From NCBI GenBank assembly GCA_003259005.1, contig QLII01000001.1, positions 7,369,001-7,433,000 of the forward strand: 64,000 nucleotides of DNA. The letters are read 5' to 3'. Shown piece by piece: positions 1 to 64,000 of the stretch (the stretch's first letter is position 1; every line of letters starts with the position of its first letter). A program made the translations under genes and the position numbers. Under the pieces are notes generated by a model. It saw nothing but the letters and a program-made list of their open reading frames with translations, was not told the DNA's origin and did not search any database. Origin of the DNA: Spirosoma telluris. Lineage in GTDB: Bacteria; Bacteroidota; Bacteroidia; Cytophagales; Spirosomataceae.

Positions 1-1
1 A

Positions 2-2468
2 CCTGTTCAGGGCTTAACGGATGAGGCCGTTGCTAAATCACGCGCCGAGCATGGGCGGAATGTGCTGACTTCTGACGCGGGCACAAGCTTGTTCGCTACG
101 GTGAAGGAGGTCGTTACCGAACCCATGTTTTTGTTGCTGGTGGCCGCCTGCACCATCTACTTTGTGTTGGGTCGGATCGACGAAGCCATCACGCTCATTG
201 TGGCATTGCTGCTCGTGTCGGGCATTTCGGTCTATCAGTCCATCCGAAGCGATAAGGCACTGGGTGCGTTACGCACGTTAACCCAACCTAAAGCCAGAGT
301 ACGTCGGAATGGTGAACTGGCTGTTGTGCCTGTCGAAGATATCGTGGTGGGGGATGCAGTGCTGGTTGAAGAAGGGGAAGTATCCCCGCTGATGGTGCCA
401 TTGACGACACCAACGATTTCTCAGTCGATGAATCCATCCTGACGGGCGAATCGGTCTCGGTCGCCAAAACCGTGGGTAACCCCGTATTTGCCGGCACCAC
501 CACCACATCGGGCAGTGCGTGGCTTACGGTAACTGCCGTGGGAGCACAAACCGAACTCGGCCGAATTGGGCGAAGTATCGACACGATCCAGACCGAAAAA
601 ACACCCCTTCAACGCCAGATTAGCCGATTTGTGATCCGCATGGCTTGGATTGGGGCAGGTGCGTTTGCGCTGGTGTGGGGCGTCAATTACGCCCGTTCCG
701 GCGATTGGGTAACGGCCCTGCTCTTTGGCCTGACGTTGGCCATGTCCATACTACCAGAGGAAATTCCCGTGGCCTTTAGCAGTTTTATGGCCCTTGGTGC
801 CGCCCGGCTGAGCAACATGGGTGTACTGACCAAACAGCCTCAGACGGTCGAGAGCCTGGGTTCCGCAACGGTGATCTGTACCGATAAAACTGGAACTATT
901 ACCCAGAATGGCATGAGTGTCCGCCAATTGTATGATGGCGCGGCAGATGCACTCGTTCCTCTTTCGGGCGTGTTGTCCGATACGGCATCATCGGTGCTGG
1001 AATACGCTCGCTGGTCCAGTGAAACCGAACCTTTCGACCCGATGGAAAAAGCAATTGTCTCGGCTTTCACTGAGCTTGAGCCTACTAAACTAATTAGCTT
1101 GTATCCCATGGTGCATGAGTACCCGCTGGACGGTACGCCCCCATGATGACCCACGTTCGGCAGTCGCCAACGGGCGAGGTGCTGGTAGCGGGCAAAGGAG
1201 CTGTCGAGCATATTCTAGCCGTTTGTCGCCTGGAAGCCGCCGTCGCTGACCGAATCCGTAGCGTTACGAAGCAACTGTCGAAGGGAGGTTTTCGGGTGTT
1301 GGGTGTGGCGAAAGGAATGTGTCAATCGCCTGATTATCCGGCGGCACAGGATGAGTTTGCCTGGTCGTTCCTGGGACTGATTGCGCTTGAAAATCCACCC
1401 AAACCGAACGCGGGTGCAGTTATTCGCGCCTTTACCGATGCAGGCATTGATGTAAAAATGATTACCGGGGATTTTCCCGAAACGGCCCAGGCCATTGCCC
1501 GTCAGGTGGGTTTGCCGGGTGCTGATACACTCGTGACTGGGCAGGAGGTAATGGCTATGGATGAGCCTACGCTCCGACAGCGGGCTGCGAAAACGGCAGT
1601 ATTTGCCCGGATGTTTCCTGAGGCCAAATTGCGGGTGGTAGAAGCCCTCAAACAAAACGGCGAAGTCGTAGCCATGACGGGCGACGGCGTTAACGACGGC
1701 CCAGCTCTGAAAGCGGCTCATATTGGTGTGGCCATGGGAAAGCGCGGAACGGAAGTGGCTCGTCAGGCGGCATCCCTGGTGTTGGTCAATGATGATTTGA
1801 GCAATATGGTCGATGCCATTGCGCAGGGTCGCCGGATTTATCAGAATCTTAAAAAAGCAATTTCCTACATCGTGTCCATTCACATTCCCATTATCCTGAC
1901 GGTAGCGGTGCCCTTACTGGCCAACTGGAAATGGCCCAACCTGTTCAGTCCGGTTCATATTATCTTCCTGGAACTAGTTATGGGGCCAACCTGCTCCATT
2001 GCCTTCGAAAACGAACCTGCCGAAGCGGGACAGATGCAACAACCACCCCGGCTTATGACCGATACCTTTCTGGCAGGGCCTGAACTGGGGCGAAGCATTG
2101 CGCAGGGAGTAGGCATTGCGCTGGCCGTGTTGGGTGTATATTACGTGGCGATGCAGCAGGGTGAGACTATTTCCGTTGTTCGAACCCTGGCTTTCTCCAC
2201 ACTAGTCTTAAGTAACATTCTATTGACGCTGGTGAATCGTTCCTTTACCCAATCGGTCTTTCAAACGATTCGCGTGCCGAACTGGATGCTTTGGGTTATG
2301 TTGAGTCTTACGTTTGGTCTGCTACTGGCTACCTTGTTTTTTCCACCTGCACAGCGATTATTCGGCTTTGCAACCGTTACGGCCTCAGCATTTGGTTGGT
2401 GTACACTGGCCGCTCTGGTAGGTGTGGGCTGGATCGAAGGATATAAAGCCGTTCGATACCAACGATGA
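2..2468 (+). CDS. P-type cation-transporting ATPase, 5' partial, two frameshifts
   Basis: The reading frame is open from the left window edge, so the N-terminus lies outside. It carries the actuator-domain TGES motif (about 442-453), the phosphorylation motif CTDKTGTIT with its Asp codon at 883, and the hinge motif TGDGVND (about 1675-1697), followed by C-terminal membrane helices. TM4 has PEEIP, where Ca2+ pumps usually have PEGLP, and a later helix has LELVMGPTCSIAFE, so it belongs to the P2-like bacterial pumps but the transported ion cannot be named. The frame breaks twice by one missing base: near 380-387, where VIPADG is expected, and near 1131-1134, where DGYAPMMTH is expected. Both repair cleanly with one base. 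It precedes a small lipoprotein gene and a second ATPase on the same strand. Confidence 0.85.
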
Positions 2469-2538
2469 TGATTAGTCTGGGAGTCGGAAATAGAGTTAAT
2501 TCGTTTACTTTACCCCTGTAATTAGTCTACCTATCAAC

Positions 2539-3165
2539 ATGAAAGTTCTTTGGTTTATATCGCTTTTCGTGATGGCGATTTGCGTTTCCTGTACGGCTTA
2601 TGAAGGCAAATCGGATACCTCTGCATTCACTGAACATGATGAATCAACACCCGCGAAGAAGCAGGCTTCGGCTACTAAAGGAATCAGGGAAGTTGGGCTT
2701 CTTAAAGAAGTAGAAGATTCTGGTTATCCGCTACTTACCTTAACCATCGAGTTTCCAAAACGGCATGTCAAGGAATACTTTGTTGTTAATCTGGAGGAGG
2801 TAAACGGGACGAACGTAGAGGATATGAATACATGGGTTGGGCAGTACGTGTCGTTTGCCTACACGAGTGAGTTGACCAACGCATTGCTCGATCTTCAGCT
2901 TGATGGTAAATCACTGCTGGATGAAGATAACACAGCCGTAAATGCCCAAACGCAAAAAATAACGGGCTTGCTGAGTGGTGCCGACGAAGAAACAGCAGGC
3001 GATTTGCCAGGTAAAATTAGCATAACAGCTACCGATAATACCGTACTGGACTTTGAGTTTTTCGTTACCAAAGAAATGGTAGAAGCCAATGGGGAATCCG
3101 TCGTTGGATTCTACGAAGAGCGGACTGCAAATACTATTAAATCAATAAACCTAGTATCGAAGTAA
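2539..3165 (+). CDS. Putative lipoprotein, unknown function
   Basis: A 208-residue protein. The N-terminus MKVLWFISLFVMAICVSC is a short hydrophobic signal ending at Cys18, compatible with lipoprotein processing although the -3 residue is Cys rather than Leu. The mature part is acidic and soluble. I do not recognise a domain. It contains EYFVVNLEEVNGTNVEDMN and a later segment, KISITATDNTVLDFEF, that looks like beta-strand-rich sequence. It lies 70 bases after one cation ATPase and about 225 bases before another, all on one strand, but a repeat-containing gap separates it from the second, so co-transcription with mgtA is not implied. Confidence 0.7.
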   Translation: MKVLWFISLFVMAICVSCTAYEGKSDTSAFTEHDESTPAKKQASATKGIREVGLLKEVEDSGYPLLTLTIEFPKRHVKEYFVVNLEEVNGTNVEDMNTWVGQYVSFAYTSELTNALLDLQLDGKSLLDEDNTAVNAQTQKITGLLSGADEETAGDLPGKISITATDNTVLDFEFFVTKEMVEANGESVVGFYEERTANTIKSINLVSK

Positions 3166-3189
3166 GTACGAGGGCAGAATTTTTATCGG

Positions 3190-3252
3190 TTGATTCTTGT
3201 GGATGCTGTTGATTCTATTGGCTTGAGAATCCATAGAATCAAAGTTGGTCAA
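3190..3252. repeat. GATTCT-type palindrome (copy 1)
   Basis: Left arm units TGATTCT, GGATGCT and TGATTCTATTG face right arm units GAATCC and ATAGAATCAAAG. The arms are imperfectly complementary with a short loop. It is one of seven copies of the same word pattern in intergenic gaps of this window. Confidence 0.7.
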
Positions 3253-3389
3253 CTACTTAAGCACAGAGTAATCGCTCCGTTTTACTAATGACTATCCTCA
3301 TAAAGCAGCTTGTTTGTTATCAGGCAAGTTGATGCATGATGGTTGTACTTTGCTGTCAACTGCTCAGAGAGGTTAAACAAATCCTCTTA

Positions 3390-5945
3390 ATGCCCATGCA
3401 AACTACTCAACCAACCGATTCATCCCCTGATCACCTGTCTACATTCTGGGCTTTGCCCGCTTCCGAGGTTCTGAATCGCCTGGCTACCGGCGAAATGGGG
3501 CTCAGTCAGGACGCTGCGGAAAAAATCCGAAAAACGGTAGGGCCTAACCTGATCAAGCCCAAAGAGAAGACGTCGGCAGTAGGCTTGTTTATCCGGCAGT
3601 TCAATAGCCCGATTTCGCTTATTCTGATTATCGCGGCCATTCTGTCATTTTTCCTGAATGATATTACCGATGGGGTTATTATCCTGATTATCATCCTGAT
3701 TAGTGGACTGCTCAGTTTCTGGCAGGAACGCGGGGCCTCTAATGCCATGCAGCAACTGCTGTCCATTGTCGTTGCCAAAACGTCGGTACTACGGGATGGA
3801 AAAGAGCAGGAAGTGCCCGATGAACAACTCGTTCCGGGCGACGTGCTCAGGCTTCGGTCAGGCGATGTGATACCTGCTGATTGCTATTTGTTGTCGTGCA
3901 ACGAGCTATTCGTTAATGAAGCAACGCTGACAGGCGAGACGTTCCCTGTCGACAAACAGCCTTGTCTGCTGGATGCGGCAACCCCCATCGCGAAACGCCG
4001 GAATACGTTGTTTATGGGGTCGAGTGTGGTAAGTGGGAGTGGAACGGCTGTGGCCGTTCATACCGGCACAACTACGGAGCTGGGTCATATTGCTGAGCGG
4101 ATCAACACGACAGCCCCTGAAACGGATTTTGAGCATGGTATCCGCCGATTTGGCTATCTGCTCATGGAGCTAACGCTGGTGCTGGTGTTCCTGATTTTTG
4201 CCATAAACGTCTTTTTGCACAAACCCGTGCTGGATGCCTTCCTGTTTTCACTGGCCATTGCTGTTGGATTAACCCCACAATTATTACCCGCCATCATCAG
4301 TATTAATCTGGCCAAGGGAGCCAGCCGAATGGCAACAAAGCAGGTGATTGTCAAACGCCTATCGTCGATTGAAAACCTGGGCAGTATGAATGTGCTCTGC
4401 TCCGATAAAACGGGTACGCTTACCGAAGGTGCTGTTAAAGTTGACCGGATCATCGACGTGAACGGGCAAATTTCGCCACGCGCCGGGTTGCTCGCGAAGG
4501 TGAACGCCCAATTGCAACAGGGGTTTCGAAATCCAATAGACGTCGCTATTCTCTCGTTCGTGCCCGCCGATATGTCCAGCTATCCTCGTGTTGATGAGAT
4601 TCCATACGATTTCATCCGGAAGCGCTTAACGATCTTAACCGAGGAAGGCGGGCAACCGATTATGGTGACCAAGGGGGCTTTGCAAAACATACTGGACATC
4701 TGCCAGTTTGTGGATGCCGGTGGGCCATCGCCCGTACCCATCGCCGATCACCAGGCTACGATTCAGAAAACCTTTCAGGAACTGAGCGCGAAAGGCTTTC
4801 GAACGTTGGGGCTGGCCACAAAAAACACGAACGGTAAACGAGCGATTGATAAAACAGACGAAGCCGGGATGACCTTTCTGGGTTTCATTAGCCTCTTCGA
4901 TTCGCCCAAGGAAGGCATACAGGATACCCTGGCGACGCTCCAGAATCTCGGCATACAAATTAAGATGATTACCGGCGACAATGTGCTGGTGGCAACGGCG
5001 GTGGCACAGGCCATTGGTATTAAAAGCCCGAGCGTACTAACGGGCGCTAACCTGCGCCAACTGAGTTCGGAGGCACTGCGTCATAAAGTGACAACGACCC
5101 ATGTGTTTGCCGAAATTGAACCCAACCAAAAGGAAAGCATTATTCTGGCCCTGAAAAAACGAGGATACGTCGTTGGCTATATGGGCGATGGTATCAATGA
5201 CGCCAGCGCGCTCCATGCCGCCGATGTGGGTATTTCCGTTGAATCGGCGGTGAACGTAGCCAAAGAGTCTGCTGATATTGTACTCTTGAAGCAGGATTTA
5301 AATGTCCTGATTGACGGCGTTCGGGAAGGGCGACGGACCTTTACCAATACGATGAAATACATTTTCATGGCCACCAGCGCCAACTTCGGGAATATGTTTA
5401 GTATGGCGGGAGCATCTATTTTTCTGCCTTTCCTGCCGCTGCTTCCCGTACAGATTTTATTGACAAACCTCCTGACTGACTTGCCAGAAATGGCGATTGC
5501 CTCGGACAATGTAGACCCGAACGCCATTGAAAAGCCTGCCAAATGGGATATGCAGTTTATCCGGCGATTTATGATGACGTTTGGCTTACTGAGTTCGGTA
5601 TTTGATTACCTGAGTTTCGGTCTGTTGCTATGGGTATTTAAGGCCAATGAAGCTCTATTTCAGACGGGCTGGTTTGTTGAGTCGGTGATGTCAGCGTCGA
5701 CTATTGTGTTGGTCGTTCGCACCCGACAGGTGTTTTATCGCAGTCGTCCGGGTAGGTGGTTACTACTGGCAACGGCCCTGATTGTGGGAATTGTTCTCTT
5801 GTTGCCCGTGAGCCCGCTGGCAAACGTATTCGGATTTACAACCATGCCTCTTTCGCTCTATGGGGCTATTATCGGGATAGTGGGTTGTTACGTTCTGTTA
5901 GCAGAATGGTTAAAGCATTGGTTTTACAAACGATATAAACAATAA
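3390..5945 (+). CDS. mgtA: Mg2+-importing P-type ATPase (MgtA/MgtB family)
   Basis: An intact P3B-type ATPase of about 851 residues, the usual size of MgtA, which imports Mg2+ at the cytoplasmic membrane. Visible motifs are the N-terminal cation-ATPase segment (residues about 20-80), TLTGETFPVDK in the actuator domain, the phosphorylation site SDKTGTLTEG, the nucleotide-domain VTKGA and the hinge GDGINDASAL. The C-terminal helices include NLLTDLPEM, typical of MgtA/MgtB. The longest open frame begins at 3336, but that extension has no family counterpart, so I place the start at ATG 3390 (MPMQTTQ) or ATG 3396. No frameshift is present. I looked for an obvious leader hairpin or riboswitch and saw only a dispersed repeat upstream. 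Confidence 0.9.
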   Translation: MPMQTTQPTDSSPDHLSTFWALPASEVLNRLATGEMGLSQDAAEKIRKTVGPNLIKPKEKTSAVGLFIRQFNSPISLILIIAAILSFFLNDITDGVIILIIILISGLLSFWQERGASNAMQQLLSIVVAKTSVLRDGKEQEVPDEQLVPGDVLRLRSGDVIPADCYLLSCNELFVNEATLTGETFPVDKQPCLLDAATPIAKRRNTLFMGSSVVSGSGTAVAVHTGTTTELGHIAERINTTAPETDFEHGIRRFGYLLMELTLVLVFLIFAINVFLHKPVLDAFLFSLAIAVGLTPQLLPAIISINLAKGASRMATKQVIVKRLSSIENLGSMNVLCSDKTGTLTEGAVKVDRIIDVNGQISPRAGLLAKVNAQLQQGFRNPIDVAILSFVPADMSSYPRVDEIPYDFIRKRLTILTEEGGQPIMVTKGALQNILDICQFVDAGGPSPVPIADHQATIQKTFQELSAKGFRTLGLATKNTNGKRAIDKTDEAGMTFLGFISLFDSPKEGIQDTLATLQNLGIQIKMITGDNVLVATAVAQAIGIKSPSVLTGANLRQLSSEALRHKVTTTHVFAEIEPNQKESIILALKKRGYVVGYMGDGINDASALHAADVGISVESAVNVAKESADIVLLKQDLNVLIDGVREGRRTFTNTMKYIFMATSANFGNMFSMAGASIFLPFLPLLPVQILLTNLLTDLPEMAIASDNVDPNAIEKPAKWDMQFIRRFMMTFGLLSSVFDYLSFGLLLWVFKANEALFQTGWFVESVMSASTIVLVVRTRQVFYRSRPGRWLLLATALIVGIVLLLPVSPLANVFGFTTMPLSLYGAIIGIVGCYVLLAEWLKHWFYKRYKQ

Positions 5946-6420
5946 TCTCATTCTATGGATTCTATAGATTCTGATTGATTCTATGGAGTCTGTTGGTTAT
6001 AACATGTTGATAATTAGTAGAGGTGATGTAAGTTGATTTTTAGTCGCTTATGAATTCAATCAGCCTTTAGAATTGGTTATTTCGCAAATAAATGATCTGC
6101 AAATAGCTATGGTCAATTCTGAGGCCGTTTATAAGACTGAAAATCAAACCTATTTTTCTAACTCTCTGATAATGAACTTATATCAGGTCTAATAGTAAAA
6201 GAAGCTACAGAACCCATAGAATCAATCAGAAGCTAAAGAATCAATCAGAATCTAAATTGGAAGAGGACTAGTGCCGTTGCGTGTATCCAACTATAAAAAG
6301 TTAAATTTGTATAGTGGAAAATTAATGAGATGCTTCGGTAAAGTAGTTTTATTGAAAAATGATGGATTGTTCCTTTAAAATAAAGGGATTCGGGTGGGTT
6401 AAAGTCGTGAGGGCTTATCA
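5946..6420. other. Intergenic gap with separated GATTCT arms (copy 2)
   Basis: No gene is visible. Immediately after mgtA (5950-5995) there are several TTCTATGGATTCT-type units, and at 6205-6256 the complementary words (ATAGAATCAATCAGA) recur. The two arms are the same dispersed repeat family but about 210 bases apart, much farther than in the other copies. The intervening sequence is AT-rich without an open frame worth reporting. Confidence 0.6.
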
Positions 6421-9400
6421 ATGTTTGGGGGAAAAATACCATTGAATACGGATTTAGTAACGACCAGCGAACTATTTGAATTGCTAACAAAGGCAACTCG
6501 GGATGCTGTCTGGAATTGGAACCTGGAGACCAATATGATTTGGTGGAACGAAGGGTATACCACCTTATTTGGCTACAATACGCAGTCGGTAGTTGAAAAC
6601 GACATCGCGTCCTGGGTCGATCATATTCATCCCGATGATAAAGACCGTGTATTGTCCAGTATTCATCAGGTTATTGATGATGGTGGTGCTAACTGGGCGG
6701 ATGAGTATCAGTTTCAGCGGGCGGATGGTCGTTATGCAACGGTTTACGACCGGGGTTATGTCTTGTATCGGGACGGCAAACCCCTGCGTATGGTGGGTGC
6801 CATGCAGGACATTACAGAGCGGGTAGCGTTGCAGAAGGCGCACGAAGAAAGTGAAGAGCGTTTGCGCTTTGCCCTACAATCGGCCCGGCTCGGTACCTGG
6901 GAGTTGGACCCTATTCAGGGTATTGTAAGCTGGGACAGTCGGTGTCAGGAGTTGTGTGGGTTGACCAATTCGCCTAGCCAGTCATATGCACAAACACTGG
7001 ATTACATACATCCTGACGATCGTAGCCGGGTACAGGAGGCTGTGCAATGGGCGCTTAATCCTCAATCGGGGGGGACTATGATACCAGCTTTCGGACTATA
7101 GGGGTGACTGATCGCCAATTGCGGTGGGTTCGGTTTATTGGCAAAACATACTTCTCCGAAGCTGGGGTAGCCTACCGGTTTTCGGGGGTGGCAGAGGATA
7201 TTACCGAAGAGGTGCTGGCGAAAGAAAAAGCAACTCTGGCTGAGCAGCAGGCCAGAATTGCCCTCGAAGGATCAGGGTCGGGGTCTTTTTTTATCAGCAT
7301 AGACGATAAAGAGGCTAGAGGCCATGACATCCTGTATTCGCCCTCGTTTGCCCGAATATTTACCGGTGAAGAATCGACGGGGCTTACCTGGCGGGTATTC
7401 ATTGATCATCTTCATCCCAATGATCGCCTGATTCGGGAACGCGCTCATAAAGTGGCGTCTCAGACTGGCGCTATAAATTACGAAGCTCGTTTTATCTGGA
7501 ATGATGGGACAGTTCACTGGATTAAAGTAATTGGCCAGTACCTATTTGATGCTCTGGGAAAGCCGGTTTCCATTTCGGGAATTGCCCTGGATATTACTGA
7601 GCAGAAAGAGAAAGATAAAGCACTTCGGGAAGCTGAAGAGCGGTTTTCTATTGCTTTCAACCATACTTCGATGGCAATGGCCTTTACCGATCAGAAGGCC
7701 AACTTTACCTTAGTGAACGACGCCTATACGCAGCTACTGGGCTATTCGGCAGAGGAATTATATACGCTCAATAGTTTCGAACTAACCCATCCCGATGATC
7801 GGGCGGGAAACCGCCAGTTGTTTGAGGAAGTTGTGGGCGGGAAGCGTCCTTTCTTTAATCTGGTGAAGCGGTATGTTCATAAAGATAGCTCGATTCGATG
7901 GGTTCAACTCAATGTTACCAGTGTGTCTGATGCTCAGGATGAAGATCAGAGCATGGTTATCATCGCGCAGGATATTAGCGAGCGAGTGGAGGCCGAGGCT
8001 AAACTACGCGCCAGTGAAGACCGCTTTCGGAATATGATCATCCAGGCTCCGGTAGCCATCAGCGTATTGGCAGGCCGTAGCCTGACGGTTGAAACGGCTA
8101 ACAAGTCGATGCTGGAAATATGGGGGAAAGATGCCTCAATTACCAGTAAATCGCTGATCGAGGCCTTGCCAGAGCTAAAAGGACAGGGTTTTATCGAATT
8201 ATTGGAAGAGGTATATGACTCTGGTATTTCCTATTATGGCTTTGAAACGCTAGCCCGTCTGCATCGTAAAGGCCAGCTGGAAGATGCGTTCTTTAATTTT
8301 GTTTACGCCCCTATTCGCGACGATCTGGAGAACATCAGCAGTGTGATGGTCGTTGCTACTGAGGTAACAACGCAGGTTAAAGCGAAAACGGCTCTCCAGG
8401 AGAGTGAACAACGTTTCCGGAACCTGATCGAAGAAGCCCCCGTAGCTATAAGTTTATTTGTTGGCCCCGATATGGTTGTTGAACTGCCTAACGAAGCCAT
8501 GCTTAAATTCTGGGGCAAAGGCGATTCGGTTATTGGTAAACCGTTGCGCGAAGGAGTGCCCGAATTAGTGGGACAACCCTTCCTCCAGATTCTGGATACC
8601 GTCTATACGACTGGTGTTGAGTACTCGGCTCAGGCTGCCCGTGCCGAACTGGTGGTAGATGGTCGACTGCAAACCTTTTACTTCAACTTTACCTATAAGC
8701 CCTTGCGAAATGCCGCTGGCCAGATATATGCGGTTCTTGATATGGCCGTTGATGTTACGGAGCAGGTAGTGGCCCGCCGGGCCATCGAAGAAAGCGAATT
8801 ACGCTTCCGAACCCTGATGGAAGCTATTGCTCAAATGACCTGGACCAATACGCCAGACGGAGACGTTAATTTCTTCAATCAACGATGGTACGACTATACA
8901 GGATTGGACTTTGAACAAACCAAAGCCTGGGGCTGGCAGGCGGTGATTCATCCGGAAGACTTGCCGCACACACTGGATATGTACAAAAAAGCCCTTTCCG
9001 ATGGGACCGTTTTTGTTGTCGAAAATCGGTATCGGCGTGGTTCTGATGGGATGTATCGGTGGCATTTGAATCGAGCCTTGCCCATTCGGGATGAATCGGG
9101 CGAGATTAAGCTATGGGTGGGAACGGCTACCGATATTCATGAACAGAAACAGGTAGCCGCCGAACTGGAGCAACAGGTACAGGCCCGAACCGAGCAATTG
9201 ACGGCCTCCAACCACGACCTTCGCCGGTCGAATGAAAATCTTGAAAAGTTTGCCTACATCGCTAGCCACGATTTGCAGGAGCCATTGCGAAAAATCCAGT
9301 CCTTTGGCGATATTCTCAAGAATCAATACGCTCAGGAGTTGGGCGAGGGGCTCGACCATCTGGAACGAATGCAGGGTGCTGCTAGTCGTATGTCGTTGCT

Positions 9401-9944
9401 TATCAGGGATTTATTGACTTTTTCGCGCATATCGACCCGCCAGGATGCTAGCATGTCCGTTTCGTTAAACCGGGTCATTACTGAGGTGCTCGATGACCTG
9501 GAAATCGCGATTAAGCAAGCCAGGGCTCAAATTCAGGTAAATAGTTTGCCAACAGTATCGGGAGATGAGTCGCAGTTACGGCAATTGTTTCAGAATTTAC
9601 TGAGCAATGCCCTGAAATTTCAAAAAACAGGAACCACTCCGTTCATTCAGATTCAGTCCGAACAGATTCTGGCCAGCTCTTTACCGGCTTCTGTAAAACC
9701 TGCCCGGCTAGCCACGGTTTATTTTCAGATTAGCGTTGCAGACAATGGAATTGGCTTTGATGAAAAATACATAGACCGCATTTTTCAGGTTTTTCAACGA
9801 CTTCATAGCCGGAATGAATATGCGGGTACGGGCATTGGCTTAGCCATTTGCGAGAAAGTGGTCGCTAATCACGGAGGGGCGATAACTGCATTCAGCCAGC
9901 CCGGTCAGGGTGCCACCTTTACGATTTATCTTCCTGTAGCGTAA
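6421..9944 (+). CDS. Soluble sensor histidine kinase with seven PAS domains
   Basis: Reconstructed as one protein of about 1174 residues. The frame breaks once at the G-run 7068-7074, where adding one G restores SGGDYDTSFRTIG. Seven PAS/PAC units follow each other, each ending with a linker such as MQDITERV, VAEDITEEV, ALDITEQK, AQDISERV, ATEVTTQV, AVDVTEQV or TATDIHEQ. The fifth and sixth, with APVAIS and FWGKG/IWGKD, look like a duplication. A HisKA domain follows (FAYIASHDLQEPLRK, His at about 9267) and then an HATPase domain with the N-box NLLSNALKFQ and G-boxes DNGIGF and GTGIGLAI. There is no transmembrane segment or receiver domain, so it should sense something cytoplasmic and pass phosphate to a regulator encoded elsewhere. 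A strong terminator follows. Confidence 0.88.
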
Positions 9945-9970
9945 GAATAGGTAGTAGATTATTGATTGAA

Positions 9971-10005
9971 GCCTGACGCGGGTATTCGCCCGCGTCAGGC
10001 TTTTT
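9971..10005 (+). terminator. Rho-independent terminator after the PAS kinase
   Basis: A perfect 12-bp stem GCCTGACGCGGG / CCCGCGTCAGGC with a 6-base loop, followed by TTTTT. It lies 27 bases after the kinase stop codon. Confidence 0.9.
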
Positions 10006-10183
10006 GCTGCTTCCAGAAAAATTTTCTAAAAATTTTCCCCTCTCATGCAACCTGCCCCTCAGGTTCTGACATCTTCCTGTCAATTAACACAGCAAATACA
10101 GGAACTAGCCTAACGAATACAACCTGTTTCCTAAACCTGAAACCCTTATTTTCCTAAACCTTTAACAACAAAATACAACCGCC

Positions 10184-10903
10184 ATGAACACGTTCAAACA
10201 CCTCCTGACCACTGCCCTGATTGCTGCTTCGGCTACTTCGTTCGCACAGTCAACCACCATTACCGTCACAACCGATTCGACTTCATCGGCTCAGATAATA
10301 AGAACGAGAACCCGAAATTATTCCCGCGTCACCTCCGACTTCAGTATCTACATTGGCTTAAATAACTTTGGTGGTTCGCTCCCCGCTAGCTACGAGCTTA
10401 GCCCAATCGGTTCGCGCTTTGTTGCTCTATCCTGGCAGAAACGCATTCCAATAGCCGTAAGTGGTTCTACCAAACTGCGGCTGATAACTGGCCCCGAAGT
10501 GGCCTGGAACAACTTTATGTTTCAGGACCGGAACATGTTGGTAGAACAGAATGGCCAGGTCGTTGTTGAGCCCGCCAGCGTTGATCTCCACCGATCTAAA
10601 CTGGTGACCACACAGCTTAACCTGCCCCTCATGTTGAACATATCGTTCAGATCGGGCTTTAGCTGGAGCCTGGGCGCTTATGCGGGTATGCGATTAGACA
10701 GTTATACTAAAGTAAAACCCCAAGGCGGATCACCCGTTCGAACCCACAATTCCTATAATCTGAACCCAATTCGCTGGGGCCTGACCACCGAACTTGGTTT
10801 CCGGGGTGACGCCAAATTGTTTTTCCGCTACGAACCAAACAGCCCTTTCCGGACAGGCCTGGGTCCAGATGCCAGTGTATGGGCAGTGGGGATTAAACTG
10901 TAA
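10184..10903 (+). CDS. Outer-membrane beta-barrel-like protein
   Basis: A 239-residue protein with a signal peptide (MNTFKHLLTTALIAASATSFAQ, cleavage after SFA). The mature part is rich in alternating hydrophobic and aromatic strands and ends in VWAVGIKL, a typical terminal beta-strand of small Bacteroidota barrels of the PorT/OMP_b-brl type. The segment FSWSLGAYAGMRLDSYTKVKP is characteristic of that group. The function is unknown. It stands alone between a terminator-bounded kinase gene and a palindrome-containing gap. Confidence 0.65.
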   Translation: MNTFKHLLTTALIAASATSFAQSTTITVTTDSTSSAQIIRTRTRNYSRVTSDFSIYIGLNNFGGSLPASYELSPIGSRFVALSWQKRIPIAVSGSTKLRLITGPEVAWNNFMFQDRNMLVEQNGQVVVEPASVDLHRSKLVTTQLNLPLMLNISFRSGFSWSLGAYAGMRLDSYTKVKPQGGSPVRTHNSYNLNPIRWGLTTELGFRGDAKLFFRYEPNSPFRTGLGPDASVWAVGIKL

Positions 10904-11233
10904 CCGCACGGGCAGCCCCGCAGGATTTATGTGATTTTGCTGACTGACTATGATTTTTATTAGCCTGATTTTGCTTTCAAAGAAAGCGTTCACAAAAAAT
11001 CATAGTCAGTCAGTAAAATCATAAAAATCCCGGTTGAGACTATGCAACGTTTGCCCTCCTGCCTGTGTCTTTAGCTTGAAATTACCCCTCAAAGTACCAA
11101 TCCCCTCGTAAAACCCGCTCATCACGCCGTTCAGACCGCTTGTGTAAGAACAGGTACTTTGTGATGCCCACTACCTACCTTTGCCATGTACTTGATACAA
11201 ACACAAAGCAACCTTCTGAAAACAGCACTACTT
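10904..11233. other. Intergenic gap with a long palindrome (10920-11032)
   Basis: No gene is visible. Left arm 10920-10958 (GGATTTATGTGATTTTGCTG then ACTGACTATGATTTTT) pairs with right arm 10994-11032 (AAAAATCATAGTCAGTCAGT then AAAATCATAAAAATCC), with a loop of about 35 bases. The core words TATGATTTTTAT resemble the palindrome at 45557-45628. The remaining 200 bases show no clear promoter. Confidence 0.7.
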
Positions 11234-13714
11234 ATGAAGACGTTATTCTCCTTCTCAATACTCCTCCTCTTAACGCTGACAACGGCGTTTGCGCAGGTTC
11301 TGACGCGGGGAACTGTTAATGGACGTGTGGGCACGGTGGCTGGAAAACCACTCGAATTCACCACAATGATGCTTCTTAAAGCAAAAGATTCCACGCTGGT
11401 AAAAGGTGCCATTAGTGATGTCGATGGGAAATACGCCTTCGAAAATGTGGGTGCCGGTCAGTACCGGGTAGCCGCTCAGCAGATTGGTTACCGCAAAACG
11501 TATAGTGCACCGTTCACGATAGATGAAGCGCATCCGGCACTGGAATTGCCTGCACTGTCAATGACCGACGAAACCAAAAGCCTGACTGAGGTGAAAGTGG
11601 TGGCTCAGAAACCCTTTATTGAGCAACAGGTTGACCGCACGGTTATGAACGTCGAAAATAGTATTGTCGCCAGTGGCAATACGGCGCTGGAAGTGCTGGA
11701 AAAAGCGCCGGGCGTAACCATCGACCGCCAGAACGATCAGATTCAGTTAAAAGGTAAATCGGGTGTTATTGTCTACATCGACGGGAAGCAAACCTACCTT
11801 TCGCAACAGGAAGTATCGAATCTGCTTAAAAATACGCCTAGCGACAATATTGCTTCGATTGAGATCATTACCAATCCGGGCTCCAAGTACGATGCCGCTG
11901 GTAACTCGGGGATCATCAATATCAAAATGAAGAAAAACAAGAATTTCGGTACGAACGGGACCTTCATTCTTGGTACGGGCTACGGTTGGGTGAATAACCT
12001 CGCTGGGGTGCGCGACGACCTGCCGAAATTCAACTCATCGCTGAATATTAACCATCGTGAAGGGAAGATCAATTTGTTTGGCAACTATAGCTACGTAAAT
12101 CGGCAGAGTGCGCAAAGCAACCAGCTTAGCCGGGTAATTCCCTACAACGGTCATACGACCTACTTCGATCAGAATTCGTTCCGTCCGAACCAATTTACCG
12201 GGCATTCGTACAAAGCGGGTATGGATTATTTCATCAACGACAAAAGTACGATCGGCGTGTTGGTGAATGGTTTCTCCAACGACTGGCGGTCAACCGGTCT
12301 CAACAATACCCTCATCAGCGATGAAAACCGCCAACTCAGCAGTAAGGCGATTACGCAGACAAGTCAGGGTAACTTTTTATCGAACCTGACGGGTAATATC
12401 AACTATAAATTCGACTACGGTAAAGGTCGTGAATGGACGGTGGATGCCGATTATGTTCACTACAATGGTAAGAGTGGCAATAACCTGAGCACCCAATATT
12501 TTAATTCCGAAAATGTTCTTTTCAAGCCTAATCAGGATGTTCGGAGTACTATGCCATCGACCATTAATATCCTGGCGTTCAAAACAGACTATGTGCATCC
12601 GCTTAAAAATGGAGGCAAAGTAGAAGCAGGTCTGAAAAGTAGCTACGTCACGGCCGACAACAATACGCTTTACGACACGCTACAGCAGGAAAATCGGCAG
12701 TGGTTGCCCGATGCCAGCCGCTCAAACCAGTTCCAGTATACTGAAAACATCAACGCTGGCTATGTTAACTACGCTGGTAAATTCGGTAAGCTGAAAGTTC
12801 AGGCAGGTTTACGGGCCGAACACACCCACTCGATTGGTAATTCGATCACGCTAAACCAAACCGTTGATCGGAACTACCTGAATCTGTTCCCAACCCTGTT
12901 TCTGTCAAGGCAGTTGGATACCAACAACGTGCTGAACCTGTCGTATAGCCGTCGCATCGACCGCCCTGATTATCAGAATCTGAACCCCTTTGTGTTCTAC
13001 CTGGACCCTTACACCTATCAGAAAGGGAATCCATTTCTGCGGCCTCAGTACACGAATTCCATTGAGTTGACGCACGTATACAAGAACGCGTTTACCACTA
13101 CGCTGAATTACAGCCATACTACAGATTTCATTAACCAGGAAACACCCCGCCAGATTGCCTCAGAGAACATTACCTACGTGACGCCCGAAAACCAGGGTTC
13201 TATGGATAATGTAAGTTTAAACCTGAGCTTCCCGGTGACTATTGCTAAATGGTGGCGCATGCAGAATAACATCAATAGCTACTACCAGCATTATCAGACG
13301 ACCTACTCAGGTACGCCTTACGAAGTAAAACTGGTTGCCTATAACCTGTATATGTCTAACAACTTCACCCTAAGCAAAACGGTGTCGGCAGAGGTATCGG
13401 GCTGGTACAATTCAGCGTCGCAATACGGATTCTACCGGGCACAGCCAATGGGCGGCTTCAGTGTAGGGGTGCAAAAGAAAGTGATGGATGGCAAGGGGAA
13501 TCTGAAGCTGAACGTGAACGACCCCTTCTGGCTGAATCATTTCAATGGTCGGGCAGCGGTTCAGGACATTGATTTCCGGGTACAATCGCGCTGGGAGAGC
13601 CGCCAGATCAGATTGACATTTACCTATCGCTTCGGAAATCAGAACGTAAAAGGTGCCCGCCAACGCAATTCAGCCACATCAGCTGAGCAAAACCGGGTAG
13701 GAGGACAGAATTAG
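11234..13714 (+). CDS. TonB-dependent receptor-like outer membrane protein (OMP_b-brl_3 type)
   Basis: An intact protein of about 826 residues. I take ATG 11234 (MKTLFSFSILLLL) as the start because it opens a clean signal peptide ending in TAFAQ; the open frame reaches back to 11186. Order of parts: signal, carboxypeptidase-regulatory-like domain (residues about 25-105, GTVNGRVGTVAGKPLEF), a plug-like domain with VYIDGKQTYLSQQE and IEIITNPGSKYDAAGNSGIIN, then a beta-barrel whose last strand region is IRLTFTYRFGNQ. The sequence NPGSKYDAAG is typical of the outer membrane beta-barrel family found across Bacteroidota. The cargo is unknown and no SusD partner is adjacent. Confidence 0.85.
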   Translation: MKTLFSFSILLLLTLTTAFAQVLTRGTVNGRVGTVAGKPLEFTTMMLLKAKDSTLVKGAISDVDGKYAFENVGAGQYRVAAQQIGYRKTYSAPFTIDEAHPALELPALSMTDETKSLTEVKVVAQKPFIEQQVDRTVMNVENSIVASGNTALEVLEKAPGVTIDRQNDQIQLKGKSGVIVYIDGKQTYLSQQEVSNLLKNTPSDNIASIEIITNPGSKYDAAGNSGIINIKMKKNKNFGTNGTFILGTGYGWVNNLAGVRDDLPKFNSSLNINHREGKINLFGNYSYVNRQSAQSNQLSRVIPYNGHTTYFDQNSFRPNQFTGHSYKAGMDYFINDKSTIGVLVNGFSNDWRSTGLNNTLISDENRQLSSKAITQTSQGNFLSNLTGNINYKFDYGKGREWTVDADYVHYNGKSGNNLSTQYFNSENVLFKPNQDVRSTMPSTINILAFKTDYVHPLKNGGKVEAGLKSSYVTADNNTLYDTLQQENRQWLPDASRSNQFQYTENINAGYVNYAGKFGKLKVQAGLRAEHTHSIGNSITLNQTVDRNYLNLFPTLFLSRQLDTNNVLNLSYSRRIDRPDYQNLNPFVFYLDPYTYQKGNPFLRPQYTNSIELTHVYKNAFTTTLNYSHTTDFINQETPRQIASENITYVTPENQGSMDNVSLNLSFPVTIAKWWRMQNNINSYYQHYQTTYSGTPYEVKLVAYNLYMSNNFTLSKTVSAEVSGWYNSASQYGFYRAQPMGGFSVGVQKKVMDGKGNLKLNVNDPFWLNHFNGRAAVQDIDFRVQSRWESRQIRLTFTYRFGNQNVKGARQRNSATSAEQNRVGGQN

Positions 13715-13716
13715 AG

Positions 13717-13816
13717 AGAAATGAATAATGTACAATGACTAATTTCTAATACACAATGAGTGTAGGGTCTCAGGGTGGGTTTACCAAAGTATACATTGTA
13801 CATTATTCATTTCTCA
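13717..13816. repeat. Palindrome, ATGAATAATGTACAATG family
   Basis: Arm 13717-13738 (GAGAAATGAATAATGTACAA) is complementary to arm 13794-13816 (TTGTACATTATTCATTTCTC). The loop is about 55 bases. The words AATAATG and CATTATTCATT recur in the palindrome at 47713-47843. Confidence 0.75.
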
Positions 13817-13850
13817 TTTATAGATCTTAGTTTAGGTTAAGAAAACGTGA

Positions 13851-13882
13851 AAGCCAGCCCCATCTTGAGGGTTGGCTTTTTT
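13851..13882 (+). terminator. Rho-independent terminator after the TonB-dependent protein
   Basis: Stem AAGCCAGCCC / GGGTTGGCTT with a short loop, followed by a run of T. It is about 135 bases after the stop codon of the preceding gene. Confidence 0.8.
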
Positions 13883-13995
13883 GTGTTGATAATCAGTCTA
13901 CTATACACATTTTGTGCCTAAGGCGATTATCTATTGAGAGCTACTATATCTGATCCGAATTCATGTTTAAATGGTATTGAATTGAAAACGGCGTT

Positions 13996-14158
13996 TACTT
14001 CTAATTGAATTGTATTAACTGTATTTTCTCATTCTCACCGGGTTAAAACCCGGCGCAGCCTATTCGTCTGATTTTTTGCGCCGGGTTTTAACCCGGTGAG
14101 AATGAGAAATAAAGCGAGGCATTTCGTCGATTAATTTGTTCAACTCAATTAGAAGTTA
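13996..14158. repeat. Long nested palindrome, CCGGGTTAAAACCCGG family (copy 1)
   Basis: The outer arms (ACTTCTAATTGAATTG near 13996 and CTCAATTAGAAGT near 14145) and inner arms (14026-14056 and 14077-14108) are complementary. The inner arm TCTCACCGGGTTAAAACCCG contains its own small palindrome. The inner core is shared with the element at 41822-41964, while the outer arms and loops differ. Confidence 0.8.
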
Positions 14159-14228
14159 TCGACTGCCAAAAGAAAACATTAAAATTCTTCGTTTAAGGGT
14201 GTAGCAAACACCCTACTCGGGTTCACAC

Positions 14229-15229
14229 ATGGCCGATCAGCCTAACTGGCTTCATAAATTAGGTAATTTGCTGGTGCCCTCCAGCCAGCCCCCAACCGTC
14301 TCCAGTGGTAAAGTAACTAACAAACGGATACTGGACGAGTTGGTGGCCTCGTTCGAGGATTCCATCCATCGGGAATCGGTTGGGACAAGTATGCTGTTCA
14401 ATGCCCACTTTCTTGTTATCCTGCATCCGGATACCTACGAGGAGCGCCAAAATGCCTTTCCGGTCATTGTTGATGAAGCCGTGAAGTCCTTTAAGGCGAT
14501 TATCGAGTCGCAGAAAGGGCAGTATGAACGGGTAGCACCCGTGGCCTCAAGCTGGTTTTTTAAGTTTGGGGGTGGTCGGGAATTTGGGGTGAAGAAGTCA
14601 CGCCTTCGGATGTCTACGTTGTGGGGGCGCTGACGGGTATTCTGCCTGGGAATGAACAACGGCAGGTGCCGGATAAACTGCACGTAACCCGTCGGGTCAA
14701 ACAAACTAACCGCTACGAAAAAGTGGACGTTGACCTGAACACGTTTCAGCATATCGACTTTCGCGAGCCGGGTGCGTTTGTGGTAAAGTTTAAATTTGAT
14801 TCGTCGCCCGCCCTAAACGAACGGCCACCGATGCCGGGAGCTGCCACCCGAAATGCGACAGCCTTACCGCGTAGTCTTGCCGCCGGACTGGCTGAGATCA
14901 CCTACTACATTGCCGAATTAAACAAAGAGGATGCGTACCTGATGCGCGACCGGGAAATTGTGGTGGCCCGGAAGGAGCCCGATAATCAGCATTTTCCAAA
15001 TTATCTACTACTCGAATCGGCCTACGTATCGAACCCACATGCCCGCATTCGGTACGATGATGCAACGCAGAGCTTTCAACTCGCGTCATTCAGCCGAAAT
15101 GAAACCCGCGTTAATGAACAGCTTATTCCGCGTAGCGAACCCGCCAGCCCTCAGTGGTACGCCTTACCCGACAAGGCCCAGATTCTGCTCAACAGTATGG
15201 TTACGCTAAACTTTCAACGGACTGCCTGA
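14229..15229 (+). CDS. FHA-domain protein with FhaA-like architecture
   Basis: Reconstructed as about 333 residues after adding one G to the run 14586-14589, which restores EFGGEEVTPSDVYVVGALTG. The C-terminal third (residues about 235-330) is a forkhead-associated domain, which binds phosphothreonine: SNPHARIRYDD carries the conserved Ser-x-x-His, RNETRVN the Asn-x-Thr and LLNSMVTLNF the last strand. The usual Gly-Arg at the start is VVARKE, so the first loop is not canonical. The N-terminal region (NAHFLVILHPDTYEERQNAF) is arranged like the DUF3662 part of actinobacterial FhaA, but that match is only by eye. It opens the cluster with the PP2C phosphatase and kinases, so phosphorylated kinase tails are likely partners. 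Confidence 0.8.
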
Positions 15230-15231
15230 CA

Positions 15232-15315
15232 ATGATCGATGCGCTGCTTGTTTTCCTACTGCTTCTGTTCGTTGTGTTCTTGGTCTTGAAACATTTTCAG
15301 GATTTACCTAGATAA
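15232..15315 (+). CDS. Putative 27-residue single-pass membrane peptide
   Basis: ATG 15232 opens a 28-codon frame encoding MIDALLVFLLLLFVVFLVLK followed by HFQDLPR and a stop. It starts three bases after the FHA stop codon and is almost entirely one hydrophobic helix with a short basic/polar tail. Position and composition suggest a translated membrane microprotein, but there is no homology to rely on. Confidence 0.4.
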   Translation: MIDALLVFLLLLFVVFLVLKHFQDLPR

Positions 15316-15326
15316 TATAGTAACGC

Positions 15327-15385
15327 GTAACGCGGGTGGAAACCCGCGATTTTATATCAGAATCGCGGGTTTCCACCCGCGTTAC
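15327..15385. repeat. Perfect 25-bp inverted repeat abutting the PP2C start codon
   Basis: Arm 15327-15351 (GTAACGCGGGTGGAAACCCG then CGATT) is exactly complementary to arm 15361-15385, with a 9-base loop. The second arm ends three bases before the ATG at 15389, so the hairpin would occupy the ribosome-binding region of the phosphatase gene. Each arm also holds a smaller palindrome (CGCGGGTGGAAACCCGCG). Confidence 0.85.
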
Positions 15386-15388
15386 TCC

Positions 15389-16839
15389 ATGAATTCATTA
15401 CTATTTGCCGGTCAGACCGACGTAGGTAAACGCCGAAACGATAACCAGGACACCTTTGTCTGTTCAACTATTTGGGCAGAAACCACTGCGTTATTGGCGG
15501 TAATTGATGGCGTTGGGGTTATGCCGGGGGCGACCGGGCTGCGGCTATTGCGAAGGAGTCGATTGAACAGTACATGGCCACGCCTAATGGTAATCCCTTG
15601 TCGATGCTACGCGAAGCGGTCGTATTTGCCAATAATCAAATCAACCACCAGCGGCAGCAGGAGCTTCGATTAGCGCAGATGTGTTGTGTACTGACTGCCG
15701 CTGTTGCGGATAGTCAGTCGGGGAAATTGTATTTTGTTCATGTGGGCGATACCCGCTTATATCGGTATCGTCAGGGAGTTCTGGAAAAGCTTACCTACGA
15801 TCACTCGCTGGTGGGCGTTCGGGAAGATGCCAATGAACTCACCGAAGCTGAAGCCATGCAGCATCCGCGCCGGAACGAAATTTTGCGGGATGTTGGCTCA
15901 ATGGCCCACCGGGTCGATGATCCTGATTTCCTGGAGTCGGGCGAAACCGATTTCCTGCCAGGCGATCAGTTGCTGCTCTGTAGCGATGGCCTGACGGATA
16001 TGATTACGCAGGCTCAAATCAAGGCAGTGCTGGATCAAAAACTTACTCTGGAGCAGCAGACGGCCGAACTGATTCGATTAGCCAATGAAGAGGGCGGCAA
16101 CGATAATATTACGGTCGTTCTCGCCAAAAACAACGCACTCGCAGCCGACCGTTCGACCGCTTCAGCTAAGGCAGACAATCCACCCACGCCAAAACAGCCG
16201 CCCGTGCCTGTTTCAACAGTTGCTCACCAATCGGCTTCAGTCGGAACAAAACCAGCCAGGAAGCGTTCAACTGGGTTATTGGCCCTGTTTGGGGTGTTAC
16301 TAGTCGGGCTAATTGCAGCAATTGTGTGGTATCAATATCAGCCCTCCAGCCAATCCACTACAACGATGGCCGATAGTCTACCCGTCAGCAGCCAACCCAA
16401 TGCGACATCGGTGGTGACGGAAGTAGCTTCCCGGCTCGATTCATTGCTACAAATCGCTTACCGAAGTAATGACCATCGCCTGATTTTGCCTGCCGACACA
16501 TTTCGGCTCAACAAACCTCTGCTGGTAAGTGATTCGTTGCAAGGCATTGTGGGCGATAACCGGCTAACGGTCTTGATGCCCGCCGATTCGGCGCATGCAC
16601 AAGTGGCGTTACGAATCAACCGATCAGGAACTGTACAGCTAGAAAATATGGTGATCAGTGGGTTCAAGACGGGTATTGAGACAACCACCGATGTGAAATT
16701 ACAACTCTCAAAGATGTACTTTAAAAACGTGGGTTTGCCCATTAGCGCGGCTGTTCGGCAGGACACTTTTCGCAAAGCCGTTGTTACATTTTCGGTGCAA
16801 AAACAGCCTGATTCAACCCAAAAAACACGACGTCCCTAA
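15389..16839 (+). CDS. PP2C-type Ser/Thr protein phosphatase with membrane anchor and outer domain
   Basis: Reconstructed as about 483 residues after adding one G to the run 15515-15518, which restores IDGVGGYAGGDRAAAIA. PP2C motifs appear in order: QTDVGKRRNDNQD near the start, DGVGGYAGG, VHVGDTRLYRY, LCSDGLTDM and EGGNDNITVVLA, giving the metal-binding Asp residues of a PPM phosphatase. A Pro-rich linker and a transmembrane helix (residues about 294-318, LLALFGVLLVGLIAAIVW) follow, then about 165 residues outside the membrane with repeats like a right-handed beta-helix (LENMVISGFKTGI). It should dephosphorylate the neighbouring kinases, like actinobacterial PstP, which also has a transmembrane helix. 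Its TAA overlaps the next ATG (TAATG at 16837), so translation is coupled to the first kinase. Confidence 0.88.
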
Positions 16840-18391
16840 TGTCCACGATTCGATTTGATACGCGGTTTCCTGGTTACGAAGTGCTGAGTGAATTAGGCCG
16901 CAGTAACGCACGCATTCTGAAGGCGCGTCACCTGGCCACGGGCGATCTGGTGGCCATTAAACACTTTGCGCTGAACACCGATGCCGATACACTCCGACGG
17001 TTTCAGCGGGAGTCGGCTATTATGACCAGCATTGCCCATCCCAATATTGTGAAGGTGCGGGAGGTTCAATTGGAAGCTGAGTTGCCCTACCTGGTTATGG
17101 AACTGATTGAGGGGGAAGTCTGGCCCAACTCATCGCCGAACAGAGTCCGCTGGACGTATCGACCACCATTCGGTTGGGGCTGCAAATGGCCAGCGCGTTT
17201 AAGGCAATTCATCCGCAGGGCATCGTTCACCGGGACATTAAGCCCGAGAATATTTTGTTTCGGCCACTACCTAGTGGCGAACTCCATTTTCTACTAACGG
17301 ACTTTGGTGTGGCCCGCCTGCACGAGCAATCCAATACGTTGACAGGTCAGTCGCTGATGACCTACGAATACGCGTCGCCCGAGCAGTTCAATGACCCACG
17401 GGGCGTAGGCGTGGCAACGGATTATTACTCCTTAGGCGTGGTCTTGTATGAGTGCCTGCATGGAAGTGTACCGTTTGCGTTAGACGACCACACGGGCATC
17501 GTAACCTTCATGAATAAAGTGCTTACGGAAGCCCCGCCCGCCCTGACAATTTCGACGACCGACCAGACACTTAGCCCGTTTGCAGACCTGCTTCAGGGAT
17601 TATTGCAAAAGAAAGCCACCGACCGAGTAAGTGATCCTGAGGAATTAACCTGGTTGATCAAGCAGGCTGAACTGAACTATTTACGGGCCAATCGTTCCAG
17701 CTCTACACGACCTTCAACTCCAGAGCCAACAAAGCCCGAAGCCACCAGCGAGCCAAAACAAAATATAGCTGAGGTGTCAACCGCGGTTCCTGCGGAGGTG
17801 AAGCCTGTTCTGATTCGAAGCCACCGTAAGCCAAAGACAGGCGGGCTAAACTGGCCCCTACTTGTACTTGTTGTTGTGCTTGGCGGCATTGGCCTGTATT
17901 ACGCCATTCTCAAACAGAAAGCCCGTAATCCAACAAGTCTTGCCGACACACCAATTACTAACGCAGATACGTCTGGACGGCCTCATTTGAAAGAGGAAGT
18001 GGCACTTCATCAGCAGGAAGCGGAGGAAGCCATACGACAGGAACAACTTAGACAGGAAGCATTGGCTGCGGTTAAGGGATTGACTGTCAAGACGAATGAT
18101 TATCGGGTTGGTTTATTCGGCGGGATCAAAAACGTGCAACTTCAACTGACGAATCCAAGCCCGGTTATGTTTTCGTCCGTCGTAGTTCGGGTGAATTATT
18201 ATAAGGACGGCGGTGGTCTGTATAAATCGGAGAAGGTGTATTTCAACGATGTTGGGCCAAAGTCGTCGTTAATACAAACCGCACCCAACAGCGATCGGGG
18301 GACCAAACTTACCTGCAAAATTGTCGAACATCAGTTTGCCCCGCCCCTGGATTCCCTAATGACTGCTGCTTCATCAGACTCGTTAAATTAA
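16839..18391 (+). CDS. Membrane Ser/Thr protein kinase 1 (Hanks/PknB-like)
   Basis: Reconstructed as about 517 residues after adding one G to the run 17111-17115, which restores ELIEGGSLAQLIAEQSPLD. The kinase domain covers residues about 10-270: VAIKHF (Lys41), HRDIKPEN (Asp133), DFGVA (Asp155) and the activation-segment sequence TYEYASPEQF. A juxtamembrane stretch rich in Pro and Thr follows, then one transmembrane helix (about 337-360) and an outer C-terminal domain of about 155 residues with a beta-rich part (VQLQLTNPSPVMFSSVVVRV). There are no PASTA repeats. The topology is that of a receptor kinase with the catalytic domain inside. It sits between its likely phosphatase and a paralogous kinase. 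Confidence 0.9.
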
Positions 18392-18398
18392 TTGACCC

Positions 18399-19681
18399 AT
18401 GCCAACCGTAAGCGTCAATACGCATTTTCCGGGTTACGAAATCATCGGCGAACTGGGCCGCTCGAACGCTCGTGTGCTGAAGGCACGCCATCTGGCAACG
18501 GGCGATTTAGTGGCAATAAAACACTTCACGCTCAACACCGATGCTGATACGCTTCGGCGGTTTCGGCTCGAATCGCAATTGATGACCGATATTCAGCATC
18601 CGAATGTTGTGCGGGTGCGGGACGTGCAATTGGACATGCCCATGCCGTTTATTGTCATGGAATGGGTTGAGGGCGGAAACCTGCGTACACTTCTGGGTGA
18701 ACAAGGCTATCTGGACGTATCCAATACCATTCGATTGGGGTTGCAAATGGCCGAAGCCTTTAAAGTAATTCACGCTCGTGGCATTATTCACCGCGACATC
18801 AAACCCGAAAACATTCTCTTCCGGCCATTGCCCAGTGGCGAACTCCATTTTCTGCTGACAGACTTTGGCGTAGCCCGCATTCGCGAACAGTCGCAAACGA
18901 TGACGGGGCAATCCTTAATGACGTATGAGTATGCGTCGCCGGAGCAGTTTGATAATCCACGCGGTGTCGATGAGGCCACGGATTACTATTCGTTGGGTGT
19001 GGTTTTGTATGAATGCCTGTCAGGGAAAGTGCCGTTTTCGATGACCGACAGTGCTGGAATTGCCACGTTTATGGGGCACGTATTGCGCACGCCACCTCCA
19101 GCTTTGGTGCTGCCATCGGGCAAAAGTGTGCCCCCAAGTCTGGATACAATTTTGGAATGGACGTTAGCCAAAAATCCAGCCGAACGACTGAGTGATGTAA
19201 ACGAACTCGTGTTTCTGCTAGGGCAGGCCAATGTGGAGCAGTTGCAGGCCAGTCGATCTGTGGAGCGTCGGATACCCGTTGCGTCACGCACGATGACTGC
19301 CCCAGTGTATGCACCCAGACAGTCGGAGCCAGTCATTTCAATGCCGGAAGAGGAACCCCGCGTAGTTCAACCAACTGGACTATTGGGCTGGCTTTCTTTT
19401 TTGTGACCTTGCTGATCGGGCTGGCCGTTTTGTACAAAATCTACTGGCAAGACAATACTAAAGAACATCCTGCTGTATCGGATTCGACCTCGGTAGTCGC
19501 TGATTCATCGGATACCAGCACGATGGCAGACGATACGACGGAAACCTCACCCGATTATCCGATTGAGACTACTACTGATACGACCACAACGGAAAGCAAT
19601 TCGGAACCAATACCGGAACCGCCGACAACTACTATACCCGATTCATCTAGTACGGTTGTTGATACGACGAGGACGTTTTGA
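18399..19681 (+). CDS. Membrane Ser/Thr protein kinase 2 (paralog of kinase 1)
   Basis: Reconstructed as about 427 residues. The frame breaks at the T-run 19397-19402, inside the transmembrane helix; one added T gives LSFFVTLLIGLAVLYKIYW. The kinase domain is nearly the same as in kinase 1, with Lys41 and the HRD Asp at 133 in identical positions and ARHLATGDLVAIKHF shared, so the pair arose by tandem duplication. The outer tail (about 75 residues) is quite different: acidic and very rich in Thr, Ser, Asp and Pro (TTTESNSEPIPEPPTTT), a low-complexity stalk rather than a folded sensor. It starts 7 bases after the kinase 1 stop and is clearly in the same operon. Confidence 0.88.
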
Positions 19682-19720
19682 TTATGAAATTAAAATCCCT
19701 GAAAGGATGCTAAACCTGGC

Positions 19721-19848
19721 GTTGCTAGTGTCTTCGATAGCATCCCTGCTGTCGAGCCGTCAGGCTAAATTAGGTCGATTAATACTTGTTTATCAAATGT
19801 TTAGCCTAGCGGCTCGACAGCAGGGATGCTGTCGGAGACAATTGTCAA
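19721..19848. repeat. Palindrome, GCATCCCTGCTGTCGAGCC family (copy 1)
   Basis: Left arm 19721-19768 (core ATCCCTGCTGTCGAGCC then TCAGGCTAAA) pairs with right arm 19800-19848 (core GGCTCGACAGCAGGGATGCT). The arms and the downstream flank TCCTACAAGATTAG recur at 59536-59680 (TCCTACAAGCTTAG), 40 kb away. Confidence 0.85.
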
Positions 19849-19923
19849 ACTCCTACAAGATTAGTTCCCTTAATTAAGTCAAATCAAGTAGAGGGTTTAG
19901 AGATTTAATATCACCACCAACCT

Positions 19924-22900
19924 ATGAATGTAACCTCCGTCCCATCCGGGCGTTTGTATTTATTGGGAGCGTCGGTTCTGTTAGTACTGCTATTGGGGCG
20001 GCTGTATATGAACCTGTTTCCTGTACTAAGTCAGGCTAAAGAAGCCTTTGCCAGTGGTCAGGCGTTACCGCTCAGCGCTGGTCTGAAATCAGCGGCAATT
20101 CAGCGGTTACTTAGCCGTGGCAATTATTACAGCGATCCGAAAGACAGGGCCTTAGTCGCCGATTCGCTGGCCGCCAAGCTCCGGCAAAACGGTTCGCCTG
20201 ATAATCTGGGAACCTTAAACAAGCGGCTGTTTTCGGTACTGGCACCTGTGGCCTGGCGAAGTCGAATTGGCGGTGCCGATTTTCAGAGTCGATTGCAGCT
20301 ATCCCGCCAGCAAATGGGCTTCGACTCCGTATTGTATGTCCGCGAGCTAAACAACCCGAAGCCCTATCCAGCTACCGTTAGCACAGGAAGCGGAACGGAG
20401 GCAATTTCAGGGCGGGTCATGCGCGACGAACAACCGATGGCTGACGTACTGGTACAGCTCAAACGCCATCCTGCTACCGCCCAGCCTGACACGCTCCCTG
20501 ACCAGTTCACCTACGCACGAACAGACGCCGATGGTAAGTTTGCTTTTACGGGGTTGCTAAGCGGCTCTGGCTATAGCGTTGTTCCACTTAAGCCCGGTTT
20601 CGAGTTCGGTAGCCGACGGGGAACAAGCCATCTGACTACAGATCAGATGTATACGTTTACAGCCCGTCGGCATCAACTGCGGCTCATTGGCTCAACGGTG
20701 TATGGGCAACTCAAGACCGACCATGCCTTTGCCGTTCGTACGCCAACTGCCTTCACCACGCAGTTCTGGACAATTGTTGTGTTGTTCATGTTGGTGTTTT
20801 GGACCGTGCAGGGATTTTGGGACATCCGACACTTTCAACCCGACCCGTTGTTATTACCTATTCTGATGTTGCTGACGGGTATATCGGTGCTGACACTCCT
20901 GGCGATTCAGGACCCTTTGCAGGATATGCTTTACGCCTGGCAAACGTTACAGGGTATTGCGCTTGGTCTAATTGGCATGACGATTTTATCCCAACTAAAC
21001 ATCGGTCGCTTCTATGCGGATTGGCGGTTTGACTGGCTGTTCACGTTCCGTAACCGCGCTTCGGTTCGGCTGTCGGGCTGGACTTGGCTGGTACTGGCCG
21101 TTGGTCTGGCGACACTAACTTTGGTTGTCGGTTCGGGGCCGGAGGGTAGTGGCGTTCGGGTAAACCTGTCCATTTTGGGGCTAACCTTTCAACCCAGCGA
21201 GATTACCAAATACCTGCTGCTGATCTTCTTTGCGGGTTTCTTTGCCGCCAATGAGCAACAGATTCGGCAACTGCCCGATTTGCGCTGGCGGTTCCGGGTG
21301 AGTTTTGGTGCACTCGCTGGGGCCGGTTTGCTCATGCTGCTCTACCTGCTGCTGGGCGATATGGGCCCGGCCCTGGTTGTCTGCTTTACGTTTTTACTGT
21401 TTTACAGCATCGCCCGAGGCAACCTGCCCCTAACGCTGGCAACGGGTCTTGGTTATGGCATAGCACTCTGGCTACTACCCGGTTGGATTGCTACGCTATT
21501 GAGTTTGGTAGTGCTAGCTGGCTATATGTACTGGCAGGGTGAGGCTCGTTCACGAACAGGGTTAGGCTGGGCCGCTCTGTTGACCGAAGCTCCCGTATTG
21601 CTCCTGCTGGTGATGGCGATGTTCGCCTTTGGCGATCAGTTACCGTTCGTTGGGAGCCGTCTTGCCGACCGGAAAGCCATGTGGCTCAATCCCTGGAATA
21701 ACGATGTGTATGGGGGCGATCATCTGGCGCATAGTTTCTGGGCATTGGCATCCGGTGGCTGGACAGGGCAGGGGCTGGGAAAAGGATTTGCGAATGCCAT
21801 GCCTGCCGCCCATACCGATATGATTCTGCCCAGCGTGGGCGAAGAGCTGGGCGGGTTGGGTGTTGTGTCTGTGTTCCTACTCGTGGGGATACTGTTGCAC
21901 CGGACCTTGTTGCACGCCCGGCGGGCCGGTCAGCCGTTCAGTTTTTTTCTGGTAGCCGGTATCGCCATTGCCACCGGGGTTCAATTTCTGATCATCGCCA
22001 GTGGTTCTATTGGGCTGCTCCCCCTGACAGGTATTAGCGTACCGTTTCTGAGCTATGGAAAAATCTCTCTGATTATCAACTTAATGGCGATGGGCGTTGT
22101 GTTCGGCGTAGCGCATCGGCCGGGGCAACTGTCGCAACGCCAATACCTGGAAAAGCACTATGATGTAGTCCTGATGGCCGGTATTGCCGGGTTTCTGATT
22201 GGTATACTGGTGCTTATTGGTCGCTTGTTGCCGATTGTCGGCTGGCGTGGTAATGAGTATATTGTACGTCCCGCTCGGGTAGTGACCCGAAACGGTGATC
22301 CTGTATATAGCTATAATCCCCGTATCGAGCGGCTGACTCGCGTGCTGGCGGCAGGCACTGTCTACGACCGGAATGGCCTGGTGCTCGCAACGAGTTCATC
22401 CGGCTTAGTTACGCAGCAATTGGCCCGACTGCGGCAAAGCGGCCTGAAATCCGATCAGATCGAAACGCTCACGCAAAAACGATTGCAGCGGTATTACCCT
22501 TTCGGCGAACACCTGTTTTTCTGGACCGGCGATTTGAATACCCAGCTTTTCTGGGGACAAAGCAATGGATATTATGCCGAGGCTACCCATTTCAGCGAGT
22601 TGCGGGGATTTAATAGCCATCCACGAAAAACGACCCTTGTTGCCACCGACTACCGGGCTGATCGATTCAGCCCAACGGTTCAGCAAACGCGCACACTATC
22701 GGTTTACGATTACAGCGAGCTGGCTCCGGCATTGCGCGCCGGAATTGATAGCCGCGAAGTTGCGGAACGCAAAGCCAAAAACCGTGATCTGCATCTGAGC
22801 GTGAATGCTGAGCTACAAGTGGCGTTACAGAAAGCGTTGGCTCAGTCGGACTACAATACTAAGCGCATTGCGGTTGTCGTGCTGGATGCCGCTTCGGGCG

Positions 22901-23903
22901 ATGTGCTGGCATCCGCCATTCACCCGTTGCCTAACCTCAAAACGCCTGAGGTTATGTTGCTATCGGACCGGGATCGGCTGGAATTGCCGTACCTGGTGAC
23001 CGAACGGGATTTGGGCATGACTTACCCGACAGCTCCCGGTTCGACGGCTAAAATTCTGACGGCGATGGCTGCGTTTAACAAACTGGGTTCATCGGCGTCG
23101 GCAGTTCGTTATCCGATTTCATGCGAAGAAATTATCCGTCGGGGTACGCGGGAGTCGGAACCGTGTGGCGAACTGGTGGATATGCGGAAGGCGATTGTTC
23201 GGTCGAGCAACGTCTATTTTATCCGAGCGGCAAACGATAATGCGCTGGATAATGAACTGACTGATCTCTATTTAGCTACGGGTATGAACGTCGATATGAT
23301 TGGTGGCTACTCCTTCTCGGACACCCACACCGATGCCGAACGTGTTCAGATTCGGCAGCACTGGCGAGACTCTTCGTTTGTGGTGCGCCGGAAGTTGTAC
23401 CAAAGTACGCAGTATCCAAGGCGCTACCGGAGTGAATTTTCGGGTCTGGCCTGGGGACAAGGGCAATTGACCACACCCCCGCTGCGCTGGCTCGAATGGC
23501 AGGTGCGATTGCCAACAATGGGGTGTTGCAACCATCGCGCTACATACTGGATCTGGCCGGAAAACCCAGGCCGATCAGCGCCGGGAAACCCATTGCCCGT
23601 CGGCCCGATTATGCAAAGCAGCTAGAGCAATTCATGATCGAACAATCGAACCCATCGGCGGGACGGAGTAAGATCAGCGTGGCGCGGGTAGCGGGTAAAA
23701 CAGGCACGCCTGAACGGATCGTGCAGGGCGTTCAGCGGAATGATGGCTGGTACGTATTTTTTGCGCCTACGCCTGATGGTCGATCACATACGGTTGTTAC
23801 GGTACGGATCGAACTGGGCGAATCCTCTGCCGATGCGGTCAACTTAGCGAATACCTTAGTGGCACCCATTTTAAAACAGCGTAACTATTTGGGCAGTTTT
23901 TAA
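19924..23903 (+). CDS. RodA/FtsW (SEDS) glycosyltransferase fused to class B penicillin-binding transpeptidase
   Basis: Reconstructed as about 1326 residues after adding one C to the run 23476-23480, which restores TPPAALARMAGAIANNG. Order: N-terminal membrane helix (10-30), a carboxypeptidase-regulatory-like beta domain (about 160-235, ISGRVMRDEQPMADVLVQLK), a multi-helix SEDS domain (about 280-760) with FQPSEITKY, GDMGPALV and the AHTDMIL motif whose Asp632 matches the catalytic Asp of RodA, then a class B PBP (about 778-1326) with AGTVYDRNGLVLA, the nucleophile motif STAK (Ser1040, Lys1043), SSN (1094-1096) and KTGT (Lys1259). SEDS proteins polymerise lipid II and class B PBPs cross-link it; normally two proteins form this pair, here one chain holds both in one continuous frame across the junction. 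It would act in the cytoplasmic membrane and periplasm. It follows the kinases and precedes an FHA gene. Confidence 0.9.
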
Positions 23904-23937
23904 CCGTAACGCGGCCGAAATATCCACGCTACAATAA

Positions 23938-24107
23938 GAAGCTGTTCAAACTTTCTAATTTCTATTGATACTAAATCGATTTTTGTCATTCCGACTTTAG
24001 GAGGAATCTCAAGCTTAACTATTACGGAAGCTTGAGATTCCTCCTAAAGTCGGAATGACAAAAATCGCGCTAATCCTAGTTAGAAAACTAAAAGTTTAAA
24101 CAGCTTC
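23938..24107. repeat. Long palindrome, AAGCTGTT...TTTTTGTCATT family (copy 1)
   Basis: About 170 bases. The outer ends AAGCTGTT and AACAGCTT and the inner arms (TTTTTGTCATTCCGACTTTA / TAAAGTCGGAATGACAAAAA, then GGAGGAATCTCAAGCTT and its complement) give a long, nearly perfect cruciform. Outer and TTTTTGTCATT parts recur at 36276-36395; the GAGGAATCTC part does not. Confidence 0.85.
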
Positions 24108-24121
24108 CAAACAAACTAACC

Positions 24122-24985
24122 ATGAGCTTACTAGAAAAAGTCAAGAACTTATTTGGGTTTGTGCCAGCGAATGAGCGGAGCGAACCATCTCTAACTACCC
24201 CAAAACCAACCCCAGCTGGTCCTCCACCAGCTGCTCAGCTTCGGGAGCAGGTCATGCGGTTTGTGATTAGTAAACTTCGGGCTTACCAGAATGAGCCGGA
24301 TACTGCGCCTGTGGGTCTTCGGTTGTCTGTTTTAGGCACAACCCCTGAGGATGAAGAGTTATACCGGGTCGCTTTATGGGCGAATCAGCCGGGGAAATTT
24401 CAGACTGAACTAACTCGCCAACTGGCTGATAATTACATTACACTGCCTAAAAACTGGCAGTTTGAGTATGCTTTTTTTACAGACGAATTGCCGGAGAGCA
24501 CCTATCAGGAAGGGAACCTGGGTCTGGTCGTAGTCGATAAATCAAAACCGGATCGTTCACCGCTGCTGGCCAGAATCGTTGCCCTAGTTGGTCAGTTGGA
24601 GCAGGAGGAGTATATTCTCGATTCGGCCCAGAAGGCCACGTACTGCATCGGTCGTGGGCATACGACCCAAACGGCATCGGGCCGGGTTCGGACTAATGAT
24701 ATTGTTCTCCTGAATGACGATGATCCGACTTTTAATTCTCAAAAAGGAGCAGGCAATGGGGCTGTTAGTCGAGCGCATGCAACGATCCGCTACGATGTGG
24801 TCCAAAAACGGTTCGCCCTGCTTGTTGATCCGGGCGGACTACCCGCCGGAGGAAACAAAACGAAACTTATACATCCTGACAACACCATTGAGCGCGCTGA
24901 TATTGCCGGAATGAGCTACCCGCTTCAAAGCGGAGACCAGATTGAATTGGGGGGCGAAGTGATGCTCTTGTTTGAGCTGCTGTGA
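24122..24985 (+). CDS. FHA-domain protein, end of the kinase/peptidoglycan cluster
   Basis: An intact protein of 287 residues. The C-terminal domain (about 178-287) is a forkhead-associated domain: YCIGRGHTTQ holds the Gly-Arg, VSRAHATIRYD the Ser-Arg-x-His and GGNKTKL the Asn-x-Thr expected of a phosphothreonine binder, ending with ELGGEVMLLFELL. The first 175 residues start with a Pro-rich stretch and are unassigned; LRLSVLGTTPEDEELYRVAL may be a small alpha/beta domain. It is cytoplasmic, with no membrane helix. A palindrome separates it from the RodA-PBP gene, so it may have its own promoter, but its position suggests it reads the phosphorylation state of the neighbouring kinases or of the RodA-PBP protein. 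Confidence 0.85.
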   Translation: MSLLEKVKNLFGFVPANERSEPSLTTPKPTPAGPPPAAQLREQVMRFVISKLRAYQNEPDTAPVGLRLSVLGTTPEDEELYRVALWANQPGKFQTELTRQLADNYITLPKNWQFEYAFFTDELPESTYQEGNLGLVVVDKSKPDRSPLLARIVALVGQLEQEEYILDSAQKATYCIGRGHTTQTASGRVRTNDIVLLNDDDPTFNSQKGAGNGAVSRAHATIRYDVVQKRFALLVDPGGLPAGGNKTKLIHPDNTIERADIAGMSYPLQSGDQIELGGEVMLLFELL

Positions 24986-24996
24986 GGGTGATTTCT

Positions 24997-25068
24997 AGTA
25001 GTACCGACCGTCCCGGTCGGGCGTATATCCAACGGCTTCTCATCCGACCATCCCGATCGGTACTACAG
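24997..25068. repeat. Palindrome, AGTACCGACC..CGGTCGGG type
   Basis: Left arm GTAGTACCGACCGTCCCGGT then CGGG (24997-25021) and right arm CCGACCATCCCGATCGGTAC then TAC (25044-25068) are complementary with few mismatches. It follows directly after the FHA stop codon and could act as a terminator although it lacks a T-run. Confidence 0.75.
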
Positions 25069-25166
25069 CAATTTCCTTTCCACTCATATAGATAATAACT
25101 TCTATTTATTTAGAATTAATAAAAATAACTTTTATCTGATCGGATTCTGTTGTTCTTTTGTAGCTC

Positions 25167-25183
25167 TTTAGAATAAATCTAAA
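25167..25183. promoter_or_regulatory. Possible metal-regulator operator before the siderophore receptor
   Basis: TTTAGAATAAATCTAAA is an exact 6-bp inverted repeat (TTTAGA / TCTAAA) with 5 bases between, 13 bases before the probable start codon at 25197. A related half word TTTAGAATTAATAAA lies about 55 bases farther upstream. Position before an iron-uptake gene suggests a Fur- or DtxR-type site; this is inference. Confidence 0.4.
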
Positions 25184-25196
25184 TAGCTTAGTGCAA

Positions 25197-27625
25197 ATGA
25201 ATACAACGAAATCTCTACTTGGACTCTTATTTTTGTTAAGCACATTGCCCTCGTTGGCTCAACAAACAGCTATTATTCGGGGCCACGTACAAACTTCGGA
25301 TGGGAATCCGGCGGAGGCTGTGACCGTCAGCCTGAAAGGAAAAGGACAAGGAACCATCACCAACGCCAAAGGTGATTTTACGATCAGTCATATCAAACTA
25401 GGAACGTATCAAATTCAGGTGTCGGCTATTGGCCTGAAAACGACTGAGCAAACCGTTACGGTAAACGATGGACAACCCCTGGTAGTCGATTTCACCTTAC
25501 AGGAAAACGCAGCTCAGTTGAATGAGGTAATCGTAAATGGTAGTCGTACCAACCGATTTTCGCGGTCGTCCAGTGACTATGTTTCCAAGATGCCACTGAA
25601 AAATCTGGAAAATCCCCAGGTTTACAATACGATTGGCAAGGAGTTATTGACTGAGCAACTAGTTTTTTCGGTTGATGATGCGATGCGTAACGCACCGGGC
25701 GTCCAGAAAATGTGGGAAGCGACTGGTCGGGCGGGCGATGGGGGAGTTACTACAATACCCGTGGTTTCATTGTACAGAGCCAGCTACGAAATGGCCTGGC
25801 CGGTAACGTCACCAGCGACATCGATGCTGTAAACCTGGAAAAGCTCGAAACCATAAAAGGCCCGTCGGCTACGTTGTTTGGGAGCGCATTGACCTCCTAC
25901 GGTGGTCTGGTCAATCGGGTTACCAAAAAGCCCTATGAAACAGTCGGGGGCGAGTTGACGCTGTCGGCGGGGAGTTACGATTTTCAGCGGGCTAGCCTTG
26001 ATGTGAACACGCCACTCAACAAAAGTCGGAATCTGATGCTTCGCCTGAATACGGCCTTTAATCATGAAGGTACGTTTCAAACACAGGGCTTTAGCCGCCG
26101 GGGTGCACTGGCGCCCAGTCTGTTGTATAAACCCAACGATCGGTTATCGATTCAGCTCGACGCTGAAATTTACCGGATAGAGGGCGTAGGTAAGCAAATC
26201 TTCTTTTTCTATGTACCTGGCTATTCACTCGGCGCTACACGGGCCGATCAGTTACCGGTTGATTATCGCAACTCGTACATGGGTAACGGCCTGACGCAAC
26301 AATCGCGTAGTACGAACCTGTTTGGGCAGGTAAACTACCGAATCTCACCGTCGTTTACATCATCGACTAACCTCAGCACCAGCCATAGCTTCTCTAATGG
26401 GTTCGGGCCTTATTTTTATATTATTCCGGATGGTAAAGTATTGGGCTCCAATCTGTTGGTACGGGCCGATCAATCGACCCGAAACAGTACCAACGATGTT
26501 TTCGAGGTGCAACAACTATTTAATGGCGATTTCCGGCTGGGGAGCCTGCGCAACCGCATGGTTGTCGGTCTGGATTACCTGCACATCAACTCAAATCAAT
26601 TATTCTTTGGCAGTACGTATGATACTGCGCCCATTGCAAAGGATTATGACTACAGTAAATTTAATGGCGCAGCCTTAGCGGCTCTATATGCCAGCAAAAC
26701 GCCCGATTTTATGTATCCGCTCTCGGGCATTAAGGACACGTATAGTGCCTTTGTTTCCGACGTGCTGAACCTGACCGACCAGTTGAGTATATTAGCGGCT
26801 CTTCGGGTCGATGCCTTTCATAACAAAGGAGGCCTTGTTGGTTCGCCAGTAGCTGGCTACAATCAAACAGCGTTTTCACCGAAGTTTGGGGTAGTCTATC
26901 AGCCGCTTAAAGACAAAGTGTCGCTGTTTGCCAACTACCAGAATAGCTTTACCAATCAGGGGATTTATAATGCTTACGATGTAACGGCTTCTGACAGTCT
27001 GACACAGCGTTTTGCCAGGTTAGAACAGGCAAATCAGTTTGAGGCTGGGGTAAAATTGAACGCCCTTAGCGGACGGTTAACCACCACCATCAGTTACTAC
27101 GACATTCAGGTGAAAAACCTGCTTCGTACCGACCCCAATCCGCTGGCGGCTGCCAAATTTGCCCAGACTCAGGATGGTACCCAACTGAGTAGGGGCGTTG
27201 AAATAGACGTGATTGCGAACCCGTTTACTGGTTTCAACGTGGTGGCTGGCTTCTCGTACAATGACTCAAAACTAACCAAGGCCGACGCTGATGTCAATGG
27301 GCGCCGACCTACAACAGCTTCCTCGCCCGTGTTAGCTAACCTATGGCTCAGTTATCGATTTAACGCCTATGGGCTCCGTGGATTGGGCTTTGGATTTGGT
27401 GGTAACTACGCCAGCGACAACAAGATTCAGAACAGTGTCAGTTTAGGCGAGTTTATTCTACCCGCTTATACCGTCCTGAATGCATCGGCCTTCTATGATC
27501 AGCGGAAATTCCGGATTTCCGCCAAAGTAGATAACCTGACCAACCAGCACTACTGGATTGGCTATACCACCATGAACGCGCAGAAACTGCGGAGCTTCGT
27601 GGGAAGCATTGCGTATAAATTCTAG
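25197..27625 (+). CDS. TonB-dependent siderophore receptor
   Basis: Reconstructed as about 809 residues after adding one base at the G-run 25740-25744, which restores GDGGSYYNTRGFIVQ. I use ATG 25197 (MNTTKSLLGLLF), six bases after a GTG in the same frame. Parts: signal peptide ending in SLAQ, carboxypeptidase-regulatory-like domain (residues 20-105), a plug with the siderophore-receptor sequence NTRGFIVQ and VNLEKLETIKGPSATLFG, then a 22-strand-type barrel ending with LRSFVGSIAYKF, whose final Phe is typical. It should import a ferric siderophore across the outer membrane. The next two genes encode a PepSY membrane protein and a small membrane protein, a common iron-uptake arrangement. Confidence 0.9.
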
Positions 27626-27666
27626 AAAACAGCCCCCTGTTAAGTCAAGGACAGAATTGTTTATAG

Positions 27667-27757
27667 TTTGATTCTGTCGATTCTTATTGGTTCTATTAGT
27701 TTGATAGTCAGCTTAAAAGGAATCGACAGAATCCACAATAATCAATAGAATCAAAGT
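27667..27757. repeat. GATTCT-type palindrome (copy 3)
   Basis: Left arm words TTTGATTCTGTCGATTCTTA and GGTTCTATTAG; right arm words GGAATCGACAGAATCC and ATCAATAGAATCAAAG. It lies between the receptor gene and the PepSY gene. Confidence 0.75.
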
Positions 27758-27817
27758 TGACCAAATACGTATTACTAGGGGCTTAATGCATTCGTTTATC
27801 CTGTATCGCTTGTTACT

Positions 27818-29028
27818 ATGAGCACAGCCAAACAAGTCAAAACCTGGTTTCAAATCCATAAATGGACAAGCCTGATCTGCACGGTATTCCTGCTCATGCT
27901 CTGCCTGACAGGCTTGCCGTTAATTTTTACTGAGGAGATTGAGGAACTGGAAGGCAGGCCCCCGCTGGCTCCATCCATGCCTGCAGGAACGCCTACTGTA
28001 CCCTTGGAACGACTGGCGGAAACGGTTCGTCAGCAGTTTCCAAAAAACGTCATTCGCTTTGTGTACTGGGATGAGCACGAGCCCAATACGACCACCTTTA
28101 CGTTGTCTGATTCGATGACGGCTCCGGCAGACAACTACAAACTGGTTATCATGGATAACCGCACGGCTCATGTGCTGGAGGAGCCCAAGTTGCAGGAAGG
28201 CTTTATGTACGTAATGCTGCAACTGCACATCAATATGTTCATGGGGCTCAAGGGTGAGCTGTTTCTGGGCCTGATGGGGCTTTTGTTTGTCGTCGCGATT
28301 GTTTCCGGACTTATGCTGTATAGTCCCATCATGCGTCGGTTCGATTTTGGGATGGTCCGAACTGAAAAGTCGACCCGGCTGAAGTGGCTCGATTTGCATA
28401 ACCTGCTTGGCGTGGTAACGGTCGTGTGGGCAACGGTGGTTGGTTTCACGGGGTGATCAATACCTTAGCCGAAGTCGTACAGGGAATGTGGCAGCAGGGG
28501 CAACTTGCCGAGATGGTTGCTCCCTACAAAGGTGCGGCTCCGTTACAGGGTAAACTTAGCCCCCTTGATCAGGCGCTTCAGGTGGCTAAAGAAGCCGCCC
28601 CTGATATGGTCCCCTCCTTTGTGGCCTATCCGGGCACCCTATATTCCAGTCAGCACCACTACGCCGTTTTTATGAAAGGGAACACACCCCTAACGGAACG
28701 ACTGGCTAAACCAGCCCTGGTTGATGCCAAAACAGGTAAACTGACCGATATGCGGAATATGCCGTGGTACGTCAATGCGGTATTCCTTTCGCAACCGCTG
28801 CATTTTGGCGATTACGGCGGACTGCCTCTGAAAATAATCTGGGCTATATTCGACATTATAACGATTGTTGTCCTGTGTAGTGGGCTGTATTTGTGGTTTG
28901 CCCGAAACAAAGCCACCAAAGCCCAGATGGCGCGTATGGAGAAAGCCAAATCGGCTAAAACCAGCAAGCAGTTGGAAGAAACTGAAATACTAACCCTAAA
29001 CACACAGGAGGGAGACTACCGTGAATAA
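27818..29028 (+). CDS. PepSY-associated membrane protein (PiuB/iron-reductase-like)
   Basis: Reconstructed as about 403 residues after adding one G to the run 28450-28453, which restores VGFTGVINTLAEV. The N-terminus (KTWFQIHKWTSLICTVFLLMLCLTG) is the first helix of PepSY-TM proteins, with a His at HKW. Two PepSY-like periplasmic parts and at least three more helices follow (LGLMGLLFVVAIVSGLMLY, LHNLLGVVTVVWATVVGFTG with its conserved LHN, and IIWAIFDIITIVVLCSGLYLW). Such proteins often sit beside siderophore receptors and are thought to reduce or release ferric iron at the cytoplasmic membrane. The gene overlaps the next one by 8 bases. Confidence 0.85.
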
Positions 29029-29212
29029 GTCATTCGGGCACACCTGGACAATACCCATCTTGCTGGGCATTAGCAGCCTCGCCGGACTTCTATCGGCGTT
29101 GGTAGGAGACGGCAGTTGGGATGCTCTTTCCTGGCTCACCCTCAGTATTCCGCTTATCGTAATCGGGCGCTTTGTAATCAAACCAACGGGTAGTAAAAAA
29201 GGGCGAGTTTAA
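29021..29212 (+). CDS. Small two-helix membrane protein of the PepSY operon
   Basis: A 63-residue protein starting with GTG 29021 inside the end of the PepSY gene (8-base overlap, purine-rich GGAGGGAG before the start). It has two hydrophobic helices (WTIPILLGISSLAGLLSALV and LTLSIPLIVIGRFVI) and a basic tail KPTGSKKGRV. I do not recognise a family. Overlap with the PepSY gene suggests it works in the same membrane complex. Confidence 0.65.
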   Translation: MNKSFGHTWTIPILLGISSLAGLLSALVGDGSWDALSWLTLSIPLIVIGRFVIKPTGSKKGRV

Positions 29213-29346
29213 GTAGCTGTGGCCTTTTGTGACAAAAGTTCGTCCCATATGGCATCGGATGACTTCAGTTACGTAAGGACGATCTACACCTAAAAAAAGT
29301 ATATCTGACTCAGTAGTTACTTCAAGCTTGTAATTACCCTGATCAG

Positions 29347-30996
29347 ATGAAATCAGCTTTAAAACGCATAGCTCTGAGCGTGTTGATTGTGAGCAACAGT
29401 TGCTCCCTTCTGGCACAGTCAGTTTCCCTAACGATCACCAAACGTTACCTAAACCTGCCTGTCTCGCAAACCCAAGATAGGGGAACGATGCAGTTTCTGA
29501 TCAACAACAAACCGGAGCGCTCGTTCAAGATACGACTGGCAGTCGATAAGCCTGATTATTGGGTTTTTTGCGACATGGCTGCTCTTCAGGGAAAAACCAT
29601 CACGATTAACTACGATGGTAAGTTGGAGGGGTTGCCTAAAATTTATCAGGACGATAAAATTGCCGGTCAGGATTCTCTCTATAAAGAAAAGAATCGCCCG
29701 CAATACCACTTTTCAACCCGCCGGGGCTGGATCAACGACCCGAATGGACTCATTTTCTATGAAGGGGAGTATCATCTTTTTTATCAACACAACCCCTATG
29801 AACGGGAATGGGAAAACATGTCCTGGGGCCATGCCGTCAGCAAGGATATGATTCACTGGGAGGAATTGCCAACCGCACTGTCACCCGATAGTCTGGGAAC
29901 CATGTTTTCGGGTTCAACCGTAATCGACTACGCTAATACCGCTGGCTTTAACAAAGGGAACGTACCGGCCATGATTGCCTTTTTTACCGTCGATAATCCG
30001 GAAAAACAAATTCAGTGCATGGCCTATAGTCTGGATAAAGGCCGTACCTGGACAAAATATGACAGGAACCCGCTTATTGATTCGAAAGCGAAATGGGACA
30101 GTAAGGATACCCGCGATCCACGCGTGTTTTGGTATACACCAGGTAACCATTGGGTAATGGTCCTGAATGAGCGAGACGGGCATTCGATTTATACCTCAAA
30201 AAACCTGAAGGAATGGACGTATGAGAGCCATGTGACGGGTTTTTGGGAATGCCCTGATTTATTCGAATTGCCCATAGATGGTGATAAAAGCAAAACGAAA
30301 TGGGTCATGTATGGAGCATCGACTACGTATATGATCGGTTCGTTCGATGGGAAAACCTTTACGCCCGAATCGGGTAAGCACTATTACACAACCGGGACCA
30401 TCTATGCGGCACAAACTTTTGGCAATATGCCTGAACGTGATCCCCGACGTATTCAAATTGGCTGGGGTCGGGTTCCGCAGCCGGGAATGCCGTTTAACCA
30501 TATGATGCTTCTGCCAACCGAACTTACGCTTCGCACGACCAAAAATGGCCTGCGATTGAGTAGTGTACCGGTTAAGGAGACGGAGCAACTGTTTGAACAA
30601 GCTCAACATTGGTCGTCTTTGAGCGCTGAAGAGGCCAATGAGAAATTGAAATCGGTTAACCAGTTAGACCAATTTAGGGTAAAGGCAACCCTCCAACTCT
30701 CGCATGCAACCAGCGCGGGCTTATCTCTTTTCGGCCAGCGGATACTCGATTATGATCTGAATTCAAACTTGTTAAATAAGGTTTTCTATTCGCCTGAAAA
30801 TAGGACCAGTATGGAGCTTACGGCCGACATTTATGTGGATAGAACCTCGATAGAAGTGTTTATCGATGGTGGGGCTTATTCGTATTCAATGGAAAGAAAG
30901 CCGGTTTTGGGCAACAAAGAAGGTCTACAGTTTTGGGGGAACCGTATTGCCGTTAAGGATATTACGCTATATACGGCCAAGTCAATCTGGAAATAG
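29347..30996 (+). CDS. Glycoside hydrolase family 32 (levanase/fructanase-like)
   Basis: An intact protein of 549 residues with a signal peptide (MKSALKRIALSVLIVSNSCS, ending near LLAQ). Residues about 20-115 form an N-terminal beta domain seen on many Bacteroidota GH32 enzymes. The five-bladed propeller follows with the three catalytic-site motifs: WINDPNG (nucleophile Asp), RDPRVFW and FWECPDLF (acid/base Glu). A C-terminal beta-sandwich ends with TSIEVFIDGG. It should hydrolyse beta-fructans or sucrose outside the cytoplasm. There is no fructokinase, SusCD pair or transporter next to it. Confidence 0.92.
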   Translation: MKSALKRIALSVLIVSNSCSLLAQSVSLTITKRYLNLPVSQTQDRGTMQFLINNKPERSFKIRLAVDKPDYWVFCDMAALQGKTITINYDGKLEGLPKIYQDDKIAGQDSLYKEKNRPQYHFSTRRGWINDPNGLIFYEGEYHLFYQHNPYEREWENMSWGHAVSKDMIHWEELPTALSPDSLGTMFSGSTVIDYANTAGFNKGNVPAMIAFFTVDNPEKQIQCMAYSLDKGRTWTKYDRNPLIDSKAKWDSKDTRDPRVFWYTPGNHWVMVLNERDGHSIYTSKNLKEWTYESHVTGFWECPDLFELPIDGDKSKTKWVMYGASTTYMIGSFDGKTFTPESGKHYYTTGTIYAAQTFGNMPERDPRRIQIGWGRVPQPGMPFNHMMLLPTELTLRTTKNGLRLSSVPVKETEQLFEQAQHWSSLSAEEANEKLKSVNQLDQFRVKATLQLSHATSAGLSLFGQRILDYDLNSNLLNKVFYSPENRTSMELTADIYVDRTSIEVFIDGGAYSYSMERKPVLGNKEGLQFWGNRIAVKDITLYTAKSIWK

Positions 30997-31011
30997 AAGC
31001 TTTCATGCTAA

Positions 31012-31092
31012 GAGATTCTATAGATTCTGTTGATTCTAATTGATTCTGTTGATTCTGAAAATCATAGAATCAGCAGAATCAATCAGAATCCA
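31012..31092. repeat. GATTCT-type palindrome (copy 4)
   Basis: The most regular copy: the left arm has five GATTCT units spaced by TATA, GTT, AATT and GTT, and the right arm has ATAGAATCAGCAGAATCAAT then CAGAATCC. The loop is only about 5 bases. It lies between the GH32 gene and the esterase gene. Confidence 0.85.
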
Positions 31093-31127
31093 TTTTAAAC
31101 CTACTAAAATGCCTACTCCCTACCCAC

Positions 31128-32782
31128 ATGAAAACCCTGTCTCTACTTTGCCTTTTGATCTTTTCGCCGTTGTTACTTTTGGCTCAGGTAACCGAGTCAT
31201 ACCCCGTTCATCCCGATGCTCAGCCTCAGGAGGGGGTTCCCAAGGGCGAAGTCCTCAAATTTACGTTTGACACATCCAAAATCTTTCCAGGGACATGGCG
31301 TGAGTATTGGGTATATGTACCCGCTCAATATCAGCCGTCTCAACCCGCCTGCGTTTATATAAATCAGGACGGCGTTCAGTGGCAGGCTCCAGCCGTTTTT
31401 GATAATTTGATCCATAAAAAAGAAATGCCCGTTACGATTGGGGTGTTCGTTATGCACGGGCGCGTGAAAGCGGCTAATCCAAACGAGGCCCTTGATCGGT
31501 TCAATCGGAGTTTTGAGTATGATGGATTAGGTGATAAGTATGCCCGATTCCTGCTGGAAGAACTGCTTCCCGATGTAGAAACCAGAAAAACGTCTGACGG
31601 ACGAGCCATACGGCTATCTAAGAATGGCAACGACCGCGCCATTGGTGGATCAAGTAGCGGGCCGTTTGTGCGTTCACGGCTGCCTGGGAACGTCCCGATG
31701 CCTTTAGTCGGGTATTCAGCACAATTGGTACGTATGTTGGTTTACGTGGGGCCGACCAGGAGCATACATTGGTCCGTAAGACTGAACCTAAACCACTTCG
31801 CATTTTTCTACAGGACGGTACCAACGACCTCAACATATACGCCGGTGACTGGTGGATGGCCAATCAAACCATGGAACGAGCCCTGACATTTGCGGGCTAT
31901 GAGGTGCAGCACACCTGGGGCGAAGGAGCGCATAATGGCAAACATGGGACGGCGATTTTTCCCGATGCCATGCGCTATCTATGGAAAGGCTGGCCTGAGC
32001 CTATCAAAACGGGCGTTTCCAGGAATCAGATGCTTACCGATATTTTAGTGCCCAATGAAGGCTGGCAACTAGTTGGCGAAGGCTATCGACTATCCGAAGG
32101 GCTTAGTGCCAATGCTAAAGGAGAGGTTTTTTTTACAGATGGTCCCGCCGGAAAACTATGGAAGGTGGACCTGGATAATAAACTAAGTCGGGTAGACGGA
32201 AAAACGGCCCAGATCGCAGACGGGCTCAAGGGCAACTCTAGTATCGTAGCCAACAATGGAAATAGCTACCTTACCAGCTCTTCTCGGGATGCCAATGAGC
32301 AAAGTGATGTGTGGCTGATTCGACCCAACGGCAAAAAGGTTAAGGTCGATACTGGAATTATGCTGGCTAGTGGTTTGGCGCTTTCGCCCGACCAAACGCT
32401 ATTGTATGTGGCCGATAAACGCTCGCATTGGGTCTACAGTTTTTCAATCAAGCCCGATGGTACATTGGCTAATAAACAGAAATATTACTGGCTTCATTCG
32501 CCCGATACCGCCGACGATGCGGGTGCGGACGGCCTCAAAACAGATCGCGACGGGCGACTCTATGTGGCTACGCGAATGGGCATTCAGGTATGCGATCAGG
32601 CAGGTCGGGTTAATGTTATCCTGCCTACGCCCAACGGAAACGTTTCCAACATCTGCTTTGGCGGACCCAACTTCGATAGGCTCTATGCAACCTGTGGCGA
32701 TAAGGTCTACCAGCGTAAACTAAACGTGAAAGGCGCCAATGCCTGGGATAAACCCAATAAACCTACTGCCCCAAGGTTATAA
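31128..32782 (+). CDS. Secreted esterase fused to SMP-30/gluconolactonase propeller
   Basis: Reconstructed as about 551 residues after adding one G to the run 31659-31661, which restores SSSGAVCAFTAAWERPDAFS. A signal peptide (MKTLSLLCLLIFSPLLLLAQ) opens the protein. Residues about 40-300 are an alpha/beta-hydrolase of the ferri-enterobactin-esterase (putative esterase) type, with GGSSSG as nucleophile elbow, FLQDGTNDLN as the acid region and GEGAHNGKHG holding the His. Residues about 310-551 are a beta-propeller of the SMP-30/gluconolactonase family (GLSANAKGEVFFTDGPAGKLW, DGLKTDRDGRLYVAT). Such two-domain proteins could cleave an ester-linked sugar acid or lactone. No partner is visible besides the GH32 gene upstream. 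Confidence 0.85.
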
Positions 32783-32843
32783 CTTGATTTAACCAGATTA
32801 ATAGGGCTTCAGCGATTTTAGACAACTAAGAAGTTTTCTAGTT

Positions 32844-33619
32844 CTAAAGTAGTGCCCCGCTATCCTGATCAATAAACAGCGTTGCGTTGTCATGCTGCCG
32901 CAACATGGTTGAGGGGTACTCTTCGGAAATAGCATCCGTCACGGTATGCTGAATAGCTTCTGCTTTATGGGCGGCTGGCACCATACAAAAAATGACGGGT
33001 GCTTTTATGAGAGCCGGAATCGTAAGTGTCAGCGCATATTCGGGTACCTGCTCCAGCGTGGCAAAGCAACCATCGTGAACTTGCTGCCAGCGACTGGTAA
33101 TGTCCAAACCCACTTTTTTGACAAACACAGGGTCGTTAAAATGGGCCACATGGGGATCATTGAAGGCGATATGGCAATTTTCGCCAATGCCCATGCAAAC
33201 GATGTCGGTGGGGTGTTCATGCAGTAGTGCTTCGTACCGTTTACACTCTAGGCCAGGGTCATTGTTGCCATTAATGTAATAGATCGCGTTCAGGGGTACT
33301 TTGTCGAACAGTCTAGTTTTAAGGAAGTTACCAAATCGTTGGGGCGCGTCGTCGGAAAGGCCGATGTATTCATCCATGTGAAAGGCGTTGACGCGCTCCC
33401 AGGCAATGCCGGGTTGTTTGGCCATGGCATCCAAAAACTCGTTTTGCGAGGGGCAGCCGCGAAGATTAGGTTGACAACGGCTTGTTGCTCCTGTAATTTC
33501 CGAATGGCATCGGCGGCTTGTTGAGCTGCATTTGCGCCCAGACTCTGGCGGTTTTCGAAGAGCTTAACGGTGAGTTTGTCAACACTGAATTCGCGTAGTA
33601 AAGAATTGGTCATATCCAT
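32844..33619 (-). CDS. nagB: Glucosamine-6-phosphate deaminase
   Basis: Reconstructed as about 258 residues after adding one base to the G-run 33450-33453, which restores IFAAAPSQNEFLDAMA. NagB turns glucosamine-6-phosphate into fructose-6-phosphate and ammonia. Family motifs are NAFHMDEYIGL with the catalytic Asp, CMGIGENCHIAFNDP, and the C-terminal VPAAHKAEAIQHTV. The start is MDMTNSLL or the second Met two codons later. It is the last gene of the NagP-NagA-NagB group on the minus strand, separated from nagA by a palindrome. It faces the esterase gene end to end. Confidence 0.92.
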
Positions 33620-33646
33620 GTTACGAGTTAGCTATAAGTCGCTGGT

Positions 33647-33728
33647 TTATTGTCTGGGCCAAGCTCCAGCTTGGCCTCTGTAGGCTGTAGTTAGATGGCC
33701 AAGCTCCGGCTTGGCCCAGACAATAAAC
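33647..33728. repeat. Palindrome overlapping the nagA stop codon
   Basis: Arms TATTGTCTGGGCCAAGCTCC then AGCTTGGCC and GGCCAAGCTCCGGCTTGGCC then CAGACAATA are complementary, with about 20 bases between. The right arm encodes the last 11 residues of NagA (LLSGPSRSLAI) and its stop codon. Confidence 0.85.
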
Positions 33729-34896
33729 TGTAAATAACTTTTCCTTGCACCATTGTCATCCCAACCGTAAAATCCTGATCGAAGAGGACAATATCAGCAT
33801 CTTTACCCTTGGCAAGCGATCCTTTTCGGTGGTCGACACCCATGATTCGGGCGGGTGTTGTGCTGGCCATCCGAACTGCTTCCAGCAAGGGCACATCGGC
33901 TAGTTGCACCATATTTCGGACAAGGCGATTCATGGTGGCCACACTACCGGCAAAGGCAGTTCGGTCGGGGAGTTTGGCAACACCATCTTCCACTATTACC
34001 TTCAATCCGTTTTTCAATGAGCCTAAGGTACTTTCGCCTTCGGGCATGCCAGCCGCTCGCATGGCATCCGTGATCAAGGCGATACGGTCGGCTCCTTTGA
34101 TTTTATAGACCAGTTTGAGCAAAGGCGGAGGCAAATGAATACCATCGCCAATGATTTCAACATCCAGATCCAGCAAAAAAGCACTTTCAATCACGCCAGC
34201 ATACCGAAACGCATTTCGCCGGGTCACCCCCGACATGGCCGAGTACAAATGGGTCACCAGCGAGTAGCCGTTTTCATAGGCCAAAAGCACCTCGTCATAG
34301 AGCGCATCGGTATGGGCGATAGCGGCAATGATGCCTTTCTGCCGCAGTCGTTGCCCGAAAGCAATAGCCCCTTCCAGTTCAGGGGCCGCACTCCAGCGCA
34401 CGATGGAGGAGGAGTGCTTCAGAATTTCTTCGTACTCGACTGGATCGGGATTGCGGATATACCGAGGGTCCTGAGCTCCCCGTTGGCTGAGGGCGAAATA
34501 AGGCCCTTCCAGATGCATCCCCAGAAAAGAAGCGCCTTTCGTATTGTTTCGATGCGCCGTTTCATACACGTCCAGGGTTTTCAGCAAGTCTTCCTTCTCT
34601 GCGGTTAACGTAGTTGGCACTAGTGCTGTTGTACCGTAACGAGCGTGTAATTCGGCGATTTTTAGAAACGCTTCTTCGGTACCATCCATGAAGTCGAAGC
34701 CACCTCCGCCATGCACGTGAATGTCGATAAAACCAGGTGCTACAAACTGCCCTTTCGCGTCTATTTCAACCGCATTGGGAACCTCGACCGAGCCCTCGTG
34801 TACGCCCACAATCTGCCCCTCATCAATGACGATGGTGCCGCCCTGAATGGCACGATAAGGGGTTAATAGAATTCCGTTTACTATTTTTTGCCGCAT
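33691..34896 (-). CDS. nagA: N-acetylglucosamine-6-phosphate deacetylase
   Basis: About 401 residues, intact. NagA removes the acetyl group from GlcNAc-6-phosphate before NagB acts. Amidohydrolase motifs: GFIDIHVHGGGGFDFMDG (metal His pair), GMHLEGPYF, AAIAHTDA, VTHLYSAMSG and LITDAMRAAGMPEG with the catalytic Asp. The open frame runs upstream to 35115 but that part lies over the transporter gene. The tandem ATGATG at 34899/34896 overlaps the transporter TGA, so translation is coupled. The last 11 residues are encoded by a palindrome arm, which makes the C-terminus unusual. Confidence 0.92.
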   Translation of the reverse strand: MRQKIVNGILLTPYRAIQGGTIVIDEGQIVGVHEGSVEVPNAVEIDAKGQFVAPGFIDIHVHGGGGFDFMDGTEEAFLKIAELHARYGTTALVPTTLTAEKEDLLKTLDVYETAHRNNTKGASFLGMHLEGPYFALSQRGAQDPRYIRNPDPVEYEEILKHSSSIVRWSAAPELEGAIAFGQRLRQKGIIAAIAHTDALYDEVLLAYENGYSLVTHLYSAMSGVTRRNAFRYAGVIESAFLLDLDVEIIGDGIHLPPPLLKLVYKIKGADRIALITDAMRAAGMPEGESTLGSLKNGLKVIVEDGVAKLPDRTAFAGSVATMNRLVRNMVQLADVPLLEAVRMASTTPARIMGVDHRKGSLAKGKDADIVLFDQDFTVGMTMVQGKVIYSLLSGPSRSLAI

Positions 34897-36220
34897 CATG
34901 AGAAGCCCCATCGTTTTACTGTATGCCCATATACGGCGTAATACACCAGATAAAGGTAGCAGGGGAAAAGCACCCAATAGGCCGTATGCACCGTATACGT
35001 ATCGGCAAAATAGCCGTAAAAAAGCGGCATGATGGCGTTGCCACACAAACCCATAATCAGGATAGAGGCCCCAAGTTTTGTAAAACGCCCCAGTCCATCC
35101 AGTGCCAGCGGCCATAATCCAGCCCAGACCAGTGAGTTGGCCAAACCCAGCAACACGACAAACCAGATGGAAATATCAGCCGTATGACCCAGAAACGTTA
35201 CGGTTCCGTGGGTGAAAATGATAAGTAACGTAAAGACGGTGCCCAGTAAGGTGCAGATGCGTAAGGCATTCACCTGGCTAATGAACCGGGGAATGGTGAT
35301 GATACCAATAATATAGCCGCAGATGGTGCAGAACAGAGTATACGAAGGAAAGGTCTTGGCTTTCAGTAGGTCGATACCCATTGAATTCGCATAGCCAATA
35401 ATCGTGTCGATGGCGATGACCTGTGTTCCCACGTGCATGAATATGGCGAAAGCGCCCAGAATCAGGTGGGGAAACTGAAAGATGCTCGTTTTTCCGGCGT
35501 TGGCGGTTGCCACATCGGCCGTTTCATGCTCCGTGTCGATTTCGGGTAGGGGAGACCGATACACCAGATAACCCAGCACGAACAGAAATGTACCTAACAC
35601 GGCATAAGGAGGAATGACCCGCCGAACCAGTTCGTCAAGAGCGGCTCCCGCTGGTCTGCGCTCATGGTGCTTAACTGGGCAAACAAATCCGTATCGGTTG
35701 GTCGCAAAATGACGGCCGCGAAAACCAGAGGAGACAGAATTCCGGCGGCTTTGTTGCAGATCCCCATCATACTGATGCGTTGGGCAGCCCGCTCTTTCGG
35801 CCCCAGAATGGTGATGTACGGGTTTGTGGCCGTTTGCAGAATGGCCAGACCAATCCCAATGGTGAACAAACCCATCAGGAACACCGCGTAGGTTCGGCTG
35901 AGGGCAGCCGGAATGAAAATAAACGCGCCCAGTGCCATGGCCCAAAAGCCAAACATCATCCCTTTTTTAAACCCGACGGCTTTTAACAGATAAGACGCTG
36001 GAACCGACATGATGAAATAGGCAACATAAAAGGCAAAGGCGACCAGATAAGCCTGAAAGCTGGTTAGCTCACAGGCGATTTTGAAGTAAGGAATCAGAAT
36101 GGAGTTAACCCACGAAATGAAGCCGAAGATGAAAAACATCAGCCCGATCAGAAAAATAGAAATCGTGGTTTCCCGCTTGCTCAGGGTGTTGACGTCAATG
36201 GCTAGTGTGTTTGTTTCCAT
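34896..36220 (-). CDS. Sugar MFS transporter, FucP/GluP type, probable GlcNAc permease
   Basis: Reconstructed as about 441 residues after adding one base near 35636-35642, which joins SADQREPLLDELVRRVIPPY. It has twelve predicted membrane helices. The N-terminal half has FISWVNSILIPYFKIACEL, SYLLKAVGFKKGM and LQTATNPYITILGP, typical of the fucose/glucose-galactose:H+ symporter family. It overlaps nagA by four bases and is upstream of nagAB in the same operon, so N-acetylglucosamine or a related amino sugar is the likely substrate. Confidence 0.85.
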
Positions 36221-36232
36221 CCTATTTTTTGA

Positions 36233-36441
36233 TTGTTATAGGTTACTGGGTTATTCGTTATTCCATAGTAATGAGCCTGTTTAAACTTTCCAGATTTCGT
36301 TAAAACTGAATAGATTTTTTGTCATTTCTCCTTACGTCGAAATGACAAAAAGCGGCCTACTATTTTGTATAAAACAAAAGTTTAATGAACAGCTTCAATT
36401 TGACAGTCAGCTGTTAACCTACTAACGAATAACTCAATAAC
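36233..36441. repeat. Nested palindromes (two families)
   Basis: Outer arms GTTACTGGGTTATTCGTTAT (near 36242) and AACGAATAACTCAATAAC (near 36424) belong to the AATAACGAATAAC family also seen at 40329 and 54213. Inside lies an element at 36276-36395 of the GCTGTT / TTTTTGTCATT family also seen at 23938-24107. One element seems to have landed inside another. Confidence 0.7.
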
Positions 36442-36444
36442 TAA

Positions 36445-37808
36445 TCATAGCGTTGGTTCCCAGCCTTTCTCATACTCGCGCTGCCAGAATTTAGCGGCAG
36501 CTTTATTGTTCAGGATATGCCCGTTGGATGGGTCAATGTCCAGGGCGTCTCCGGAACGCAGGGCGATGTTGCCTAGCTGACAAAGCAACGTACTCTGGTG
36601 GCCGCCCACAATACCCGACGCCAGGGGGGCGCCTGTCTTGATCGCTGCTACGAAGTTTTGCAGGTGGGTGGCATCCAGCGCCTGTGATGGGTTCATTTTG
36701 TTGCGCGGGTCGATGGGCAAGTCGTTCTTCACATCCTTTACCAGCTTATTGTCGAGGTCAAAGATTTTGTAGGCATTGCCACCCCGTACTGGAGCGAACC
36801 GGTTTCGCCATAAAACGTAACCCCTACATCGCTGCCTTCAACAGTGCGCCCATTACAGCTCCGGCCTTCCCAGGTCATGGCTGTATTATTGGGAAAGGTC
36901 AGGTTGATAACCTGGGTATCGGGGCTTCCAATCGTCTTTGTACCGATAGCGACCACCCAGCGACGTTACTTTGTTTGGGTATGTTACATCCAGTCCCCAG
37001 CGCATCAGGTCGAGCATGTGGGTGCCATTGTTGAGGGCTTCCCCCGTTCCCCAGTGCCAGAACCAGTGCCAGTTGTAGTGAATGACGTTGTCTTTGTAGG
37101 CGCGCCGGGGAGCAGGCCCCTGCCACAAGTCATAATTCAGCCAGGTGGGTACGGGTGCCGTTTTGCCGATGCCAATGGTGGCCCGGTTGTTCGTGTACCA
37201 GCCTTTGGCAAAATAGGGGCGACCGATGGCTCCATCTTTAATGTCCTGGATGGCTGATTTTACATTGGGCCACGAACGGCGCTGGTTGCCCATTTGAACA
37301 ACATTCTTGTATTTTGCCGCTACCGCCACCAGCAGTTCCCCTTCGTGCGGGTTGTGGCTGCATGGCTTTTCGAGATACACATGCTTGCCCGCTTTCGAGG
37401 CCAGAATAGCCGCTGGGGCGTGCCAATGGTCGGGGGCGGCAATGACGAGGGCATCCATGTCCTTGTCTTCGAGCGCTTTTCTGAAATCGGGCTGATTTTT
37501 GGGCTTCGACTTCTGAATGCCGTCAATGGTTGTGATACACTTTTCAGCCGCTCGGGTGTCTACATCGCAGATCGTGACCACTTCGCAGTTGGGTTGGAGG
37601 GCAAAATTGCTCGACAAGGCTAACCCACGGCTGTTGACGCCCATAACGCCGACCTTCACTTTTTCATTGGCCCCCAGAATTCGGCCGTAACTTTTGGGGC
37701 TAAAGCCGGGTAGAATACCCCTGCCGATAGGGCTACAGTACCGATAAGGGTCTTTTTGACAAAACCCCGCCGGGAGTCTGTAGTTGGGTTGTTTTCCGTG
37801 TTTTTCAT
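36445..37808 (-). CDS. Gfo/Idh/MocA family oxidoreductase with twin-arginine signal (1)
   Basis: Reconstructed as about 454 residues with three corrections: one base missing at 37671-37675 (restores [17 protein letters not shown]), one extra base at 36921-36924 (gives [14 protein letters not shown]) and one missing at 36782-36785 (restores [18 protein letters not shown]). Start ATG 37808 gives MKNTENN followed by the Tat motif [13 protein letters not shown] Rossmann domain ([12 protein letters not shown]) with [11 protein letters not shown] and a C-terminal alpha/beta domain follow. The family oxidises or rearranges sugars with NAD(P); the substrate is unknown. The Tat signal implies export with its cofactor. 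It is downstream of the HiPIP and dehydrogenase genes. Confidence 0.82.
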
Positions 37809-37866
37809 CAGAAATGGAACGCAGATTTTTATGATCAATAGGATTGAAAAGATGTCGGGAGTTACT

Positions 37867-38238
37867 CTACTTGCCTTGAGGAGCCCAGTAGGTACAATAG
37901 CCCGTTGTGTAAACCGGACCTTTGAACAGCATACACGAGCCACAGCTTTGACCCTCTTTAGGCGGAAGCCATAAATTGCAGTTGCCGCACTTCGATTCCG
38001 GTCGGGGCGACTGGTTTACGTAACCCAGCTTTTTTCGGGTTTTCAAATCCGTTTCACTAACGCCCGAAAAATCAGTACAGGGGTCGATGGCCGTCTTTTT
38101 CTCCTCCTGCTCTGAAGTCGTTTTTGATTGACACCTACTCAGTACTAGCGACAGTCCCAGAGCTGCCGATCCGGAAAAAATGGATTTGCCGATGAATTGC
38201 CGTCGAGAGTAGCGTTGAGGGATAGAGTCTTCGTTCAT
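37867..38238 (-). CDS. High-potential iron-sulfur protein-like, Tat-exported
   Basis: An intact protein of 123 residues. The N-terminus has the twin-arginine motif SRRQFIGKS and a hydrophobic stretch ending at LSRC. The C-terminal domain has four Cys in KCGNCNLW, GQSCGSCMLF and TTGYCTYW, close to the four-Cys pattern with terminal Trp of HiPIP proteins that carry a [4Fe-4S] cluster and move single electrons in the periplasm. The gene starts 9 bases after the PVC-type dehydrogenase stop, so it may be the electron acceptor of that enzyme. Confidence 0.78.
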   Translation of the reverse strand: MNEDSIPQRYSRRQFIGKSIFSGSAALGLSLVLSRCQSKTTSEQEEKKTAIDPCTDFSGVSETDLKTRKKLGYVNQSPRPESKCGNCNLWLPPKEGQSCGSCMLFKGPVYTTGYCTYWAPQGK

Positions 38239-38247
38239 TGTTCTGTT

Positions 38248-40313
38248 CTACTTTGCTGTGACTAATTTAGCTGCCAATACACGTTTCAAGCGGTCATCAA
38301 CAGGGACACCAGCGGCTTTTAATCCATTTCTCAGACCCGCCAGAGCAGTTTGCTGCCAGTGCGGTTGGTTATCGAACAAGGTTACGAATTCAATGGCTTC
38401 GTCCTTACGGTTCCGGGACCCGATCACAAACGCCAAATCTGTGAGAAGGGTGTCTTTTTCCGGCGCTATCGACTGGAAATAGCCGCTGCTACCCGCCAAT
38501 TGGCGCGCCAGTTCCAGGGAAGAACCAGCTTCTGAACTTAATACGGCGGTTCTGAACCAGGCATCTTTCCCGTAGTTCGCAAGGATACCCGCCAACGCAG
38601 GAGCAACTTGTTGCGCGGGAAATTGCCCCAGACTCAAACACGCTTGGAAGGCTACCGGGGCAGAGGGATCGCTGGCTTTTTCGATGACCTGAGGCAGGGT
38701 GCCTGGGGAGCGTTCGGCCAGCATAAGTCCGTAGGCGCGAATATCCGGTTGAGCATCCTGCATCGCTTGTTTTACCAGACTGACATCCAATGCATTCAGT
38801 CCTTCCAGTACAAAGAATGCGTGCAGCCGGGCCAGTGGGTCCGTATCTTTGATGAATAGGTCTTTGAGGGTTGGAACAACCGATTTGTCCTGCTTTTCGA
38901 GAAGTAGCCGTTGGGCCTGTAGCCGCCACCATTGGTTGGGATGGGCCAGCAATGCGACCAGTTCGGTGTTGGTTTTGCTTCTGAGTTTGGGCGATACCAA
39001 CGCTGGTTTGTTGTTTTTAGAAACAATTCGATAAATCCGGCCCAGTTTACTGCCGTTCCTAAAGTCCATTTCTGCTTTGAGATCCTCCGGAATGGCGGTG
39101 GGTGTTTCGATGTGCTGCCGATACATGTCGATCACGTAGAGCGATCCATCAGGGCCAACCGTGAAATTGGCGGGCCGAAACCAGGGATCGGTTGATGCCA
39201 GAAACTCATGCTCTTTTTTGTCATCACCCCGGCTCGCTACAAACGTAGGGCTGTTGGGTACTCGTTTCAGGACATCGCGGTGGATGAGATTACCGGCTAC
39301 ATCGCCCGTGAAGATTGACCCGTAATAATCTTTGGGTAAAGCATCTCCGCCATAATAGGTACCGCCGGATGCGCCCGTGAAATGGTCGTCGGCGTATTCG
39401 TGTCGGTCGAGTTTGGCTTCCTGGAACTGCTGATTCCGGCGTTTTGTGCGCTCCTGACGCCAGTAGGGGGCAGGGGTTTCCTGAAACATAATTGGGTCGT
39501 GGTCGGAAATGTTGAGGGTTGGCTCGAAGGTATTGGGCAGATGGGCGTGTCGGTGCAGGTATCGGGCAGGAATGGGCGCCTGCTGAATGTGCGTGCTGTT
39601 TTCGGTAAAGAACCGATTGCCCCAGTCGTCGATAGCCATCCCAAATTGCCCTGAACTCGATTCTACTTCAAACTGACCCCGGTCGAGCCGAAACCGGAAA
39701 TCTCCCCCTTTTACCGAAACGGGTGGTGCTTTGGGGTTGCGCGTAAACCGTATTTCGCCCTCCCGACCCGTATTGGACGCGTAAATCCAGTTGTCGACGC
39801 TGAAATGCAGGTTGGTAATCTGTGCTTCGGAGTTATCGGCAAAGAACCCGGTAAACAGGATTTCCTTTATGTCGGCCCGATGGTCGCCCGTTGTGTCTTT
39901 GAGGAACATAATGTTGGGCGCGGCTGCCACCAGCAAGCCACCCTGCCAGGGCAAAATGCTGGTGGCTTCAGAAAGGTGATCGGCAAATACCGTAGCCGAA
40001 TCCATTCGTCCATCCCCATTCGTGTCGGTCAGCATCCGAATGGCCCGCCCAGAGAGCCATCTTCGGGTTTGGACGGATAGTCCGGCATTTCGACCACGAA
40101 CATAGCCCCGTTCTCGTCGAAGGCCATATCGACAGGATCTAGCACCTGCGGCTCTGTGGCAACGATCTCAACACCCAGCCGGTCATCGTTCAGCTCAAAA
40201 CTCTTGAGTGCTTCTTCGGGCGAAAGCGGATCTTTATAATGCGCACAGGAAAGGCATAAACCCGTAATCAGGCTAATGGATGCAATACCAAATCGTTTAT
40301 AAATCGAGAGCAT
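38248..40313 (-). CDS. PVC-type dehydrogenase-like lipoprotein with HEAT repeats
   Basis: Reconstructed as about 688 residues after adding one base at 40042-40050, which restores LGGAIRMLTDTNGDGRMD. A signal peptide ends in the lipobox GLCLSC. The N-terminal part is a beta-propeller of the soluble sugar-dehydrogenase type (PVDMAFDENGAMFVVEMPDY, GDGRMDSATVFADHL, GPDGSLYVIDMYRQ). The C-terminal 300 residues form HEAT-like helix pairs (HPNQWWRLQAQRLLLEK). Many relatives end with a cytochrome c domain; I see no CxxCH here. The gene directly precedes the HiPIP gene, which could replace the haem domain. Confidence 0.8.
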
Positions 40314-40328
40314 TATGATGAAGGCGTA

Positions 40329-40411
40329 AGGGTTGTTCGTTATTAAGTTATTGGTTATTAAGTTGTTCGTTATTGGCTGGAAGTTGTCCTGCTGGCAATA
40401 ACGAATAACCT
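40329..40411. repeat. Palindrome, AATAACGAATAAC family
   Basis: Left arm words GTTGTTCGTTATTAAGTTAT and TTGTTCGTTATTGGCTGG pair with the right arm GCTGGCAATAACGAATAACC. It occupies the 98-base gap between the ceramidase-like gene and the dehydrogenase gene. Confidence 0.6.
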
Positions 40412-41772
40412 CTACTTGATGGGGTGCAGGCCAATTTGAGCAGTCAGACGGTTTATTTCCTGATCGATCAGGTTAGGAACCTCGGGTGCCCAGATACTTG
40501 GCAAGCCGTAGACCATCTGCGATGAAGCCCCTTCATAGCCGCCTTCCTGCAAAATGGTGGTCGACGGAATGTAGCCCATCACATCGTTGGAATAGCCCAT
40601 TACGAAAATATCCTGTCCAAACCGTTTCTTACAGTCGAGCGCATACTGAATAACGAGTTCACCCCCAAAACTCAGTATGGATTGATTGCCTAACTGCCAG
40701 ACCTGCAAGGGGTAAGGATAGCTCCTGACAAACGGCTTGCCCTGTTTCATTTCGGCCAGCATTCGCATTGCCCAACGCTTGAGATAACCTTCGTTTTCCT
40801 TGATCGTTTTTGTTAGTTCGGCTTCTGAAGGGGGAGCCGAAAGCGGCAATTCAATCTCTGAATAGGCCGTACGAATCTGAGAAGTCAGGCTTCGCATGGG
40901 TTCCTCCAGTACCCGATCAACGGCAGCGGCCAGCTCCCGTCCGTATTGACGAGCCAGCGGGATAGTTCGGCGGGTAGCGGATTCTGATCACCAGCCGCAC
41001 CCTGAAAAAACAAGGCCGTAACGCCAGGATGCGCTTTCTCCAGTTCCAGTTGGGCAAAACCTGCGTAGTCGCCCGACCATTGGTATAAATCCAGCACCGT
41101 TGGGTGGCAGGCATAGCCAAAGACAATGGCTTTAAGTTTTCCGCCAGCATCAACCAGTTTGATAACAGGCACCGCGTAATCGTTCGGCCCATTCAGTTCA
41201 GTTTGCTCTAGAAGTGCGCCTTCTTTATTGTTGCGCCGGTTTACCTGAAAGCGCGTAACCCCGTTTTGAGAGAATAGCTCGACAGGTTCCAGTTTTTGCA
41301 ACGCCTGACTAACGAGGGTCACGATCTGTGCTTCCAGCCATCGGGAGTACCGGTCAATTTTGGCCTGTTCGGTCGCATCGAGCGGGTAAATGTCCTGCAA
41401 AGCATGATCGAGAACCGGGCCCGAGTGAGTATGTGAACTATTGAGAATGATCTGGGCTTTGGACAGCCCAAACTGGCTGTTCAATTGAGTGCGAATATGA
41501 TCCGACATGGTTTTGGGAAAGCCCAGCATATCGGTGGTAACGAGAACGGCCCGTTTGCCTGTTTCATCGTCCAGTACCAGTGCCTTGGCCCATAAATCAT
41601 GGATTTTGCCATCGGCAGCATGCATGCGGGAGGCATAACCCGCCTGCCAAAGTGGTTCTTTGGGCGTAATGACGATTTTGGCAACACCCGCTCGCCAGCC
41701 TTTACCGGAAGCAGACGGGAGAACCAACGCCCACGAGACAATGATCCCGATAATCCAGATACTACTTTTCAT
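40412..41772 (-). CDS. Neutral/alkaline ceramidase-like hydrolase
   Basis: Reconstructed as about 453 residues after adding one base at 40972-40974, which restores NPLPRRTIPLARQYGRELA. A signal peptide (MKSSIWIIGIIVSWALVLPS) leads into a neutral-ceramidase-type domain: GVAKIVITPKEPLWQAGYASR at the start of the mature chain, SSHTHSGPVL with the zinc-ligand His pair, GYACHPTVL and FFQGAAGDQNP. Members found in sugar-utilisation clusters often act on unknown amide or ester substrates, so the ceramide reaction is not certain. It lies between a Gfo/Idh gene and the dehydrogenase gene. Confidence 0.8.
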
Positions 41773-41821
41773 GGTTGATTCAGCCGTTTATCAGTATTGC
41801 CATTGAATTTGCCAATGGCGC

Positions 41822-41964
41822 AATGATTGAGTTTAATTAAATAAGCGCAGAAATACTCCTCTTTATTTTTCATTCACGCCGGGTTAAAACCCGGCGCAAA
41901 AACATAGAACGTATCAACTGCACCGGGTTTTAACCCGGCGTGAATGAAAAATACCTCAATCATC
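41822..41964. repeat. Long palindrome, CCGGGTTAAAACCCGG family (copy 2)
   Basis: Arms TTTTTCATTCACGCCGGGTT then AAAACCCGGCGCA (41866-41898) and the complement at 41919-41953; outer words ATGATTGAG and CTCAATCAT extend it. The core matches the element at 13996-14158. It ends four bases before the true stop codon of the next gene. Confidence 0.85.
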
Positions 41965-41967
41965 TGC

Positions 41968-42974
41968 CTACTTCTTCGCTTTAGCCATGACACTTTCGAG
42001 GGTAACGGCAGCGCCCCCGCGACGTTTACTTTCGTCGGCAGCTTCCATAAAGGCAAAAATCTCGATGGTTTCTTCGGGCGTAACGGGCACTTCTCCAGTT
42101 TCGTAATAGGTGATAATGTCCTGTAAAAGCGGTTCATAACCACCGTAGGGCCCAACACCAGGTTGCCCGTTTGGGTAAACACCGTACCGCCGTAATCGTG
42201 CTTGCCCGTACGGGTACCGCGGACGGTGCCCACGCGCCCATCAGCCCACGTTCCCACAATAATATCGGTGCCGTCGGTATGCACGCGAACCACCTGTTTG
42301 CAACCCGTCCCCATGACGGTGTACAGCGTTTCAACCCCGTGAATGCCGTACCAGTAAAAATCGGGGTGGGTCTTTTCAAGGACAGCCGGGCTAAACGTAT
42401 CGGCACCCACGACTTTGCTTTTGTCTACTTTTTCAATGCCTTTGATATGTCGCAGAGAGGAAGCTGAAAAAAGCGGAATGTTGTATTGTTTAGAAGCCTC
42501 ATAAATAGCGATAGCATCGGATAACGAAGCCGCAACGGGTTTGTCGATGAACACGCGTTTGCCCGCTTTTAGCACCTGTAGGGCCTGTTCCAGGTGCAGT
42601 CGACCATCATTGGTTTCCAGCAATACCACATCGACTTTTTTAAGTAAGTCGCTGATGGAGTTGACGATTTCGACGTTCTGTTTTTTAACTTCTTCGGTAT
42701 AAGCCGGAACGCGTGAGGTGCTACTCTCGATGTCTTTACTGCCCTGTGGATAGGCCGCGACGACTTTGTAACCCAGGAAACTGGCATTTGCATCCGGCCC
42801 GTTGAGCGCTTTGACAAAAGCGGTACTATGCGAGGTATCCAGTCCAATGATGCCCACCCGTTTACCTGTAGCAACCATAGGTCTGGCCTGGAGTAGCGTG
42901 GGTGCCACCAGCAAAGCTGCACAGCCCTGCGCTGTCTGTTTCAAAAATCTTCTTCGTCTGGATGCTGGGTTCAT
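41968..42974 (-). CDS. Gfo/Idh/MocA family oxidoreductase (2)
   Basis: Reconstructed as about 335 residues after adding one C at 42148-42153, which restores LGPYGGYEPLLQDIITYYE and moves the stop to 41968 (C-terminus ESVMAKAKK); without it the frame runs on through the palindrome to 41874. The N-terminus MNPASRRRRFLKQTAQG is an Arg-rich Tat-like signal. The Rossmann motif is GIIGLDTSHS, unusual in lacking the GxGxxG spacing, and the conserved Lys-Pro is in FIDKPVAASLSD. NAD(P)-dependent sugar chemistry is likely; the substrate is unknown. It is immediately downstream of the GH109-like gene. Confidence 0.8.
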
Positions 42975-42990
42975 GGAATTTAGAAAAACT

Positions 42991-44414
42991 TTAAACTACA
43001 CTTTTGCCTGCGTATTTCCACCTTTGGTCATCGAAATATCGACGGGTTTGTTCTTCTGCCGCCCCACCCGTAAAGTCGGGTACAACAATCGAATTGGACC
43101 GATGGGCTACTGACCAGGCACTTAATGGCCCAACCGAACTCCACAGGGCCGCATCGTACACGTCCTGGTCGAGGGGTAGTCCGTTTCGCAGACAGTCGAT
43201 GGTGCGCCAGTCCATTAGGAAATCCATGCCCCCATGACCGCCCACGTTCTTGGCAATCTCGCCCATTTTCTTGACGATGGGCGGCATGTATTTTTCCTCA
43301 AGGGCTTTAACCTCTTTCTCACTCATCCACTCGTGACCCGTTGAATAGCGAGCGGGTTCCGGGTATTTTAGTGCCACGCCTTTAGTACCGCTAACCAACT
43401 GAATGCGGGAGTAGGGTCGGGGGAAGAGACGTCGTACTGCACCATAATGGTTTTCCCCTTTTTGGTTCGGATGGCGGTTGTACTCATATTGCCGTTGAAG
43501 GGTTTGCCTACGTAGGGTTTGTAGAAATCGTCTTTTGCTGCCAACTCTTTCGCCAGATTTCCCAACACAAAATCATTACTCGACATAGAGACCAGATAAT
43601 CCATCTGATCGCCCCGGTTAATATTCAGCACCTGACAGATTGGCCCCAGACCGTGGGTAGGGTAGAGGTTACCGGTACGTTTGTACATTTCATCTAATTC
43701 CCACATCTGATAGAAGTGTTCTTTCGAGAAGACTAACTCCTGTAAGTTATGAATATAGGCTCCTTCGCAATGGACTATTTCGCCAAAGAAGCCGTGCCGC
43801 GCCATGTTTAGCGTTAGCAGCTCCGTGAAGTCATAACAGCAGTTTTCGGTCATCATGCAGTGCTTTTTGGTGCGCTCTGATGTTTCAACCAGTTGCCAGG
43901 ACTCTTCGAGGGTTTTGGCGGCCGGAACTTCCACGCACACATGCTTGCCATGATTCATCGAAAACACCGCAATAGGCGTGTGCAAAGCCCAGGGAGTCAC
44001 GATGTAAATGAGGTCGAGGTCGGTTCGTTCGCAGAGTTTTTTCCAGGCATCTGGATTTCCGGAATACGTTTCCGGGCGGTGCCCCGATGCTTCGACCAGC
44101 TTTTTGGCGATGTTTACCCGCTCGGGCCGGAGGTCGCACAGGGCTTTTATCTCAACACCCTCGATTTTATTCATCCGCTCTACGGCTCCCATGCCCCGGT
44201 TCCCGATCCCCACAAATCCAATGCGAACAACATCGAGTTTGGGGGCTGCATAACCACTCATATTGAAGGCCTGTGGAGGAGTGCGGCTGGCCTGTTCACC
44301 AATGCTGGCCAGTTCCTCGGGCGTGGTTGCATAGGCAGCAAAGGGGCTGGCGGCAACCAGGCCTAAACCACTTAGCCCTGCCGTTTTTAAGAAATTTCTT
44401 CGCGTGTTTTCCAT
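42991..44414 (-). CDS. GH109-like glycosidase (Gfo/Idh/MocA fold, alpha-N-acetylgalactosaminidase type)
   Basis: Reconstructed as about 474 residues after adding one base at the run 43419-43423, which restores SSPRPYSRIQLVSGTKG. Start ATG 44414 gives MENTRRNFLKTAGLSGLG, a Tat signal. The Rossmann motif GFVGIGNRGMGAVERM, VCVEVPAAKTLEE and the stretch ENCCYDFTELLTLNMARHGF, followed by HCEGAYIHNLQ, are typical of family GH109, which uses bound NAD+ to hydrolyse alpha-N-acetylgalactosaminides. Together with GH20, NagA and NagB it points to amino-sugar-containing glycans as the substrate of this region. Confidence 0.85.
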
Positions 44415-44461
44415 GTTCGTTTCATTGGATATTGTTGAATCGCGTCTTTTTGGGTGAGTTC

Positions 44462-45553
44462 TCACCCAAAAAGACTATCCCCCAAAAAGGCGGGTGTATA
44501 CCCCTTATCCGTAGCCCATTTCACGGCTGTTAGAATACGATCCTGGAAGTCAGGTTGATAGGCTTCGTAGAAGGGGTAGAAATATTGTTCGTGAACGAGT
44601 AAATCCACGAAAGGCGGAAGGCCAGACGGCTTGTCTGCGTAGCTGTCCAGGTAGGGAACAATATCGGGCAACTCTGTTTTATCGATAACAATACTACTCC
44701 GAATGAAAGTAATGTCTTCCTGGTTATCGTGCCAGACGAATCGTTTTTTGATGTGCCGTCGCTGATCCACGTTGAGGTAGTACGAAACGGGGGGCAACTC
44801 ATCATCGACGTTGAAGTAGCCCAATTGCCCGATATAGCCTGCATCACGCAGTGCCCGCGAGCCTTCAACCGTTGCTTCGCCCCAATGTAACGTAGTTACC
44901 GGCCCCGTCACGGCCTCGCCCGCAAACCGCAGAATCTGTTCCTTCACGATGGCGCAATCGTGCTTTACCTGCTCATAGCCTGCCTGCTGGTAGGGTCGGT
45001 CGGGAAATTCCTCCCAGGCATGGAAACTCAGTCGAAGCCAATCGGCATTCGCCTGCCATTCTGCTTTGAAGCGGTCGGGAAACTGCGACAGGTTAAAGGC
45101 GTCGGTCTGGTAAAAAAGGTTGAGGTGAACTTTTGTGCCGTAGGTAGTATGTACCTGTTTCAAAAAGCCCAGATAGGGATTGTCGAACAGCGACTGATAG
45201 TTGTCTTTCTGCTGGTATATATCGCGCAGAAACCAGATGTTATCGTCAATCGACAGGCGATAATGGCCCGCAAAATTCGGAAGCCAGTATACCTGAATCG
45301 ACTTGGTTTCGGCGGTAGTGCAATCGTGAATCGTGATCGTATTGGCATACTGATTCAATCGGACTTTCCCCGAAAAGACGTTCCCGTCTCCGGCTGCTCC
45401 TATCCCGTTTATGGTTAAGTAGTGAGACGACGGGGCAGCAACTAATACGTCAATTTCCAGGCCGCTAGGGGTTGTGACGCCATCGCGGGCATGCAGCATA
45501 TCGCCATCAATAGGGCTTAAGAACTGGAGGGTATTGTTCATGGTCATTCGCAA
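44462..45553 (-). CDS. Uncharacterised protein, deacetylase-like features
   Basis: An intact protein of up to 363 residues; Met codons at positions 1, 3 and 5 (MRMTMNN) are possible starts. There is no signal peptide. The first 110 residues look like a beta domain (GLEIDVLVAAPSSHYLTING). The rest has features of a polysaccharide-deacetylase-like barrel: YRLSIDDN, LRLSFHAWEEFPD and TTLHWGEATVEGSRALRDAGY, ending with YTPAFLGDSLFG. I cannot assign an activity. It lies between the GH20 and GH109-like genes, so a role in processing amino sugars is plausible. Confidence 0.6.
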   Translation of the reverse strand: MRMTMNNTLQFLSPIDGDMLHARDGVTTPSGLEIDVLVAAPSSHYLTINGIGAAGDGNVFSGKVRLNQYANTITIHDCTTAETKSIQVYWLPNFAGHYRLSIDDNIWFLRDIYQQKDNYQSLFDNPYLGFLKQVHTTYGTKVHLNLFYQTDAFNLSQFPDRFKAEWQANADWLRLSFHAWEEFPDRPYQQAGYEQVKHDCAIVKEQILRFAGEAVTGPVTTLHWGEATVEGSRALRDAGYIGQLGYFNVDDELPPVSYYLNVDQRRHIKKRFVWHDNQEDITFIRSSIVIDKTELPDIVPYLDSYADKPSGLPPFVDLLVHEQYFYPFYEAYQPDFQDRILTAVKWATDKGYTPAFLGDSLFG

Positions 45554-45556
45554 TAG

Positions 45557-45628
45557 AACACTGATCTTTATGATCGCTATGATTTAAAAGTGATTGTATA
45601 AATCATAATCATCATAAAAATCAGCGTT
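45557..45628. repeat. Palindrome, TTTATGAT..ATCATAAA type
   Basis: Left arm AACACTGATCTTTATGATCG then CTATGATTTA pairs with right arm TAAATCATAATCATCATAAA then AATCAGCGTT. It fills the gap between the GH20 gene and the uncharacterised gene. The word TATGATTT also occurs in the palindrome at 10920-11032. Confidence 0.75.
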
Positions 45629-45639
45629 CCATTTTTTTG

Positions 45640-47705
45640 TTAAAAGTCGGGGGTAAATAGCAACTCAAAGGATTTTAAGGGCTCCGTCTTTTTCTGAATC
45701 TTGAAGTCCAGCAATTTCAAATGCAGCTTACGCCAGAGACCAAAATCGACATCGAAGCGGCCCAGCATGGTGTTCAGTCGATATTGCATATTCTCCGAGA
45801 GCCAGGCCTGCGCATAGGCTTGCTTGAGTTCGCCGGTTTCGTCCATCGCATCAACCAGTAGGCTGTGGCAGGGATAGGTCAGATCATAGAATACGTAATC
45901 GTCCTTCTTTTGGGCTAGCATACCGTCGTTCCAGCGATCCGTAATGGCTTTGGCCCACAAAAACCGACTGGCCGAATAGTTGATCAACCGAGCCGAAACC
46001 AGCATCGACTGAATGAAACTGGTATCGGTTGGGCTCGCCTGCTGAAGCGCACTGATCAGTCGAGCCTGTGCCTCTTCGGTATGCGTGCGAACCTGCTCAA
46101 AATCGACCTTATGTTCGTTTGTGTTGGCCAGATAATAGGCTGAAAACGGATTCGACCAGCTTTCTACGAGTGTGCCACGCGGTAGACTTTGGGTGTTCTT
46201 CCCCAGACACTTTTCGAGGTATTGTCCGGCCGTTGCCATATGGTCAAAAGCAGCCTGCATATCCTGCGTAAAGGCTGGGTAAACGACCGAGCTGTATTGC
46301 CCGGTAAAGGTAGTTTTGTCGGGTACGGTGCCCTGCCAGGCCGCGATGCAGCCATAGGCCATGAACAGCCAGGACGACCGGACAAAGGGCTCGACGGAAT
46401 CGGTCCAGACGGAGGTGATAAAACCGAGGGTGTTATGCCGAAGGCCAGCTTTCAGGCACAGATTTATGTTCTCGTAGGTGTAGTCGGCAGAGGGATAGAT
46501 ATGCCCCAACCCGAAACGGCAGGCTGGATGAAAAACGGCTTCTTCTCCTTCAGAACCGGGTTTAGGTAGTTGTTAATGGCCGTTGTATCGGGCGAATATT
46601 CCCAGATGACGGGGACGACATCTTTCGGAAATTTGGCCAGAATATTCGGGTAAAACGCGTTCATATCCGTCCAGGCCAGCAGCGTTTTACCGTACTGTTT
46701 GAACTCGTTGCTCACGAAACTGAGCTGCTGGATATACAGGGCTTCGGGGTCTAGTTTTGTGGGAGACGAACTGGCAAGTCGCTTTGTTTCCCAGGTTTCG
46801 TCGAAGCCGACATGAATAAACGGGCTCTGGAACAGCGTCGTGTATTGCTTAATCCAGTTTTTTAGCAGGGTTTGAACGGCAGGGTTGCGCGGATCCAGTT
46901 CGTGCCCATAATGCCCGATGGCCAGCGATGCGTATTTCTCGTTGCGAATCAGCTCGTGCAGATGTCCGTAGAAATTGACGAACGGAATCACATCCATGTG
47001 CCGCTCGCGGGCGTAGGCAATGATCGTTTTGATTTGCGCCTGCGAATAACTCGCCTTGTAATTCAGGGTCGAATAGCCGTCCAGTTGAATGCTGACCTCG
47101 TTATAGAAGTAATATTGGTTGGTTTTCCAGCGGGCTAAAAAGTCGATCTGCTTTTTGATTTCATCGACCGTCAGCAAACCACCGTGTGCAAAATCCATCA
47201 TTACGCCACGGTATGCCAGTTTGGGCTGGTCGCTAATTGTGACGATGGGGAGAGAAGCTTTTGGTCCCTGATTCTGAAGCAATTGTCGAATCGTTTGAAC
47301 AGCATAAAACAGTCCCGTTGAGGTTTGGGCAGTTATGTCGATGCCCTTTCGGGTAATGGTCAGCGTGTACTGCTCACGTTTATTCCCATTGATAGCCTCG
47401 GTGGTTCCCGGCAGTTCCTGGCCTGCTAATTTAACCGAGTACCGAATGGTTGATGCCGTTGCCGATGGACTCGCTGGCACGAGTTTTCCACTGTGTTCAG
47501 CAAGAAGTTTCTTTAGCTGATTCAGCGCAAAGGCAACATCGGCTGAAGCGTTGGGTGCCACATACACCGTCAGGTTCTGGACAGACAGTTCCCCCTGTCC
47601 GTATTGAATGGACTGCGGTGCCGGTAATAGCGTAGGGCGCTGCTGCGCCGACGCCGTGAAGCGCCAGCAACAAACAATAATACAACTGATCCAGAGGGCT
47701 TTCAT
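45640..47705 (-). CDS. Beta-N-acetylhexosaminidase, GH20
   Basis: Reconstructed as about 688 residues after adding one base at the run 46504-46507, which restores SGWGHIYPSADYTYEN. A signal peptide (MKALWISCIIVCCW, ending TASAQ) precedes a GH20b-like domain (YTLTITRKGIDITAQTSTGLFYA) and the catalytic barrel with YRGVMMDFAHGG and HVGFDETWE, whose Asp-Glu pair is the catalytic signature. A helical C-terminal extension of about 250 residues follows. It removes terminal GlcNAc or GalNAc outside the cytoplasm, feeding the transporter and NagA/NagB. Confidence 0.9.
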
Positions 47706-47712
47706 GTTAAAT

Positions 47713-47843
47713 AAATGGGCAATGTGAAATGGATAATGGATAATGTATAATGTATAATGTATAATGCTATCTTGTTGAAAATAAGACTTTTGTGTTCATT
47801 GTCCATTGTTCATTGTCCATTGTTCATTATCCATTATTCATTT
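47713..47843. repeat. Palindrome/tandem repeat, ATGGATAATG family
   Basis: The left part has repeated GGATAATG and TATAATG units; the right part (47795-47843) has repeated TTCATTGTCCATTG and CATTATCCATTATTC units complementary to them. Related to the palindrome at 13717-13816. The open frame of the preceding SDR gene only reaches this zone because of a frameshift. Confidence 0.7.
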
Positions 47844-47901
47844 TGTATTTTTAGTTAGATAATATGGGCACGAGCAAAGGCCCGTGCCATATTGAACCAA
47901 C

Positions 47902-48644
47902 CTAATAGGTAGCCCGTCCCCCGATAAATCGAAGGTGAAACCGGTGGTGAAACTGTTTTTGGGTGATACGATGTAAGCGGCCAGGTTAGCGGCTTCTTCG
48001 AGTGTGCCACAGCGTTTCATCGGAATTTTGTCGGTCATATACTTGACCTGCACCTCGGGCATCGCATCGACCAGGGGCGTTTGAATCACTGCCGGAGCCA
48101 GTGCATTGACCGTGATGCCCCGCTCAGCGTACTCTTTACCCTGTACTTTTGCCATGCAGATCACGGCGGCTTTTGAGGCTGAGTAGGCCAGCATACCGGC
48201 ATTCCCTTCTTTACCCGCAATGGAGGCAATGTGCAGGATGCGCCCATAACTGCGGGACAGCATGAACGGCAATACAGCCTTCGAGGTGTAGAAGCTGCTC
48301 ATGAAGTTGACTTCAAACACCTTGTGCAGATTTTCGCTGCTCACCTCATGGCTTTGTACGTTTGTAACGCCCGTAATGCCGACACAATTGATAAGGGCGT
48401 CAATCTTGCCAAATTGTTCATGTACCTGCGCCACTGCCTGCGCGACCCGAGCTTCGTCGGTAATGTCGATGCCGATGAGCAAGGCGTCTGGACCGTATTG
48501 TTCAAACGCCTGCTGTAAAGCCGTTTCGTTAAAATCGAGCAAGCCAACCTGTGCCCCTTCGGTCAGTAATTTGTGTGCGATGGACAACCCAATGCCGGAT
48601 GCGGCTCCGGTAATCAGTACAACCTGTCCACTAAATTCTCCCAT
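47902..48644 (-). CDS. SDR family oxidoreductase
   Basis: About 247 residues after adding one base to the C-run 47918-47922. This gives the standard C-terminus GFTFDLSGGRATY and a stop at 47902; the uncorrected frame instead runs to 47838. The NAD(P)-binding motif is ITGAASGIG, the active site is SIAGKEGN...YSASKAAV with Tyr and Lys, and ALINCVGITG is the NNAG-like motif. It is last in the operon after the DapA-like gene, separated by a repeat. Similar SDRs oxidise hydroxy groups of sugar acids or ketoacids; the substrate is not identifiable. Confidence 0.88.
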
Positions 48645-48674
48645 AATGATAGTTTAGTAAAGTACGCTTGTAAT

Positions 48675-48757
48675 GTGGATTCTATGGATTCTGTTGATTC
48701 TTTAGTAAATCAATACCATCTAAGCACTGATAGCATCCACAGCATCCATAGAATCTT
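48675..48757. repeat. GATTCT-type palindrome (copy 5)
   Basis: Left arm TGGATTCTATGGATTCTGTT then GATTCTTT; right arm GATAGCATCCACAGCATCCA then TAGAATC. It lies between the SDR gene and the DapA-like gene. Confidence 0.75.
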
Positions 48758-48768
48758 TGCCTGAAAAC

Positions 48769-49721
48769 TTAATAAAGGCTGTTCTCTACCGGCCGGATGG
48801 CGTACTTTTCGTCGTTGACGATGTCGAGGATACGCTGATTAAGCTCCTTGATGTAGCTGATCGACGATGGATCGGGAATGTAGGCGGCTTTTCGGGCGAT
48901 GCTGTTGCTTAAGACACCTCTGGCAATCAGCAGTTCTTTCTCGGCATAATGGAATAGCTCCATGTTTTGCAGCGAGAAGAATATCTGCGGCATGACCCGC
49001 TCGAACAGCTCGAACGCTTTGGCATCTTCTCCACTGGAACGCAGGGTGAAAATCCTTTGCAGAATGTCGGCCACGGCCAGTCCCGGCATGACCCCCGAAT
49101 GCCGATGGGAACCAGTTCGAGCATGTATAAACCACCCCATCCTTCGAACAGGCCGATTTTGTCGTTCGTAGCCTGAATAATCTGTTCGAACTTGGGCGCA
49201 CACAGGGGTTCTTCCAGTTTCAGGTATTTGAAGTTCGGATTCTCGTCCATCAGCTCTTTGATGAACCCTACGCTGATCGAAGAGCCGCCGGGGTTAAAGT
49301 CCTGAATCAGAACGGGCGTGTTCGGAATCGACTGTAAAAACTCCGACAGATAGGCTTTCAGGGAGTTTTCGGGTAAGCTGAAAATACGGGGAACCGCCAG
49401 CGAGATAACGTCGGCACCGGCCTGCACGTTAGCCTGTGCCAGTTTGATGGCTACTTTCAGGGAGGGATGGTTCGACTGAGCGACGATTTTTAACCGACCC
49501 GCAGCCCGTTCAACGGCTACCCGAACAACCTGCAATTTCTCGTCGTCGGTCAGTTTGTAAAATTCGCTGGCGTAGGCGGGCAGGCAAACGGCCTTGATCC
49601 CCCCGTCGATGGCAAAGTCGATTAAACTACGGAGTGCGTCTTCGTCGATCTCCTCATTTTCGGTGAATGGTGTTGGAATGATGGGTACTACGCCAAACAG
49701 TTCGTTGTCTGTGTGAATCAT
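48769..49721 (-). CDS. DapA/N-acetylneuraminate-lyase family protein
   Basis: Reconstructed as about 317 residues after adding one base to the C-run 49092-49096, which restores IGIRGVMPGLAVADI. The fold is shown by VVPIIPTPFTENEEID at the N-terminus, AYASEFYKLTDDEK where GTTGE is usual, and KYLKLEEP with the Schiff-base Lys. The region matching the canonical catalytic Tyr (YNxP) reads IQDFNPGG, without Tyr, so the chemistry may differ from DHDPS. It overlaps the transporter gene upstream by four bases. It probably cleaves or dehydrates a 2-oxo acid from the pathway of this operon. Confidence 0.82.
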
Positions 49722-50659
49722 AACTTTGCCGGTTCTTGATTGATATTAGCTACTTTTTTTTGTTGTACTTTACTATCGACAATGGATAGGATAAGGGTTG
49801 AGGCCAGCACGAGCAGACCGCCAATGATGGCCTGCCGGTTCAGGGTTTCGCCAAGCCAGATGGCGGCAATGGGCAGCCCCATGAACGTGATTAGGTAATT
49901 GGATAAGGCAACCTGCGTGGCATCCAGATTTTTCAACGCTTTGAAAAACAGGAGCATCGACAGGAAATTGTGGAAGAGCGTCAGCGAGATCATCCCGATC
50001 CAAGTGTTGGTTGTAAACGATGGCACTTTAGAAAACATCTCGGGCTCGTAGTAGAGTACCAGGGGTGTCAAGAGGATGGACATGACCAGATAGGTGTAAA
50101 AAACCATCTCCATCTCGGTGTACTGGCCCGATACTTTTTTGCACCCTACATTGTAATACGCATTGCCCAGAATGGCCAGGAAAATGAGGCCGTTGCCCAG
50201 GGCATAGCGCGAGCTTAGATCCACTCGTTTAATGTCGTCGGTTGAGCAGAGCGCTACCCCGATGATAGCAATGGCAAAGCTGATCCAGCGGGCGGTGTTC
50301 ATCTTCTCTTTTAGAATCAGAAAGGCGAAAACGGCGGTAATCACGGGTAGCGTCATGACCAGAATAGCCGCGTTGCTGGCCAGTGAGTACTGCGTTCCCC
50401 AGGTCATCAGTACCTGTGACGGAAACGCACCCAAGGCCGCCAACTGCACGAAAATCAGGATATCCTTCAGCTTTTTGCCGCCCTTTCGAAAATCCCGAAT
50501 CACGAATGGAGCCAGGAAAATAGTGGCCAGCAGCATGGGTGCCCAGACGGTAAAATAGGGGCCAACCTGATCCTGAGTCAGTTTGATACTGGTGAAATGA
50601 AAGGCCCAGATCAGGTTGCAGAAAAACAGGATAGCCCACGACTGAATCGACTTGTTCAT
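49718..50659 (-). CDS. EamA/DMT family transporter
   Basis: An intact 313-residue membrane protein with about ten helices arranged as two EamA repeats (WAILFFCNLIWAFHFTSIKL and GNGLIFLAILGNAYYNVGCK start the halves; WLGETLNRQAIIGGLLVLAS ends the second). It overlaps the DapA-like gene by four bases (ATGA) and its own start overlaps the enolase-superfamily stop by four, so all three are translationally coupled. It is likely to move the substrate or product of the pathway across the cytoplasmic membrane. Confidence 0.88.
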   Translation of the reverse strand: MNKSIQSWAILFFCNLIWAFHFTSIKLTQDQVGPYFTVWAPMLLATIFLAPFVIRDFRKGGKKLKDILIFVQLAALGAFPSQVLMTWGTQYSLASNAAILVMTLPVITAVFAFLILKEKMNTARWISFAIAIIGVALCSTDDIKRVDLSSRYALGNGLIFLAILGNAYYNVGCKKVSGQYTEMEMVFYTYLVMSILLTPLVLYYEPEMFSKVPSFTTNTWIGMISLTLFHNFLSMLLFFKALKNLDATQVALSNYLITFMGLPIAAIWLGETLNRQAIIGGLLVLASTLILSIVDSKVQQKKVANINQEPAKL

Positions 50660-51788
50660 AACTTGACGAGCAAGATTTGCCCTGTTTGGTAGGTGTTTAA
50701 GGCATTGTAATCCAGTTCGATACCCAGCCCCGCGCCTGTTGGTACAAGGGCTGCCCCGCTCTCGAATTGAATCGGTTCTACCAGCAGGTCGTCGGTACGA
50801 ACCAGCTCGCCGAACAAATCGGAAGGAATGGTGCAGTTGATACTGGCAGCGGCAATGTGCAGGCCCATCGTTTCCGAAATGCCTAAGTCCACTTCCGAAC
50901 CCCGCCAGCAGGCTTTACCTTCCAGATGGGCGATTTCGGCCAGTAGCACCGAGTTGTAGGCCGATCCGTTGACGTTGTACCCATCGACTGCATCGGCCCG
51001 GACAAAGGCGATCATGTCGCGAATATCCTGGGTGTAGGGCAGCGAAATATGCCGGTACATGGGCATGCCCAGCGTCTCCCGCAGATACTTGAACCCAGCC
51101 ACATCAGCGTGCAAAATCGGGTCTTCCAGCCCTAGCATAATGGTTTTGTCGACGCCTTCCATTAAGCGGAGAGTTGTTTCCACATCGGTCCAGCGCTGGT
51201 TGGGGTCGAGCAGGATTTTGATGCCGTCAGCGCATTTGTCCCGAATGGCTTCTGTCCAAAGTCGAACGGGGTCTTCGTCGGAACATTTGAATTTGAACGC
51301 CTTGTGGCCTTTTTGCATGGCATCGAAGGCTTTCTGGGCGGCATCTTCCGGAGTGCGTCGCCCAGTCCAGCCGAAGCAGTCTATCCGATCGCGGTAGGCC
51401 CCCCGAGTAGTTGGGACACGGGAACGTTCAGCAGCTTGCCCACAACGTCCAGCACCGCTGACTCGAAGGCTTCATAAATTCGCTGGTCGGTGACGGGCAA
51501 TCGACGCCAGTTTAGTTTCAGTACATCCTGCCCTGCCAAGTCCTGCATGGCCCGGTGGAGTAACTCGCCGGATGCACTGCGGTAGGTCTCGCCGATACCG
51601 GTCAGGCCATTGGCAAGCGTGAGTTCAATAATCCATTTGGGTTGATTGGCGAACTCGGTCCACCGCTCGCCCGTCAGAAATTTTTTGGCAAAGGCCGAGT
51701 CTTTGTCGATCACCTCGTCGGAGTTCAGACTGCCCGGTTTAGCCGGTACAATTACTTCGGTGGCCTTTATAGATTGAATGCGTGTCAT
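50656..51788 (-). CDS. Enolase superfamily (mandelate racemase/muconate lactonising) enzyme
   Basis: Reconstructed as about 377 residues after adding one base to the C-run 51399-51404, which restores LGGAYRDRIDCFGWTGRR. The N-terminal capping domain (IIELTLANGLTGIGETY) and the barrel motifs KFKC (KxK-type base), LLDPNQRW (first metal Asp), LGLEDPI (metal Glu) and RADAVDGYN place it in the superfamily that abstracts a proton next to a carboxylate. The exact subgroup and substrate cannot be told. The start ATG overlaps the stop of the upstream dehydrogenase gene (ATGA). Confidence 0.87.
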
Positions 51789-52746
51789 TTGGTCTCTTCG
51801 ACGGAAGTGGGTATATGTTTTTGGGCGAGTTTCCGGATGTCATAGCTGAAGTCGATGAATTTCTCTTCCCACACTTTAGCCGATTCGGGCGTGTAAGGAT
51901 AAAAACCCTGCGCATTCTGTACCCTTTGGCCCCCGACGCGACCAGATCTTCCATCAGTTTCGGGCTTTTGGTGTTGTTGCTGAGGTCAGGAAAGAGGTCT
52001 TTCATCACCGTCAGATAAGCCGGAATACCCGTGAGATCCATGAACCGGAACGGCCCGGCAAAGGTGATCCAGTAACCCAGGTCGTTTCGGAGCGAGCGGT
52101 CCACATCCTCGATGGTGGCGTACCCATTTTCGACCAGATTGAAGGACTCCCGGAGCATGGCGTACATAATCCGGTTGGTAATAAATCCCCGAATGTCTTT
52201 CTTTAGCAACGAGGGTTCCTTGCCCCAGCTTTCGGCCAGTGCCACGATCTCATAGGCATAGGTCAGATCGGAATCTTTTCCGCAGATGACTTCCATGAAA
52301 CGTGTAATGTGCGCCGGTTCAGCCCAGTGAATGCCCAATAGCCGTTCGGGGTGTTTGAGCCCACTCTGTAACACCGACACCGGAATAGCCGAAGTGTTAC
52401 TACCGATGATAGCGGTTGGGGACAGAACCGTTTCCAGACGCTGATACAGACTCTTCTTCTCGTCGATGTTTTCGGTAATCGACTCAATCACAACAGTATG
52501 GTTGCTCAGCAACGAAACATCGTCGGTAATGGTAAGGCGCTCAATAATCGTTTCGGGTGTGTCAATTAGCAACCCTTCCTGTGTCAGTTGGCGCAGATAA
52601 CCCAGTATCCGCTCCCGCGCTTCATCGGCGGTGTCAATTTCTTTAATCAGCGACGTAACCGCATGGCCAGCGGCCAGAATACAGGTGGCAATACTGCTAC
52701 CCATTAAGCCGAGCCCTACGGTGCCGATGCGTATTTTCGATGTCAT
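51785..52746 (-). CDS. 3-hydroxyacyl-CoA dehydrogenase family protein
   Basis: Reconstructed as about 320 residues after adding one base near 51914-51921, which gives GYRNAQGFYPYTPESAKVW and a stop at 51785. The NAD-binding motif is GTVGLGLMGSSIA, with VIESITENIDEKKSLYQRLE and IGSNTSAIPVS typical of the family. The C-terminal domain has RGFITNRIMYAMLRE. Relatives without a CoA ligase nearby often oxidise sugar acids such as gulonate; nothing here suggests fatty-acid oxidation. It is 11 bases after the RidA gene. Confidence 0.85.
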
Positions 52747-52757
52747 ATCTGGCTGGA

Positions 52758-53150
52758 TTAGGCTTGCTTGAGAGTAATTCGGGCAATGGCATCAATTTCG
52801 ATCTTGATCCCATCCGACAGCACTGACTGAACCGTTGTCCGGGCCGGACGTATGCCGGTGAAGAATGACCCATAGGCGGCATCATAGCGATCAAATTCGC
52901 GAATGTCTTCCAGATGGACCGTGCACTTCACTATGTCGTCGATGGTTCCTCCGGCCGCTTCTACAATCTTCTGTATGTGCGACAGGGTCAATAAGGTTTC
53001 TTCTTCGATGGTTCCGTGTTGAACGTCTCCCGATGCTAAGTCTAATGGCCCTTGTCCGCTGATAAACAGCAGATCGCCCACCAGCACCCCTGATGAATAG
53101 GCACCCGTATTGATGGCTTTGTCGGGGTGTTTAATTTCCAGTTTACTCAT
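52758..53150 (-). CDS. RidA/YjgF family enamine-imine deaminase
   Basis: An intact 130-residue protein, standard RidA length. LKHP-like start followed by GAYSSGVLVGDLLFISGQGP and the C-terminal RPARTTVQSVLS contain the conserved Arg that binds the carboxylate. RidA proteins hydrolyse reactive 2-imino or enamino acids made by PLP enzymes or oxidases. Its presence in a catabolic operon suggests an imine intermediate, so the substrate of the pathway probably contains nitrogen. Confidence 0.92.
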   Translation of the reverse strand: MSKLEIKHPDKAINTGAYSSGVLVGDLLFISGQGPLDLASGDVQHGTIEEETLLTLSHIQKIVEAAGGTIDDIVKCTVHLEDIREFDRYDAAYGSFFTGIRPARTTVQSVLSDGIKIEIDAIARITLKQA

Positions 53151-53170
53151 GGTTTTGTTATTATAGTGAA

Positions 53171-53272
53171 TTTACCCCTCCCCAACCCCTCCCCTGAAAT
53201 GCAGGGAGGGGCTAAAAATCCGAGTCTGCACCCTCCCCTTATTTCAAGGGGAGGGCTGGGGTGGGGTAAGTT
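53171..53272. repeat. Palindrome overlapping the creatininase stop codon
   Basis: Left part TTACCCCTCCCCAACCCCTC then CCCTGAAA; right part TTTCAAGGGGAGGGCTGGGG then TGGGGTAA. The right arm encodes the last residues of the creatininase-family protein (LTPPQPSP) and its stop. It could also act as a terminator. Confidence 0.8.
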
Positions 53273-54047
53273 TTGACGATAACGGCCAGTTTTTGAATGA
53301 CTCCAGAAAGCTAACCAGCGCCATTACGGCCTGATCGAATAAATGCTTTCCTTTTTCGGGCGTACCCAACTGAGGCTCACCGCTGCTGCCGTTGCCCGAA
53401 ATAAATTCGGTTTGTTTGAACACCGTTACGCCCCGATACGGCTCGTCGTCTTCCCATCCGATGTAGCCATTCCGGTCGGGTCGTTGCGCCCGTTCCACGC
53501 GATCCATCCAGACTTTTTCGGGGAAAAGGTGGAGCATCAGGCTCGTTTCGTATTCGCAGGCATGACTTAGGGCTGGGCTTTCCATAGGGGATTCTCCAGC
53601 AAAAACGCTACCGGCCAATTCCCAATAAGTGGCCAGGGCAATGGTTGGCTGATGGCTCGCATCGAAGCGTTTGCTCAACACGGCCAGTGCCTGTTTCACC
53701 GGTGTAATATTCCCGCCATGCCCGTTAAGCAGCACGATCCGCTGGTGTCCACTGAGCACCAGCGATTGAACCAAATCGATAATTACCTGCGTGTATAATT
53801 CCGGTGCCAAACTCATCGTACCGCCAAATGCAAGGTGATGGTGACTGGAGCCATAGGGCAAGGTCGGGCAAAGTAAGACTGTATCCGGTAAGGCTTTTTC
53901 GGCCTGTAGCGCCAACTGGGTAACAATATCCGTATCGGTCGATACCGAAAGATGAGGCCCATGTTGCTCAATAGCGGCAATGGGCAGCATAACTACCTTG
54001 TCGGTATGGCTATTAATCTGTGGGTAGCTAAGATCAGTAAACTTCAT
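53244..54047 (-). CDS. Creatininase family amidohydrolase
   Basis: About 267 residues, intact. Start ATG 54047 gives MKFTDLSYPQIN; a Met 7 codons upstream is also in frame. Metal-binding motifs of the family are IAAIEQHGPHLSV, TDTDI, LLNGHGGNITP and ACEYETSLML. Members hydrolyse cyclic amides or formamide-type bonds (creatinine, formylamino compounds). It is the first gene of the overlapping operon and is preceded by two regulator-like sites. The C-terminus LTPPQPSP is encoded by a palindrome arm and is unlikely to belong to the ancestral protein. Confidence 0.88.
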   Translation of the reverse strand: MKFTDLSYPQINSHTDKVVMLPIAAIEQHGPHLSVSTDTDIVTQLALQAEKALPDTVLLCPTLPYGSSHHHLAFGGTMSLAPELYTQVIIDLVQSLVLSGHQRIVLLNGHGGNITPVKQALAVLSKRFDASHQPTIALATYWELAGSVFAGESPMESPALSHACEYETSLMLHLFPEKVWMDRVERAQRPDRNGYIGWEDDEPYRGVTVFKQTEFISGNGSSGEPQLGTPEKGKHLFDQAVMALVSFLESFKNWPLSSKLTPPQPSP

Positions 54048-54153
54048 GGTCGAAGGAGAATAGTGCAACCAACTTGTGCCACAGAATACCCAAAAGGAAA
54101 TAGACGAAACGCGTTTTCATATGGGATGAAGGCTACCAGTCTTATTGAAAAAA

Positions 54154-54182
54154 GTTTACAAAAATAGGTAAAATTTGTTTAC
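54154..54182 (-). promoter_or_regulatory. Two probable GntR/FCD regulator sites before the creatininase operon
   Basis: GTTTACAAAAAT (54154-54165) and AAATTTGTTTAC (54171-54182) each contain most of the TTTGTAAACAAA word found before SusC and before the regulator gene. They lie about 110-135 bases upstream of the creatininase start. Confidence 0.55.
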
Positions 54183-54212
54183 AGTAGCTATTCGGGTCGC
54201 TAAGGGTCGGTT

Positions 54213-54277
54213 TTTGGTTGTTGAGTTATTGATTGTTGGCTAAACTGCTGATAATCAATAACTCAATAACCAATTGT
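54213..54277. repeat. Palindrome, AATAACTCAATAAC family
   Basis: Left arm TTGGTTGTTGAGTTATTGAT pairs with right arm ATCAATAACTCAATAACCAA, with a loop of about 20 bases. It lies just after the SusD stop codon. Words are shared with the elements at 36233 and 40329. Confidence 0.8.
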
Positions 54278-54283
54278 CACACG

Positions 54284-55870
54284 CTAGTTTTTATCCCACC
54301 ACAATGGAGTTGCGGCATTGTCGGGGCCGCCGAGTAAATTGACAGCTTTAGCCACTTCCGGCGCGTTCGTCTGTTTTTCCGAGTCCAGGAAAGGCATCCG
54401 CCGGATAAACGTGCCAGTTGGTAGATCCGTATTTTCGGAGTGAACGACCGGATATAATTTGGGTAGACCGCTTCGGCGTACATCTGCCCAGGCTTCCATT
54501 CCATCGGGATACAGGGCCAGCCATTTCTGTTGGGCTATCTGTTTCCGCTGCATGTCGGTCGATGCGCTCCATTTTACGGGATAATCATTGACCGCTGGCG
54601 AATTCATTCCATCCTGAGGGGCAATCGGAACAGCGGTATTGCTAACATAAGCAGCTATAGCTGCCTGATCCGTTATGCCCCACTGGGCCATCGATGTTTC
54701 GATTCCTTTTTTATACAACTCTTCGGCTGTACCGCCCATACTCCATCCGTTCAGCGCACCTTCGGCCCGCAGGAAATAGGCTTCGGCGGTGTGCATCAGA
54801 TCCTGCGAAACGTTATAGGTCGTTTTCCAGTCGTTATTGACCCAGTTAACCCAGCGTGTACCCATATTGGAGGTATACGGCCTGGAGTTGATCGGAATAA
54901 TTTTTTCGGAGGTGAACAGCCCGTTTCGTACGCCTTCGTAGGTGCCCGTAGTAACCGATGGCTGGAAATAAATAGGCAGCCGTGGATCGTTGTACCCCTT
55001 CAAAATAGATTCCATCGTGGTGCTCATCCGAATATCGTCCCAGCCAGCGGTTACGGCCAAACCATTGTATTCGTTGTACGTGGTCGTTGATTTGGGCATA
55101 TAAGCGTCATCGGCAATATCCGTCAAAACACCCGCGGCTACGGCGGCTTCGGCCTGCTGTTTGGCCAGTGTTGGGTTTACTTTCGAGATTCGCAGGGCAA
55201 GGCGTAGGCGTAGGGTGTTGGCTAGTTTCATCCAGGCTGTTGCCGGATTGGCGTTTTTGCCATACACCAGGTCATAGGAGCCAAATGGTTTTTCGGTTGC
55301 GTGGGCTTTCAAGACCGTAGAGGCTGCATCTAATTTTTTGAAAAAATCATAATAGATCGAATCCTGTGGCGTGTATGAAATATACCGTTTGCCCGAAGCC
55401 GCATCGAAATATGGAATAGGTCCGAAATAATCGGTTATCCGGTGGAACATCCAAACCCACCAGACGTTTGCCACTGCATTCTCGGCCGATTGAGGGGAGG
55501 TTCCGGCCATAATTGTTTTGAGCTGCGGGGCTGCCGAGGTATACACGGGGTTCCAGCAGGCGGGCATCCAGTCCTGCCGAACCACATACCGGTCGGTTGG
55601 GAATGACTGAGCTGCCTGGGCAAAAAACTGAGAGTATACCGATGCTATTGTGCCTTCACCTACTTCAAAATTGTCGGGGCTCAAGGTGGGCGTCATCAGT
55701 GCGTAGGCAAATAGAAACGGGTACTCCGTACTACCCACGCTGCTGATTTTAGTTGGATCGGTATTCAGTGTTTCAAACTGATTGGTGCAATTGGCTAAGC
55801 CAATGCCTACCAGCGCAAGCACAACAAGCTTTGTGGTTGCCGAATAAAGGGAATTTAGCCGGTTTAACAT
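54284..55870 (-). CDS. SusD/RagB-type nutrient-binding outer-membrane lipoprotein
   Basis: About 528 residues, intact. Start ATG 55870 (MLNRLNSLYSATTKLVVLAL) gives a lipoprotein signal ending at GLANC. The mature chain has NQFETLNTDPTKIS near the N-terminus, helical repeats such as AWMKLANTLRLRLALRISKV and the C-terminal QKWLALYPDGMEAWADVRRSG, all typical of the SusD-like 2 family. It sits on the cell surface over the SusC-type channel encoded just upstream and captures the ligand. It is followed by the creatininase operon. Confidence 0.92.
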   Translation of the reverse strand: MLNRLNSLYSATTKLVVLALVGIGLANCTNQFETLNTDPTKISSVGSTEYPFLFAYALMTPTLSPDNFEVGEGTIASVYSQFFAQAAQSFPTDRYVVRQDWMPACWNPVYTSAAPQLKTIMAGTSPQSAENAVANVWWVWMFHRITDYFGPIPYFDAASGKRYISYTPQDSIYYDFFKKLDAASTVLKAHATEKPFGSYDLVYGKNANPATAWMKLANTLRLRLALRISKVNPTLAKQQAEAAVAAGVLTDIADDAYMPKSTTTYNEYNGLAVTAGWDDIRMSTTMESILKGYNDPRLPIYFQPSVTTGTYEGVRNGLFTSEKIIPINSRPYTSNMGTRWVNWVNNDWKTTYNVSQDLMHTAEAYFLRAEGALNGWSMGGTAEELYKKGIETSMAQWGITDQAAIAAYVSNTAVPIAPQDGMNSPAVNDYPVKWSASTDMQRKQIAQQKWLALYPDGMEAWADVRRSGLPKLYPVVHSENTDLPTGTFIRRMPFLDSEKQTNAPEVAKAVNLLGGPDNAATPLWWDKN

Positions 55871-55881
55871 GGTCAAATCGT

Positions 55882-58800
55882 TTAAAAAGATAGTTTGAGG
55901 TTCACACCAATATTTCGGGTCGATGGCAGGTTGTAGTACTCTACGCCCTGGAAGTTGCTGTTGCCAAAGCTGACTTCAGGATCGAAATCCATTTTCCGTT
56001 TACCAATGCCCGGAACGTCGAGAATGGCATTGCCCCGGTAGAGGAAGAACAGATTCCGAGCTACGAACGATAAGCGGGCGTGTTTGAAGAAGCCAGGTAG
56101 CTTCGTGAAATTGTAGCCCAGGGTTAATTCACGTACCCGAACATTGGTGGCGTCGTAGGTGAAGAACTCGCCCCAGGAGTAATCGCCCTGCGCCACGGTT
56201 TGCCAAAATTTCTCAGCGTTAACGGAAACGGTATTGGCTTTGCCTTCTGGAGTTACGCCCGGAATCAGCCAGGAGTTGGCATCCCGAAATGTTGCCGTAC
56301 TGGCCGATGTACCCGCATAGGCCATCTGTGCCGAGGTACCCGAGGTAACGATTCCACCGAACTTGCCGTCAATGAGCAGGTTCAGGTTCCAGTTTTTGTA
56401 GGTAAAATTGTTGCTGAAACCGGCAGTAAATTTCGGGTTAAAGTTGCCTAGTTTTTCAATAGCGTCGGTTTTTACGGGAACCCCATTGGCGTTGACCACA
56501 TACTGACCATTCAGCGTTTGCCATTTGTAACCATACAAATCACCGTACGAACCCCTTCTTTGATGACGGGTGTAGCCATACGAACGTTGGCCGACGAGCC
56601 GAGATAAAACAGGCTCACCCCGTCGTACAGCTCAATTACTTTATTGGTATTTTGGGCATAGTTCAGGCCAATTGTCCAGGCAAAATCCTTTTTTACGATG
56701 GGCTTACCAGTTAGCATCACCTCAAAACCGGAGTTCTGAATATTACCTGCATTCACATTCAGGGTCGAATAGCCGGAAGAAGCTGGAGAAGCTACCTGGA
56801 GCAACTGGTTTTTGGAATTGGTTTTATAATAGGTGAGATCAAGGCCCAGCCGATTGTCGTAGAAGCGCCATTCTGTGCCGATCTCCAGCGACTGAGTCAA
56901 CTCAGGTTTGAGATCTGAAATTGCCTTGGTGCTGCTGCTGGCGATATAGCCACCAAAACCTCCACGGATATAGCTATACGTTTGACCTAACAGGTAAGGG
57001 TTGGCATCGTTCCCTACCTTTGTCATCGAGGCTCGAACCTTGCCAAGGCTAACCCAACTGGGTAACTTGATCATTTCGGAAACGATGGCCGATACGCCCA
57101 CCGATGGATAAAAATAGGAGTAAGGCGATGGTAAGGTGCTCGACCAGTCGTTCCGGGCGGTCAGATCCAGAAACAGGTAGTCCCGGTACGCAAACTGAGC
57201 CGTCCCATAAACCGACTGAAGCTCCCGTTTGCTGGTAACGGCTTCCACTTTCAGCGTAGTGGCATAGCTAAGGTCATATTTATTGGGGAAACCCAGGCCG
57301 TCGGCTGCATTGACGCGGTGGCGCAGGCTGCGGGTCAATACCGAACTACCCAGGTTATAGTTCACTTTCAAATCACTCGTCAGGCGGTTGGTACCGGTCA
57401 GCAAAACGTCGAGGTTGCGCTCGGCTATGAAATCGTTGCCTTCCGAGTAATACCCCCCCGGCTGACGGGCATAGTTAACGGTGTTGTTGGCGTATTTCTG
57501 GGTAATGAAGTCGTTGTAACTATCGGAGCTAACGCGTCCCTGAATGTTCAGCCAGTCGGTGAGTTTGTAGCGCATCACAAGCAGGCCCGTTACCCGACTA
57601 CGGTTCTCGTCGTGGTGGGTGTTGTTGATGGTCCAGTAGGGGTTCATATACACGGCATCCGTAGTGGTCCAGTAGGTAGGTGTTTCAACTCCACTGACGT
57701 TCACGGTTTTATACGACTTTAAGGTTTCGGGGTCCACACTTCGGGGAATTCGGAAAATGTTGGCAACAACCAGGCCGTCGCCCCCTACACCGGGTTTGTC
57801 GTAAATGTTCTGAACCATGTAGGTGATCTTGGCATCGACAGACAGACGGCTCGTCAGGTCCACGCTCAGCCGCCCATTGAAGGTGTTTCTAGACAAGCGG
57901 TTGTTGGGCACGATGCCATTGATGTAATTGTTCGAGTACGACAGATAGGTCTGTACTTTATCGGAGCCGCCACTCACGCCCACTGAATTATTGGTCGATA
58001 CCGCTGTCTGGAAAAAGTCTTTGATATTGTCGGGATAGGCCTGAAGATTCACTGTTTTGCCCTGCCAATTGGTTACGCTTTGTCCGCTGATGGCAGGTCC
58101 CCAGCTGCCGCTTGCCAGGGTCGAGTAGGTTCCTCCCGACCCCTGCGCGTACGAATTCTGGAGGTTAGGCGTGGTTAATGCCCGATCAATAGTCACCCCT
58201 GAATTGATATTGACATCGATCTTTCCGCTTTTCCCTTTTTTCGTCGTGATAATAATCACCCCGTTGGCGGCCCGACTACCGTATAGAGCGGCCCCGGCGG
58301 CCCCTTTCAATACGTTAAGCGACTCAATATCATCGGGATTGATACTCGATGCGCCGTCACTGCCGCTTTGTCCACCGGCATCATTCCGTACCTGACCAGC
58401 GGGTGTCGAGTTGTCGATGGGCACCCCATCGACAACGATCAGGGCATTGTTGGAGCCCTGAATGGAGCGGTTTCCCCGAAGAACAATCCGGGTTGCTCCG
58501 CCGGGGCCGTTTGCCGATGGTGTAATGGTCAAACCGGCAATTTTCCCCGAAAGCGTGTTGGTAAAGTTGGCATCCCGAACCTCGTTAATTTGCTCACCAC
58601 CAATCTTCTGGATCGAATAGGTAATGGTTTTAGCCGCCCGTTCGATACCGAGTGCCGTTACGACCACTTCGCGCAGTACCATACTGCTTTCCGACAGGAC
58701 GATGTCGCCTAGAGCAGAGCGATTGCCCACTTCAATTTCCTGCGGTGTCATGCCGATATAGGAAATGACGAGCGAGCTAATAGCATTGGAAACGGATAGC

Positions 58801-59072
58801 GTAAACTTTCCATCAGCATCGGTTGTAACGCCTGTATTACTGCCTTTGGCGACAATGGTTGCGCCCGGAACGGGGCTTTTCTGGTTATCCAGCACGCGGC
58901 CTGTAATCTGCTTGACCTGTTGGGCGAAGGCTTGATTCGCTATAGACAGGTTCATCAGACTCAATGCCCCTTCGATGCCGAGCAGAAAGATGGTTAGGTG
59001 GAAAACCCGCCGGATGTGCTTGCCTGTACTGCGATCAGGACAACTGACGGATGCTTTGGCTTGTGTTTTCAT
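55882..59072 (-). CDS. SusC/RagA-type TonB-linked outer-membrane channel
   Basis: Reconstructed as about 1063 residues after adding one base near 56549-56556, which joins VIKEGVSYGDLYGYKWQTL. ATG 59072 (MKTQAKASVS) is preferred; a Met 6 codons earlier is in frame. Parts: signal peptide ending in QAFAQ, carboxypeptidase-regulatory-like domain (ITGRVLDNQKSPVPGATIVA), plug with VVVDGVPIDNSTP and the SusC-type INPDDIESLNVLKGAAGAAL then YGSRAANGVIIITTKKG, and a beta-barrel ending in NIGVNLKLSF. It imports an oligomer with energy from TonB. SusD follows 11 bases later in the same operon. Confidence 0.93.
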
Positions 59073-59349
59073 AAGGTAGTTTTTTGTCAAAAAACCGCAT
59101 GATAAAGGTTAGATATTAGTTAAGAGTACGCTGAGAATCGGGCTGTAACAGGGACGCGTCAGGCAATAAGCTTCCCCGTAACCCCAAGGACTGTCTTGGA
59201 GCTTTTTTGGGTTTATAGCGGGTAGCAAAGCCTTCACCCATGTGACGGTATTGAACCTGGAAAGAGGATTACAGGCACCGGGCTTTTATTCGGCTTGCTA
59301 CCAGTTATGCAATACGTTTTGACTTATTTTTGATTACAAATAAAAGCAA

Positions 59350-59365
59350 ATTTTGTAAACAAAAT
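59350..59365. promoter_or_regulatory. Probable GntR/FCD operator upstream of SusC
   Basis: ATTTTGTAAACAAAAT has perfect 7-bp inverted arms around AA and contains the TNGT-NN-ACNA pattern bound by FadR-type GntR regulators. The same sequence with one change occurs directly at the regulator gene (60382-60397). It lies about 280 bases before the SusC start. Confidence 0.7.
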
Positions 59366-59535
59366 AAAAAAGGAAACTAAAAAAATATTTCTTCATGACG
59401 AAGAGTCGGCTAAATAGGGGGTAAATCACGCTTGAGATGGGTACTAAGCGTAAAAAGCAGATATGGTAAACGGGTAAACAGAGAGTGGCTGGCGAATAAA
59501 TCAGCAGTAGCAATAGGGCTAACCAGGTAGAGGGG

Positions 59536-59680
59536 CATTGTCTCTGACAGCATCCTGCTGTCGAGCCGTCAGGCTAAAAAATAATCGCAAGTGTGAATTG
59601 GCCTACTGTAGCCTGATGACTCGACAGCAGGGATGCTGGCGTAGACAATGAGAACGTTTGAAAATTCCTACAAGCTTAGC
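59536..59680. repeat. Palindrome, GCATCCCTGCTGTCGAGCC family (copy 2)
   Basis: Left arm CATTGTCTCTGACAGCATCC then TGCTGTCGAGCC; right arm GACTCGACAGCAGGGATGCT then GGCGTAGACAATG. Arms and the flank TCCTACAAGCTTAG match the copy at 19721-19862, while the loop differs in sequence. Confidence 0.85.
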
Positions 59681-59742
59681 AATCGGGTGGGGAGAATGTA
59701 TTAAAGCAATCCGGTTGGGAAACGGCGAAGCGATTTGCCGTT

Positions 59743-60381
59743 TTATTCGAGCTCTAACGAAGCGGTTTCACCCCGGAGTAGATGCCGGGTGAGAGCTTCT
59801 TGGGCGAGGGGTAAGTCTTTGTCTTTCAATCCTTTCAGGATTTGACGGTGCTCCTGATCAGTAAGCTCATAGTCATCCATATGGATCTGTGTCTTCCCGA
59901 TTTTTTGATGAAACAGGGGGATGTTGCTGAGCTGGTAGATGTCCATCAGCTTTGAATTGCCAGCACAGTCGATCAGGGTTTCGTGGAACTTGACATCTGC
60001 TTCCAGCGCTCCGCTCAGATAGCCGCGCTCTACCATGGACGAAAAATCGTTGCAAATTTCTTCCAGTTTGTTAATCTGCTGATCATCAATTTTTTGGATC
60101 GCTAACCGGAGGGCACCTAATTCCAGGATTTCGCGTATCTCCCGTATCTCCCGAATGTCACTGGCGGTCATTGACTTCACGAAATAGCCTCCTTTCTCAC
60201 CAAAGACGATCAATTGCTCACCCTGAAGCCGGGTAAGTGCTTCGCGAACCGCCATCCGATTCACTTCCATCTTTTTAGCCCAGAGATCTTCCTTTAAGCG
60301 AGTGCCCGCCACTAATTGATTGGATAATATTTTCCGCCTGATTTCGATATAGGCCTTATTGGCAAGCGAATCGATTTTCAT
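59743..60381 (-). CDS. GntR-family transcriptional regulator with FCD domain
   Basis: An intact 212-residue protein. The winged-helix domain (residues 1-70) has ILSNQLVAGTRLKEDLWAKK and MAVREALTRLQGEQLIV. The all-helical FCD domain follows with DVKFHETLID, LTDQEHRQILKGL and ALTRHLL, whose Asp and His residues bind a metal and an organic-acid effector in this family. A probable operator touches its own start codon, and similar sites precede SusC and the creatininase operon, so it most likely represses this whole catabolic region and itself until the effector appears. Confidence 0.92.
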   Translation of the reverse strand: MKIDSLANKAYIEIRRKILSNQLVAGTRLKEDLWAKKMEVNRMAVREALTRLQGEQLIVFGEKGGYFVKSMTASDIREIREIREILELGALRLAIQKIDDQQINKLEEICNDFSSMVERGYLSGALEADVKFHETLIDCAGNSKLMDIYQLSNIPLFHQKIGKTQIHMDDYELTDQEHRQILKGLKDKDLPLAQEALTRHLLRGETASLELE

Positions 60382-60397
60382 ATTTTGTAAACAAAAA
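60382..60397. promoter_or_regulatory. Probable autoregulatory operator of the GntR/FCD gene
   Basis: ATTTTGTAAACAAAAA starts at the base next to the regulator start codon. It differs from the SusC site by one base. Its position in the leader would allow direct autorepression. Confidence 0.7.
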
Positions 60398-60629
60398 TAG
60401 AGCTATTAAGGTAACAAATATAAGATTTTTTGTATTCAATGACATATAATCCTTGCAAATGCCTATCCTTATGAAGAAAGCGATTGTCTAGGGCGTCAGT
60501 TACCAATCCACGAAGCTATAGTCAGGTTCGTTTTTTTTGAACAAGTTCGATCTGATGGTTGGCTATTGCCAATGCACTAAAGTGTTGCTTTTCATTTTAG
60601 AATCTAAGGTAGCCTAGTGCTTTGCCAAA

Positions 60630-60716
60630 ATAGATTCTATTGTTCCTATAGATTCTTTTGATTATTTAGTAGTTGATTATCAGTACGATAGAATCAAGCG
60701 AATCTATTGAAACTAA
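60630..60716. repeat. GATTCT-type palindrome (copy 6)
   Basis: Left arm TAGATTCTATTGTTCCTATA then GATTCTTTTGATTA; right arm GATAGAATCAAGCGAATCTA then TTGAAACTA. The loop is about 25 bases. Confidence 0.75.
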
Positions 60717-60754
60717 ATTGGACGAGTACTAGTTTTGGTTGCTTTGAAACTTCA

Positions 60755-60815
60755 CGTTAATTCAACGAAAAAGCGAATCATTTTTCAAATGATTCGCTTT
60801 TTCGTTGAATTAACG
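60755..60815 (-). terminator. Perfect 29-bp hairpin after the PepSY-like gene
   Basis: Arms 60755-60783 and 60787-60815 are exactly complementary with a 3-base loop (TTC). The stem holds AAAAAGCG / CGCTTTTT. It lies 36 bases after the PepSY-like stop codon on the minus strand and probably ends that transcript, but the stem is far longer than a normal terminator. Confidence 0.7.
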
Positions 60816-60850
60816 CTGGTAGTACTTTTGTCTAAAAGCGCTGCTGAGCC

Positions 60851-61687
60851 TTACTTCTTGGTCAAGGCTGCTTTAAACGTGCCATCGGCGTTGAAAACCA
60901 GCCCAACGTGCTTGCTATCGCTTGTGGTAATCGAGACCACGTATTCCCCATTAGTACCTCCTTTGCCAGCCCGATTGATGGTAGCACCGGCATAATTGGT
61001 GGTGATATAGGTCGTAATAGCAGCGGGCAGATCAGCTACAGCCACTGCCGTGAAGTCACCACCCCAGCCGTGTTTACCCGTTGGCGTAGGCAGTTCCTGA
61101 TTAAACGATCCATCTACGTTAAACTGTAAGGCTTTCCGCACACCTCCTACCGTAATGCCAACAATATACCCCGTGCTGGTGGCTTTCCCTGCAAAGTCGA
61201 TAGTGGCCCCAGCGTAGTTCTTACTGATATAGCTGGTTACGGCAGCGGGCAAAGCCGCAATGTTAACTGCATTTAGGCTGTCACGTTTTTCTTTTGAACC
61301 TGACCCAGGGCCTTTGTCATGACGCTCACCTTTAAATTCCAGTTCCTGTACAAATGTTCCTGTCGAGTCGAACTCCAGAGCCTTGTTCAGACCATTGAGC
61401 TGAATGGCAACAAAATAGCTCCCTTTGGCATCTTTTCCGGCGAGTTTGATCGTCGCCCCGGCATAATTAGTAGTAATATAGCTTGTTATGGCTGCTGGCA
61501 GATCAGCTGCAGCAACCGATGTCAGACTACCAGGACCGCGTCCACGACAGCCTACGCTATCAATCTGCGCAGTCGACAAACGGGCCGACGCGCTCGTGCT
61601 TGGGCTAATCGCTGAGTTGTTGCTATTACAATTCCACAGGCTTACGGTAATCAACGAAAACAAGCCGAACGCAAGGATTTTTTTCAT
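60851..61687 (-). CDS. PepSY-like repeat lipoprotein (DUF2874 type)
   Basis: An intact protein of 278 residues. The signal MKKILAFGLFSLITVSLWNC ends at a probable lipoprotein Cys20. The mature chain consists of three repeats of about 70-80 residues, each with the pattern LPAAITSYITTNYAGATI followed by two beta-hairpins and a phrase such as ALEFDSTGTFVQEL. This is the PepSY-like, beta-lactamase-inhibitor-like fold common in Bacteroidota envelope proteins. The role is unknown. It is monocistronic, with a hairpin after it. Confidence 0.85.
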   Translation of the reverse strand: MKKILAFGLFSLITVSLWNCNSNNSAISPSTSASARLSTAQIDSVGCRGRGPGSLTSVAAADLPAAITSYITTNYAGATIKLAGKDAKGSYFVAIQLNGLNKALEFDSTGTFVQELEFKGERHDKGPGSGSKEKRDSLNAVNIAALPAAVTSYISKNYAGATIDFAGKATSTGYIVGITVGGVRKALQFNVDGSFNQELPTPTGKHGWGGDFTAVAVADLPAAITTYITTNYAGATINRAGKGGTNGEYVVSITTSDSKHVGLVFNADGTFKAALTKK

Positions 61688-62264
61688 GACCTTTTTGTAT
61701 TTAATGATTTAATGATAGGTAAAACTACTTATAGTTTGTGCTCTGAAACGATCCGCAACATTGATATATTGTGTCTTGCCGGAAAGTTAGAACCTAACCT
61801 GAGTATCATCATTAAATACGCCGAGCTTAACCCCAGCGTTGCAACCCGCCAGTAAATTTATTGGTGAGTACGCTACTATTTTCAGAAATTTATAAAAGCC
61901 TAGGGCTTAGAATAGCGTGCATTAATAGTATTAAAATTAAATTAAAAAGTATTTTATAGGATTATTTGTTGTTGACGTAGTTGTTATAGTTAGAATATGG
62001 TTGATGATTCGTGGGTGAAAAAAGGAATGATTCACTTTGTTTTTGCTAGTAACGAGCCCATTCAGAATCGGACGTATGATTCGTTCGTGTGCTAATTACA
62101 GTATTAATTCGGCGTAGAAGTCAACTCAATAACTGTAGGTACAGGGATAAAAGTGGACGTAACGTGTTGCGGTAATTACTTATTGTGGTTGAGTTGAAAA
62201 ATAGCTTTGGAAATAGTGATTCCTGTCGGTTTTCAAGTAAATTATCTCAATCTGTCAACCTATT
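61688..62264. other. AT-rich intergenic gap, nothing recognised
   Basis: 577 bases between two minus-strand genes. The part nearest 61700 is the leader of the PepSY-like gene. I see no open frame, palindrome or repeat family here, which is unusual in this window. Confidence 0.5.
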
Positions 62265-63335
62265 TTAATCTGAATAGCTAGTATACAATGCAGTTCGAAG
62301 TTCCACCAGAATCTGATTAATGGTAACTAAATCAGGTCGATCAGGTAGGGGACTGGCAGCGGCCAGAGCGTCGATATGCGCTAGTTTTTGTTCGGCCTGT
62401 TGGATTAGCTCGTCGTAGTTGAAAGCCCCCGCCCGAATTTTCAGCAATTCATCCCGGTTGGGTCGACGTACCTGTATCTGGCCTGTTTCCAGAATTTCAG
62501 CCGCCATATCCAACAACCGAAAGGTATGCATCATATTTTTGGCATCGTAATTTTTGCCATGTTCGAGGGTATTCTGATAGCGGGCATCGTTACGTTTATC
62601 AACCCAGTCCCAATACTCGCGGTAGTCTTTACAATAACTCGAATAGCCATCGTGATTGACATATAGGTGGGTTATGGGATCAATACCTTTGGGGACACTA
62701 CTGAGTGAGATTTCGGTTGAGTCTTCACTGGCAACAATACCCTGAAAGTTCAGCGTAGCCGTTTCATCGTAAAACAGCGCATACACATCGCGGACGTGTG
62801 GAACGCTTACCAAACCACAATTTTCGGGTTGCCTTTTCAGCTTAGCTAACCAGTCCAAAACGGGAACTGATCCTTGGCCGGTAAGCACATAGCAGAAATG
62901 AAGCAGTGATTTGCGCTCCTTTGGTATTGGGTTCAGGATTTTTTTATTCAGTCCCCGTGCTTTTTTAATCTGGCTACTCGCGTAACCTGCAAACGTATCC
63001 CGACAAAGTTTGGAAAGAAAATCACTGGCCTGGAGTCGCTCAAACAAGGGGTGTTTATGAAGAACACAATCGGCTGGGGCACAGAGCAGTTCGAGAATAT
63101 TTGGATTGTTTTTGGAAAGCAGTTCGACAAATCGGCGCAGTTCATAAAAAATTACATCGTTTTTGTCATCGTTCACCTGCTCAACGTAATTCAGCCCATA
63201 CAGATCGGTTTGGGGGAGAACGAATACACCCCGAATGTCTATATCGGAGGTAGGCAGATCGGTTCCATAGGCGCGGCTACCGCTGATGCATTCGAATATG
63301 ATGAGGTTACGGTCGCGAAGATTCTGGATGGTCAT
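62265..63335 (-). CDS. Predicted nucleotidyltransferase (DNA polymerase beta-like superfamily)
   Basis: An intact 356-residue protein. The N-terminal domain has ECISGSRAYGTDLPTSDIDI then RGVFV, the Gly-Ser and Asp-x-Asp signature of minimal nucleotidyltransferases (YcgL-type). The middle has conserved FYELRRFVELLSKNNPNILELL, and the C-terminal third is helical (MMHTFRLLDMAAEILETG) with a Lys-rich and Arg-rich surface. The substrate, nucleic acid or protein, is unknown. It stands alone between repeats. Confidence 0.8.
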   Translation of the reverse strand: MTIQNLRDRNLIIFECISGSRAYGTDLPTSDIDIRGVFVLPQTDLYGLNYVEQVNDDKNDVIFYELRRFVELLSKNNPNILELLCAPADCVLHKHPLFERLQASDFLSKLCRDTFAGYASSQIKKARGLNKKILNPIPKERKSLLHFCYVLTGQGSVPVLDWLAKLKRQPENCGLVSVPHVRDVYALFYDETATLNFQGIVASEDSTEISLSSVPKGIDPITHLYVNHDGYSSYCKDYREYWDWVDKRNDARYQNTLEHGKNYDAKNMMHTFRLLDMAAEILETGQIQVRRPNRDELLKIRAGAFNYDELIQQAEQKLAHIDALAAASPLPDRPDLVTINQILVELRTALYTSYSD

Positions 63336-63350
63336 GGTTTCGCCGGATAA

Positions 63351-63445
63351 GATAGATTCTAATGGATTCTATTGATTCTTTGGCGTTGATAATCAAGTCA
63401 AAAAAAATCTATAACATCAACAGAATCTAAAGACTCAACCAGAAT
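63351..63445. repeat. GATTCT-type palindrome (copy 7)
   Basis: Left arm GATAGATTCTAATGGATTCT then ATTGATTCTTTGG; right arm AAATCTATAACATCAACAGA then ATCTAAAGACTCAACCAGAATT. It lies upstream of the nucleotidyltransferase gene. Confidence 0.75.
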
Positions 63446-63456
63446 TAAAACCCCAT

Positions 63457-63494
63457 AAAAAAGATAAGGTTCCCTGAACGTTGCAGAGAACCCT
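63457..63494 (-). terminator. Rho-independent terminator of the gene at the right edge
   Basis: Read on the minus strand, AGGGTTCTCTG and CAGGGAACCTT form a stem with a 6-7-base loop, followed shortly by TATCTTTTTT. It lies about 100 bases after the stop codon at 63594. Confidence 0.75.
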
Positions 63495-63593
63495 ATACTG
63501 ACTATTCCTAAACCCTTAACCTTTTCTACATGAAAAACTAACTTTTACTCTTTTCTGTTCCAAATACCTGACTAATTCGGCATTTATTCCAAA

Positions 63594-64000
63594 TTACTGA
63601 ATTTCAGGCATTTCGCTGGCTGGTTGATTTACATTCCAGATAAAATTAATCATCCGGGCGGTATGGTCAGCCTGGTTCATCCAGCGATTGGCGTTTGCAT
63701 CTTTATGCTTGGCCAGTTTATTAGTTAGCTGAGCGGCAGCTTCGTTGAATTTCGCACGGTCGGCAGGGCTGATGGTCAGCACAGCGGCCGGATTCTGGTT
63801 GTACAACGAGACAACGCTCATAAAGTTTTGCCAGTTGGTAGTAGTTACAAACTTGGCAACGTTTTGTTCAACATACGAAGCAAAAAGCTTCTGCGAACCA
63901 TTGACAAGCATAGTACTTGCCGGCTTATTGGCTGCCGGGCTATCATCAGTATTGGTGGTGGTAGCCGCGGTTGCCTGAGTTGATGCTAATCCTAATCCAA
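63594..64000 (-). CDS. Secreted or envelope protein, 5' partial
   Basis: The frame is open through the right window edge, so the start is missing. The visible part begins GLGLASTQATAATTTNTDDS, which looks like the end of a signal peptide and a low-complexity linker, followed by about 105 residues of helical sequence (FASYVEQNVAKFVTTTNWQN, NEAAAQLTNKLAKHKDANAN). I do not recognise the family. Confidence 0.6.
   Translation of the reverse strand, partial: GLGLASTQATAATTTNTDDSPAANKPASTMLVNGSQKLFASYVEQNVAKFVTTTNWQNFMSVVSLYNQNPAAVLTISPADRAKFNEAAAQLTNKLAKHKDANANRWMNQADHTARMINFIWNVNQPASEMPEIQ

Follow-up and report, generated by a model that had tools for sequence, protein, structure and literature searches.

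A conserved FHA, phosphatase, kinase and SEDS-transpeptidase block in Bacteroidota, probably related to the actinobacterial PstP-RodA-PbpA-Pkn-Fha locus

Gene layout and frame breaks in Spirosoma telluris

We analyzed a 64,000-nucleotide stretch of Spirosoma telluris DNA, here called the window. Open reading frames and Pfam matches place six genes on one strand at 14229-24985: an FHA protein (FHA1), a PP2C phosphatase, two kinases (K1 and K2), a SEDS-transpeptidase fusion and a second FHA protein (FHA2). The first-pass annotation had given the same order, strand and identities, and these held, with FHA2 identified from the fold of a relative and from invariant residues. The features are as follows.

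14229..15229, + strand: FHA1, FhaA-like, N-terminal domain and C-terminal FHA domain; two frames, 14229-14633 and 14621-15229
15389..16839, + strand: PP2C Ser/Thr phosphatase (Pfam); two frames, 15389-15673 and 15574-16839
16839..18391, + strand: K1, Ser/Thr kinase (Pfam); two frames, 16839-17297 and 17174-18391
16950-16964, 17228-17251 and from 17300, + strand: K1 motifs VAIK, HRDIKPEN and DFG
18399..19681, + strand: K2, second Ser/Thr kinase, resembling K1 (Pfam); two frames, 18399-19406 and 19403-19681
19924..23903, + strand: SEDS-PBP fusion (Pfam); two frames, 19924-23625 and 23496-23903
21817..21819, + strand: codon of the presumed SEDS catalytic Asp, D632, in the motif PAAHTDMIL
23041..23043, + strand: codon of the transpeptidase active Ser, S1040 (SxxK)
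from 23203 and 23697-23708, + strand: transpeptidase SxN and KTGT
24122..24985, + strand: FHA2, second FHA protein with canonical phospho-binding residues (sequence and predicted fold of a relative)

Pfam FHA matched frame 14621-15229 with 23.0 bits (cut-off 20.7), PP2C/SpoIIE matched frame 15574-16839, and Pkinase matched frames 16839-17297, 17174-18391 and 18399-19406. Frame 19924-23625 contains FTSW_RODA_SPOVE (E 2.6e-42) and Transpeptidase, and Transpeptidase was matched again in 23496-23903. The TAATG overlap of the PP2C stop with the K1 start (16837-16841) and the 7-base gap between the kinases (18392-18398) are exactly as first described. Queried with five genes that flank the block in the window, 20 stretches from relatives gave a single match (L040, 24% identity, on the far side). 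Because the flanks are nearly without match, we take the shared unit to run from FHA1 to FHA2.

Five of the six genes (FHA1, PP2C, K1, K2 and SEDS-PBP) are each spread over two overlapping frames here. In a close relative (L027) the same five are single frames of 344, 482, 517, 431 and 1326 amino acids. The split frames in the window could mean that the locus is decaying in this strain, with five of six genes frameshifted. Against decay, a homopolymer run of 5-6 bases lies in all five named break zones (runs were counted in the break zones alone), and unrelated neighbors at 25191-27625 and 27818-29028 are likewise split. The fusion is also recovered as one match lacking internal stops in the other 36 family genomes that carry it, one of which is cut by a contig end. 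We therefore regard decay as unlikely and assembly error as the likelier source of the breaks.

Properties of the encoded proteins

The FHA1 family resembles the FhaA of Gram-positive-type bacteria over its whole length (profile alignment A2 against A4, hhalign E 7.7e-6, prob 84%). The FhaA_N domain was detected in the FHA1 of one deep member, G162 (29.6 bits, cut-off 25); it fell below the cut-off in FHA1 of G678 and G657 and had no match in the window's own genome or in G121. Of 38 FHA1 relatives, 30 have Ala in place of the customary Gly that precedes Arg, and 7 have Gly in place of that Arg. FHA2 scored 16.3 bits against Pfam FHA, under the 20.7 cut-off. Its G-R and S-R-H residues are invariant in 38/38 relatives, and Foldseek matched the predicted fold of an FHA2 relative to FHA domains. 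Foldseek searches with two FHA models returned FHA domains, with no FhaA N-domain among the 50 matches listed for each, although a structure entry for this N-domain exists. Profile searches of the PDB gave weak FHA matches for the FHA1 alignment (best E 1.6e-4) and nothing under 0.05 for the FHA2 alignment.

The phosphatase of a relative (L027/L050) scored 49 bits with PP2C_2. Its best NCBIfam model was Stp1_PP2C_phos (E 4.3e-57), yet it stayed below that model's cut-off, and the PDB relatives of PP2C include PstP (2cm1, E 6.8e-24). By eye, the catalytic domain of PP2C is followed by a hydrophobic segment and a C-terminal region, and the kinase domain of K1 by a hydrophobic segment. PASTA, the hallmark of PknB-type kinases, was found neither in K1 or its relative nor in any of 10 kinases scanned from fusion-clade loci; all three scanned loci outside the fusion clade have a PASTA kinase. 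Strict kinase motifs were matched in 66 of 79 kinases. We read seven of the 13 others: five (two in L095, one each in L099, L100 and L105) have AVK, HGD(I/V)KSNN and DFG, L086 has AIK and HRDIKPEN, and L106 has ALK, HRDVKPAN and DLG. K2 is missing from 5/18 primary loci.

The fusion protein consists of an N-terminal helix, a segment of ~240 residues with a weak CarboxypepD_reg-like stretch, a SEDS polymerase, a linking helix and a class B transpeptidase, and it is one frame in relatives. D632, S1040, K1043, S1094, N1096, K1259 and G1261 are invariant in the 10 rows of alignment A1, one of which reads KSG. The SEDS Asp motif, SxxK, SxN and K(T/S)G are retained in the fusion rows of the SEDS and PBP alignments too. 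In one genome (G328), PP2C is fused to the N-terminus of SEDS-PBP. The best PDB match of the transpeptidase is PbpA (E 1.4e-15). A PBP tree built without the partial row L125 separates the fusion PBP from the FtsI/PBP2 clade without placing it among the PbpA types. PBP_dimer_2 (PbpA dimerisation) was found in one of seven fusions scanned, one that lies outside the fusion clade, and was absent from the fusion-clade members scanned. We dropped a class A PBP reading: the polymerase domain is SEDS, and Pfam matches included no other polymerase domain.

Conservation and origin of the block

The block is conserved as a unit. Of 58 Bacteroidota loci (L050-L107), 10 had too short a flank to be counted; in 44 of the remaining 48, all four partners lie close to the fusion. 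FHA1, PP2C, the fusion and FHA2 stay together while the kinases change in subfamily and position among lineages. Of 395 phylum genomes, 15 contain the fusion and the same 15 contain FHA1 (Fisher 1.9e-27, relatedness ignored), in searches that scored the best 2 or best 5 first-look candidates per genome and may miss weak members. In a family sample of 150 genomes, 37 have both, 112 have neither and one (G119), whose FHA1 and PP2C genes sit at the end of a contig, has FHA1 alone. Two Eisenbacteria-phylum genomes show the same five-part order with the fusion, and one species, S. oryzicola, carries the unit on a plasmid. A contig of Spirosoma endophyticum (G143) keeps all six genes in two modules ~75 kb apart. 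Other departures are three genes between K2 and the fusion (L033), an FHA2 not found beside the fusion (L044, genome G108), no FHA1 found by the ORF caller (L059 and L070) and an upstream module absent from the stretch (L057 and L067). Conserved synteny, proposed earlier as a check for a functional unit, thus extends over many genera and a second phylum, and the genes are not adjacent only in this strain. This distribution and the fusion/FHA1 co-occurrence make an accidental or strain-specific adjacency a negligible prospect; no point was found in its favor.

All 12 fusion-bearing genomes checked (the window's own, G121, G541 and nine more) also have RodA- and FtsW-type SEDS, so the fusion is a third synthase. 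In the SEDS tree the fusion clade is supported at 100/100, and the fusion groups with SEDS from actinobacterial, clostridial, Chloroflexota and Bacillota-labelled loci against RodA plus FtsW at 100/99. That tree had two actinobacterial rows and left out four long SEDS rows (L131, L136, L138 and L139). With these four rows and without actinobacteria, an 83-row tree gave 98/87 for the grouping of fusion and locus SEDS, and 94/94 with L138. The Chloroflexota and Bacillota-labelled rows were picked as best matches to the fusion profile, a choice that favors the group, and the SEDS of L294, which lies in two frames, was not used. This third clade has a shorter loop before the Asp. The 'RodA' label given at first pass is apt only in the actinobacterial sense: the SEDS domain is orthologous to neither the RodA nor the FtsW of its genome.

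These relationships bear on whether Bacteroidota assembled the block independently from their own RodA/FtsW, PBPs and local kinases, which the first-pass annotation had set beside transfer and remodelling. The fusion is specific to these lineages, and the SEDS tree reveals a separate SEDS-PBP fusion event in G549, so such fusions do arise more than once. However, AU tests reject joining the fusion to Bacteroidota RodA (p 1.5e-117) or FtsW (p 9e-4) at the sampling used, and the 100/99 grouping, FhaA_N in G162 and PbpA as the best PDB transpeptidase match likewise speak against independent assembly, which we consider very unlikely. On this evidence the locus appears to be a remodelled homologue, transferred or inherited.

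Proposed function and relation to known systems

We conclude that the block probably encodes an accessory third peptidoglycan synthase with its own Ser/Thr phospho-switch and is a remodelled homologue of the FhaA-FhaB-PstP-RodA-PbpA-PknA/B locus. Intact motifs and hydropathy suggest that SEDS and transpeptidase are joined on the cytoplasmic side, where a single chain would couple polymerisation and cross-linking one to one. We infer that the kinase-phosphatase-FHA set controls the fused synthase. The membrane kinases, with their non-PASTA outer parts, may respond to a signal in the envelope by phosphorylating themselves, cytoplasmic synthase segments or a lipid II-pathway partner; PP2C would reverse this. 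FHA2, which is canonical, and the FhaA-like FHA1 could then bind the phospho-Thr and either bring in or hold back the synthase. As RodA and FtsW are retained in these genomes, the unit may be conditional, serving extra or repair wall synthesis rather than basic growth or division.

It is possible, though less probable, that the signalling set is homologous but acts elsewhere in the envelope or the lipid II pathway, with the synthase simply co-inherited. One paper names PknB, CwlM, MurJ and FhaA among possible mycobacterial PstP targets (PMC6554272). The variable kinases fit such an output, as do the Chloroflexota relatives: in stretches beside related SEDS, profiles found no kinase in 9/10 and no PP2C in any, although FhaA adjoins the SEDS in 5/7 genomes tested. 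The constancy of FHA1, PP2C, fusion and FHA2 while kinases change, and the single PP2C-SEDS-PBP protein of G328, speak against this alternative.

Since most Chloroflexota stretches showed no neighboring kinase, kinase linkage is not uniform across the wider SEDS group, and we advance a broader reading only tentatively for that reason. The group might form a third SEDS synthase class beside RodA and FtsW, distinguished by a link to FHA and Ser/Thr phospho-signalling both in Gram-positive-type phyla and in Gram-negative ones. In Bacteroidota and the Eisenbacteria-type phylum it would be one SEDS-transpeptidase chain (with phosphatase added in one genome), a dispensable, spreading module, once on a plasmid, that switches on an extra wall machine by phosphorylation. 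Ser/Thr phospho-control of wall synthesis has been studied chiefly in Gram-positive-type bacteria. With a conserved and probably dispensable copy in Gram-negatives that retain RodA and FtsW, the switch could be deleted and rebuilt without killing the cell. The native single chain, which carries the phosphatase as well in one genome, lends itself to structural study and to experiments on how phosphorylation affects a SEDS synthase.

Type VI secretion sets use the same kinase, phosphatase and FHA signalling parts. We dropped this assignment, as the annotated S. oryzicola neighborhood lists no secretion genes. In Actinobacteria, the fhaA-fhaB-pstP-rodA-pbpA-pknA-pknB locus governs growth of the cell wall. 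The locus has been described (PMC6554272), and that of Nonomuraea gerenzanensis (L293) runs FhaA, second FHA, PP2C, SEDS, PBP, kinase, kinase. This shared component set, together with the homologous SEDS, the AU tests, the PbpA match and the FhaA_N-FHA protein of one deep member, supports the initial proposal of a Bacteroidota counterpart. Sphingobacteriaceae-type loci also run FHA1-PP2C-synthase-...-kinase, and genes for PP2C, SEDS, a class B PBP and a Ser/Thr kinase were found linked, except that the stretches of G162 and G179 showed no kinase next to the fusion. Unlike the actinobacterial locus with its separate rodA and pbpA, the Bacteroidota unit has SEDS and PBP fused with an extra N-terminal segment, kinases without PASTA, and FHA2 after the synthase. 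In Spirosomaceae, Chitinophagaceae and the two Eisenbacteria-phylum loci its kinases separate PP2C from the synthase, and the unit is accessory to RodA and FtsW.

The fusion keeps the catalytic motifs of the SEDS-bPBP synthases RodA-PBP2 and FtsW-FtsI, but differs in belonging to a third SEDS clade, in its covalently joined partners and in its linked Ser/Thr signalling genes. Our search of open-licence PMC papers found no description of the Bacteroidota locus and, on natural SEDS-PBP fusions, one sentence and its citation. That sentence reports natural single-ORF examples, citing the Rhodococcus RHA1 genome, and the same source describes engineered fusions functional in B. subtilis and E. coli (PMC10449877). 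The non-PASTA kinases, the one-genome phosphatase-synthase fusion and the plasmid copy are apparently new. So, apparently, is the fusion clade itself, which, unlike those natural and engineered fusions, spans many Bacteroidota genera and the Eisenbacteria-type phylum and is accompanied by a phospho-signalling set.

The block in the window and its frame breaks

All six components of the block proposed in the first-pass annotation were found in the window on a single strand, and the block is real.

Genes of the block (all from window ORFs; Pfam matches also for every gene except FHA2)
14229-15229, +, FHA1
15389-16839, +, PP2C phosphatase
16839-18391, +, Ser/Thr kinase K1
18399-19681, +, Ser/Thr kinase K2
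19924-23903, +, SEDS-transpeptidase fusion
24122-24985, +, FHA2

In the window (C1:7369001-7433000 of a 9.09-Mb genome), two overlapping frames were needed to read five of the six genes. The block may, though this is less likely, be decaying in this strain. We read the breaks as assembly errors because each of these five genes is a single frame in the close relative L027, because a homopolymer run of 5-6 bases lies inside each of the five named break zones (a count made without a control), and because unrelated neighbours are split as well. These neighbours, at 25191-27625 and 27818-29028 (judged by eye to encode a TonB-type receptor and a PepSY-type protein), each span two frames, a sign of indel errors in the assembly. 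Three further neighbourhoods of the same contig contain FHA, PP2C-like and kinase-like genes (L047, L048 and L049, at about 6.557, 7.473 and 0.759 Mb); the SEDS profile detected no SEDS gene at any of them.

Recurrence, retention and probable mobility of the block

The fusion was present in 37 of the 150 family genomes sampled, including the window's own (matches above 1500 bits; the match in G067 ends at a contig end). The six-gene set recurs across the 20 stretches we fetched (18 of them primary loci, the other two second copies), and the genes flanking the block in the window are not common to them. K2 is absent from 5 of the 18 primary loci, and only L044 lacks FHA2 beside the fusion. At L033, three genes precede the fusion and FHA1 lies just beyond the stretch edge.

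A scan of named genomes returned 66 loci from Spirosoma, Larkinella, Fibrisoma, Fibrella, Rudanella, Arsenicibacter, Niastella, Longitalea, Flavihumibacter, Mucilaginibacter, Daejeonella and others. Synteny was counted at L050-L107 (n=58), using the 48 loci with sufficient flank. All four partners lie near the fusion in 44 of the 48, so the block is conserved in many genera beyond this strain. With F for FHA1, P for PP2C, K for a kinase, S for the fusion and f for FHA2, the order is FPKKSf at 22 of these 44 loci and FPKSf at 13; two more loci have FPKSf interrupted by a small ORF. The others are FPSfK (3), FPSfKK (2), KFPSfK (1) and one locus with a kinase and FHA2 on the opposite strand. The fusion at L067, from a record titled Flavobacterium sp. 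SUN052 (a title that may be wrong), is 64% identical to the query, near the values for Fibrella, and extra genes sit ahead of FHA2.

Co-occurrence was also scored independently of position, in counts that ignore relatedness. Across the phylum, fusion (E <= 1e-60) and FHA1 (E <= 1e-5) occur in exactly the same 15 of 395 genomes, spread over six family codes. In the family sample (n=150), 37 genomes have both and 112 neither; the one with FHA1 alone carries FHA1 and PP2C at a contig end. FHA1, PP2C and two kinases lie about 75 kb from fusion-FHA2 in G143, where the unit is split by rearrangement yet retained.

All six genes are also carried by a 136.7-kb Spirosoma oryzicola plasmid typed as non-mobilizable (NZ_CP089545.1, 69767-80323). 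In the SEDS tree, the second S. luteum locus (L105) nests among rows from Sphingobacteriaceae (99/96). Because of this plasmid copy and this nesting, the block likely moves horizontally.

The fused synthase and its origin

The fusion begins with a hydrophobic helix, followed by about 240 residues and then the SEDS helices. A charged stretch of 17 residues and a further helix connect these to the transpeptidase. We infer a location outside the membrane for the first segment of about 240 residues and for the transpeptidase. A CarboxypepD_reg-like stretch in that segment scores over the cut-off in L117 (from the deep-branching Bacteroidota-phylum genome G179) and below it in Spirosoma. The fusion rows retain the SEDS Asp (motif PAAHTDM) as well as SxxK, SxN and K(T/S)G of the transpeptidase. 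Searched against the PDB, the fusion-family profile had PbpA as its top transpeptidase (3un7, E 1.4e-15) and FtsW as its top SEDS protein (E 3e-33). The window's genome encodes two ordinary SEDS proteins besides the fusion, as does each of the 11 further genomes with a fusion that were checked (G121, G541 and nine more). This pair groups with RodA and FtsW respectively wherever included in the tree. In G582 and G570 a third SEDS is present, unfused.

The first-pass annotation had left two origins for a counterpart of the actinobacterial pstP-rodA-pbpA-pknAB-fhaAB cluster: transfer with remodelling, or independent assembly. An 82-row SEDS tree places the Bacteroidota fusions in one clade with those of an Eisenbacteria-type phylum (100/100). 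(Phylum labels follow the titles of the records L110, L111 and L112.) A 100/99 branch separates the fusions, together with Chloroflexota, Bacillota-labelled, clostridial and actinobacterial SEDS proteins, from all RodA and FtsW rows; this tree omits four long rows, and in one that includes them the core group has 98/87. Topologies joining the fusions to Bacteroidota RodA (p 1.5e-117) or FtsW (p 9e-4) were rejected in AU tests. The SEDS tree and these tests argue for a remodelled homologue and against independent assembly from Bacteroidota RodA or FtsW. In the PBP tree, a 100/100 branch sets the fusion transpeptidases apart from every other PBP included, and they fall outside the clade of FtsI and PBP2 (99/95), with no placement within the PbpA types.

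Members of the fusion clade occur in 3 of 39 Eisenbacteria-type genomes; two of these loci have the full FHA1-PP2C-kinase-fusion-FHA2 order, and the third ends at a contig end. G162 and G179, two deep-branching genomes of the Bacteroidota phylum, have both FHA genes next to the fusion, and G179 has PP2C there too; no kinase was found beside the fusion in either stretch. At the FHA2 position of G179 (L117:11390-12802), a Swt1-like HEPN domain (PF18731, E 1.7e-25) precedes the FHA domain. A separate SEDS-PBP fusion in the Bacillota-labelled G549 groups with unfused SEDS of that kind, and its locus retains a PASTA kinase and PBP_dimer_2. A SEDS-PBP fusion of this separate kind, with the same phylum label, is the one at L210:8338-11631, where it adjoins a PASTA kinase and FhaA.

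The FhaA_N profile matched FhaA next to SEDS in 5/5 Bacillota-labelled and 5/7 Chloroflexota genomes tested. In FHA1 it exceeded the cut-off in G162 (29.6 bits), fell below it in G678 and G657, and gave no match in the window's genome or G121. Profile alignment with these FhaA proteins spans the whole length of the FHA1 family (E 7.7e-6, probability 84%) and only the FHA part of FHA2. Among ten Chloroflexota stretches with related SEDS, profiles found a kinase neighbour in one and PP2C in none, which counts against homology of the whole unit; the Chloroflexota side may therefore be linked through FHA proteins alone.

Proposed working and comparison with known loci

Kinase catalytic motifs are intact in 66 of 79 kinases under a strict pattern. 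The Sphingobacteriaceae-type loci L095, L097, L098, L099, L100, L103 and L105 seem to carry a different kinase subfamily, and in the five kinases read (two from L095, one each from L099, L100 and L105) HGD(I/V)KSNN replaces HRDIKPEN. A kinase downstream of the fusion in G416 (L120:12654-14042) has its own C-terminal FHA domain. At the scored FHA positions, which we take to be the canonical FHA residues, FHA2 relatives have G, R, S, R and H in 38/38 and N in 35/38; the set is partly altered in FHA1 relatives (R 31/38, S 31/38, N 35/38).

As predicted from sequence, the kinases would sense through outer parts of a non-PASTA type. A kinase, the synthase or a lipid II-pathway protein would bear a phospho-Thr bound by FHA2 or FHA1, and PP2C would reset phosphorylation. 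FHA1, PP2C, the fusion and FHA2 are constant while kinase position and subfamily vary, and in G328 a PP2C domain is fused N-terminal to SEDS-PBP in one 1387-aa frame. This constancy and this fusion suggest that the phosphatase and FHA proteins may be the synthase's direct partners. Its patchy presence (15/395) alongside RodA and FtsW leads us to infer a probable conditional role for the extra synthase.

Natural fusions have a precedent: PMC10449877 mentions cases in which one ORF encodes both SEDS and PBP, with the Rhodococcus RHA1 genome as its source; the portions available of PMC8262863 and PMC10920833 contain nothing on natural fusions. An engineered fusion was active, according to the accessible text of PMC6207328. 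A search mostly outside the subscription literature found no published description of the Bacteroidota locus. The actinobacterial locus is described in the part of PMC6554272 at hand, which also places pknB-fhaA linkage in a subset of Firmicutes. L211-L216 have separate genes in the order FhaA, second FHA, PP2C, SEDS, PBP, kinase (PP2C detected by profile in 4/6; the full FhaA of L216 lies beyond its stretch). The actinobacterial Nonomuraea locus L293 reads FhaA, second FHA, PP2C, SEDS, PBP, kinase, kinase. On balance, the Bacteroidota unit is probably homologous to the actinobacterial locus and remodelled, and the counterpart first proposed holds on the SEDS trees and constraint tests, the PbpA match and the FhaA comparisons. 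The apparently new element is the fused, accessory and partly mobile form of this locus.
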